From Chloroflexota bacterium (lineage in GTDB: Bacteria; Chloroflexota; Anaerolineae; Promineifilales; Promineifilaceae), in assembly GCA_003696605.1 (NCBI GenBank), contig RFGV01000312.1, positions 1 through 42,193 on the forward strand: a DNA stretch of 42,193 nt, in the 5' to 3' direction. The notes under the pieces were generated by a model. It saw nothing but the letters and a program-made list of their open reading frames with translations. It had not been told where the DNA came from and made no database searches. This document shows, in pieces, positions 1 through 42,193 of the stretch. The position numbers were made by a program, and so were the translations under genes. The number at the start of each line of letters is the position of its first letter. The first letter of the stretch is position 1.

Positions 1-6
1 AAATAA

Positions 7-100
7 TTCGGCATAAGACCCTTGTTTTGGATATAATTGCTGCCAAATGTTCGGCATAAGCTGATTTTTGGGGGTTTATCCTGAGTTTTTTCGGCATAAG
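7..100 (+). repeat. Three direct 11-bp repeats TTCGGCATAAG
   Basis: Identical copies of TTCGGCATAAG lie at 7-17, 50-60 and 90-100, so the start-to-start spacing is 43 and 40 bp. A TATAAT hexamer sits between the first two at 32-37. Regularly spaced direct repeats of this kind are known as terminal recombinase or transposase sites and as iteron-type operators. No gene in the window reads into them, and the array may continue left of the window. The assignment is open; only the repeat itself is certain. Confidence 0.8.
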
Positions 101-300
101 ATTCCCCGCGATCTGAAAATAATGAGTTGAATAACAGTGTAAAATCAGGTGTTGGTTTTGTCAATGGGGTCTGGCTGATGAATGAAAAAACCTAAACTCC
201 TCGACCAGGTGCGGCAAATGATTCGGGTATAGAGAATGGTCAAAAGGTCAGTGAACCCGCCTGGTGAAGAGTGGAACAAGCAGGGTCTTCTCTGGTAAAT
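101..300. other. Gene-free stretch with possible RNA secondary structure
   Basis: I see no supported gene here. Two possible stems are visible. ACCAGG (204-209) and CGG (212-214) can pair with CCG (257-259) and CCTGGT (260-265), and GAAGA (266-270) can pair with TCTTC (286-290). I could not match this to a known RNA family such as SRP RNA, 6S RNA or tmRNA. It could be an unrecognised small RNA, the end of a mobile element together with the upstream repeats, or chance pairing. Confidence 0.25.
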
Positions 301-304
301 AATA

Positions 305-331
305 ACAGCCCAGGCGTAAAGCCCGGGCTGT
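305..331 (-). terminator. Terminator hairpin after glyA-gcvT
   Basis: ACAGCCC (305-311) and GGC (313-315) pair with GCC (321-323) and GGGCTGT (325-331) around a GTAAA loop, with one A/C mismatch. It lies 18 bp beyond the stop codon of the fusion gene. On the minus strand it is followed by TTATTATTT, which fits intrinsic termination. The + strand also has a T run after it, so it could work in both directions. Confidence 0.75.
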
Positions 332-348
332 TTTGTGTTGTGTTGGTG

Positions 349-3300
349 TTATTTTTTCTTGCGGGCTGGGAAGCGGGTGAGTATAGTTGCCGGATCGGGG
401 GTGGGTAGGCGCGTGCCGGGTTTGATGATGGATGGTTCAGGGGCGCGAATCGGCCGTTTTCCGCCGCCGAGTTGATAAATGTAAATAGAAGTACCTGGCT
501 TACTCATGCTCACAGGTACAAGGGCTTGCCCCAGAAGATACCCTTCGCTGTCAATGGCACAACTGGTCACCGTACCGATGACTTTCCCGCGTCGATCCAG
601 CACCGGATCGCCCAATTCAGGCCGTCGCACACCTTTGTCGTTCATTCTGAAGCGAACCACGATATTTTCTCGTTGTTCTTCGTGGGTGATAAAGGCAGAA
701 CGGCCGATAAAGAATGGCTTCCATAGCTTGACATAACTTGAAAATCCCGCGTCGCCTGGATTCAAATCTAACGGTCCGGCCAACTCATGCCCGTAAAGTG
801 GCAAACCAGCTTCGGTGCGGGTGCTGTCGCGAGCTGCCAGACCACATGGCTTAAGGCCAAAAGGTTCTCCGGCTTCGAGCAGCTTTTGCCACAAGTCAGG
901 TGCCTGGTCAGGGTGGACAAATAACTCATAGGCAATCCGTTCACCGGTGTAACCGGTGCGAGAGATGATCAGGTCAAAGCCAGCAACTGTACCGCGCAGC
1001 AAGCCCGCCCAGGGCAATTTCTTGATTTTGGCGGCCAATTGATTGTCGTCGCACAAGGCAAGCAGAATATCCATGGCCCGTGGTCCTTGCAGAGCCAGGT
1101 CAACGCGACGGTCGTCGCCATGTTCGGGGGCACGCAAATCGCGTAGGGTTACCGGGTGCTGGATACGAGCAAACGGCCGTTTCTCATCAATCATCACCCG
1201 CCCTTCATTCACCGCATTCAACCACGCCCAATCCTTATCATTGTTCGCAGCATTCACAACCAGCATAAAACGATCTTCTGCCAACCGATAAACCAGCAAA
1301 TCATCCACCACCCGTCCATCCGGAAAAAGCATATACGTGTAATGAGATTGTCCTACTTTGAGGGCAGAAACGTCATTCGTCAACACCGTATTCAGAAACG
1401 TTTCTACATGCGGGCCACTGGCTTCCAATACACCCATGTGACTTACATCGAACAGCCCGGCCGCTTCACGCACAGCCAGATGCTCCTCACTGACCGAAGT
1501 GTACCAAACCGGCATTTCGTAACCGCCAAATGGGACAATTCGTGCCCCCATGGCCACATGCGTATCGTAAAGCGGCGTACGTTTGAGTGGCATGTCGGCT
1601 GGTTCTTCCCAACTGAATGCCGGTAAGGGGGGGCCGCCTTCCAGCCGTTTGCAGCCGACAAAATACGGTTTGGTAGCAACAATCGCCGCTGAATCCGGAG
1701 TGGGAGCCGGCATATCTGTTACATCTGGGATAGTTGTCACGACCACCGGCCCGGCCAGTTTTGCATATACATCATCTGTCTCGAAGCGCACGTACCCATC
1801 TGAAAGGGCAGTAAGCCATTCAGCCGCTTGCTGGGCATTGGTAGCATTGGCGAAGCGCAAGAGAAAACGGTTGGCAGAGGCACGATAGAGGGTAGCATCT
1901 ACATCCAGGCCATCACCGAAGAGGTGAGTTGGTTGTGATTCACCGTCGTTCAGGGCAGAAACATTGCTGGTGAGGGCATGATTCAGAAGCGAAACGGCCG
2001 ATTCTCCCCGAACTTCTACCGTATCACCAGCAGGAATCGGTGCGGTTTGCTGGCGTAACTGCCGCACAATCTCCCGGCCCCGCTGCAACGCTGCAAAATC
2101 CACCTTGGCCCGCAACAACCGCTTACCACCCAAAGCCGAATAATAAAAAGGTGTACATCCCTTCAGCACAGTCGCAATCGCTTCTGCCAGCAAATCAACT
2201 TCTGCTTCGCCAAAACCAAGCTGGCTAATCCATACCGTGCCAATACGCAAGCCGGTTGGATTTAACGCACCCACATCACCCGGAATCGTATTTCGATTCA
2301 AAACAATTCCGGCAAGATCCAAAATACGAGCGGCCATATCTCCAGAAAGATGCACACCATTATGCTGGATGCTTTTGGTATCTACCAGCAACAAATGATT
2401 TTGAGTTCCACCGCCCACAATACGCAGTCCATGTTCCGCCAGCTTTTGTGCCAGGCGGGCAGCATTATCCACTACCCTTTGTTGCAATGCGCGGAACTGG
2501 TCGGTATTAGCCAGTTTCAGGGCAACAGCCAGAGCCGCAATTGTGTTGAGGTGAGGGCCGCCCTGTTCGCCAGGGAAAACAGCGCGGTCAATTTTGCGGT
2601 AAAGATCTTTGCGATGTGTCATGATCATGGCACCGCGAGGACCGCACAAGCTTTTATGGGTTGTTGTTGTCACTACATCTGCAATGCCTATTGGACTGGG
2701 ATGGACACCAGCCGCTACCAGGCCGGCAATGTGGGCAATGTCAGCCATCAGGTAAGCCCCTACTTTGTCGGCAATGGCTCGGAATCGTTGCCAGTCAATT
2801 ATCATGGGGTAAGCGGAATAACCGGCAACAATAATGTTGGGTTTAGCTTCGAGGGCAATTTGCTCAATTTCATCGTAGTCCAACAACTCTGTTTGGGGAT
2901 TTACGAAATAGGGCACTGCGTTGTAGAGTTTTCCGGAGCGATTGACGCGGGAACCATGTGAGAGGTGTCCGCCATCGTTAAGGTTGAGCCCCATGATGGT
3001 GTCGCCGGGGTTGAGCAGGGCGGTGTAAACGGCGCTGTTGGCAGGTGCGCCACTTAGGGGTTGCACGTTGACGTAGAGATCATCGGCGGTGAGGCCATTG
3101 GCCGCGAAAAGCTCAGCTGCCCGACGCCGGGTGAGGGCTTCGAGGATGTCGGCGTATTCCACGCCTTTGTAGTAGCGGGGGTCGCTGTAGCGTCGGTAAT
3201 GGGCCAGTTCCATTTCGATGTCCATGATTTCGTCTTCGGTTTGGCGGCGGCTTTCTTCCCGTGGGTAGCCTTCGGCGTAGATGTTGCCAAAGGTGCTGCT

Positions 3301-3450
3301 CATGGTGTGGCGGACAACGTTGGGGGCTGCGCTTTCGGAAGCGATGAGGATGATGGTGCTGTCTTGCCGCTGGTTTTCGCGGGTGAGGATTTGGTGCAGA
3401 TGGGGGTCGAGTTCTTCGAGTGAACCGTGAAAAATAAAGTCTTGGGCCAT
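349..3450 (-). CDS. Serine hydroxymethyltransferase-aminomethyltransferase (GlyA-GcvT) fusion
   Basis: The uninterrupted 1033-residue protein joins two enzymes of one-carbon metabolism. Residues 1 to about 440 are a PLP-dependent serine hydroxymethyltransferase, with the lysine-containing TTTTHKSLCGPRG motif (Lys266) and the early EGYP motif. Residues about 620-1010 are a GcvT T-protein, starting RTPLYDTHVAMGARIVPFGG and containing NDVSAL, RTGYTGE and an RxEAGLPLYGHE-like segment. Together they would interconvert serine, glycine and 5,10-methylene-THF. The 150 to 180 residues between them include a region (about 478-552) that aligns by eye with the N-terminal part of the GcvT domain (about 674-750), suggesting a decayed duplicate. 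AGGAG lies 7 bases upstream of the ATG. No other gcv genes are adjacent. Both enzyme identities are clear; whether both are active in one chain is inferred. Confidence 0.93.
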   Translation of the reverse strand: MAQDFIFHGSLEELDPHLHQILTRENQRQDSTIILIASESAAPNVVRHTMSSTFGNIYAEGYPREESRRQTEDEIMDIEMELAHYRRYSDPRYYKGVEYADILEALTRRRAAELFAANGLTADDLYVNVQPLSGAPANSAVYTALLNPGDTIMGLNLNDGGHLSHGSRVNRSGKLYNAVPYFVNPQTELLDYDEIEQIALEAKPNIIVAGYSAYPMIIDWQRFRAIADKVGAYLMADIAHIAGLVAAGVHPSPIGIADVVTTTTHKSLCGPRGAMIMTHRKDLYRKIDRAVFPGEQGGPHLNTIAALAVALKLANTDQFRALQQRVVDNAARLAQKLAEHGLRIVGGGTQNHLLLVDTKSIQHNGVHLSGDMAARILDLAGIVLNRNTIPGDVGALNPTGLRIGTVWISQLGFGEAEVDLLAEAIATVLKGCTPFYYSALGGKRLLRAKVDFAALQRGREIVRQLRQQTAPIPAGDTVEVRGESAVSLLNHALTSNVSALNDGESQPTHLFGDGLDVDATLYRASANRFLLRFANATNAQQAAEWLTALSDGYVRFETDDVYAKLAGPVVVTTIPDVTDMPAPTPDSAAIVATKPYFVGCKRLEGGPPLPAFSWEEPADMPLKRTPLYDTHVAMGARIVPFGGYEMPVWYTSVSEEHLAVREAAGLFDVSHMGVLEASGPHVETFLNTVLTNDVSALKVGQSHYTYMLFPDGRVVDDLLVYRLAEDRFMLVVNAANNDKDWAWLNAVNEGRVMIDEKRPFARIQHPVTLRDLRAPEHGDDRRVDLALQGPRAMDILLALCDDNQLAAKIKKLPWAGLLRGTVAGFDLIISRTGYTGERIAYELFVHPDQAPDLWQKLLEAGEPFGLKPCGLAARDSTRTEAGLPLYGHELAGPLDLNPGDAGFSSYVKLWKPFFIGRSAFITHEEQRENIVVRFRMNDKGVRRPELGDPVLDRRGKVIGTVTSCAIDSEGYLLGQALVPVSMSKPGTSIYIYQLGGGKRPIRAPEPSIIKPGTRLPTPDPATILTRFPARKKK

Positions 3451-3593
3451 TTTTAACTCCTGAATTTTTGAGGGTGTTTTTTTGAGATAAATGACCTGGC
3501 AGGTGTGGGTGTGGTGTATGGGATGTTGGTATGGCCTGCCGCTTTGATTGTAGCAGGATTTGGGGGAGTTGCGAATTATTGGAAGAGAGGGGG

Positions 3594-3599
3594 TATAAT
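3594..3599 (+). promoter_or_regulatory. -10 box directly before tyrA
   Basis: TATAAT at 3594-3599 ends 8 bases before the ATG at 3608. If used, transcription would start at or next to that ATG, making the mRNA leaderless. The best -35 candidate, TTGCGA at 3569-3574, has a long 19-bp spacer. The competing reading is that the AGAGGGGG just upstream is a ribosome binding site for a GTG start at 3602. Confidence 0.4.
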
Positions 3600-3607
3600 C
3601 AGTGGGT

Positions 3608-4468
3608 ATGGGAAATGGTGGTATTTGTGTGGTTGGTGCGGGGTTGATGGGTGGTTCGCTGGTTTTGGCGTTACGGCCGTTTTTCCCGTACCTTGCTGTG
3701 GTAGATACGAATCCGGATACACGTTTGGCGGTGGCTCAGGTGGCGGATTTGGTAACGGCCGATTTTCGGACAGGCGTGCAAGATGTGGATGTGGTGGTTT
3801 TGGCGACGCCGGTACGGACTATTTTGCGCCTGTTGGCCCAGTTGCCTGTAGTTCGGCCAGATGGGTGCCTGGTGGTGGATGTGGGTAGCACGAAAACGGC
3901 CGTTTGTCGGGCTATGAACCAGTTGCCAGCCCAGTTCGCGGCCATTGGTGGGCATCCCATGTGTGGACGGGAAGTGGCTGGATTTGCGGCCGCTACGCCA
4001 GATTTGTACAGGGATAAGGTGTTTGTGTTGTGTCGTACAGAGCGTACAAATGAGATTGTTGAGGAGACGGCATTAGAATTGGTCTTTCGTTTGGGGGCAA
4101 GGCCAATTTTTCTGGAGCCGGAACGGCACGATGAATTGGTGGCGGCTATTAGCCATTTGCCTTATCTTGTATCGGCGGCTTTGGTGGGGGTGGTGGCCGC
4201 ACAACATGGAGATGCTGCCTGGTCGGTAGCGGCTTCTGGGTTTCGGGATAGTTCCCGGTTGGCAGGATCAGACCCGGAGATGTTGTTGGATATTTTGTTG
4301 ACGAACAAAACGGCCGTTTTGCGCCATTTGCAAAAATACGGAGAAGCTGTAAAGGCTCTCACCCAATGCTTGCAGGCAAACAACGAAGAAAAATTGCGAG
4401 CCTGGCTAAAAGAGGTGCAACAATCTTACCTGGCTTATCGTAGAGCCATAGACGAAAATGTAGAATAG
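3608..4468 (+). CDS. tyrA: Prephenate dehydrogenase
   Basis: A prephenate (or arogenate) dehydrogenase of about 286 residues, which oxidatively decarboxylates prephenate in tyrosine synthesis using NAD(P). The N-terminal Rossmann motif GAGLMGGS is followed by VVVLATPV, DVGSTKTAV and IGGHPMCGRE, which are characteristic of the TyrA family. The all-helical C-terminal dimerisation part includes SHLPYLVSAAL and ASGFRDSSRLAGSDP. There is no ACT domain, so direct feedback control by a fused domain is absent. No other aromatic amino acid genes are next to it. The start could be ATG 3608 or the in-frame GTG 3602; the reasons are given under the upstream -10 box. Two ACGGCCGT palindromes in the gene encode KTAV. 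Confidence 0.93.
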   Translation: MGNGGICVVGAGLMGGSLVLALRPFFPYLAVVDTNPDTRLAVAQVADLVTADFRTGVQDVDVVVLATPVRTILRLLAQLPVVRPDGCLVVDVGSTKTAVCRAMNQLPAQFAAIGGHPMCGREVAGFAAATPDLYRDKVFVLCRTERTNEIVEETALELVFRLGARPIFLEPERHDELVAAISHLPYLVSAALVGVVAAQHGDAAWSVAASGFRDSSRLAGSDPEMLLDILLTNKTAVLRHLQKYGEAVKALTQCLQANNEEKLRAWLKEVQQSYLAYRRAIDENVE

Positions 4469-4530
4469 AGAATGAAAACATCCGCTTTGGTCGGTAAAAT
4501 GGCGTTCTCACAGCGCAAGGAGACAAGGCT

Positions 4531-4881
4531 ATGTATATGCTCATTATGGTTTTAGACGATAGCAGCCGTTTGCAAGAGGTATTGCAGGCGTGGCGTGATG
4601 CAGGTATCAAGGGAATTACAGTGCTGGAAAGTACTGGCCTCAACCGAATTTTGCCGCGTACATCGGCCCAGCCAATGTATGCCGGTTTTACGCAGATGTT
4701 TGGTTCGGGGCGGGTGGGGCACAATACATTGTTTGCGGTGATTGATTCGCTGGAGGAGGCAGAAACGGCCGTTCAGGCCACTGAAAACGTCCTCGGCGAT
4801 TTAACCAAGCCCCACACTGGCATTATTTTCGCTGTACCCGTAGCCAAAACCTGGGGTTTCCCAGAACCTTACGCTGAATGA
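4531..4881 (+). CDS. PII-like (ferredoxin-fold) regulatory protein
   Basis: This 116-residue soluble protein begins MYMLIMVLDDSSRLQEVLQA and has the beta-alpha-beta pattern of the PII/DarA/CutA-like superfamily. Features include a first strand, a helix, an ITVLESTGL second strand, a long loop over residues about 42-62 in the T-loop position, then HNTLFAVIDSLEEAETAV. PII-like proteins are trimeric sensors that bind nucleotides or other small ligands and often control a neighbouring transporter. AAGGAGA lies just before the ATG. It ends 36 bp before an antiporter gene on the same strand, so it may regulate that transporter. The fold call is by eye and the ligand is unknown; a CutA-like metal protein is the main alternative. 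Confidence 0.6.
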   Translation: MYMLIMVLDDSSRLQEVLQAWRDAGIKGITVLESTGLNRILPRTSAQPMYAGFTQMFGSGRVGHNTLFAVIDSLEEAETAVQATENVLGDLTKPHTGIIFAVPVAKTWGFPEPYAE

Positions 4882-4917
4882 CCATAACCGTTTCAGTAAG
4901 TTGCAGAGGATACATAG

Positions 4918-5910
4918 ATGCCCTGGATTAGATTTCTTTTGAGCGCGGCTGTTGTTGTTTTTGCTGCTATCAAACTGGCAGAATATGGTGACATTATCGC
5001 TGTTCGTACCCGTTTGGGTGGTGTTTTTGTCGGTACAATTTTTCTGGCTGGCGCGACGTCGTTGCCAGAATTGCTGACATCTATTAGTGCGTTTCGGGCT
5101 GGTGTGCCAGACCTGGCTGCTGGTAATTTTTTCGGCAGTAATATGGTGAATATGCTGTTGCTGGCACTGGTGGATTTGATCAATTATCAGGTTCCCCTGT
5201 TGCGCCGCATAGCGATTAGCCATGCCCTGACAGCAGCACTGACAACTGTACTGATGTTGATTGCTATTATCTCCATTATGGCAGATGTGAATTTGATGCT
5301 GGGCTGGATGGGGGTGGATAGCCTGCTGCTTATTTTTCTCTACTTTTGGGGGGTGTGGCTTATTCAGCGGGAGAATAATAGCGGGGTGCAAGTGGAGGGG
5401 GTGAGTATGGAGCCGGCAGAGGGGTTTCCAACGTTGCGGAAAGGAGTGCTTGGGTTTGCAGGAACGGCCGTTCTCCTCATTCTTGTTGTGCCTCAATTGG
5501 TACAGGCCAGCAACGAAATCGCGGCAATCACTGGTTTGGGGAGTGGTTTTGTCGGGACAGCACTACTCAGTTTGGTCACTTCCTTGCCAGAATTGTTGGC
5601 CGCGCTGGCTGCTATGCGTATCAATGCCTTTGATATGGCTGTGGGCAATCTGTTCGGTTCGAGTGTGTTCAACATGCTGGCATTGGGCATTGCAGATGTG
5701 TTCTATCTAAACGGCCGTTTTCTGGGAGACATCGATCCAGACTTCGCATTAGTTGGGCTGCTGGGACTATTACTCATAAACATGGCACTGGTAGGCAATC
5801 TGGCTCGAGTAGAACGAAAAGTACTCTTTGTCGAACTGGATACACTGGCAATTTTAATCACCTACCTGCTGGGCATGTACCTGTTGTTTCTGCGGGGTAT
5901 TGGTGCCTGA
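4918..5910 (+). CDS. Sodium/calcium exchanger-family (CaCA) antiporter
   Basis: A polytopic membrane protein of 330 residues with about ten hydrophobic segments and the two inverted alpha-repeats that define the CaCA superfamily. Repeat 1 carries GATSLPELLTSI followed by GNFFGSNMVNMLLLAL. Repeat 2 carries LVTSLPELLAAL followed by GNLFGSSVFNMLALGI. The paired acidic residues in the two SLPELL motifs are the known cation ligands. A hydrophilic loop at about residues 155-175 separates the halves. It likely exchanges Na+ or H+ for Ca2+ or another cation across the cytoplasmic membrane. AGAGGA lies 7 bases before the ATG, and the upstream PII-like gene is probably co-transcribed. Ion specificity cannot be read from the sequence. 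Confidence 0.88.
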   Translation: MPWIRFLLSAAVVVFAAIKLAEYGDIIAVRTRLGGVFVGTIFLAGATSLPELLTSISAFRAGVPDLAAGNFFGSNMVNMLLLALVDLINYQVPLLRRIAISHALTAALTTVLMLIAIISIMADVNLMLGWMGVDSLLLIFLYFWGVWLIQRENNSGVQVEGVSMEPAEGFPTLRKGVLGFAGTAVLLILVVPQLVQASNEIAAITGLGSGFVGTALLSLVTSLPELLAALAAMRINAFDMAVGNLFGSSVFNMLALGIADVFYLNGRFLGDIDPDFALVGLLGLLLINMALVGNLARVERKVLFVELDTLAILITYLLGMYLLFLRGIGA

Positions 5911-5916
5911 CAATAA

Positions 5917-5942
5917 AAAAGCGACGCCCTCGCGCCGCTTTT
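5917..5942 (+). terminator. Bidirectional terminator between convergent genes
   Basis: AAAAGCG (5917-5923) pairs with CGCTTTT (5936-5942), with a partly paired GC-rich loop. The A run on the left and T run on the right give U-tracts in both directions. It therefore serves the antiporter gene ending at 5910 and the LysM gene ending at 5968 on the other strand. Confidence 0.75.
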
Positions 5943-5967
5943 GTCCATTTGGGCACAGATTGATTGG

Positions 5968-6399
5968 CTAATCCAACTTTGGAATTTTGAGTACCTGGCC
6001 TGGGCGAATCAGACTGGGATTATCACCAATGATCTCCTTATTTGCTTCGTAGATAGCCATCCATTTTTCGCGTGCGGCCGAGTTGTAATACTTGGCGGCA
6101 ATGCCACTCAGTGTGTCACCGCTCACAACAGTGTGTTCAGCAATAAAGGGGGGTTGCGCTGATGGGGCAGGAGCAGCCTTGCGCGTGGGTACGCCCTTAG
6201 TCATCGTTTCTTTTTCAGACAGATCGTCACCTCGATTTTGCTTGCTCTTAGCGGTTTCAGCTTGTTTGGTTACTTGTGAGAGGGCGTCTTTGGCCTTTTT
6301 TGTGGAATCCTCTTTCTTTTTGCCGGCCGATTCACGCCAATTTGGTTTTGCTGCCTGGGCTCTTTTCATTCTTTCCAGAGCTTCATCTTTTTCTGCCAT
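5968..6399 (-). CDS. LysM-domain protein without signal peptide
   Basis: A 143-residue protein. Residues 1-80 are highly charged and low in complexity (Lys, Glu, Ala), with no hydrophobic leader. The C-terminal 50 residues form one LysM domain, seen as HTVVSGDTLSGIAAKYYN then NPSLIRPGQVLKIP. LysM domains bind N-acetylglucosamine polymers such as peptidoglycan. The lack of a signal peptide suggests a cytoplasmic stress protein, as with YgaU/Kbp-type LysM proteins, or export by another route. AAGGAGA lies 8 bases before the ATG. It is the last gene of the leftward run, with a shared terminator. Confidence 0.85.
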   Translation of the reverse strand: MAEKDEALERMKRAQAAKPNWRESAGKKKEDSTKKAKDALSQVTKQAETAKSKQNRGDDLSEKETMTKGVPTRKAAPAPSAQPPFIAEHTVVSGDTLSGIAAKYYNSAAREKWMAIYEANKEIIGDNPSLIRPGQVLKIPKLD

Positions 6400-6521
6400 T
6401 TGTATTTCTCCTTTTGGGGTACAACTAATTGGGGTGTGCTAAAAACTGACCCGATTTGATAAACTCTACTATATAAGACACCAATTATTTACACAAGTCA
6501 CATTTTTGGGGTGGGGTGATG

Positions 6522-7025
6522 TCAGGTGTCCAGGCGCAGGATGTATTCTTCGATTTCGGCGTTGCGGGCGTTGGCGAACCCTTTGTCTTCTCCGATGATT
6601 TGGAAGCCGCATTTTTGCAGAACGCGGAGGGAGGGAATGTTGTCTTTGGCGACGCGGGCGTATAACGGCCGTTTTTCTTCCATGTTCAGATATTGCGTAA
6701 GCGCTTTTGTCATGATTCCTTTTCCCCACCATGCTTGCCCTAGCCAATAGGTGATTTCTGGATCGCCATCCCGCTCAAACCGGGCAAGATGGCCAGCAAC
6801 ACGGCCGTTTACCAAAATAGTCTTCTTGATGATGGTTTCATTTTGCAGTAGCCTGTGCCAGTGGGCCATAAAAGCTTCTTTATCTGATGGGTCTTTGGCC
6901 GTAAAGGCGGCCATCCAGACAGCTTCTGGTTCTTGTTGGTGCTGAAAAAAGATGGGTAAATCATCAGAGGTTACATCTCGTAGCTGAATTTGGAAATTTG
7001 TTTGGTGGGTTTTATGAGTGTTCAT
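6522..7025 (-). CDS. GNAT-family N-acetyltransferase
   Basis: A 167-residue acetyltransferase of the RimJ/RimL-like GNAT type. It carries ITYWLGQAWWGKGIMTKAL, in which the WWGKGI segment corresponds to the acetyl-CoA pyrophosphate loop. The C-terminal NIPSLRVLQKCGFQIIGED is the usual N-x-x-S-x-x-V-x-x-K-x-G-F motif. It would transfer acetyl from acetyl-CoA to an amine; the substrate is unknown. The ATG at 7025 is chosen because AGGGGAG lies 9 bases upstream; a longer frame would need a TTG inside that site. It follows moxR by 29 bp, so the two may be co-transcribed, but no functional link is evident. Confidence 0.88.
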   Translation of the reverse strand: MNTHKTHQTNFQIQLRDVTSDDLPIFFQHQQEPEAVWMAAFTAKDPSDKEAFMAHWHRLLQNETIIKKTILVNGRVAGHLARFERDGDPEITYWLGQAWWGKGIMTKALTQYLNMEEKRPLYARVAKDNIPSLRVLQKCGFQIIGEDKGFANARNAEIEEYILRLDT

Positions 7026-7054
7026 TTGCGAAAACTCCCCTGGCAACGAACTTT

Positions 7055-7999
7055 TTATATTTCACCGATGTGTAACGGTGTTTCCTGCAAGATTTCGTCC
7101 AAAATTTGCTGAACAGTAAGGCCGCGCAGGGCACTTTCGGGGTGGATGATGCAGCGATGGGCCAGAACGGCCGTTGTCAGGTGTTTTACGTCATCAGGCA
7201 GCACATAGTCGCGCCCTTGCAGGGCAGCATAAGCCTGTGCGCCTCGATAGAGGGCATGGCTGCCTCGCGGGCTGGCACCCAAAATCAGGTCTTTGTGGTT
7301 GCGGGTGGCAAAGACAAGCCGGACAATGTATTCACGCACAGTATCATCTACATGCACCTGCCACACCTGACGCGCCAGTTTTGGTAACTGGTGACCATCT
7401 ACGACTTGTGAGATGGTTTCAATTGGATGGACGCCGCCCAGGTTGACCAGCATTTGGCTTTCGGTAGCTTCGTCCAGGTATCCCAGGCTGAGTTTCATGA
7501 AGAAACGGTCTAACTGGGCTTCGGGCAGGGGGAATGTGCCTTCGTATTCGATGGGGTTTTGGGTGGCCAGGACGAAAAACGGCCGTTCCAAAGGATACGT
7601 TACACCATCCACCGTTACCTGACGTTCCGCCATACTTTCCAGCAAGGCAGCTTGGGTGCGCGGCGTCGCCCGATTAATCTCATCTGCCAGCAATACATGG
7701 GTAAATGCCGGACCAGGAATGAAGGTGAAGGCTTGTTTCTTTTGGTCAAAGATTGAGACGCCGGTGACATCATTGGGGAGTAAGTCGGGTGTGCATTGCA
7801 AACGCTTGAAAGTAACACCCAAACTGATGGCAATTGCCCGGGCCAGAATTGTTTTACCTACTCCCGGCACATCTTCCAGTAACACATGACCTTCGCATAG
7901 CAAAGCTACGGCCAACATTTCCAGCACGGATCGTTTGCCGATGATGACTTTTTCGACGTTGTCCAGCAAGGTTTCCACGAATTGTTGGATTTCTTTCAT
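7055..7999 (-). CDS. MoxR-family AAA+ ATPase
   Basis: A 314-residue cytoplasmic AAA+ ATPase of the MoxR branch, which acts as a chaperone-like factor in maturing protein complexes. It shows Walker A (EDVPGVGKT), Walker B (LLADEINRA), the QAALLESMAERQVTVDG segment, sensor 1 (FFVLATQNPIEYEGTFPLPE), an arginine-finger QLDRF and the sensor-2 region LGASPRGS. MoxR genes usually precede DUF58 and VWA-domain genes, and none are here, so it is a solo copy. The ATG at 7999 has GGAG 9 bases upstream; an ATG at 8014 is also possible. The still longer frame to 8254 is unlikely, as it runs into the upstream divergent promoter region. Confidence 0.9.
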   Translation of the reverse strand: MKEIQQFVETLLDNVEKVIIGKRSVLEMLAVALLCEGHVLLEDVPGVGKTILARAIAISLGVTFKRLQCTPDLLPNDVTGVSIFDQKKQAFTFIPGPAFTHVLLADEINRATPRTQAALLESMAERQVTVDGVTYPLERPFFVLATQNPIEYEGTFPLPEAQLDRFFMKLSLGYLDEATESQMLVNLGGVHPIETISQVVDGHQLPKLARQVWQVHVDDTVREYIVRLVFATRNHKDLILGASPRGSHALYRGAQAYAALQGRDYVLPDDVKHLTTAVLAHRCIIHPESALRGLTVQQILDEILQETPLHIGEI

Positions 8000-8120
8000 T
8001 TTGATTTGCTCCATTTTGATGGCAGATTGTGGAAACGGCCGTAAAGCAGTCGTGGTATTACTGATGGTAATCATAACAGCGAAACAGGTTAGCAGGCAAA
8101 CCGACTGACATAAAGAAAAC

Positions 8121-8129
8121 TGTGGATAA
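8121..8129 (-). other. Single DnaA-box-like 9-mer
   Basis: TGTGGATAA is the exact reverse complement of the DnaA-box consensus TTATCCACA. It lies alone in the 172-bp divergent region between moxR and the methyltransferase gene. One isolated match in 42 kb is expected by chance about a third of the time, so no origin or DnaA control is claimed. Confidence 0.3.
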
Positions 8130-8171
8130 GTCAGCTTGCGCACTTTGCCATTTCCGCATAAAAATGCACCA

Positions 8172-10139
8172 ATGACCAAGACCAAGATTCCACTTGATGC
8201 CGAGTTTGATATTACTTTTGCGGATGAAATTGCCCGTTTGGAGGCATTTAACAAACATCATTACCGCCCCAACACCTATTTACACAAGTGGTGGGCGCGT
8301 CGGTGTGGTAGCACCTTTCGCCTGATTCTCAAGCATTTGGTGGATGACCCGGCATTACGTGATTATTATGCGCCGGGCGGGCTGGCCGGGAAAGTGATTT
8401 TGGATCCGATGATGGGGGGTGGGACGACGTTGCATGAGGCGATTCGGCTGGGTGCGAATGTGATTGGGGTGGATATTGATCCGATTCCGGTGTTGCAGGC
8501 GCGGGCAACTTTGTCGGATGTGCGGCTGGTGGACCTGGAACAATCGTTTCGGCGGTTTTTTCGACAGTTGCAGGCCGGGCTGGGGGAGTGGTTTGTCACG
8601 ACATGCCCGCATTGTGCGCGTGTGGTGCCGTTTCGGTTTGTGTTGTATGGGTTACGGCGGTTTTGTGCGTGTGGGCCGGTGTTGGTCATGGATTCGGCCG
8701 TTTTGCGGCACGATTCGGATGGAACGGTTATTCGTATTTGCGAACGATGTCATCAGATTGTGCGAGGGAGCGAAGGGTGTAGTTGCCCGGAAACGGCCGT
8801 TCTTCCCCCCATTGTTACCCGCTCCCAGCGTCATTGCCAGCAATGTAGTCAGGCCTACCGTGAAGATACCGAAACACCCTTTTATGCCCGTTACGAACCC
8901 CTGGTCATTGTCGGCCGTTGTCCCGACCATCACCTCTTTTTCAAAGCGCCAGACGCTGAAGACAAGGCTCGCTGGCAGGCTGCCAATCAAATGCGACATT
9001 CTCTCAACCTCGATCCTGCTCATTTTGAAGTTTCCTTTGGGCCTAAATCTCGCCAACTGATTTATCGTGGGGTGCATAATTATCTGGATCTTTTTTCCAG
9101 TCGTCAGTTACTTTATTTAGAACAGACCATTTCACTTTTGCCTGAATTTGAGCCTGTTTGTCGCCTGAACCTGGCCTTGCTGGTTTCCACATCACTGGAG
9201 TTTAATTCGATGTTGTGTGGATATAAAGGGCGTAGCAAGCGGCGGGCTGGTGCAATTCGCCATACGTTTTCTCATCATGCCTATTCATTTCCTTATACGG
9301 CTTTGGAGAACAATCCGCTTTATCCGCGCATGTCGTCGGGGACGCTGCAAAAATTGTTTCATGCCCGTATTCGGCGGGGGCGAATGTGGGCGCGTGCGCC
9401 ACGTGAGCGGGTGTTGGATGGGAAAACGGCCGATTTTATCCCCATTATTGGTGAGCGGGACGCAGGTACAGAGGTGATTGATGCGACTGAGTTACAAACT
9501 GGTACACGCCGTTTCCTTTTGTTGCAAGGCTCGGCCACCCGGCTGGCCTTGGCGGATGAAAGCGTGGACTTTGTTGTCACCGATCCCCCTTATTTTGATA
9601 GTGTCCAGTATAGTGATCTGGCTGCTTTCTTTCGGGTATGGCTGCGCCAGTTATTGCCAGATGCGGCCGATTGGGGATATGATGTGCGCGAATCGGCCGT
9701 TGATCCCCACAAGAACGACCGGGAAAGCCGGTATCGAGAATTGATGACGGGGATTTTTCAGGAGTGTTATCGCGTATTGCGCAAAGAAAACGGCCGTCTT
9801 GTCTTCACCTTTCACCACTGGAACCCAAAAGGCTGGGCGGCACTGACCTATGCCCTGAAAACAGCCAGATTTGTGTTACTCAACCGATACGTTGTGCATG
9901 CCGAAAACCCCATTTCGGTACATATTGCCAATATGAATGCCCTGTTACACGACGCCATTTTTGTTCTGGCACCAGCGCACACCGTTCAGGCACCTCATTG
10001 GTCTCCCCCTGCTACCATCAACCGGCAAGACAGCTATCAGTTCTGCCTGGATTGTGCCACCTTGCTTGGCTGGATGTTAAATACTGGCCTGGAAACGGCC
10101 GAAATTGAGCCAACCTGGCGCCGAGCTTTGAGCGACTAG
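8172..10139 (+). CDS. Zinc-ribbon DNA methyltransferase (DUF1156-like)
   Basis: A 655-residue S-adenosylmethionine-dependent DNA methyltransferase. Residues 29-45 (HHYRPNTYLHKWWARRC) and the motif I region LDPMMGGGTTLHEA (77-90) match the DUF1156-type large adenine/cytosine-N methylases. The catalytic motif IV is TDPPYFDSVQYSDL (470-483). Between them, residues about 145-250 contain several cysteine pairs (CPHC 145, CAC 165, CERC 190, CSC 203, CQQC 222), likely zinc ribbons for DNA or protein contact. No restriction enzyme or DISARM/BREX-type partner is adjacent, so it is an orphan. The ATG at 8172 lacks a clear SD. The TGA of a three-codon ORF starting at 8164 overlaps this ATG. Target sequence and base (N6A or N4C) are unknown. 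Confidence 0.85.
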   Translation: MTKTKIPLDAEFDITFADEIARLEAFNKHHYRPNTYLHKWWARRCGSTFRLILKHLVDDPALRDYYAPGGLAGKVILDPMMGGGTTLHEAIRLGANVIGVDIDPIPVLQARATLSDVRLVDLEQSFRRFFRQLQAGLGEWFVTTCPHCARVVPFRFVLYGLRRFCACGPVLVMDSAVLRHDSDGTVIRICERCHQIVRGSEGCSCPETAVLPPIVTRSQRHCQQCSQAYREDTETPFYARYEPLVIVGRCPDHHLFFKAPDAEDKARWQAANQMRHSLNLDPAHFEVSFGPKSRQLIYRGVHNYLDLFSSRQLLYLEQTISLLPEFEPVCRLNLALLVSTSLEFNSMLCGYKGRSKRRAGAIRHTFSHHAYSFPYTALENNPLYPRMSSGTLQKLFHARIRRGRMWARAPRERVLDGKTADFIPIIGERDAGTEVIDATELQTGTRRFLLLQGSATRLALADESVDFVVTDPPYFDSVQYSDLAAFFRVWLRQLLPDAADWGYDVRESAVDPHKNDRESRYRELMTGIFQECYRVLRKENGRLVFTFHHWNPKGWAALTYALKTARFVLLNRYVVHAENPISVHIANMNALLHDAIFVLAPAHTVQAPHWSPPATINRQDSYQFCLDCATLLGWMLNTGLETAEIEPTWRRALSD

Positions 10140-10221
10140 CCTCACCATGAAGACAGACACCAGGCTTTGCATTGCTTCAATGCCCTGATCCCCTATCAAT
10201 CCACATCTGTTTCTGCTACAC

Positions 10222-10227
10222 TATAAT
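10222..10227 (+). promoter_or_regulatory. -10 box upstream of the modular hydrolase
   Basis: TATAAT at 10222-10227 lies 62 bp before the ATG at 10289, leaving room for a 5' leader with AAGGAGA at 10277-10283. No convincing -35 hexamer is visible at the expected spacing. Confidence 0.4.
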
Positions 10228-10288
10228 TACTTGATTGTCCGGTTTGGCCCAACTGTGTCTTGTGTCATCAATCTACAAGGAGAACATG

Positions 10289-13200
10289 ATGAAAGCATTC
10301 AATAAAATTGGTTTCCATACAAGCGTAGGGGGGAATCCTACTGGTATATCTGACTATCTCAAAAAACTGGATGCTGCTGGCGTTCCCTTTTTTATTAAAG
10401 CGGCCGATGCGATGACTGGTATTTTTGAGGCACAGGAAATTATGCGACAGAGCAATGTGCCCCATACGGCCGTTTATCGCCGTAGTGTTCGCTTTCCGGG
10501 TATATCCGACTACGATCCTGACCTGGCAGACTACAACCTGGAACCTGAAGCTGCCGCCGAAAAACACTGGAAGCTCCACAAAGCCCACTTTCCTGCCGAT
10601 CTGGATCCCAAGCTTACCTGGGTAGAAACGATTAACGAGCCACGCCAGCAGGTTGAATGGGCAGACTGGTTGGGCAAGGTTGCTGTCCATATGGGGCAAA
10701 TGGCTATTGCGGATGGCTTCAAGTTTGCTGCTTTTGGATATGCCACCGGCAACCCGGATGATGGCGCCTGGGAAACAGATGGGATGCTGGCTTATTTGGA
10801 GTTATGTCAACAACACCCTGATCAGCTAGGGGTGGCTTTACACGAATATAGCCTCAAACTGGATAATATTTGGTTCATGCGTGGTCACCTAATCGGCCGT
10901 TTTGAGGAACTCTTCCGCACCTGCGATCGCCACAAGATAAAACGGCCGAAAGTCCTCATTACCGAGTGGGGATGGACCCACAATCGGGTTCCCGCTCCAG
11001 AAATTGCCATGAAACACATTCGCGAAGTGGCAGAATACTATGCCCAATTCCCCGAATTGCTGGGCGCGGCTATCTGGTATCTTGGCGGCGGATTCGGGGG
11101 GATTGCCAATTTTGCCCAGAAGCTCATCAAGCCAGTTACAGAATTTAGCATACAAACAACCTTTGATATCCCGGATCCCGACACACCCGTCAGCCTGCCC
11201 GTCCGCCCGCCCATGACACCAGAACCGGCACCGCCCCCCTCTGGCACTGAATCACCCCCGGCCATGCCCAACGCGACCTTTATCCGCGATATAACGATTC
11301 CGGATGATTCGCGTTTGCCTGTTGGCTCAACTTTTACCAAGAAATGGTTGGTAGAAAACAGTGGCAATGTAGCCTGGACGGCCGATTATAAGTTGGTTCA
11401 TGTGAGCGGCCAGCCAATGACAGACCAGACAGTACGTGATTTGCCGCCAGCACAGCCGGGCGAACAAGTAGAAATTGCGATTCCGATGCGTGTGCCGAAT
11501 ACGCCGGGAGTACATATTAGCGACTGGCGTTTTCGTGATCCACAGGGCAATTTCTTTGGGGATTTTGTTTATACGCGCATTATTGCCGAACGGCCGTTGC
11601 CAACCACTGGCATTCCCGACAGTAAATTCATTGCCGATGTCACCATTCCTGACGACACAAAAATTTCTCCCGGTCAGACATTTGTCAAAACCTGGCGCGT
11701 GAAAAATGTGGGCACACGAGCCTGGGGGAATGGCTTTACTCTAGAGTTTATTGGCGGTGTAGCCATGACCGAAAAAACCAGTATCCCCTTGCCTGCTACG
11801 CCACCCGGTCAGGAAATAGACATTTCTATACCCATGACTGCGCCTGATATTCCTGGTGATTATCAGGGGGATTGGCGCATGAAAGATGATCAGGGTAACT
11901 TCTTTGGGGCGACGCTTTGGGTGCGTATTGTTGTGCCCTGGCAATCAGGCCTTTCGCTGACTCGCCCACTTTCCCAACGCGATCCGCTTTGGGCAAAGGA
12001 ACGGCTGGGACATCCCGGGTCGCCCAAAACAATTGGCGAATGGGGATGTCTGGTGACCTGTTTTGCAATGGTGGCGAATGCATTTGGTCGGAATATTACG
12101 CCTTTGCAGCTGAATAACCGGATGATGCGTACGGGTGGTTTTCTGAATTTGTATCTGACCAAATGGAATGCGTTGAGTAGTGCTTATCAGGATATTGTGT
12201 ATGAGGGGAAACTGGAGGGACGGAGTACGCCCGATTTGCTGAAACGGATTGATGCCAGCCTGGCAAAGGGGTGGCCAGTAACAGTGCATGTGGATTTTAC
12301 GAGCGATACGCCTTACACGGAGAATGATCAGCATTGGGTGGTGATTGTCGGCAAGGATGGGGATGATTATCGGATTAATGATCCGTGGTTATTGCCGCCG
12401 CAGGAGGTGTCGTTGCGGGCACGTTACGGCCGTCCTGGGCGTCCACTGCAAGATGCGATCATTTCTGCAATTTTTTACCGCCCGGCTAATGTACAACCGG
12501 ATGTAAATAGAGAGACAGGGCCTATAACGGCCGTTTCCCGTTTGGCTACTGGTATGAACGTCAACCCCGATGCACCCCACAGCAACCCTTACACCACTGA
12601 CGACCTCAAAGGGCTTGACTGGGTGCGCTTTGTCTTCAAATTAGCTGCCCGTCCCAAGGTAGCCGAACGCAACGATCTATCAGCCGCTTTTGCCCAATAC
12701 GATCCCATCATTCGAGCTTACAATCGTATGGGCATCAAATCCCTCATTATTCTCAACCAGGAAACTGTGTGGGGCAATGCTCCCTGGCAGGGCAACCAGG
12801 ACTGGCAACAATATGCCAACCAATTAGCAGACGTGGCCGGAAAAATTGCCCGACACTATCGCCGCTATGGCGAAAACGTAGCTTATGAAATCTGGAATGA
12901 AGGAGACAAACCCCATAATCCCGCTTCCGTTTTCGTGCCTGCCGATCGGTTCGCCATTATTCTGAAAAAGGTAGCAGCAGCAATTCGGGCACATGCGCCC
13001 AATTCGCCGTTGGTGTTTGGCGGACTGGCAACCGGTCCAGAAGAGAGCATTGCTTATTTGCAACAATGCAAAAACGCGCTCAATGGTCCCTGGCCAGTAG
13101 ATGCCATTGGCATTCATCCATATACGCGCTGGGCCACCCGCGCCCCGTTTGATTGGGGGCAGCACTATGGAACGCTGGCAGAAGCATTTGACAAATACAA

Positions 13201-13468
13201 AAAAGCATTTCCAGACATGCCGTTCTGGATTACAGAAATTGGGGTGGCGGACGATCGGGAGATTGGGGCACAATTTTATCCGGAGATTGCAGACTACATG
13301 AAAGATGTGTACAAATATGTAGCCGATCGATATGCCAAAGATGTACCGGTGGTGATCTGGTTTGCCTGGTCAGACTGGATGCGTAACGCGGGGATTGTGG
13401 ATAAAGAGGGGCAGCGCAAACCTCACATTTACGATGCTTTCCGTCTGGTGCGTAATCGAGAGCTATAG
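10289..13468 (+). CDS. Modular GH / NBR1-Ig / NBR1-Ig / C39-like / GH protein
   Basis: A 1059-residue multidomain protein. Residues about 1-285 are a TIM-barrel glycosidase-like domain with WVETINEP (acid/base Glu117) and VLITEWGW (nucleophile Glu226). After a Pro-rich linker (295-327) come two NBR1-type Ig-like domains (about 328-433 and 446-548), each starting FIRDITIPDD- or FIADVTIPDD-like. Residues about 560-735 resemble a C39-like papain-fold peptidase: Cys587 in EWGCLVTCFAM, His682 in DQHWVVIVG and Asp698 in INDPW. A second TIM barrel (745-1059) has YEIWNEG (Glu871) and FWITEIGV (Glu983). No signal peptide is visible. AGGAG precedes ATG 10289 by 6 bases; ATG 10286 is also possible. It may act on cell-wall or extracellular polymers after non-classical export, but substrates are unknown. 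Confidence 0.85.
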   Translation: MKAFNKIGFHTSVGGNPTGISDYLKKLDAAGVPFFIKAADAMTGIFEAQEIMRQSNVPHTAVYRRSVRFPGISDYDPDLADYNLEPEAAAEKHWKLHKAHFPADLDPKLTWVETINEPRQQVEWADWLGKVAVHMGQMAIADGFKFAAFGYATGNPDDGAWETDGMLAYLELCQQHPDQLGVALHEYSLKLDNIWFMRGHLIGRFEELFRTCDRHKIKRPKVLITEWGWTHNRVPAPEIAMKHIREVAEYYAQFPELLGAAIWYLGGGFGGIANFAQKLIKPVTEFSIQTTFDIPDPDTPVSLPVRPPMTPEPAPPPSGTESPPAMPNATFIRDITIPDDSRLPVGSTFTKKWLVENSGNVAWTADYKLVHVSGQPMTDQTVRDLPPAQPGEQVEIAIPMRVPNTPGVHISDWRFRDPQGNFFGDFVYTRIIAERPLPTTGIPDSKFIADVTIPDDTKISPGQTFVKTWRVKNVGTRAWGNGFTLEFIGGVAMTEKTSIPLPATPPGQEIDISIPMTAPDIPGDYQGDWRMKDDQGNFFGATLWVRIVVPWQSGLSLTRPLSQRDPLWAKERLGHPGSPKTIGEWGCLVTCFAMVANAFGRNITPLQLNNRMMRTGGFLNLYLTKWNALSSAYQDIVYEGKLEGRSTPDLLKRIDASLAKGWPVTVHVDFTSDTPYTENDQHWVVIVGKDGDDYRINDPWLLPPQEVSLRARYGRPGRPLQDAIISAIFYRPANVQPDVNRETGPITAVSRLATGMNVNPDAPHSNPYTTDDLKGLDWVRFVFKLAARPKVAERNDLSAAFAQYDPIIRAYNRMGIKSLIILNQETVWGNAPWQGNQDWQQYANQLADVAGKIARHYRRYGENVAYEIWNEGDKPHNPASVFVPADRFAIILKKVAAAIRAHAPNSPLVFGGLATGPEESIAYLQQCKNALNGPWPVDAIGIHPYTRWATRAPFDWGQHYGTLAEAFDKYKKAFPDMPFWITEIGVADDREIGAQFYPEIADYMKDVYKYVADRYAKDVPVVIWFAWSDWMRNAGIVDKEGQRKPHIYDAFRLVRNREL

Positions 13469-13489
13469 ACAGTCACAATGAAAGCAAAG

Positions 13490-13525
13490 AAAAAGACGCA
13501 GGTTGACCGGCCTGCGTCTTTTTTT
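13490..13525 (+). terminator. Strong bidirectional terminator
   Basis: GACGCAGG (13495-13502) pairs perfectly with CCTGCGTC (13511-13518) around TTGACCGG. The stem is flanked by AAAAA on the left and seven Ts on the right. It separates the + strand hydrolase gene ending at 13468 from the minus-strand SPFH gene ending at 13544. Confidence 0.9.
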
Positions 13526-13543
13526 GTTCGAATGTCAGGGATG

Positions 13544-14608
13544 TTATTCGCCCGATAAAAATGCCTGTAAGTTTTCACGGCTGATGCGGTAAGCTCGGCC
13601 AATTTTGCGTGCTTTCAAGTCGCCTGCTTCGATAGCGGCAATAACATCTTCTTCTGCTACCTGGAGAACGGCCGCTGCCTGTGCCGGGGTCATTACGGCG
13701 GGTAATTCACTGCCGCTTTCACTGCTGGCTGGTGTTGTTTGTTGCGGGGTTGTTTGTTGAGTTTGCTGTTGTGGTTGTTGCTGTTGTTGCAGGTTTTGCA
13801 TGGCGGCCATACCCATTGCGCCAATGCCCATTTCGCCCAGACTGCCACCGGCTGGATTTTTGGCTGCTTCAACAAAGGCATCTGCTTGTTGTTTTTGTAC
13901 GTAGCTGGTGCCGTAACCCATGTTGGTTACAACTTCCAGGGATTTGGGGTGGAGTCCAAGCTGGATGTTGAAATCTACCAGTACCATGCCGATTGCATCG
14001 AATTCTGCCTGGAGCATGCCTGTAAGCAGGTCATTCAAATCTTTGGAGAATGATTGGAGTTGTGCCGGACCCAGGTTTTTGGCAATGGCCAGTTCGCTGA
14101 GTTTGTCTTGCATCATTACGCCCAGCATTGGGTCGAGGCGTTCTTTGAGTTGGGGCACGCGGACGCTTTCGCGAAAGGCGTCCATGGCGTTGAGGAAGCG
14201 CCAGGGGTCTTTGACTTTGACGACATAAGTGCCGTTGCCGACGAGCGCGCTGGCGCCTGGTGGACGGTTGAGGTGTTCAACGATGATGGGTTGTGCTGTG
14301 CCCCATTTGAGGGTAAGGTCTGTGGTTTTGACGAAGTATACATCAGCCGTGAAAACGTTTTTGCCACCAAAAAGGCCTTTTTCGATGAGGTCGGTGAGCC
14401 AGGGGATGTTGGCGGTGGTGAGGATGTGGGTGCCTGGGTTGAATGTGCCGAGGGCTTCGCCACTGCGGACGAAAACGGCCGTTTCTCCCGGATTTACAAT
14501 TAGCGGCGAGCCTAAACGAATATCCCCCAAGCCGCCACGAGGGAACTTTTGTACCACCTCATCTTTTAGCCAGGAATCTATTGCCACACGATCAAACACA
14601 CGAGCCAT
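13544..14608 (-). CDS. SPFH-domain protein with C-terminal excisionase-type HTH
   Basis: A 354-residue protein. Residues about 30-250 are an SPFH (band 7-like) domain of the 'virion core protein' type, with the N-terminal VNPGETAVFVRSGEALGTF. Residues about 271-292 are Gln/Thr-rich and probably disordered. Residues about 303-354 read MTPAQAAAVLQVAEEDVIAA, then GDLKARKIGRAYRISRENL, which is the helix-turn-helix-17 (excisionase/MerR-like) fold. The SPFH part would form oligomeric scaffolds at the membrane, although no transmembrane segment is visible; the tail would bind DNA or act as a peptide-binding module. AAGGAGA lies 8 bases before the ATG. It heads the 3' end of a leftward cluster with zinc-ribbon and DUF2207 genes. 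Confidence 0.85.
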   Translation of the reverse strand: MARVFDRVAIDSWLKDEVVQKFPRGGLGDIRLGSPLIVNPGETAVFVRSGEALGTFNPGTHILTTANIPWLTDLIEKGLFGGKNVFTADVYFVKTTDLTLKWGTAQPIIVEHLNRPPGASALVGNGTYVVKVKDPWRFLNAMDAFRESVRVPQLKERLDPMLGVMMQDKLSELAIAKNLGPAQLQSFSKDLNDLLTGMLQAEFDAIGMVLVDFNIQLGLHPKSLEVVTNMGYGTSYVQKQQADAFVEAAKNPAGGSLGEMGIGAMGMAAMQNLQQQQQPQQQTQQTTPQQTTPASSESGSELPAVMTPAQAAAVLQVAEEDVIAAIEAGDLKARKIGRAYRISRENLQAFLSGE

Positions 14609-14732
14609 TGTTTAAATCTCCTTTACAGACGGCAATGCAGGTGGTTGTGTCATGCACTTTTCCCGGCCTGCTGGTTGCCATTCCTTTATCATATCATTCG
14701 TTCTTATAATACACTGACTGGCAAAATTCTTT
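14609..14732. other. 124-bp spacer before the SPFH gene
   Basis: No gene is supported here. The spacer is AT-rich and contains minus-strand TATAA-like sequence around 14700-14712, so the SPFH gene may have its own promoter. I cannot define a -35 with confidence. Confidence 0.25.
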
Positions 14733-15278
14733 TTAGTAATCTGCCACGCCAGATAAAAGTTCACCGCGGGTCGCAAAAGTACGGTTGGCTTCATCAACGG
14801 CCGTATCCAGCTCCCGTAATGCCCCGGCTATATCACCATCTTCCCGAACAGCCTTGCCCAATGCCGCTACACCAGCTTCGATCTGGTCAACATGGTTTAA
14901 CATTTGTTCATCAAACGCGTACAAACGTGCCAGGTCTTCTTCCTTAACCTTTACGGCATCAAAAAATCCGGCATAACCTTGTGGTGCATCCTTAATTTTG
15001 CCAATCAGCCCCATAAGTTTTGTATCTACCCGACCAAAAGAATCCGCATGATCAATGGCCTTGATAATATCTTGACCAAGTTCATCGTGAACATTTCCTA
15101 GCTGCAACCGAATTTCCTCCAGCCGAGCGGCAATGGTTTCTCGCAAAAGTTGGTCAGCTTCCCGACGCCGGCTTCGCTCCATATAGCCTTCAATACCTGG
15201 AATCTTGCTGAATAATTTACCCAAACTGGTAGATTCGCCGGTTATCTTTTCATAAAGGTCGGAGATAACATCTTTCAT
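14733..15278 (-). CDS. Helical coiled-coil-like protein, unknown function
   Basis: I do not recognise this 181-residue protein. It is almost entirely predicted helix, rich in Glu, Ala, Leu, Asp and Arg with few prolines, and has no signal peptide or membrane segment. A basic stretch at residues about 34-45 (MERSRRREADQLLRE) precedes a long amphipathic helix (IAARLEEIRLQLGNVHDELG). It therefore looks like a soluble coiled-coil partner. It sits between the SPFH and zinc-ribbon genes, 31 bp from the latter, suggesting it works with them, perhaps as an assembly partner. AAGGAG lies 9 bases before the ATG. Confidence 0.8.
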   Translation of the reverse strand: MKDVISDLYEKITGESTSLGKLFSKIPGIEGYMERSRRREADQLLRETIAARLEEIRLQLGNVHDELGQDIIKAIDHADSFGRVDTKLMGLIGKIKDAPQGYAGFFDAVKVKEEDLARLYAFDEQMLNHVDQIEAGVAALGKAVREDGDIAGALRELDTAVDEANRTFATRGELLSGVADY

Positions 15279-15309
15279 TTGTACACGCTCCTTGTTTCAT
15301 GTTGTACCA

Positions 15310-15828
15310 TTAATCCAAAAAATATTCTGTGCCACAATAAGGACACCGAATAACACCTTTGCCCGCCAATTCCAGTTGTCCGTTACAATGTTCACAATGA
15401 CTGAGTTGGCGTAGTTCACTGGCTTGTCGAGAGTATAACATACCTTCATCCCAATTAACATACCCTGAAAAAAGTCCCATTCCTACCAATTCGTGCAAAA
15501 GTCGTTTGACCTCGTCTCTGGAAGATTTCATTTCAATGACAAGATCGCTAATTGCTACCTGGCCTCTGGTTTTGACGATATTTAATAGCTCTCTTTGCTT
15601 GCTGGCAGCGGCTTCGGCAACGGCTTCCTGGCTGCCACGCCAGAAGAGGAATGCGCCAATACCTAACTGGGGAAGAACGAGCACCAACAGACCTAATACA
15701 ATGCCCAGGGTGGCGGCTCCGGCAGAGAGGCTGTTTTCGCTGCGGTAAACCAGCATTAATCCGGTAATGATTATGCCTACAATGATGCCACCTGCTATGA
15801 GTAATGCACCCAAAATTTTTCCGCTCAT
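15310..15828 (-). CDS. Membrane protein with winged-helix-like and zinc-ribbon domains
   Basis: A 172-residue protein. Two hydrophobic segments occur at residues about 5-28 and 40-65. After them a cytoplasmic region, about 75-130, reads KQRELLNIVKTRGQVAISDL then MKSSRDEVKRLLHELVGMGL, typical of a winged helix. The C-terminus has one zinc ribbon with two CxxC pairs, HCEHCNGQ and RCPYCGTEY. It could be a membrane-tethered regulator or an adaptor for the neighbouring DUF2207 protein. The ATG at 15828 is chosen because the longer frame overlaps the DUF2207 gene; an AGGAG lies 11 bases upstream. The specific role is unknown. Confidence 0.82.
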   Translation of the reverse strand: MSGKILGALLIAGGIIVGIIITGLMLVYRSENSLSAGAATLGIVLGLLVLVLPQLGIGAFLFWRGSQEAVAEAAASKQRELLNIVKTRGQVAISDLVIEMKSSRDEVKRLLHELVGMGLFSGYVNWDEGMLYSRQASELRQLSHCEHCNGQLELAGKGVIRCPYCGTEYFLD

Positions 15829-15862
15829 TTTTTTTACTGCTCCTGTTTGTTGTGTGGTGATG

Positions 15863-17767
15863 TTAGCCAAAGCCCCGACTGCCACCACCACCACCGCTGA
15901 ATCCACCGCCGCCACTGAACCCGCCGCTGAATCCACCACTAGAGCTTGAGCTGGGGCGTGTGCTTTTGAGAATGGAGGCGCTGGAGTTGAGCATTCGGGT
16001 GAGGCCGGCGGACATGGATTCCAGGCCACCGGTGAGGCTGCCAGACATGCCTTCCAGGGTGGGGCGGCCAGGACTGCTGGGGCTGGCACTGGCTGTTTTG
16101 CCCAGGGGATGTACGCGACTACGGCCGTATCCATGTCGCGGATATGGCCGATACCACTCTGGCATTGGTGTGGTTGGCACTTTGGCAAATTTCTTTACCC
16201 ATCGCCTGTCCATGCCAAATGCGGTGGCGTATGGTAAATATTTTTCAAAAAGCTCTCCCGCTTCTTTTAAGTCGGTCATTTTTTCTATATTTTCCAGGTA
16301 TTTGCGGAAGGCTTCCCAGCGGGCAGCTGCCAGGACGCCTTTTCGGGTTTTGCGGGGCATGTGGCGGGAGGCAATCAAAAAGGCTACGCTGGTTAAGACT
16401 AGCGCCATGCCGGGACAAACGGCCGTGGCGACATAATCGCCAAATATACCGGCCAGGCTTATTAACAACACGCCACTAAGCATCAACATGACCCAACCCA
16501 GACAGCCATACCGGGTACGCACACTTTCTGGTGAGCTGGATACCAATCCGGCCTGTTCCAATTCCTCGTACAACATTTTGCGTAGTTTGGGCAATTTATC
16601 AGCAAACTTGTAGCGCAGGCTCTTGAGTGTACGTTTGCTTTTGCCTTGGAAGATGTCTTTCAGGAATTGTTGTTCAAACGGCCGTAAATCCGACGAAGAT
16701 TTTCCAGTGCGATGAAAAACAAAATCATTCCGTTTTTCTTCTATTTTGATATATCCGCGATGTGCCAGATCGACCAGCGTAGAGAGAATATCACGCATGT
16801 CTGCCTTTTCATCAATTAATGTGCCTACAATCGCAGGCGGCAAATTATCAGGTGGCTCGCTAATATATTTCGGTACAACCACACCAGGTTCCGGGTCTCG
16901 GCCAAACACATACCATAACGCCAATACAATCAAAGGCCCGGTTACTAACAGGCACAATGATGAAACCAGAAAGCCCAGACTGAGAGCATCTCCTTCTTGT
17001 TGTCGTTGTTGCCATTCGGGCATGGGGATATTCAGGATGCCGTGTGGGAATTGAACACGCACTTCAAGTTCCTGGCCAGAAAGCAAGGGTTCAGTTATTT
17101 CGTAAGTGATAAGACGGCCGTCTTCACTGACCTGAATCTGTACCAGGTCTGACTCGTTTCCATCAATATATGCCGCCACCAGATAATTTTCTGTGCCCGT
17201 AAATTGTTGTGGGCGTACACCTTCTGGCAAACGCACACGCACACGGCTTTGTTCAATACGCGCCGCGTGATCAGCCGGTATTGCCTTCCAGAAAATTTGG
17301 TCACCATCTCCTGGCTCACTTGTGCCGACGATAACTCCCCCCTTTACTGTGTAGCTAAAGGTGTAAGTATGTCGTCCTAATGCCGGTTCGAAATACCAGT
17401 TAATAATGACTTCATCATCTTCATGTGTTACCTCGAATGTGTAGGGGGCATTGGAAAAGGATTGGGAGTATTGAATGTCACCTTCGCTCACCTGAATATT
17501 GGTGATGGCATCATTTTGCCCTTTGCGGCCTGTAGGGATGGTGGCGAAGCCAAATGTGAAAGGTGCGCCAGAGAACACCAGTGTCTGATTTTCTACAACG
17601 CGCATGTCCCCGTTTTCGAGTAGTGTAATATCCACGTCATACCGTTCCCAGTAGAAGGACTTGGTTTGGGCATGAGTGTAACGGGTAAAAGCAAACAATA
17701 TTCCAGTGAGTAAGGTGATAACGACTACTGTTTTAATAAGGAAGGAACGGTGGGGGATTGGTTTCAT
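15863..17767 (-). CDS. DUF2207-family membrane protein
   Basis: A 634-residue membrane protein. A signal peptide ends near AQT (residues about 9-34). It is followed by an extracytoplasmic beta-rich DUF2207 domain with ENGDMRVVENQTLVFSG, EVIINWYFEP and FWKAIPADH. A membrane helix occurs at about 285-312 (LGFLVSSLCLLVTGPLIVL), then a winged-helix-like DIFQGKSKRTLKSL region. A hydrophobic pair follows at about 430-475, then a Ser/Gly-rich tail of repeated GGFSGG. This architecture is typical of DUF2207 proteins, whose function is not established. It is first in the leftward cluster with the zinc-ribbon protein, helical protein and SPFH protein. AGGACA lies 9 bases before the ATG at 17767. Confidence 0.9.
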   Translation of the reverse strand: MKPIPHRSFLIKTVVVITLLTGILFAFTRYTHAQTKSFYWERYDVDITLLENGDMRVVENQTLVFSGAPFTFGFATIPTGRKGQNDAITNIQVSEGDIQYSQSFSNAPYTFEVTHEDDEVIINWYFEPALGRHTYTFSYTVKGGVIVGTSEPGDGDQIFWKAIPADHAARIEQSRVRVRLPEGVRPQQFTGTENYLVAAYIDGNESDLVQIQVSEDGRLITYEITEPLLSGQELEVRVQFPHGILNIPMPEWQQRQQEGDALSLGFLVSSLCLLVTGPLIVLALWYVFGRDPEPGVVVPKYISEPPDNLPPAIVGTLIDEKADMRDILSTLVDLAHRGYIKIEEKRNDFVFHRTGKSSSDLRPFEQQFLKDIFQGKSKRTLKSLRYKFADKLPKLRKMLYEELEQAGLVSSSPESVRTRYGCLGWVMLMLSGVLLISLAGIFGDYVATAVCPGMALVLTSVAFLIASRHMPRKTRKGVLAAARWEAFRKYLENIEKMTDLKEAGELFEKYLPYATAFGMDRRWVKKFAKVPTTPMPEWYRPYPRHGYGRSRVHPLGKTASASPSSPGRPTLEGMSGSLTGGLESMSAGLTRMLNSSASILKSTRPSSSSSGGFSGGFSGGGGFSGGGGGSRGFG

Positions 17768-17843
17768 GGCACTTGTCCTGTTTTGATGAAAGATTTGGCC
17801 AAATGGATTTGTTCTACAGAGCACATTATAAAGCAACTTTGGC

Positions 17844-18617
17844 TTAATTATCTAGCCAGTGTGTAATAATGGTGTCCAATTTTCCGGTTTGCTGCAAGGT
17901 TTCCAGGCTTTGGTTTATGTTTTCCAGTAGCAATCTGTCTTCTATACGAGTGACAATGGCGTAAGGTTCTACAGTAACGGGGGTGGGCAGGCGGCGTAGA
18001 GAGGGTTCGTGACGAATGAAAAGGCGGCCACTGACAGCATCTACAAGGGCTGCATCTGCTTTGCCGGTGGCAACGGCCGTTAATGCTTCATCGGCTGTGT
18101 TATAGGGCTGTACATCCATTTCGGGTAATTGTCGTTGCCAGGTAATTGCTTCCACGTGCCCTTGTGCCCCCAACTCTACTGCCAGGATACGGCCGTTCAA
18201 GTCCCTCATATCCTCAATATCCTTTTCCGCTTGAGGCACAATCAAAATCTGGCCAGCGTTAAAATACGGCTCTGAAAAAGCAAAATCCCGCCCCCGTTCC
18301 GGCGCAACAACAAGCGCAGAAATCAACACATCCACTTGTTCTGTTGCCAAGGCATCATACAAACCATCATAACCAAAATAGACAAACTCGGCCGTTAACC
18401 CCAGATCAGTGGCAATCGCTTGCGCCAAATCCACATCCAGGCCAACCAGACGGTCATTTTCTAATTGTTCAAACGGCGGGTAGGTGGGGTCCAGACCAAC
18501 ACGCAACACCTTAGTTTCCTGAATACGTAGCCAGGCATCCTCACGATTGGTGCAAGAAACGGCCGAACCCCCAAAAAACACAACCAGCCACACCATCACC
18601 AGCCATTTCCTAACCAT
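17844..18617 (-). CDS. Family 3 extracellular solute-binding lipoprotein
   Basis: A 257-residue periplasmic-type binding protein of ABC importer family 3 (amino acid or similar small solutes). The N-terminus has a lipobox (GSAVSC), so it is likely lipid-anchored. VLRVGLDPTYPPFEQL and GLDVDLAQAIATDLGL are hallmark segments, followed by DVLISALVVAPERGRDFAFSEPYF and a C-terminal LETLQQTGKLDTIITHWL. No permease or ATPase gene is adjacent, so it either feeds a transporter elsewhere or is a sensor. The ATG at 18617 overlaps the TGA of the upstream gene by one base, which argues for translational coupling. Confidence 0.92.
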   Translation of the reverse strand: MVRKWLVMVWLVVFFGGSAVSCTNREDAWLRIQETKVLRVGLDPTYPPFEQLENDRLVGLDVDLAQAIATDLGLTAEFVYFGYDGLYDALATEQVDVLISALVVAPERGRDFAFSEPYFNAGQILIVPQAEKDIEDMRDLNGRILAVELGAQGHVEAITWQRQLPEMDVQPYNTADEALTAVATGKADAALVDAVSGRLFIRHEPSLRRLPTPVTVEPYAIVTRIEDRLLLENINQSLETLQQTGKLDTIITHWLDN

Positions 18618-19720
18618 CAACCATTCCCCGTAAACGCCTGCAAAGCCTCATAAATTGGCTTCGGCACAAACTCCGGTGTTACCAGCGTATAATAATCCAT
18701 ATAACTTCGAGTTGGAGCAGGAAACCGAAACGCCCAAATAGCCATCATTTCCACATATGGCCAATTCACTTCCGCATACCGAATCGCGTCCAAAGTATAT
18801 GCAATACGCTGTCCTGGACGCACTGCACGCGTCCAACGAGGATGATCATTCCAACCCGTTTCCGTAATAAAAATACTGGTTTCCGCATCTCCATTCGCCA
18901 CCATGACCTCACGCACCAACTCCACCCGCCTGAAATTCAGCAAATCCGGAGCCGGTTCTATTTCAGGCGGAAAAGTCAGCCCATAAGCATGAACAGCCAG
19001 GCCATCAAAATAATCAGCCGCACCAGCCTCATACATTCCCTGCAAATAAAGCAAATCATTTAATCCCCAGGGAGAACCAGGCGGTTCCAGAGTAGGGGCC
19101 AGCGCGCCTGCAAGCACCACCATATCCGGATTAGCCGCCTTTATTGCCGGATACACCACTTTGAGCAAAGCAACATAATCTGCCGGTGTTGTGGCCCTGT
19201 ATCCCCACTCATAACTCAAGTTTGGCTCATTCCCAATGATCATATACTGCACCTTGCCCCGGTAACGGGCGGCAAACGCAGCCGCAAATGTGGCAAAATC
19301 ATCATATGCCGTTTCGTCCAGATAAGTTAGCGGGGTGTCAGGAGGGCGTGCCCATTCCGGAGTTAGCCCTAGTCGGGCAATGATGCGCAGCCCTTGTGCA
19401 TGGGCATGTTCTACAACCAGGTCTGGGTGTTGCCAGGCAATATTGCCATTTTCAGCATGATAGTATGCCCAGGGAAAGAATTCTACAATCCAGCCAGCCC
19501 CCATCTCCCGTACCATTTGCAGAGTGCGCTGAATTTTCCATTCTTCCACTTCATCTGTCAGTCGTGTGTGCACACCAAGGATTGGGTGTGTGGTGTGTAC
19601 GGTTTGTGGTGGGCCGGGCGTGATAAGAACAGGAGGTGGCTGGAGTAGAGGCAAAAGCAGGGCAACCAGCAGTAATCGCCAACCAGTCGCAAATTGTAAT
19701 GTGGTTCGGGAGGTGATCAT
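18617..19720 (-). CDS. Membrane-anchored TIM-barrel glycosidase-like protein
   Basis: A 367-residue protein. The N-terminal hydrophobic segment (residues about 14-32) is a signal peptide or anchor, followed by a Pro-rich stretch. The rest is a TIM barrel of the GH clan A type: ILGVHTRL, GAGWIVEFFPW, IIARLGLTPEW, then MIIGNEPNLSYEW with the acid/base Glu and IFITETGWNDHP with the nucleophile Glu. It likely hydrolyses a beta-linked polysaccharide outside the membrane; the family (GH5 or GH39-like) and substrate cannot be fixed by eye. The ATG overlaps the upstream nucleotidyltransferase stop by 4 bases (ATGA), and its own TGA overlaps the solute-binding gene. Confidence 0.85.
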   Translation of the reverse strand: MITSRTTLQFATGWRLLLVALLLPLLQPPPVLITPGPPQTVHTTHPILGVHTRLTDEVEEWKIQRTLQMVREMGAGWIVEFFPWAYYHAENGNIAWQHPDLVVEHAHAQGLRIIARLGLTPEWARPPDTPLTYLDETAYDDFATFAAAFAARYRGKVQYMIIGNEPNLSYEWGYRATTPADYVALLKVVYPAIKAANPDMVVLAGALAPTLEPPGSPWGLNDLLYLQGMYEAGAADYFDGLAVHAYGLTFPPEIEPAPDLLNFRRVELVREVMVANGDAETSIFITETGWNDHPRWTRAVRPGQRIAYTLDAIRYAEVNWPYVEMMAIWAFRFPAPTRSYMDYYTLVTPEFVPKPIYEALQAFTGNG

Positions 19721-20952
19721 GTTTCTTGCTGGAGTTCAGCCATGTCACCCGCGTAATGTTCTGCCCACCAATGCAGATGCTGAAAGATTGCATCTATACG
19801 CTTGAGCGGGGGGGCTTTGCGGTCGGGTAATGGTTCGGGGGGGGTAAAGTGGTCTAGATGGTGGATGCGGCAAAGCAGTTCGTGTTCTAGCTGAATATTG
19901 AGGAGACGGTTCTGGAAGTCGTGGATGATGGTGTGGAGTTTGTCTTCTCCTTGAGTGAAGTAGGCATTGGGCAGGCTATCAATTTGAATGTCGGTGGGGA
20001 TACGGGCGGCGTGGCGCAGGAGTTGATAGGTGGGGATGTGTAGGTTGCTGAGAATGTCTGTGCCCCAGTTGTGTTCGTATCGTTGCAGGCAGATGTCGAG
20101 TGGACTTTCGTAACTCAGTGCCAGGCATAGTTGATCGGTTGTGGTGATTGCCAGTCCATTTGCCTGGTTTTGTAAGCGTTGGGCCAGAAGTTGCCAGTTG
20201 GTGTTGAGTATTTGTTGTGGGGTGAGTTGGTTGAAGACGAGGACCATGTTGCCGGTTTCTTTGTAAATGGCTTGGAGACCGGGAAGGATAGGGGAGGTGT
20301 GTTGGGGAAGGGGTGTTTTGCGCCAGGCCTGGATAGCGGGTAAACGGCCGATTTGTGGGGCGAGGAAATGTTGGATGCGGGCGAATAGCTGAACGGCCGT
20401 TTCATCTCCAACCAATCGTTTCCCCCGAATTCGTCGTGCCAGCCGCCGTAACAACCTCAATCGTTCTTGAGCCACATTTGGCGCCAACAAGTCGGGAGCC
20501 AACGCCGCAGATGCTACCATGACCTCTGCTGCCAACCGCCCAAACCCCTCATGAGGGTCCAAAGGCGGCAAATCATCCAGATAATCCGGTGCTCCCAACA
20601 ATTGACGACCATCATTTTTTAAGTGGTGTGCCAGCAAGTTGTTAAGATGCAGCCAACGCCGAAACGCAGTTACTTCGGCAATATAAGGTGCGCGGCGCAA
20701 TATTTCACCATACGCCTGCCATATAGGCCGAAACAAATCACGTAACAGATGAATATTTGTGCCATCTGCGACAACCAGAAGTAAATTCACATCTGATTCG
20801 CCGGGTTGGTGATAGCCACGAGCATGACTACCAAACAAATAAACGGCTTCTAGCTGGTCTCCCAACTTGCGCGAAAAATGTGTCACTAAAGATTGGATAG
20901 CTTTGTCTGTTTTATCTGTCATGGGTATTTTAACAGTTGCCCGCTTAATCAT
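19717..20952 (-). CDS. Nucleotidyltransferase-domain protein (MNT/Pol beta-like)
   Basis: A 411-residue soluble protein. The N-terminal domain has LFGSHARGYHQPGESDVNLLL, the GSx10DxD-type signature of the Pol beta-like nucleotidyltransferases, though the second acidic position reads Asn rather than Asp (DVN). Metal binding may therefore be weak, which is unusual. Residues about 110-411 are helical and unrecognised, and could bind substrate. The ATG at 20952 has AAGGGC about 9 bases upstream; ATG 20922 is an alternative. The stop overlaps the glycosidase start. + strand composition changes sharply at the palindrome at 20393-20400 inside this gene. Confidence 0.75.
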   Translation of the reverse strand: MIKRATVKIPMTDKTDKAIQSLVTHFSRKLGDQLEAVYLFGSHARGYHQPGESDVNLLLVVADGTNIHLLRDLFRPIWQAYGEILRRAPYIAEVTAFRRWLHLNNLLAHHLKNDGRQLLGAPDYLDDLPPLDPHEGFGRLAAEVMVASAALAPDLLAPNVAQERLRLLRRLARRIRGKRLVGDETAVQLFARIQHFLAPQIGRLPAIQAWRKTPLPQHTSPILPGLQAIYKETGNMVLVFNQLTPQQILNTNWQLLAQRLQNQANGLAITTTDQLCLALSYESPLDICLQRYEHNWGTDILSNLHIPTYQLLRHAARIPTDIQIDSLPNAYFTQGEDKLHTIIHDFQNRLLNIQLEHELLCRIHHLDHFTPPEPLPDRKAPPLKRIDAIFQHLHWWAEHYAGDMAELQQET

Positions 20953-21129
20953 CTGGCAAGCCCTTCATGGTATTATAACAATGGTAGAATGAATATGCAT
21001 GGTTCACAACTGTTTTGTCGCCACTCACTAACAAGGTATATTGCTTGTTCGCTTACTGAGTGGTCACAGGTATAATGATGGGGGACAATTCTTGCGTTTT
21101 TTATTAACTTGCACGCTTTGAGGAAAATT
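20953..21129. promoter_or_regulatory. Divergent promoter region with two TATAAT boxes
   Basis: This 177-bp stretch separates the leftward nucleotidyltransferase gene from the rightward reductase gene. A minus-strand TATAAT lies at 20972-20977, giving a leader of about 14 nt. A + strand TATAAT lies at 21071-21076, about 54 bp before the ATG at 21130. Neither has a strong -35 at 17 bp. Confidence 0.5.
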
Positions 21130-22071
21130 ATGCGCGTATTTGTTACCGGTGCCACTGGTTTTGCTGGTTCTCACTTAATTGATGCATTATTGGCCGAGCA
21201 ACACGAAATATTTGCGTTGGTTCATTCTGCGTCCAGTCCGCGATCGCTACCCACGCATCCACGTTTGCATGCCGTGCAAGGTGATTTGCTGGATTTACCA
21301 GGACTGCGAAAAGTGGTACAAGAAGTGCAGCCAGAAGTGATTTACCATCTGGCCGGGCAAGCCTCACCAGCACTGTCGTGGCGAAATCCAGCCCAAACAT
21401 TGTCGGTGAACACGATTGGCACTGTGCATGTTCTGGAAGCTGCGGTAGCGATCGGTCGTCCGCGGGTGGTTGTTGTAACGAGTGCTGATATTTATGGTCA
21501 TTTGCAAGAGGCGGATCTTCCCCTGACTGAATTGTCTTTGCCCCATCCACGTCATCCTTATGGGGTTAGTAAATATGCTGCAGGGCAATTGGTTTCTGTG
21601 TATTGGCAACGATACAAATTGCCAGTTGTGGAAGCAAGACCGTTTAATCATATTGGTCCGCGTCAGACTTTGGGTTTTGTTGTGCCTGATTTTGCCAGTC
21701 AATTGGCGGCTATTAAGTTGGGTGCTCGCCCCCCTGTAATTTCTGTGGGGAATCTGGATGCTCAGCGTGATTTTACAGATGTCCGGGATGTGGTGCGAGC
21801 ATATCAGTTGTTGGCCGAGAAAGGAAAACCGGGTGAGGCTTATTTGATTTGTTCAGGTAAACCAACGGCCGTTGCGACAATTTTAGAAACCCTGATTGAT
21901 CTGGTAGGTATTGAAGTAACTGTTCAGCGAGACGAGAACAGGATGCGCCCGGCTGAAGTGCCCTGTGTATATGGCAGTTATGCCAAACTGGCACAAGATA
22001 CAAACTGGAAGCCGCAAATTTCATTGCGACAGACTCTTTCTGATGTGCTGGATGAGTGGTTAGCATTGTGA
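21130..22071 (+). CDS. NAD-dependent sugar-nucleotide epimerase/reductase, GDP-6-deoxy-mannose reductase-like
   Basis: A 313-residue extended short-chain dehydrogenase. It starts RVFVTGATGFAGSHL (GxxGxxG), with VIYHLAGQAS, VTSADIYG (catalytic Ser region) and YGVSKYAAGQ (Tyr-x-x-x-Lys). ARPFNHIGPRQ and FVVPDFASQ match the GDP-4-keto-6-deoxy-D-mannose reductase (Rmd) branch better than GalE or RfbB. It would act in making deoxysugars for surface polysaccharides. The ATG at 21130 has GAGGAAAA upstream. No other sugar-nucleotide genes are adjacent, so the exact substrate remains inferred. Confidence 0.85.
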   Translation: MRVFVTGATGFAGSHLIDALLAEQHEIFALVHSASSPRSLPTHPRLHAVQGDLLDLPGLRKVVQEVQPEVIYHLAGQASPALSWRNPAQTLSVNTIGTVHVLEAAVAIGRPRVVVVTSADIYGHLQEADLPLTELSLPHPRHPYGVSKYAAGQLVSVYWQRYKLPVVEARPFNHIGPRQTLGFVVPDFASQLAAIKLGARPPVISVGNLDAQRDFTDVRDVVRAYQLLAEKGKPGEAYLICSGKPTAVATILETLIDLVGIEVTVQRDENRMRPAEVPCVYGSYAKLAQDTNWKPQISLRQTLSDVLDEWLAL

Positions 22072-22094
22072 AACGGTGAGAAGCCACCAAACAG

Positions 22095-22784
22095 GTGAAT
22101 GTGGTGCAAGCAATTGTTGTTTCCCCAAATCAGGAAGACAGGGATCATCTGGGATTTGTGTTGCGTCAGGGGGGCTTGGGGGTTATTTCTATTGCTGATT
22201 TGGCGCAGGTGAAATCCGTTCTTCAGTCGCAAACGATTAGTTTGGTGCTGATAGCCCTGGATGATGGTGCGAAGCTGAGAGAGTTGGTGGAAAATTGGCG
22301 GGCAATTTCTCAGGTGCTGATAGTGGCAGTGGTGGAGCCATTGAGTGAACAGGCGCATTGTGATTTGTTGGATATTGGGGTGGATTTGGTGGTAGAACGG
22401 CCGTATTCCCCCCGTCTTTTACGTCGATACATCCGTGTACTTTTACAACGTGTTCAATCCCTTCCGGTTTCTGTTTTGCCCGGTATTGAAATAGACAATG
22501 TTTACCTCGATCCGGCCAGCCGCACAATCACCATTGACCAACATCCCCCTCAACGACTTACCGAGCTGGAATTTCGCCTTTTGTACGTACTCATGACTAA
22601 TTCTGGCCAGGTGATTCCTACAGATGTGATTGTGGAACGTGTGTGGGGGTACAGCGGCGAAGGAAATCGGGATCTGGTGCGAGGTCTGGTGCGACGATTG
22701 CGGCGCAAGATAGAACCCATTCAGGGAGAAACCCGTTATATTCATACATTGCCTGGTGTGGGGTATCGGTTCTTTCCGGAATAA
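22095..22784 (+). CDS. OmpR-like DNA-binding regulator with pseudo-receiver
   Basis: A 229-residue protein. The N-terminal 115 residues have a receiver fold but lack its phosphorylation chemistry. The acceptor position is Ala54 (VLIALDD), the acidic pair is replaced by VSPN (8-11 region), and the usual Lys is Arg102 (VERPY). The C-terminal 100 residues are a typical winged helix (LTELEFRLLYVLMTNSG, DVIVERVWGY, LVRRLRRKIEP, YIHTLPGVGYRF). It is thus an atypical regulator controlled by something other than phosphorylation. The start is a GTG 23 bp after the reductase gene, suggesting co-transcription. The target promoter is unknown. Confidence 0.88.
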   Translation: MNVVQAIVVSPNQEDRDHLGFVLRQGGLGVISIADLAQVKSVLQSQTISLVLIALDDGAKLRELVENWRAISQVLIVAVVEPLSEQAHCDLLDIGVDLVVERPYSPRLLRRYIRVLLQRVQSLPVSVLPGIEIDNVYLDPASRTITIDQHPPQRLTELEFRLLYVLMTNSGQVIPTDVIVERVWGYSGEGNRDLVRGLVRRLRRKIEPIQGETRYIHTLPGVGYRFFPE

Positions 22785-22970
22785 AAAGTTGTGCCAATTT
22801 GAATGAAATTACACAAGTTTGCCACGCTCTGACATGCTTTTGGTACATATTTTACACATTTTTTCCCCTTGTTTTGCACAATAGCTTGATATATTTTTTG
22901 CAGTTTGCCTGTGTTGACAGGTGGTTGAAACCTGAATAAAGGAGTTGTGTTTACAGGAGATTCTAAAATT

Positions 22971-23240
22971 ATGACCAGAAATATGGCCAACAAAGTTGTA
23001 GTGGCAACCTGTCCGGCATGTGATACACGCATTCGCTTTCGCAAGCATCCGCGCCGCGGGCAATTTGTTACTTGCCCGGAGTGTGAAAGTGTGCTGGAAG
23101 TGGTGCATGTGTCTCCTCTGGAATTAGATTGGGCGGATGAAGCATTCGATGATGATGAAATCTTCGATAGAATGCATAGCCACTCCTATCGTAGTTATGA
23201 TGAGTATGAAGATCTGGAAGATGAGGAAGATTGGGACTGA
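22971..23240 (+). CDS. LysW-like zinc-ribbon carrier protein with EDWD terminus
   Basis: An 89-residue acidic protein. Cys14-x2-Cys17 and Cys35-x2-Cys38 form one zinc ribbon, followed by LEVVHVSPLELDWADEAFD and an acidic tail ending EDEEDWD. The CxxC, CxxC, LEVV-x-PLxL and terminal EDW pattern is that of LysW/ArgW amino-group carrier proteins, whose C-terminal Glu (EDWGE) is loaded with aminoadipate or glutamate in lysine or arginine synthesis. Here the tail is longer and the last residue is Asp. No LysX/ArgX ligase gene is nearby. AGGAGA lies about 10 bases before the ATG. The relationship is by eye; it may be a non-carrier paralogue. Confidence 0.65.
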   Translation: MTRNMANKVVVATCPACDTRIRFRKHPRRGQFVTCPECESVLEVVHVSPLELDWADEAFDDDEIFDRMHSHSYRSYDEYEDLEDEEDWD

Positions 23241-23274
23241 TTAGATTCGTTGGCTAACTAAATAAGATAACAAC

Positions 23275-23306
23275 AGGGCTTCCTGAAATGGGAAGCTCTT
23301 TTTTTT
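23275..23306 (+). terminator. Terminator after the LysW-like gene
   Basis: AGGGCTTCC (23275-23283) pairs with GGAAGCTCT, allowing one G-T wobble, around a short loop. It is followed by a run of eight Ts. It ends the transcript of the LysW-like gene. Confidence 0.85.
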
Positions 23307-23434
23307 GCAGGAAACGGCCGTGTCAGGTTTTATTTGGCTTGATCTGGTAAATGTGATAGAAATTCAGGATCGTATGTTGCTGGTAATTTCTGGCTTGCTG
23401 GCAGCAAATTTACGATGTTTTGGGAGATTATAAA

Positions 23435-23971
23435 ATGACAGATGAACCACTTTTTGATGAAAATTCGACTGTACATGTTCTGATTGAAATACCAAAAGGC
23501 AGTCGCAATAAATATGAGTATGATAAGGAGTTGGGGGTAGTCAAGTTTGACCGAATGCTTTTTTCGGCGATGCATTATCCCAGTGATTATGGCTTTATTT
23601 TGAATACATTGGCTGAAGATGGTGACCCGTTGGATGCGCTGGTGTTGTTGTGGGAGCCTACTTTTCCGGGGTGTCTGATTGAAGCGAAGCCGATTGGCTT
23701 GTTTAAAATGTGGGATGAAAAGGGACAGGATGAGAAGATTTTGTGTGTGCCTGTTGGTGACCCGCATTGGAATAAGTTGGAATCGTTGAAGGATGTCCCC
23801 CCTCATTTGTTGTCGGAAATTTCTCACTTTTTCCAGGTTTATAAGGATCTGGAGGAAAAGAAGGTGGGGGTTGATGGCTGGGCGGATCGGGAGGAGGCGC
23901 TCAGAATTATTGCTGAGTCTCGTGCCCGGTATGTGAAGCGTAAGCTGACTGAGAAACTTGAGTTGGCATAG
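23435..23971 (+). CDS. ppa: Inorganic pyrophosphatase, family I
   Basis: A 178-residue soluble enzyme that hydrolyses pyrophosphate to phosphate. The family I signature is clear: VHVLIEIPKGSRNKYEYD, HYPSDYGFILNTL, then the metal-binding DGDPLDALVL (D-x-D-P-x-D). The C-terminal WADREEALRIIAES is also typical. GGGAGA lies 6 bases before ATG 23435, so the in-frame TTG at 23420 is rejected. Its TAG overlaps the GTG of tlyA by one base, so the two are probably translated together. Confidence 0.96.
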   Translation: MTDEPLFDENSTVHVLIEIPKGSRNKYEYDKELGVVKFDRMLFSAMHYPSDYGFILNTLAEDGDPLDALVLLWEPTFPGCLIEAKPIGLFKMWDEKGQDEKILCVPVGDPHWNKLESLKDVPPHLLSEISHFFQVYKDLEEKKVGVDGWADREEALRIIAESRARYVKRKLTEKLELA

Positions 23972-24798
23972 TGGCGAAGAAGATTCGTCTGGATCGATTG
24001 TTGGTTGACCGTGGGTTGATTCCGACGCGGGCTAAAGCGCGGGCGGTAATTTTGGCTGGTGAGGTGAAGGTGGATGGGCAGCGGGTGGATAAGCCAGGAA
24101 CGGCCGTTTCTCCCGATGCAGCCATTGAACTCAAAGCGCCTATGCCGTATGTGGGGCGTGGTGGGTATAAACTGGCCGGAGCTTTGGAGAGTTTTGCCAT
24201 TGACGTAAACGGCCGTATTTGTGCCGACGTGGGCGCTTGTACAGGTGGCTTTACCGATGTGCTTTTACAACAAGGTGCGGCGCGAGTGTATGCCATTGAT
24301 GTCGGATATGGTCAACTGGACTGGAAGCTGCGGCAAGATGATCGCGTGGTTGTAATGGAGCGCACAAATGCCCGTTATCTTGAGTCGCTGCCGGAACCAG
24401 TCAGCTTTGTTTGTATTGATGTTTCTTTTATTTCGCTCAAGCTCATTTTGCCAGCCGTGCAAAAGTGGCTGACGGAAACAGGGGCGGATATTGTGGCGCT
24501 GATAAAGCCCCAATTTGAGGCCGGGCGGGAACAGGTAGGCAAAGGCGGGATTGTGAAAGATTCGGCCGTTCACCGGCAAGTACTCACTGATTTGCTGGCC
24601 TGGTGTCGTAATAACCACCTGATTCCTGCCGGTCTCATGCGCTCCCCTGTAACGGGTACAGATGGCAACGTTGAATTTTTAGTCTGGTTGCGGCCACAGG
24701 GGGAGGAGACGGCTAGTGACGAGGAAATGATTACGGCCGTTATTGGTGATGGCGAACAGCCTGGACAGTCCATACAATCTTGTACAGCCGGAAAATAA
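23971..24798 (+). CDS. tlyA: TlyA-family rRNA methyltransferase
   Basis: A 275-residue S4-FtsJ protein. The N-terminal S4 RNA-binding domain reads RLDRLLVDRGLIPTRAKARA. The methyltransferase domain has ADVGACTGGFTDVLLQQGA for S-adenosylmethionine binding, VCIDVSFISLKLILPAV, and ALIKPQFEAG. TlyA enzymes 2'-O-methylate cytidines in rRNA; some homologues were first called haemolysins. The GTG start overlaps the ppa stop (TAGTG). The C-terminal 20 residues are an unconserved-looking extension. It converges with the response-regulator gene with two bases between the stop codons and no obvious terminator. Confidence 0.93.
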   Translation: MAKKIRLDRLLVDRGLIPTRAKARAVILAGEVKVDGQRVDKPGTAVSPDAAIELKAPMPYVGRGGYKLAGALESFAIDVNGRICADVGACTGGFTDVLLQQGAARVYAIDVGYGQLDWKLRQDDRVVVMERTNARYLESLPEPVSFVCIDVSFISLKLILPAVQKWLTETGADIVALIKPQFEAGREQVGKGGIVKDSAVHRQVLTDLLAWCRNNHLIPAGLMRSPVTGTDGNVEFLVWLRPQGEETASDEEMITAVIGDGEQPGQSIQSCTAGK

Positions 24799-24800
24799 AC

Positions 24801-25169
24801 TTAGCCGGGCAAGATTTTTTGAATTGTCTCCAGGAATTTCTCCGCGTTAAAAGGCTTCTGCAGAAAGAACAGGTTTTTTTCCCTTGTCAGGGCTTCTGAA
24901 AATTGTTCGTATTCGTAGCCGGTGGCAATAATTATCGGCAAGGTTGGATGATGTTGGCGGATGGCGTGTAATACCTGTATGCCATCTATGTCTGGTAAGC
25001 GTAAGTCTAAAATAACCACGTCAGGAGATAAAACGGCCGTATTTAACAAACGAAGTGCTTCGTTGCCAAGGCGACAAGTAACACATGCCACCCCCACAAG
25101 TTCCAGCAATTCTTCCAGTGCAGCAGATACCAGTGGGTCATCATCAATTACCAAAACTTGTGAACCCAT
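24801..25169 (-). CDS. Single-domain response regulator (CheY-like)
   Basis: A 122-residue receiver domain with no output domain. It has the acidic pair in VLVIDDDPLV, the phospho-acceptor Asp55 in VVILDLRLPDIDG, Thr/Ser in IIIATGY and Lys in FLQKPFNAEKF. It would take phosphate from the histidine kinase encoded 13 bp upstream and act by protein contact or as a relay. AGGAGG lies 3 bases before the ATG at 25169; the longer frame would run into the kinase gene. Confidence 0.92.
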   Translation of the reverse strand: MGSQVLVIDDDPLVSAALEELLELVGVACVTCRLGNEALRLLNTAVLSPDVVILDLRLPDIDGIQVLHAIRQHHPTLPIIIATGYEYEQFSEALTREKNLFFLQKPFNAEKFLETIQKILPG

Positions 25170-25182
25170 AAACCTCCTGTGG

Positions 25183-25959
25183 TCAGGTAGTTGGAAAGGG
25201 CGATTGAGGATAAGCTTCTGGCAGGAATATGGTGAAGGTTGTTCCACATGCAGGTTTGCTGTTTACTGTAATGGTGCCGCCAACGGCTCTCACCAGGTTC
25301 AGGCAGGTTGTAAGCCCTAACCCGCTTCCTGCTGGCTTGGTTGTGAAAAATGGCTTGAAGATATGATCCAATAAAATATTTTCGATTCCTTTTGCCTGAT
25401 CCGTAATTTCCAAAGCAATTTGACGGCTGGAAAACGGCCGTTTTACACGCTCATACTTTTCAAACGGCTCACAAAGCCAGGTGCGAATATAGATAGTCCC
25501 TTCACTCCCTTCATACGCTTCCACAGCATTGATCAACAAATTCATCAATACTTGTGATATATGCAAACGACTAATGCCCGCAGTTGGTAAATTGGGGCAT
25601 AAGTCCAACACAACGGTGATGCCATACTGCTTGAACAAGGATTGCAACATGCCCACATGTTCTTTAATTACCTGGTTCAGATCAACGCCAAAACCACTTG
25701 TTTTCGACTTCGGGGGATGGTTAAGCAGTTCTCCGATCAGTTCGGCAGCGTAATCGGCCGTTTTCAAAGCCTGTTCAATATCCTTCCGAGCTGGTGAGTC
25801 TGGTTCAAGCCGTAACAAAGCAGTGGAAAGCTGCATCTGCAAGCCAGTCAACAAATTGTTAAAGTCATGAACAATTGCCCTGGTCTGGTAAGAGGGGGCA
25901 GTATTTTTTTCCAGAATATGAGTTTGCAAGTTACTGGTTTTGGCTGACTTAATGCTCAT
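25183..25959 (-). CDS. Cytoplasmic histidine kinase without sensor domain
   Basis: A 258-residue kinase. The H-box is AIVHDFNNLLTGLQ (His31), so almost nothing precedes it that could sense a signal. The HATPase domain shows the N-box QVLMNLLINAVEAY, FKPFFTTKP and SGLGLTTCLNLVRAVGG. The G1 box reads DQAKGI instead of D-x-G-x-G, a minor deviation. There are no membrane segments. It likely gets its input from another protein and phosphorylates the neighbouring receiver. GAGGAGAG lies 8 bases before the ATG at 25959. Confidence 0.92.
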   Translation of the reverse strand: MSIKSAKTSNLQTHILEKNTAPSYQTRAIVHDFNNLLTGLQMQLSTALLRLEPDSPARKDIEQALKTADYAAELIGELLNHPPKSKTSGFGVDLNQVIKEHVGMLQSLFKQYGITVVLDLCPNLPTAGISRLHISQVLMNLLINAVEAYEGSEGTIYIRTWLCEPFEKYERVKRPFSSRQIALEITDQAKGIENILLDHIFKPFFTTKPAGSGLGLTTCLNLVRAVGGTITVNSKPACGTTFTIFLPEAYPQSPFPTT

Positions 25960-26085
25960 GATGTGGCTCTCCTCGATGTTTGCCTGCGGTGACTCAACAG
26001 CAACAACGCAAAAATAAAACAGGGCTGCTGTTTGCATTCAGAGGATAGCATAGCACAAAGCCTGAAGGCAGTCATTGGAGATAGC

Positions 26086-26107
26086 TATCAATGACCTATC
26101 AATGACC
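26086..26107. repeat. Tandem 11-bp repeat upstream of the kinase gene
   Basis: TATCAATGACC occurs twice head to tail (26086-26096 and 26097-26107). A partial inverted copy, GTCATTG, lies at 26071-26077. The 11-bp period is close to one helical turn, so a dimeric regulator could bind on one DNA face. The region lies between the TPR gene's end and the kinase gene's start, in the kinase promoter area. Confidence 0.6.
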
Positions 26108-26155
26108 TCTAAAGCATCTACAAATATTTTGGCAAACAATAGGAAGAAAGGAGGG

Positions 26156-27355
26156 TCAGGAAAGGGACTGGAGCCGATTTTTCATTGTGTTCAGCAATAA
26201 TTTAGAGTGTTTGGTGGGGGGGAGGGCTTGAAGGCCCTGGATGGCTTCCTGAAGAATTTGCCGAGAACGGCCGTTTTCCCCCAACGCTTCATACAATTCC
26301 GCCAAATTATCCATCGAATTTGCCCAGTTATACACATCACCCAACCGTTCATAAGCTGCAACAGCCTGCAACAACATCTCTTCTGCAGCCTGCCACTCCT
26401 TCATGCGCGTATAGACCATACCCAAGTTGTTATACAACCCCGCCACCTCCGACGGCTCCTGAATTTGCGAATGCAATCGCAAAGCCTCCTGCCAGGCTGC
26501 TTCTGCTGCCTTATAGTTAGCCTGATTAAAAGCCACCACACCCAGATTATTCTTCAACTGGCTTAATGTCTGCACATCTCCCAGGCTAATAAGATCGGCC
26601 ATAAGGTCTGAAGAAGCAGCATCAACCTGCTCCCATTCCCCCAACTCTGCCCAAAATGCCACCATATTCATTAACGCCTTAGTAGCAAAAGCAGGCTGAT
26701 TTAATTCTCGGTACAGGCGATGAGCTTTTTGGGCTGCCTTAAGTCCATCCCGCCAATTTCGGGTGCGTTTGTAAATGTGCGAAAGATTGAGATGGGCATG
26801 GGCAATAATATCTGTGGCTTGCAAGGAAGAGGCAATTTCAATAGCTTGCCGACACAAGGCGATGCTTTCTGTTGTTTTGCCCTGGAGGCTATCTACCAAA
26901 GCTGTTTTTGCCAGCAGACGGGAGTAGTCAGACAATTTTTGCATGGTTTGATATTGTTCCAGGGCGCGAGCATACTGTTCGGAGGCATCTTGTAACCTTC
27001 CCAGGTGATAATAGACATCTCCAATTTGTTCGAGCAGTCGGGCAGCAGCAAACGGCCGTTTCCCCTCATTCGCCAACTCCCACGCCTGCCACAAATACGT
27101 CAGCCACCTGTCCCAATCTGCATACCCAAAAACGGCCGAAAACATCCCCTGAATCAACCGATACCCCAAATCAAAAAACTCCACCGACTCCAACGCCGTT
27201 TCCAGCGCCCGCAACAAATTATCATAATCCCCCGCAATCAAATTCGCTGGACTAGCCGCCCCCTCCAATTGCGCCAGCCAATACTCAATATTTTGGCGAC
27301 GCTGTTGTTGCAAAACAGCCCGCCAATGCGCCCGATTCCGTATCGGTTTACTCAT
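26156..27355 (-). CDS. TPR-repeat protein, partner of the STAND ATPase
   Basis: A 399-residue soluble helical protein with about six to seven tetratricopeptide repeats over residues about 100-370. Examples are LEQIGDVYYHLGRLQDASEQY, AHLNLSHIYKRTRNWRDGL, LKNNLGVVAFNQANYKAAE, LYNNLGMVYTRMKEWQAAEEM and SMDNLAELYEALGENGRSRQ. TPRs mediate protein or peptide binding. Its ATG overlaps the TGA of the STAND gene by 4 bases (ATGA). The pair therefore looks like a regulator of the NB-ARC-TPR type split into two chains, with this chain as the ligand-sensing part. The ligand is unknown. Confidence 0.88.
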   Translation of the reverse strand: MSKPIRNRAHWRAVLQQQRRQNIEYWLAQLEGAASPANLIAGDYDNLLRALETALESVEFFDLGYRLIQGMFSAVFGYADWDRWLTYLWQAWELANEGKRPFAAARLLEQIGDVYYHLGRLQDASEQYARALEQYQTMQKLSDYSRLLAKTALVDSLQGKTTESIALCRQAIEIASSLQATDIIAHAHLNLSHIYKRTRNWRDGLKAAQKAHRLYRELNQPAFATKALMNMVAFWAELGEWEQVDAASSDLMADLISLGDVQTLSQLKNNLGVVAFNQANYKAAEAAWQEALRLHSQIQEPSEVAGLYNNLGMVYTRMKEWQAAEEMLLQAVAAYERLGDVYNWANSMDNLAELYEALGENGRSRQILQEAIQGLQALPPTKHSKLLLNTMKNRLQSLS

Positions 27356-28782
27356 TCCTCTGCCAACGCCCTCAACAAAAACACTTCCGTCAGACGGTGC
27401 AGCCGATACCGGCGCTCCGTCAGGCTCCCACCCGTATCCACCAACGACAACAAAATAAGCTCCTGCAAACAAACAGACACCCGCTCCACCGGCAAGCCCG
27501 AAACAGCCACCAGATGATCAAACGTAAACCCGGTTTCCCCCGCCTGTGTCAGAGCCAACAAAGTCACCTTGCTATCTGAACTCAGTGTTTCCCAAATCTC
27601 ACTGTAAATATAATCAAACAAATCCTGCTCACCCCGCACTTCCTGGCCAGGCACAAACCGCTCCAGCACATACGACAAAGAATGAAACCGCAACTGGCCA
27701 ACAACCAGCTTTAACGCCAATGGATTTCCCCCCACAACCTCATAAATCTTACGCAACGCCTTCTCATCTGCTTGCATCAAATCCATAAACCCGCTACGAC
27801 GCGCCTCCATACGAATCAACTGCAAAGCTGCTTCCCACGACAATTCACGCAACGAATACGAAAACACATCTGGCTCATCCAGCAAACGCAGACGAGACGT
27901 AAGCAAAAACTTGGTCGGATTAAGCCACTGGCGCAATTCTGGTAACAACAGACGATAATCGGCCACAGTTTCCAGATTGTCAATCACAATCAGACACGCC
28001 CTTTCACGTAAAAAACGACGAACCAATCGCTGCCGATCCAAAACCGATCTGCTCGCTCCAACAGGCAAATCAAACTGCTTGCTCAATTCATCAATCAGCA
28101 TTGGAAACGTTAATGCTGGCCGACCACTATCAATTTGCAGACGACCTAAAGTAGAAAGATGGGTTTGCTTGGCTGTAATCCACGCGATTTCCTGGAAACG
28201 AGGTGTATTGATCAGGTCACGAGTTACCTGGTCAGCCAATGCTGTTTTGCCAATCCCTCCCAGGCCATCAATAGCCACAATAAAGTGATTGTCTGGTGCC
28301 ATAAGTGCCTTGATGATAGTTTCTCGGGCTTCTTCTACCCCTACCAGTTCGGCATAGGAGGGTGGCTGAAGGCGATTTAACATGCGTTTCTGCCAGTTTT
28401 TGCTGGCCTGGGCTTCTAACTCGTTAATAATTGCTGTTAAGTGCTCAATAGCCTGGCGTTGACGATAATAAAAGCTGGATTCGGCAATGTTAAAGCTGTT
28501 GGCAAGAACAACAGCATCTTGCCCATGTTCAAACCGTGCTCGCAAAAGAGCTGCTGCATCGGGGCGAGTTCCAGCCAGTACGGTTAGGGCTTTCTCCAAT
28601 ACGGCCCGGTTGAGTGCTGCAGGCCCGGCTTCGGCCAGGCTGCCATGAGCCTCTGCTTCCTGATACAACAGGAGGCTCAGGCGCAAATTGGACAAAGGCC
28701 AACGCTCTGGCATTCCTTTATGCCATAAACGCAGGGCTTCGTGCACCTCTTCTACAGTGACTGATGCAAACGTTTTTTTCAA
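27352..28782 (-). CDS. NB-ARC STAND ATPase with N-terminal sigma-4-like HTH
   Basis: A 476-residue signal-transduction ATPase. Residues about 85-120 (VLANSFNIAESSFYYRQRQA) look like a sigma-70 region 4-type helix-turn-helix. Then comes the NB-ARC core: P-loop IDGLGGIGKT (171-180), Walker B CLIVIDNLE (263-271), sensor KFLLTSRLRL and GxP GGNPLALKL (351-359). The C-terminal winged helix ends in RLHRLTEVF, in the place of the MHD motif. There is no sensor repeat domain; the overlapping TPR gene supplies it. It is likely an ATP-switched transcription regulator, although STAND proteins also act in phage defence. The start appears to be TTG at 28782, with AGGAG 12 bases upstream, so the N-terminus is uncertain. 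Confidence 0.88.
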   Translation of the reverse strand: MKKTFASVTVEEVHEALRLWHKGMPERWPLSNLRLSLLLYQEAEAHGSLAEAGPAALNRAVLEKALTVLAGTRPDAAALLRARFEHGQDAVVLANSFNIAESSFYYRQRQAIEHLTAIINELEAQASKNWQKRMLNRLQPPSYAELVGVEEARETIIKALMAPDNHFIVAIDGLGGIGKTALADQVTRDLINTPRFQEIAWITAKQTHLSTLGRLQIDSGRPALTFPMLIDELSKQFDLPVGASRSVLDRQRLVRRFLRERACLIVIDNLETVADYRLLLPELRQWLNPTKFLLTSRLRLLDEPDVFSYSLRELSWEAALQLIRMEARRSGFMDLMQADEKALRKIYEVVGGNPLALKLVVGQLRFHSLSYVLERFVPGQEVRGEQDLFDYIYSEIWETLSSDSKVTLLALTQAGETGFTFDHLVAVSGLPVERVSVCLQELILLSLVDTGGSLTERRYRLHRLTEVFLLRALAEE

Positions 28783-28819
28783 TTGCCTGGCTCACTCCTG
28801 TTGTGTAAAAATTTGATGC

Positions 28820-28850
28820 ATCTTCCTCTTGCCAGATTTTAGAGGAAGAT
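28820..28850. promoter_or_regulatory. Perfect 10-bp inverted repeat, candidate operator
   Basis: ATCTTCCTCT (28820-28829) and AGAGGAAGAT (28841-28850) are exact inverted copies separated by 11 bp. They lie in the 188-bp divergent region between the STAND gene and the peptide gene. The repeat could be an operator for a dimeric protein, or a hairpin in either leader. Confidence 0.6.
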
Positions 28851-28859
28851 TGCAGGTGT

Positions 28860-28879
28860 TTTGAAGATGGTTTGAAGAT
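28860..28879. promoter_or_regulatory. Direct repeat TTTGAAGAT, candidate regulator site
   Basis: TTTGAAGAT occurs at 28860-28868 and 28871-28879, an 11-bp period. It is about 90 bp upstream of the peptide gene and next to the inverted repeat. Direct repeats at 11-bp spacing are the known binding arrangement of SARP/AfsR-type regulators. Whether the STAND protein binds here is inference. Confidence 0.5.
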
Positions 28880-28970
28880 AATTTAAGTTTTTTTTTGCTA
28901 ACATCACTTTATCTTAACATGGGATTGTGCTTTAACAAGCAAAATTCAAGTGAATGTAGGAGGTTCCAAG

Positions 28971-29177
28971 ATGTCCAACAAGGTGAAGATGGTTTTAGTG
29001 ATGTTAGTTGTTGTTGTCGCGTTGGCTGGTGTAGCATTTGCCGTTGCGTCAGCTGGGCAAACTGGTGTTGCTGGCGTGGATGGCTGGCAAATTGCTAATG
29101 TGAATTGGGGCAGTGGTAGTGCTCCCAGTCCGTTTGGCCATTGTGTAACCAGTACGGCCGTTTGCACAGGTAGTTAG
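28971..29177 (+). CDS. Small secreted or membrane peptide with two cysteines
   Basis: I do not recognise this 68-residue peptide. Residues 4-27 are a basic start plus a strongly hydrophobic helix (MVLVMLVVVVALAGVAFAVA), so it is a signal peptide or membrane anchor. The remaining 40 residues are Gly/Ser/Val-rich, with a short C-terminal loop of six residues between Cys58 and Cys65, which could form a disulphide. A near-ideal AGGAGG lies 8 bases before the ATG, suggesting high expression. It is transcribed divergently from the STAND regulator. Possible roles are a signal peptide or a bacteriocin-like product; neither is shown. Confidence 0.7.
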   Translation: MSNKVKMVLVMLVVVVALAGVAFAVASAGQTGVAGVDGWQIANVNWGSGSAPSPFGHCVTSTAVCTGS

Positions 29178-29263
29178 CTTTTTATTGGTTATTTTATCGC
29201 TACTTGCAAGCGTCTGCATCAATGGAACCATCCCTTGTGAGTAGGGAGCAGCACGAGGACATC

Positions 29264-29734
29264 ATGTTATCGAGGCGCAGCAAAAGAAATTGGGCAAAGA
29301 CGTTTATTTTGATAGGTGATGGCTTTGATGAGCTGGAAGTGGTGTACTTCTTGCATAAGTTTCGTGAAGCTGGATTGCCTATCAAAACAGTGAGCCTGTT
29401 TGACCGGTTGGTGACGAGTCGCCAGGGGGTGGGGCTGAAGGCGGACTACGCGCTGGCGGATATGCCTTTTGATCCGGAACTTGATTGTTTGATTGTTTTG
29501 CCTGCTGGCGGGCACAATGGGGAAATTCTTCGACATGACGCCCGTGTTAAGTCGTTGTTACGATCGTTGAATCGTGCGGGTCAGGGGCGAATAGCTGTCA
29601 CCAGAGGGAATAGCCGGTTGTGGGAGGAGATTGGGGAAGTTGTGACGGAGCGTCCCCGATATCGCCCGGAACAGGATGAGGATTTGCCCGCTTTTGTAGA
29701 ATCTTTGCGAGACAGGGTAGTATATGCAGTTTAG
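29264..29734 (+). CDS. DJ-1/PfpI-like protein lacking the nucleophile cysteine
   Basis: A 156-residue protein with the DJ-1/PfpI order of motifs: FILIGDGFDELEVVYFLHKF (conserved Glu position), AGLPIKTVSLF, GVGLKADYALADM and DCLIVLPAGGHNG. The nucleophile-elbow segment is GRIAVTRGNSRLW, with no Cys where active family members have one. The C-terminus is shorter than usual, so the classic hydrolase or deglycase activity is unlikely. The ATG at 29264 has GAGGA 4 bases upstream; the longer TTG or ATG starts lack one. It may belong with the preceding peptide gene, 86 bp away. Confidence 0.75.
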   Translation: MLSRRSKRNWAKTFILIGDGFDELEVVYFLHKFREAGLPIKTVSLFDRLVTSRQGVGLKADYALADMPFDPELDCLIVLPAGGHNGEILRHDARVKSLLRSLNRAGQGRIAVTRGNSRLWEEIGEVVTERPRYRPEQDEDLPAFVESLRDRVVYAV

Positions 29735-29790
29735 TTTTGGTTAATTCGGCTCCCAAGGTCGGATTTTCAGGTACTTTCCGTGTGATTGGG

Positions 29791-29824
29791 TAAGCGTGTT
29801 ACGGCCGTATCCGTAGCACGCTTA
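29791..29824. terminator. Hairpin between convergent genes overlapping a palindrome
   Basis: TAAGCGTG (29791-29798) pairs with CACGCTTA (29817-29824). The loop contains the palindromic TACGGCCGTA. The stem overlaps the last codons of the minus-strand gene ending at 29799, so the stop codon falls inside it. No clear U-tract follows, so intrinsic termination is not certain. Confidence 0.5.
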
Positions 29825-30281
29825 TCCATTTTACCTGTCGTAAGGCATCATCCCGTTCGCTGGGAACAATAAGACGAACCAGTCCTTGTTGCCGGGTGAG
29901 AAAACGGCCGTTTGCCGCATACGCCAGCAAAATCGGCCCGGCTACGCTCGGTTGCCACAACTCCTCCGCCATCACTCTGTTGCCAAACCCATCGGCACTG
30001 ATCACCTCCACCGATGACCACACATCCCCCGCAAATCGGCGCACAACATCCAACAATTGCGCTCCCGTAAACGCAAACGGCCCCGACGTCCCATGCCCGG
30101 TACTCACAATAAAACAATTTTCCACCGTTGTGGGCGGAAAACCCTGCAATTCTGCCAGACCAAGCAAGTGAAAATCCTCTGTACCCCACTCCACCCGAAT
30201 TGTTGGGTCTTCTGTCGGCGGCTCAAAATTGGGTTCATGTGCATGTGGTTGTAAAGGATCATTCTTATGTATATGTGTCAT
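29799..30281 (-). CDS. Small oxidoreductase molybdopterin-binding-domain protein
   Basis: A 160-residue protein resembling the sulfite-oxidase-type molybdopterin fold. It has an early [21 protein letters not shown] (possible Mo-ligand Cys), then [50 protein letters not shown], and a closing [20 protein letters not shown]. Full sulfite oxidases have extra domains; this is the core only. There is no signal peptide. The AGGAGG just upstream favours the second ATG (30281) over 30284. It diverges from lepA across only 29 bp, so the two promoters overlap the opposite gene. Confidence 0.75.
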
Positions 30282-30297
30282 CATGCCTCCTGTTTGC

Positions 30298-30303
30298 TAT
30301 ACT
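30298..30303 (+). promoter_or_regulatory. -10 box for a leaderless lepA transcript
   Basis: TATACT at 30298-30303 ends 8 bases before the lepA ATG at 30311. A GTGTCA at 30275-30280 could be a -35 at 17 bp. No Shine-Dalgarno sequence precedes this ATG, so a leaderless mRNA is a fair reading. Confidence 0.5.
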
Positions 30304-30310
30304 TGGCAGT

Positions 30311-32119
30311 ATGGAACAGAGCAAAATACGAAACTTCTGCATAATTGCACACATCGATCACGGCAAATCTACCCTTGCCGACCGACTCTTGCAAGTTACC
30401 GGCACAATTTCCGAGCGGGAAATGCAAGAGCAGATACTTGATAGCATGGACCTGGAACGCGAAAAAGGGGTCACTATCAAGGCTTCTGCCGTCCGTATGC
30501 TTTACACGGCCAAGGATGGCGAAACCTATGAAATGAACCTGATTGACACGCCAGGTCATGTGGATTTTGGGTATGAAGTCAGCCGGGCACTGCAAAGCTG
30601 TGAAGGTGCGCTATTAGTTGTTGATGCGACTCAAGGCATTGAAGCGCAAACCCTGGCTAATCTTTACCTGGCTTTGGATGCAGACCTGGAAATCATCCCC
30701 GTTATCAACAAAATTGATCTCCCTGCGGCCATGCCAGATGAAGTGGCTCAAGAGATAGAAGACATTACGGGCATACCGGCGGAGGAGGTTATTCCTGTCA
30801 GTGCCAAAATGGGCACGAATGTAGAGGCTGTATTAGAAGCAATTGTCAATCGTGTGCCACCACCGGAGGGCGATCCAGAAGCGCCATTGCGGGCACTTGT
30901 TTTTGATTCGCACTATGATTCCTACAAAGGGGTGGTGGCTTATGTGCGAATTTTTGAGGGGCGGTTGACTGGTCAGGACTGGATCAAAATGATGTCCAAT
31001 GACGTAACGGCCGAACCCATTGAAATAGGCATTTTTAGCCCGGCCATGAAACCTGTGGACGAATTATCTGTTGGTGAAGTTGGCTATATCGCTACTGGCC
31101 TGAAAACTGTTCGCGAATGTCGTGTTGGCGATACCATCACCTTGCGCGACCGTCCCGCCACTGAACCTTTACCCGGCTTCCGCACCGTCAAGCCAATGGT
31201 TTTTGCCGGTTTTTACCCCAGCGAAGGTGAAGATTACGCCCTGCTCAAGGAAGCTCTGGAAAAGCTGCAACTAAACGATGCTGCCCTTGTTTTTGAGCCA
31301 GAAACATCCAACGCTCTCAATTTCGGTTTTCGGTGTGGCTTTCTGGGACTGTTTCACATGGAAATTGTGCAGGAACGTCTGGAGCGAGAATACAACCTGG
31401 ATATTGTCGCAACAGCTCCCAGTGTGCGGTATGAAGTGGTTATGGCCCACACTGGCGAAGTACGCATTATTGACAGTCCTGCTGAGTTACCGGATGAGGG
31501 ACAAATTGCGGAAATTCGTGAACCATGGATGCATGTGCAAATTTTCACTCCCGAAGAATACTATGGGGTGGTGATGGATCTGGTGATGAAGCGGCGGGGT
31601 GAATTTGTGGGGCAGGAATATCCCGCACCAGGGCGAGTTATTCTCAAGTTTGACTTGCCTCTGGCTGAAATGATAGTGGATTTTTACGACAAGCTGAAGA
31701 GTGGCACACGGGGTTACGCCTCAATGGATTATGAGTTTGCCGGTTATCGAGCTTCTGATTTGGTTAAGCTGGATGTGTTGGTAAATAAACAGCCGGTAGA
31801 TGCGCTGGCGATGATTGTGCATCGGGATCATGCGTATCATCGTGGGCAAAAACTGGTGACGCAACTCCGTAAGCTGATTCCCCGACAACTGTTTGAAGTG
31901 CCGATTCAGGCTGCTGTGGGCAAACGGGTGATTAGTCGGGCAACTGTAAAGGCATTGCGTAAGGATGTTTTGGCCAAGTGTTATGGTGGTGATGTGACAC
32001 GCAAGCGTAAGTTGTTGGAAAAGCAGAAGAAGGGAAAGAGGCGGATGAAGATGATCGGTACAGTGGAGGTGCCGCAAGAGGCTTTTCTGGCTGTGTTGCG
32101 TCTGGGGGATGATGATTAG
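30311..32119 (+). CDS. lepA: Elongation factor 4 (LepA)
   Basis: A 602-residue translational GTPase, the usual LepA length. G1 is [10 protein letters not shown]2 lies in [11 protein letters not shown]3 is DTPGHVDF, G4 is NKIDLP and G5 is SAKMG. The LepA-specific C-terminus is present, including [22 protein letters not shown] and the terminal [20 protein letters not shown]. It acts on the ribosome to remodel or back-translocate stalled complexes. The start [20 protein letters not shown] matches homologues; the longer upstream frame is rejected. pyrD follows 32 bp later on the same strand. Confidence 0.97.
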
Positions 32120-32151
32120 GGTTCCTCATCTGGAGGGGGCTGGCCGTTGAT

Positions 32152-33201
32152 ATGGGGCTCTATACCCGGCTTGTTCGACCTGTGTTGTATCGTCTTGACC
32201 CGGAGACGGCGCATGAATTGACGTTGTGGTTGTTGGCTTGGGCGCAGGGGGTGTTGCCGGGGCGTGTGGTGTTGCGGGGGATAGCGGGCCGGGTGCCTAA
32301 ACGGCCGTTTTCCTTGTGGGGGCTTACGTTTCCTAATGTGCTGGGGGTGGCCGCTGGTTTTGACAAAGATGTGCGGGTTGCTGCTGGTCTGGCTATGTTG
32401 GGGTTTGGTCACGTAGAAGTAGGAACGCTGACGCCACGTCCCCAAGCTGGCAATCCACGTCCACGTATATTTCGGTTGCCATCTGATGAGGCGTTAATTA
32501 ACCGGATGGGTTTTCCCAATGTAGGAGTAGAATCGGCCGTTTCCCGGCTGGCACGTCTGGCTCAATCTCCGCGCCAGTTTGTGTTAGGGGTTAGCCTGGG
32601 CAAACAGAAAGAGACGCCTTTGGCAGATGCTGTGCAGGATTATTTGGCAGTGATGGCAGGCGTGTATGCCTATGCTGATTACCTGGCTGTCAATATTAGC
32701 TCCCCCAATACGCCAGGCTTGCGGGCATTGCAAGGGGCGACTTATCTGGCTGAGTTATTGCAAACGTTAGTAACAGAACGGGATCGGTTGGCCACAGAAA
32801 CAGGTAAGGGTAAACGGCCGTTGCTGGTCAAAATTGCCCCTGATCTCACCTGGCCAGAACTTGACCAGATACTCGATATTTTGGAACAAGCTGGTATAGA
32901 TGGCATTGTTGCCACCAACACAACCACAAGCCGCTACCAGCTTGTCCATCCCAACGCTCAGGAGCAAGGGGGCTTGAGTGGACGGCCGTTAGCTACCCGT
33001 GCCAACGAAATCATCGCTTACATTTATCAGCAAACAAACGGCCGTTTGCCCATCATCGGTGTTGGCGGGGTACACACAGCCGATGACGCAAGGCGCAAAC
33101 TGGACGCTGGTGCATCACTGGTTCAGCTTTATACAGGCCTCGTCTATGAAGGGCCGGGCATTGCCGGGCGGATTTTGCGTCAACTTTATCCAAACGATTA
33201 G
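32152..33201 (+). CDS. pyrD: Dihydroorotate dehydrogenase (quinone), class 2
   Basis: A 349-residue membrane-associated flavoprotein that oxidises dihydroorotate to orotate in pyrimidine synthesis, passing electrons to quinone. The N-terminal 40 residues (LYTRLVRPVLYRLDPETAHE) are the membrane-binding helices of class 2 enzymes. The FMN barrel has GVAAGFDKD, VGTLTPRPQAGNPRPR, INRMGFPNVG, VNISSPNTPGLR with the catalytic Ser, and VGGVHTADDA. GGAGGGGG lies upstream of the ATG. ACGGCCGT palindromes in this gene encode RPF, RPL and NGR segments in different frames. Confidence 0.97.
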   Translation: MGLYTRLVRPVLYRLDPETAHELTLWLLAWAQGVLPGRVVLRGIAGRVPKRPFSLWGLTFPNVLGVAAGFDKDVRVAAGLAMLGFGHVEVGTLTPRPQAGNPRPRIFRLPSDEALINRMGFPNVGVESAVSRLARLAQSPRQFVLGVSLGKQKETPLADAVQDYLAVMAGVYAYADYLAVNISSPNTPGLRALQGATYLAELLQTLVTERDRLATETGKGKRPLLVKIAPDLTWPELDQILDILEQAGIDGIVATNTTTSRYQLVHPNAQEQGGLSGRPLATRANEIIAYIYQQTNGRLPIIGVGGVHTADDARRKLDAGASLVQLYTGLVYEGPGIAGRILRQLYPND

Positions 33202-33297
33202 TTGGCGCAACCCACGAAAACCCGACGACGTTTAATCTGACCTTACTACTCAGGTATAATTTGAACAAGCAAAACTAAAACCAATGTGAGCAGTGGT

Positions 33298-33588
33298 ATG
33301 ACAGAACAAACAACAAAACGACTGGAAGCAACTGTATACGGCCGTGTCCAGGGCGTAAACTTTCGCTACTACACCCAGAAGGAAGCTCAGCGCCTGCAAT
33401 TAACCGGTTGGGTAGCCAATCAACGCAACGGCACAGTCAAAGTAGTTGCCGAAGGGCCAGAAGACACCCTGAAAGCATTCATCGAGTTCTTGCACAAAGG
33501 ATCACCTGCCGCTCGTGTAGAGCGAGTAGAACTCTCCTGGCTACCGGCAACAGGTGAATTCAATCGGTTTAAGGTGCGCTGGTTATGA
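33298..33588 (+). CDS. acyP: Acylphosphatase
   Basis: A 96-residue enzyme that hydrolyses acyl phosphates. The signature [18 protein letters not shown] carries the catalytic Arg, and [17 protein letters not shown] carries the catalytic Asn. A TATAAT at about 33254-33259 gives a normal leader. The start may be the ATG at 33298 or the in-frame GTG at 33286; neither has a strong SD. Its stop overlaps the next gene by 4 bases (ATGA), so the two are coupled. Confidence 0.93.
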
Positions 33589-34865
33589 CAACACTGGACG
33601 AAAAAAGCATTGTTGAACGACAACGGCTGGCCTGGGCATTTCTACTGGGCAGTTTTGCTATTTGTATTCTCATCAGCATCGCGATTCCTTTTGGTGTAAA
33701 TGCTGCCCTGGAAAATGCCAAAGAGCCGTTACAGGTGGTGATTCAGGCCAACCAGGGAACAGTGGGGGTGGATGACGAAACTGGATTGCGGCGGGCTGTT
33801 TTGGCTGGCGAACAACCACAATCGGTAATGCCTGGCTCCAGTATTCTAACTGATGCCACAGCTACCGCACTGATGTCTTTTTTCCCGCCCAGTCGTGAGA
33901 CAGCACAGTTGTTGGTGCGGATGCGAATTTATAGCAACACACTGGTTCGCCTGGAAGAGGCAGATGCGCCTCGTTTTGATATGAGTGAATCGCCATATAT
34001 CTTGCGGCTGAATCTGGAAAACGGCCGTTTGTTGTTGAATTTGCCCACACGTCGAGAACGGCCGTTTATCATCATCGTCGCCACCCCACAAGGACACATT
34101 ACCATTCAGGAGCCCGGTCAATACTCCCTCGAAGTCAACAACGATGCTGCCCAAATTGCCGTTCGTGAAGGGCGGGCACTGATCAACACCACCAACCAAT
34201 CTCTCCCGCTTCTCTCCGACCAACGCGCTGTTTTACCCCTCAATGGTGAACTCATTGGTCCGCTGGACACCGAACGAGACTTTATTCGTAATGGTGACTT
34301 TGCCATTGGCCTTGCTGATTGGTCACTCTTCGCCTGGCGCGTCGAGTTGCCCGACCAGCCTGAGGGGAATGTTACCGTGCGCGATCGTGCCGGCGAGCCA
34401 GTCCTGCATATTATTCGCGATGGGTTAGGGCATGCCGATGTCCGGGTACGACAAATTATCAACCAGGATGTAACCGATTATGAATCGCTACGCATCCAGA
34501 CCACATTCCGTATTGTTGGCCAAACGTTAGGTGTGTGCGGTATTCAGGGGAGTGAGTGCCCCTTGTTTGTACGAGTAGATTATGTGGATGACACCGGCGT
34601 TTTGCGTTCGTGGCAGCAAGGATTTTATGCGGTGGGTGAAATTGGGCCAGAAACACCAGATGCTTGTATCTCTTGTGCGTTGGCACAACAAGCCCATTTG
34701 CGCGTGCCCCTGGCACAAGATTATTTCTTTGAGCTGAATTTGCTGGATGAACTGGCACGGCAAGGTTTGTTGCCACCTCGTTTTATTAATAGTGTGAGTC
34801 TGATTGCTTCCGGGCACAGCTTTGAGGTGGAAGTGGTAGATGTGGCCCTGTTGGCGGAGGAATAG
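33585..34865 (+). CDS. Membrane-anchored FecR-like protein
   Basis: A 426-residue protein with one transmembrane helix near the N-terminus (residues about 15-42) and a large extracytoplasmic part. Residues about 50-200 resemble a FecR domain: [31 protein letters not shown], then [13 protein letters not shown] and [12 protein letters not shown]. The C-terminal half (about 225-426) starts [15 protein letters not shown] and looks like a galactose-binding-type beta sandwich. FecR proteins usually regulate an ECF sigma factor, but none is adjacent. Two Cys pairs ([12 protein letters not shown]) may form disulphides. The function is unknown; the domain calls are by eye. Confidence 0.7.
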
Positions 34866-34872
34866 CTGCAAA

Positions 34873-36075
34873 TTATGTGTTTGTGTCGGTTGTCCAGTTT
34901 TTGAGCCATGCTTCCAGATCGGCAGGGGTGTTAGCTACCACAGCTGTAAATTTTGTGCCGGGGTAGTGTTGGCGGAACCAGGCTGCTGTTAGCACTTCTG
35001 GCCAATGATGTGGATTGACTGCCAGGACGTGTCGTTCTTCCCATTCACCAATGCCGGCATCGTCGGCGGAGAAGCCGATGGTATAACGGCCGTTGTAGCT
35101 GCCACGCGCTGCCGCCACAAACCAGTGGATATCGGCCGTGGGGGGGAGCAAGACATACACGCGCCGGTAGTTGAGTCGGCTGCTGCTGGGTACTAACTGG
35201 ACTTCACGGGCAACTTGTAACAGGCGCAGGGATAGTAGCCGGGCGCCCTCGTCGGCAACGAAGCGGATTTCGTATAGGCCGTCGTTAGGTGGTGTGAAAT
35301 CATACCGCCAGGTGTGTCGTTCGCCATCCAAAACGTAACCGTGGGGAGAAACGGCCGTTTCTCGTTCGTGTTCATCCAGCACCAACAACGATACGTTTTG
35401 ATGTTTCCGCAGCGAAGAAACTACCACAGTGACCGGTTCTCCAGGTTTCGGCCGTTCTGGTTCCAGAATGATATGTGTATCTCCTGAGCCAACAATATTA
35501 AGACCACGGCGATATTGACCTAACGGCCGTAACCTGGCCCGCCGCCAAAAAACAGCCTGTTGTCGCTTGGGCAAGTTGGGAGCAGATTTCAGATAAACGG
35601 TAATAATCGTTGTTTGCGCTTCTGCAGTCAGATGCAACGTTTCCCAATGCCCAATTGGCTGAATACGTTCACTCCAGATAACTAACGGGCTTTCCGGGTC
35701 CAGTCCACCTGTCGGATCAATACCAATTTGCAGATTGACGTCACCCGGCTCCAGAATTTTGCCTGGAGCTGCATCATCACTGGACCACGCCAGCCCTTCT
35801 ACGGTGAACTCATACCGGTTGCCTGGTGCAGAAGGGACTTGTTGCCACAAGCCGGCCACATGGGTGCCCCAAGGCGTGCTAAGCTGTTGCGTAAAACGGC
35901 CGTCTAGCACAAACCCATTATAAACCGGCTGCCGATTTTGCCAGTTGGCATGATTTTCTTCAGGGTCTAGCCACCACGGCGCCCAACCCGTTGCGATAGT
36001 TAACTTCTCATTTCCCCGATATGCCCGAAACGGCTCACCCAGTTTCCCATTCAGCAAAATCCGATTTTGTGCCAT
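34873..36075 (-). CDS. Beta-sandwich protein of unknown function
   Basis: I do not recognise this 400-residue protein. No signal peptide or membrane segment is visible. The N-terminal half (about 15-190) looks like a carbohydrate-binding beta sandwich (FVLDGRFTQQLSTPWGTHVAGLWQ, YEFTVEGLAWSSD, LHLTAEAQTTIITVYLKSAP). The middle (about 205-290) is Ig-like (PKPGEPVTVVVSS, YDFTPPNDGLYEIRFVADEG). The C-terminal 80 residues are a separate mixed fold. The ATG overlaps the radC stop by one base (TAATG), so they are co-translated. A role in binding glycans is possible but not shown. Confidence 0.75.
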   Translation of the reverse strand: MAQNRILLNGKLGEPFRAYRGNEKLTIATGWAPWWLDPEENHANWQNRQPVYNGFVLDGRFTQQLSTPWGTHVAGLWQQVPSAPGNRYEFTVEGLAWSSDDAAPGKILEPGDVNLQIGIDPTGGLDPESPLVIWSERIQPIGHWETLHLTAEAQTTIITVYLKSAPNLPKRQQAVFWRRARLRPLGQYRRGLNIVGSGDTHIILEPERPKPGEPVTVVVSSLRKHQNVSLLVLDEHERETAVSPHGYVLDGERHTWRYDFTPPNDGLYEIRFVADEGARLLSLRLLQVAREVQLVPSSSRLNYRRVYVLLPPTADIHWFVAAARGSYNGRYTIGFSADDAGIGEWEERHVLAVNPHHWPEVLTAAWFRQHYPGTKFTAVVANTPADLEAWLKNWTTDTNT

Positions 36076-36788
36076 TACTCAAACCCCAATCCACGTTCTT
36101 TTAACGATACATACCTTTGTCGCCCAATAATGATATGATCTAACAGCTCTATACCCAACAATTTGCCTGCTTCCACCAGCTGTTGCGTAACACGCACATC
36201 CTCAGGGGAAGGAGACGGATCGCCAGAAGGGTGGTTGTGAGCCACAATCAGAGCAGCCGCATTTTGCCGAATTGCTGGCCGGAAAACTTCAGCAATACGA
36301 ACAACGGAACTGTTAAGACTACCTTTGTAAATAGTGGGAGTTGCCAATACCTGATTGCGTGTATTGAGCAAAATGACTCGCAAATGTTCCTGTTCCAGAA
36401 ACATCATTTCTGACATGAGTAAATTGGCCGCGTCAGCAGGCGAGGTAACGCGTGGTTTTTCCTGTGGGGAAGTTGTTACAAGTCGTCGTCCCAGTTCTAG
36501 TGCAGCTTTAATTTCGATAGCTTTGGCTGCGCCAATACCTTTGACATGCGTCAGTTCGGCAATACTGGCCTGAGCCAGACCGGATAGATCTCCGAAAGTA
36601 TAGAGAACTCTTTCGGCAAGACGAATGACGCTTTCTCCGCCTGTGCCGGTGCGAAGAATGATGGCCAACAGTTCAGCTGTGGAAATCGCTTTTTCTCCCA
36701 AATGCATTAAGCGTTCTCGTGGTCGCTCGTGCTGTGGCAGGTCACGAATCAATGGTGTGTATTGGACATGCTGTTGCGAATCGTTCAT
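36075..36788 (-). CDS. radC: RadC/JAB-domain protein
   Basis: A 237-residue RadC-family protein. The N-terminal part has a helix-hairpin-helix ([20 protein letters not shown]). The C-terminal JAMM metalloprotease-like core has [14 protein letters not shown] with the metal ligands, and an upstream Glu in AEVFRPAI. The family is widespread and of uncertain function despite its DNA-repair name. AGGAG lies 8 bases before the ATG at 36788; the frame to 36812 is rejected for that reason. Confidence 0.94.
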
Positions 36789-36827
36789 CAACGTGCTCCT
36801 GTTGGGTGGCATGAGGGTTAATGTAGA

Positions 36828-36860
36828 GGACAGACAGATCCATAGCTGGTCTGTCTGTCC
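36828..36860. repeat. Long inverted repeat between two minus-strand genes
   Basis: GACAGACAGA (36829-36838) and TCTGTCTGTC (36850-36859) pair perfectly. One extra G-C pair at the base (36828/36860) and a T-G/C-G extension give about 13 pairs in total. There is no U-tract on the minus strand, so it may be an mRNA-processing or attenuating hairpin ahead of radC, rather than a standard terminator. Confidence 0.7.
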
Positions 36861-36898
36861 TTGTGTGTTTTAAGGAAGGGGTGAGAAAGCTGGCTACT

Positions 36899-37084
36899 TT
36901 AGGCAGCCTGGGCAGCACCTTTGATGAGTACTACGAATTCTTCCCATTCTTCAGAGTTGAAGTGTAAGGACACTCCCCCCAGTTCAACGTGGTAAATGAC
37001 GTCATCACCTTCTTTGCTGCGCCAGACACCAAAGTTGTCTGTTTCATTGAGAATTTCTGGTTCTAAATGTTCGTCGTGGTTCAT
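36899..37084 (-). CDS. Small acidic protein coupled to the AI-2E permease
   Basis: I do not recognise this 61-residue soluble acidic protein. It has the pattern NFGVWRSKEGDDVIYHVELG then VSLHFNSEEWEEFVVLIKGA, consistent with a small beta-beta-beta-alpha fold. It has GGAG 5 bases before the ATG, and its ATG overlaps the upstream permease stop by 4 bases (ATGA), which makes it a convincing gene. Tight coupling suggests it binds or modulates the permease or acts nearby, but no function is known. Confidence 0.75.
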   Translation of the reverse strand: MNHDEHLEPEILNETDNFGVWRSKEGDDVIYHVELGGVSLHFNSEEWEEFVVLIKGAAQAA

Positions 37085-38319
37085 GTTTGCTCCTTTTCTA
37101 AAACAGATTTGGTTTGATGTGAAGCAGGTGGTTCGGCCGAGGAGAAGGGACGGAGGGAAACGGCCGTTTCCACCTCATCCAGTGCCGTTACCATATCTGG
37201 AAACGGTGGCTGGTCTGTCAACTTGCAATATACATACAACAAAACCAATCGGCCAGTCGCTAACACCGGCGCTGCCAGCAAAATCCCCAGCAGCCCAGCC
37301 ACACTAGCCCCGGCCAACGCACCCAAAATGACAACCAGAGGGTGTAACTTTAAATGATACCCAATAATACGCGGCACCAGATAATAATTCTCCATCTGGA
37401 AAATTACCGCATACAGCCCCAACACCAACACGGTAAACCAAAACGGAGACATCGCCTGGCCAATCCAGCTAGACTCACTCTGAAAAAACGCCAAAAAAGC
37501 CGCCGGAATCGCCGCCAGTACAGGGCCAATCGTTGGTAAAAATTCTGCCAGACCTGCTATCAGAGCCAGCAAAATCGCATTAGGCAACCCCAAAACCAGA
37601 GCTACCCCAAATACGATCATACCCACAACCAGACAAAGTACCAACTGTCCCCGTAAAAATGCATGCCAGGTCTTGTTAATTTCCTCACTCATTCGCAGCA
37701 TTTCATCCCGATAGTCTGGCGGCGTTAATTGCATAATGCCGGCAAACAATGTTTCGTGATCTTTAACCAGATAGAACGAGAGAAACAAAACCACAATTGT
37801 CCAACCAACAGTGGATAAAGTGGCACTGGCTACCGTGCTAAAGACAGCCAGCGTTTGCCGGCCTACAGTTTGAATAATATCCAGCAAGTTGGTGGTCAGA
37901 GCAGTGTAGGTAGGGCCTAATGCCAGTTCATCAATGGGTATTTCTATAGATTCGTTGATAACCAAAGGCTTTTGCAAAAAATCACCTACTTGTTGAATGT
38001 AACGGGGTGTGTTGTTTAGCAAATTGTTGATCTGGTTGGCAATGGGAGGGATAGCACTGGCCGGAATGGCTATGAGCGCGGCCACGATGAGGAGGTACAC
38101 CAGAGCCAGTGCGACAGATTTGGGTAAACGAAAACGTGATTGCAGCCCTTTGACGGCTGGGGTAACCAGATATGCCAGGACGACAGCCATAATTAAGGGT
38201 AATAACAAATATCGTAGTCGGTATAAAAGGAGTAATGCTCCACCAATCAATATGAGCCAGACAGTACGCTTGCTACTGTCGCTCCAGCGTGGCGAGTTGA
38301 CATAATTTTGCCTGTTCAT
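37081..38319 (-). CDS. AI-2E (PerM/UPF0118) family transporter
   Basis: A 412-residue polytopic membrane protein. It has about seven to eight hydrophobic segments, starting LILIGGALLLLYRLRYLLLP and VLAYLVTPAVKGLQ. The family signatures PTIGPVLAAIPAAFLAF and MENYYLVPRIIGYHLKLHPLVVILGALAG are typical. Members include the AI-2 exporter TqsA and Na+/H+ antiporter-like proteins, so the substrate is open. The ATG at 38319 has GGGGA 8 bases upstream; two more residues from a TTG are possible. It is co-translated with the small acidic protein. Confidence 0.9.
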   Translation of the reverse strand: MNRQNYVNSPRWSDSSKRTVWLILIGGALLLLYRLRYLLLPLIMAVVLAYLVTPAVKGLQSRFRLPKSVALALVYLLIVAALIAIPASAIPPIANQINNLLNNTPRYIQQVGDFLQKPLVINESIEIPIDELALGPTYTALTTNLLDIIQTVGRQTLAVFSTVASATLSTVGWTIVVLFLSFYLVKDHETLFAGIMQLTPPDYRDEMLRMSEEINKTWHAFLRGQLVLCLVVGMIVFGVALVLGLPNAILLALIAGLAEFLPTIGPVLAAIPAAFLAFFQSESSWIGQAMSPFWFTVLVLGLYAVIFQMENYYLVPRIIGYHLKLHPLVVILGALAGASVAGLLGILLAAPVLATGRLVLLYVYCKLTDQPPFPDMVTALDEVETAVSLRPFSSAEPPASHQTKSVLEKEQT

Positions 38320-38398
38320 ATACAATCCCCAAAAAGTAACGCGGCCGGTAACAGTTTTTTCTCATTATAGCAAAAGTGAAATGGACAGCAGGTAAAAA

Positions 38399-38430
38399 AA
38401 AGCCCCGTCGAATGGAATCGACAGGGCTTT
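38399..38430 (-). terminator. Terminator after pnp
   Basis: AAAGCCC and GTCGA (38399-38411, one mismatch) pair with TCGAC and GGGCTTT (38418-38430). On the minus strand a run of Ts follows, so it ends the pnp transcript. It lies between the pnp stop (38451) and the AI-2E gene start. Confidence 0.88.
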
Positions 38431-38450
38431 GGGATTAATTTGCTATTGGT

Positions 38451-40658
38451 TTAGCGACGGGGGTTCCGGCCACCACGGTTGCCGCCACCACGACGACCAC
38501 CCCGATTACGGCCGTTGCCACCACGACCACCAGAGCCCATATCATCTGCTCGCGCCTCTTCCAGGGTCCAGCCAGCCAACACAGCTTTCCGTGATAACCG
38601 AATCTTGCCTTCACGGTCAATATCCGTCACCATCACCATAATTTCATCTCCCACCTGAACGGCATCTTCCACCCGTTTCAGATGTTCTGTAGAAAGCTGC
38701 GAGATGTGCACCATGCCATCTGTGCCTGGAATAAACTCCACAAATGCGCCAAAGTCAGTAACACGGACGACTTTTCCTGTGTAGATTTCGCCCAGTTCCG
38801 GATCGCGGGTAATTTGAGCGATTCGTTCCAAAGCATCTTCTGCTTTCAGGCCATCTACACCAGCTACAAAGACGGTACCATCTTCCTGAATATCAATAGA
38901 AACTTCGTATGTTTCTTCCAGACTGCGAATCGTTGTGCCACCCTTGCCGATGATGGCGCCGATCTTGTCTGGTTCCACCTTGATCGTAAGCATTCGGGGG
39001 GCGTACTTGCTCAAAGACTCGCGTGGGGCAGGCATAGCTTCCAGCATGGCATCCAGAATTTGCATACGGGCTACACGTGCCTGCTCCAGTGCTTCGGCCA
39101 TCAATTCTTTGGAGAGCCCGCTAATTTTGATGTCCATTTGCAAAGCGGTAATGCCTTCGCTGGTACCAGCTACTTTGAAGTCCATATCACCGAGGTGGTC
39201 TTCCATGCCCTGGATGTCGGTCAGAATAGCATATTTTTCACCGTCGGTGACCAGCCCCATGGCGATACCGGCAACTGGCCGAATGAGTGGCACACCACAA
39301 TCCATGAGAGCGAGAGTGGAGGCACATACACTGGCCTGACTGGTACTACCATTTGAGGAAAGGACTTCTGATACGACGCGAATGGTGTATGGGAAGGTTT
39401 CTTCCGGTGGAATCATGGGGCGCAGGGCATTTTCGGCCAGTGCTCCATGTCCAATTTCGCGGCGCTTGGGACCACGAAGTGGCCAGGTTTCACCGGTGGA
39501 GTAGGGCGGGAAGTTGTAGTGGTGCATGTAACGGCGTGTGTCTTCGGGGAAGAGGCCGTCTAGTTTTTGGGCTTCGCGCGGTGTGCCCAGGGCAACAATA
39601 GAGAGGACTTGTGTCTCGCCGCGGGTGAAGAGGCCGGAGCCGTGTGCGCGTGGGCTGATGCCGACTTCGCAGGCGAGGGGGCGAATGGTGGTGTAGTCGC
39701 GCCCGTCAGGACGAATGCCTTCGTGGAGAATGCGATGGCGGATGGTTTCTTTGAGGACTTTGTTGATAACGGTGCGAATGGCTTTGGGATCGGCCGTTTC
39801 GTCTTCTTCCAGAAAGTTGTTTACGACTTCTTCGCGCAATGTGTCCATTGCCTGATTGAGGGCATGCCGGTCGGTGTTTGCTTCTACAATTTCTCGGACT
39901 CGATTTCCTAATCGTGCTTTTACAGCGGCCTCAACTTCTGGATCAATTGTGTAGAAGGGGACTTCTCGCTTGGGTTTTCCCACAGCTGCCCGCATTTCTT
40001 CTTGCAAGTCAATCAGGGGTTGCAGAGCTTTGTGTCCAAAATCAAGTGCTTCAACCAGGATTTCTTCCGTTACCTCGTTAGCTCCTGCCTCTACCATAAT
40101 GATAGCGTCCCGTGTACCAGCCAATCGCAAGTCAAGCTGGCTGACCTCCATTTGTTGGATAGTCGGGTTGGCTACTAGTTCACCATCAATGTAGCCAACA
40201 CGGACAGCACCAATAGGGCCATTCCAGGGAATATCAGAGATGGTGAGGGCAGCGCTGGCTGCGTTGACTGCCATGATGTCCAGATGGTGAATGCTATCTG
40301 ATGAAAGCGTGGTGACAATGATTTGGACTTCGTTGCGCATTCCATCTGGGAAGAGGGGGCGGAGTGGTCGATCGATGAGGCGGGCAGTGAGGATGGCTTC
40401 GGTAGAGGGCCGTCCTTCCCGGCGGAAAAAGCTGCCAGGGATGCGTCCTGCAGCATACATTTTTTCTTCATAGTCTACGCTTAGGGGGAAAAAGTCTAAT
40501 CCTTCCAGTGTGTGTTTGGACATGGTTGCTGTAGCCAGCAACATGCTTTCTCCAATTTGTATAGTTACGGCGCCGCCAGCCTGTCCGGCCAGCTTGCCTG
40601 TGGCGATTTTTACTTCTTGATCACCAACTGTGGTTGTAAAAATTGATTCTTCTAACAT
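38451..40658 (-). CDS. pnp: Polynucleotide phosphorylase with RGG-rich tail
   Basis: A 735-residue 3'-5' exoribonuclease that degrades RNA phosphorolytically. Two RNase PH domains (about 10-230 and 325-550) surround a helical linker. [24 protein letters not shown] and [16 protein letters not shown] are family motifs. A KH domain ([15 protein letters not shown]) and an S1 domain ([15 protein letters not shown]) follow. After S1 comes a Gly/Arg/Asn-rich tail of about 30 residues with several RGG units, likely for extra RNA binding. GGAGG precedes the start; ATG 40658 is 9 bases from it, while ATG 40664 is only 3. rpsO lies upstream, the classic rpsO-pnp order. Confidence 0.97.
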
Positions 40659-40970
40659 GCTCATGATCCTCCATATTGCATGGTGGTGAATAGAAACGGC
40701 CGTTTTGCCTGCCAACCCTGCACCCAAACGCATCCTCTTGGCGCAACACCAACAGCATGCACAAAATGCAAAATTTTCAGGCAACAATTCGATGCCATCT
40801 ATTCACTTACTCGTTTCTATAAATTTTGGAAGATGTTAGGGCAATGGGGTTAGGGACTGGGGATTGGCTCATACAAAACGTATGGGACAATACCCAATTC
40901 CTAAATCACCCTTGCTTGCCCCAACACACAATGAGGGCGAAAACAATTCGCCCTCATTGAATCTTCCCGA
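40659..40970 (-). other. rpsO-pnp intergenic region with structured leader
   Basis: No gene is present in these 312 bases. They hold the 40929-40959 hairpin and a possible second stem (CATAC/GTATG near 40870-40885, flanked by ATTGG/CCAAT). One ACGGCCGT palindrome is at 40696. PNPase leaders are often cut by RNases for autocontrol, so this long leader may be regulatory. I see no strong separate -10 for pnp. Confidence 0.5.
40929..40959 (-). terminator. Perfect 13-bp hairpin after rpsO
   Basis: CAATGAGGGCGAA (40929-40941) pairs exactly with TTCGCCCTCATTG (40947-40959) around AACAA. It lies 11 bp after the rpsO stop. No U-tract follows on the minus strand, so it may be a processing or transcript-stabilising stem rather than a full terminator. 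Confidence 0.65.
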
Positions 40971-41240
40971 TTAGCGACGCAACCCAAGACGCTGAAGAAT
41001 TTCCCGGTACTTTTCCGGATCCTTCTTACGCAAGTAGGCAAGCATACGACGACGCTTACCAACAAGCTTCAGCAAGCCACGCCGTGAACTTTCATCATGT
41101 TTATGAATTTTCAGGTGTTCTTGCAATTGCTTGATGCGTCGATCAAAAATAGCGATTTGTACTTCCGGTGAGCCAGTGTCTCCCGGGTGAGTACCAAATT
41201 CTTTTACAATTTCGGCTTTTTCTGCCATATCCAAAGGCAT
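40971..41240 (-). CDS. rpsO: 30S ribosomal protein S15
   Basis: An 89-residue ribosomal protein, the exact usual length, which binds the central domain of 16S rRNA early in 30S assembly. Family features include [17 protein letters not shown], the [22 protein letters not shown] helix and [17 protein letters not shown] lies 9 bases before the ATG at 41240; a start 5 codons upstream would give a longer than normal protein. It precedes pnp, as in many bacteria. Confidence 0.97.
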
Positions 41241-41316
41241 TGTTTTGTCCTCCATAAAAATAATTCGTGCCTGATAGCCGTCGTGCCGATAAACGTCGAA
41301 CTCTCAAGCCGATAAA

Positions 41317-41344
41317 ATTATAACTTAAAGCAGGGGGAATTCAA
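41317..41344 (-). promoter_or_regulatory. rpsO promoter
   Basis: On the minus strand, TATAAT (41317-41322) has TTGAAT (41339-41344) upstream with a 16-bp spacer. Transcription would begin near 41310, leaving a leader of about 70 nt before the rpsO ATG. S15 often controls its own synthesis through its leader. Confidence 0.6.
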
Positions 41345-41488
41345 AATCAGCGCCATTTGAGATGATTGCTTCATGTCATTCTTGTCCTGGGGTTAAATGG
41401 TTTATTTTTGTGAAAGCTTTATCTTTCAGATGGTATGGTAACAAGGTCGAGAAACGGCCGTTGTTCCCACCCACATCTGCTGCCTCTT

Positions 41489-42193
41489 TCATCGCACCCT
41501 CTCCCCAACAACCCTGTTGCGTAATACGTTGTAATCACGCATTATCATTGGCAAATACGCCTGCGGTGTCCCCTGAAACACCTGCCCCGAATCCGGATCC
41601 ACCATCAGTGAGGAAACATCCACAGCTTCAAAATCCGAACCCTGCACCTGTTTCAGCTCATTCAATACATCATTGTCCCAGCGATCGTCCGGGACGCCAG
41701 AAATAAACCATGGGGAGCCGTTATCAGCCAGGATCATGCCGTAGGTCTTTAAGGCTTGCAGAATGACCTGAGCATCGGGCGAAAAACCGGAAATGTCGTA
41801 ACTGGCTTTGAGCCGAAAGCGGACACCCATCGGTGGGTACTGCGCCCCAGTCAGATCGGAGGCAAAGTGGCGGGCTGGCCAGACGTAAGCACGCTGTGTT
41901 TGCGGCGCGGTGAAGCGCAAGGCATGCTGGATGGCGCCGGCGGTCACCTCGTCGTAGCGCACCAGGCCGGGCAAAATGGGCAGTCCGGCAGCATCGGCCG
42001 ATGTCCACCCGGCCGGTCGCAAGGCGTTGCTGTTCAGGTCGAAAATAGCCCCGGAATTGGCCGTCCAACTGCCGTCCGGCTGTGGCCAGGCGTAGAACAA
42101 TTCGTACAGAATACAGTTGTCTCGGTCAATGACGAGGACATGCCGGTCGCCATCGCTGTTTGGGTCGCCTTCGATGGGGGCATTGGGGGGGAT
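41489..42193 (-). CDS. Secreted protein, C-terminal part (5' end beyond window)
   Basis: The reading frame is open to the right edge, so only the C-terminal 234 residues are visible. They start IPPNAPIEGDPNSDGDRHVL and contain LFYAWPQPDGSWTANSGAIF, GLPILPGLVRYDEV, ALRFTAPQTQRAYVWPARHF and MILADNGSPWFISGVPDDRW. Near-identical segments occur in a family of secreted bacterial proteins of unknown function. The tail has AYLPMIMR, a motif often seen near the C-terminus of secreted Chloroflexota proteins. Local GC appears higher than in neighbouring genes. There is no in-frame stop in the visible part, so it is a partial rather than a broken gene. Confidence 0.85.
   Translation of the reverse strand: MPPNAPIEGDPNSDGDRHVLVIDRDNCILYELFYAWPQPDGSWTANSGAIFDLNSNALRPAGWTSADAAGLPILPGLVRYDEVTAGAIQHALRFTAPQTQRAYVWPARHFASDLTGAQYPPMGVRFRLKASYDISGFSPDAQVILQALKTYGMILADNGSPWFISGVPDDRWDNDVLNELKQVQGSDFEAVDVSSLMVDPDSGQVFQGTPQAYLPMIMRDYNVLRNRVVGERVR

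Follow-up and report, generated by a model that had tools for sequence, protein, structure and literature searches.

A LysW-fold zinc-ribbon gene paired with an atypical OmpR/PhoB-type regulator and a putative operator in Chloroflexota

Gene organization of the locus

The window, by which the whole 42,193-nucleotide stretch is meant, contains at positions 22971-23240 of the forward strand a gene for a LysW-fold zinc-ribbon protein with an acidic and aromatic tail, as assigned from its sequence, Pfam, a PDB match and structure prediction. The product consists of 89 residues (MTRNMANKVVVATCPACDTRIRFRKHPRRGQFVTCPECESVLEVVHVSPLELDWADEAFDDDEIFDRMHSHSYRSYDEYEDLEDEEDWD, followed by the stop codon). 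Direct reading of the sequence places a Shine-Dalgarno-like AGGAG at 22955-22959 (+), 11 nt 5' of the ATG, and an intrinsic terminator with an 11-pair stem and a following T run lies at 23275-23306 (+; -14.6 kcal/mol, z -2.6). The two zinc knuckles, C14xxC17 and C35xxC38 (23010-23084, +), are invariant in both alignments and modelled with pLDDT values above 90, and Pro-49 as well as the four Cys residues is invariant among the relatives of the zinc protein. Residues 55-89 (23133-23237, +) form the acidic/aromatic tail, which ends in EDWD, is predicted with low confidence (pLDDT about 50-76 per ten-residue block) and is probably disordered; its end is not conserved. The AGGAG sequence, the terminator, a PF21344 match of 39.8 bits and the presence of relatives in 45 of the 52 genomes of the bacterial family indicate that the open reading frame with a LysW-like ribbon proposed in the initial annotation is real, and the translation bears out the acidic tail ending in EDWD.

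A gene for an atypical OmpR/PhoB-type regulator (22095-22784, +) lies upstream, and the intergenic region between the two genes carries a putative operator of TTNNNACR-like half-sites (22808-22880, +) and a -10 box, TATATT (22890-22895, +). The regulator is a recurrent neighbour in the loci of the family, and the remaining neighbours in the window are hardly ever in common. The initial annotation was right about the zinc protein but overlooked this conserved upstream regulator.

Elsewhere in the window, a 1033-residue open reading frame (349-3450, -) joins serine hydroxymethyltransferase (PF00464) to GcvT aminomethyltransferase (PF01571) and, judged from its domains, looks like an unusual fusion. 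An AAA ATPase-like frame (7055-8254, -) overlaps the start of a frame for an N6/N4 DNA methylase-like protein (8136-10139, +) that has PADLOC methylase matches. An NB-ARC ATPase frame and a following, overlapping TPR frame (26156-28782, -) could be one frameshifted gene or two overlapping genes.

Fold of the zinc protein

The Pfam model Zn_ribbon_LysW (PF21344) matches the zinc protein with an E value of 3.5e-10, above the gathering cutoff of 27 bits, and LysW is also the best sequence match in the PDB (E 1e-7). In the AlphaFold2 model, which like that of the regulator was built from 30-32 sequences, ribbon residues 11-50 have pLDDT values above 90. The top six Foldseek matches to this model are all LysW structures, and VIA-align superimposes it on 5eio_C with a Z score of 8.9 and an rmsd of 0.7 over 46 residues, compared with a Z score of 4.2 for the next family, indicating that the predicted fold is the four-Cys zinc ribbon of LysW. 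The other zinc-ribbon families considered (TFIIB, MJ0042 and RBR/IBR) score lower in both sequence and structure, so that the Cys motif fits LysW best and not another zinc-ribbon family, the outcome that the initial annotation had named as adverse. Since the fold, the Pfam family and the four Cys residues are all those of LysW, the proposed LysW paralogue with a longer tail is upheld, and the option of a repurposed zinc protein gains support from the same features.

The LysW/ArgW carriers (TIGR01206, NF041070; PDB codes: 3wwl, 5eio, 5k2m and 3vpb) and the zinc protein have in common the zinc-ribbon fold, the four Cys residues, the LEVV...SPL core and PF21344. Unlike these carriers, the zinc protein has neither EDWGE nor a fixed terminal Glu, its tail is longer and varies freely, its ribbon is non-acidic, it falls below the cutoffs of the curated carrier models (30.6 against 53.2 for TIGR01206 and 25.2 against 75 for NF041070), and the genome search found no LysX/ArgX and, with the ArgB beside ArgC as the kinase covered, no LysW-type kinase. 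Two related loci (L047 and L074) encode proteins of 166-189 residues with two LysW-like ribbons in a single open frame.

Tail and ribbon charge

LysW and ArgW carry their substrate on the Glu that terminates EDWGE; in a haloarchaeon, substitution of this Glu by Ala results in an arginine requirement (PMC10433800). The bacterial family contains two classes, canonical LysW of 55-57 residues ending in EDWGE and LysW-like proteins, most of which combine a long tail with a core resembling P-L-x-L-x-W-A. The tails of 72 LysW-like proteins have a median length of 31 residues, with 45% D/E and 16% W/Y/F, and end variably in Asp (24), Arg (10), Tyr (10), Phe (9), Trp (7), Ser and others. DW occurs within the final five residues in 12 of the 72; EDWD is the end of a single one, the protein of the window itself, and of none of the 57 proteins in a second set. 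The comparison of orthologue tails suggested in the initial annotation therefore gave the answer that it had named as contrary to its own proposal, namely that the EDWD end is not conserved.

The net charge of the ribbon is -9.6 +/- 1.5 in canonical LysW (n=14, sequences chosen by their EDWGE ending) and -9 in Thermus thermophilus LysW, compared with -1.3 +/- 2.4 in LysW-like proteins (n=97) and +2 in the protein of the window, which thus does not have the acidic ribbon that serves as the enzyme docking surface. Between the knuckles, the mean charge is +1 in LysW-like proteins and -4.9 in LysW, and the former have basic strands of the type IRFRKxPRRG.

Carrier and arginine pathway in the host genome

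The host assembly (4.9 Mb in 705 contigs) is rated 100% complete. No LysX/ArgX over the cutoff was found in the whole assembly, the best match (145 bits against 275.6) being a RimK-family protein on another contig, and neither a second LysW nor a canonical LysW was found, so that the genome has one LysW-type ribbon only. The genome-wide search proposed in the initial annotation thus returned neither protein, and its remark that no ligase is nearby holds for the window as well as for the assembly. ArgB, encoded beside ArgC, scores 224 bits as acetylglutamate kinase (cutoff 151) and 122 bits as [LysW]-substrate kinase, below the cutoff of 194, and no ArgX lies in the approximately 500 nt upstream of ArgC. 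Host contig C686 carries ArgC, this acetylglutamate-type ArgB and an ArgD-like aminotransferase, and ArgJ has no match in the genome. Several relatives retain canonical LysW alongside the LysW-like protein.

Taken together, the tail ends, the ribbon charge and the missing enzymes speak against a LysW-type carrier role as far as sequences can tell. In particular, the carrier with a changed terminal residue envisaged in the initial annotation, that is, one ending in Asp, was rejected on the basis of the variable last residue, the loss of the acidic ribbon and the pathway enzymes that were searched for in the genome and not found.

The upstream regulator and its pairing with the zinc gene

The regulator is assigned from Pfam, its predicted structure and alignment as a receiver fold lacking the phospho-acceptor Asp, with a winged helix. 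The winged helix matches Trans_reg_C at 74.4 bits (cutoff 26.2), and the N-terminal half is predicted to adopt a receiver fold yet has no Response_reg match in Pfam. It does not show the Asp, acidic pair and Lys of a phosphorylated receiver, position 54 being Ala and position 102 Arg. Fold searches with the regulator retrieve OmpR-family structures, including HP1043 (2hqr) and RitR (5u8k/5u8m), phosphorylation-independent response regulators that have the receiver fold and winged helix in common with it; what distinguishes the regulator described here is its conserved association with the gene of a LysW-fold protein.

The regulator alone was used as query in the pairing search over named genomes because a bias from the zinc protein was to be avoided. 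Its named relatives are from Chloroflexota, mostly Anaerolineae, and this assigns the window to the same group. Of the 58 Anaerolineae-type regulator homologues (identity 37% or more), 35 are followed on their own strand, at a distance of up to 700 nt, by LysW-like genes (one in 20 loci, two in 15), compared with none of the 22 remote, mostly Ktedonobacterial homologues. Most of the genomes were assembled from metagenomes, all counts are inflated by related species, and the 80 named loci include several contigs that also belong to the family genomes. In the other 23 of the 58 loci, no LysW-like gene was found over this distance; fewer than 250 bp of sequence remain in two of them. None of the 58 Anaerolineae regulators has Asp at position 54, where most have Ala, but Asp occupies it in all 20 remote sequences aligned there, suggesting that the pairing-bearing branch lost the phosphorylation site, and the conserved receiver Lys is Arg in 52 of the 58. 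The Asp is missing from position 54 even in those members of the branch that have no LysW-like gene, so that the two changes do not strictly go together. PADLOC has no match for the pair of regulator and zinc protein.

In L131, L132, L133, L137 and L148, the regulator gene precedes two LysW-like genes. In several genera the first of the two has a basic tail end (RRRNGR or NKKERW) and the second an acidic one (DDDDDWED), as if, to judge from these ends, the tandem products were made to fit each other.

Intergenic repeats and promoter

The half-sites of the putative operator start at 22808, 22819, 22840, 22851 and 22873, with spacings of 11, 21, 11 and 22 bp, and the one at 22808 is weaker (ATTACACA). 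A scan of both strands of the 42 kb, using a matrix to which the window sequence did not contribute, ranked the repeat pairs at 22840 and 22808 as the top two, both in the intergenic region between the regulator and the zinc gene. TTNNNACR occurs 148 times in 36 such intergenic regions, compared with 32 +/- 5 when dinucleotides are shuffled; a spacing of exactly 11 bp was observed for 38 pairs, with 0.1 expected. When 1.88 Mb of related loci was scanned, nearly all strong repeat pairs were found to precede LysW-like genes.

The TATATT box of the window follows the last half-site by exactly 9 nt, as does a TATANT-like box in 25 of the 36 loci. Because such a box is found at any spacing in 30 of the 36, compared with a shuffle mean of 19.6, it is the fixed 9-nt spacing that carries weight. 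The arrangement, 11-bp direct repeats ending just before the -10 box, is that of PhoB-type promoters. In PhoB promoters of Escherichia coli, such a box can stand in place of the -35 element. The boxes of Streptomyces PhoP likewise consist of 11-nt direct repeat units (PMC6988585). The locus therefore shares with OmpR/PhoB-type promoters the 11-bp direct repeats for an OmpR-type winged helix and the box at the -35 place, and differs from them in that the repeat is TTNNNACR (often TTKRCACA) and is found mainly before the zinc gene, and in that the regulator has no phosphorylation site. Rfam has no match in the window.

A wide operator regulon in the host genome was considered and rejected: the strict pattern gave 17 matches compared with 10 for the reversed control, and the site in the window is the only one with four strong half-sites, so that no regulon can be claimed. 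The regulator is also not exclusive to the zinc gene, since 23 of the 58 loci are without it within 700 nt and the repeat cluster precedes YitT-like membrane protein genes in L152 and L155, where the zinc gene is missing, and lysine 2,3-aminomutase (KamA) in L160. The latter locus (4672-7463), which has no LysW-like gene, shows the repeats followed by a putative 20-codon open reading frame ending in NDDW, KamA and a Ddl-like ligase. L059 and L061 have YitT-like genes downstream of the zinc gene, and a KamA-like frame is downstream of the regulator homologue of L184, again without a LysW-like gene.

Neighbourhoods of the relatives

Within 2.5 kb of the 75 LysW-like genes of the family, there are 34 winged-helix regulators, 24 histidine kinases, 19 LuxR/NarL-type regulators, 13 Ddl-like ATP-grasp ligases and 9 GreA-like factors, and none of these five kinds of neighbour was found near the 14 canonical LysW genes. 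The histidine kinases have GAF and mostly also PAS domains (Pfam checked on three). The Ddl-like ligase gene lies 16-73 nt upstream of the LysW-like gene in most cases and 22 nt downstream in L069.

Class-wide, the Ddl-like ligase is present in 97 of 199 genomes. A LysW-like gene is within about 1.5 kb at only 4 of 30 Ddl-like loci, which rules out the ligase as an obligate partner of LysW-like proteins, and about half of these loci have lysine 2,3-aminomutase as a neighbour. The ligase was not found in the host genome. These counts suggest that a ligase-linked role is possible in those relatives that have the ligase nearby (13 of 75) and leave the window unexplained by it. The pair of lysine 2,3-aminomutase and Ddl-like ATP-grasp ligase, seen in L230-L255 and widespread in the class, is possibly a beta-lysine ligase system.

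Possible roles of the zinc protein

The most plausible hypothesis, to which we assign a probability of roughly 0.6, is that the zinc protein is an exapted LysW-fold ribbon that would act not as an amino-group carrier but as an output of the adjoining regulator, serving a phosphorylation-independent signalling or transcription unit as a regulated adaptor or in feedback. The phospho-dead regulator would bind the 11-bp repeats 5' of the zinc gene and, by replacing the -35 element, recruit RNA polymerase, thereby allowing the zinc protein to be made from what would be its own transcription unit, closed by the terminator. More tentatively, the ribbon might dock on a protein partner, with the flexible acidic/aromatic tail perhaps tuning the contact, and the zinc protein might in this way serve as the adaptor or feedback partner. 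Such a role fits the neighbours of the relatives, because histidine kinases, NarL/LuxR-type regulators and GreA-like factors are nearby. A more specific version, which we regard as rather unlikely, is that the zinc protein binds its own phospho-dead regulator and replaces the phosphorylation input, a product feedback through the ribbon and the acidic tail; LysW-fold ribbons would on this view make up a novel class of Chloroflexota signalling adaptors.

Among the alternatives, a carrier role for another substrate would have a RimK-type or Ddl-like ATP-grasp ligase attach an amino acid to acidic residues of the tail. The LysW fold, the RimK-family ligase in the genome and the Ddl-like ligases adjoining LysW-like genes in relatives are consistent with this, but it is improbable in view of the unconserved terminal residue, often R, Y, F or W, the lost ribbon charge and the Ddl-like partner that is missing from the host and rarely linked to LysW-like genes class-wide. 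Replacement of ArgW in the host arginine pathway by a zinc protein with a relaxed tail would account for ArgC, ArgB and an ArgD-like aminotransferase being present with no ArgJ match and no canonical LysW in the genome. It is nevertheless very improbable, as ArgB scores as an acetylglutamate kinase and not as a [LysW]-kinase, ArgX is found neither in the genome nor upstream of ArgC, several relatives hold canonical LysW besides the LysW-like protein, and the last Glu is essential in ArgW (PMC10433800).

A metal buffer or zinc reserve, with metal bound by both the ribbon and the acidic tail and a regulator that responds to metal stress, could be read from the zinc ribbon, the D/E-rich tail and the dedicated promoter. 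However, no metal transporter or Zur-like gene is prominent among the recurrent neighbours of LysW-like genes, the tails have no His/Cys clusters, and the context is one of signalling, which makes this reading quite doubtful. Somewhat less remote, although still unlikely, is a factor binding RNA polymerase or nucleic acid in a module with GreA-like factors, the neutral-to-basic ribbon making the contact and the acidic tail holding it off. The basic strands and the positive charge between the knuckles argue for it, as do the GreA-like neighbours, and a link of LysW-like ribbons to RpoP and to zinc motifs of B-family polymerases has been drawn elsewhere (PMC7544198); on the other side, GreA-like genes are near only 9 of the 75 LysW-like genes, and the best structural match is LysW and not a nucleic-acid-binding ribbon.

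Relation to known proteins and significance

LysW-like AmCP carriers of natural-product clusters have been described with encapsulin clusters (PMC8346489). The zinc protein has the fold name in common with them but, unlike them, has no biosynthetic cluster among its immediate neighbours as judged by Pfam, its conserved neighbour being the regulator. No description of LysW paralogues of this kind was found in the open-access literature searched.

LysW is the textbook carrier fold, and similar PF21344 matches could be annotated as carriers. The terminal residue, the ribbon charge and the neighbours are simple tests that separate a probable non-carrier branch, which is now tied to a regulator, a putative operator and a promoter. 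The branch with the pairing lost the phosphorylation site, and the remote relatives without the zinc protein kept it, which may offer a handle on phosphate-free control by response regulators.
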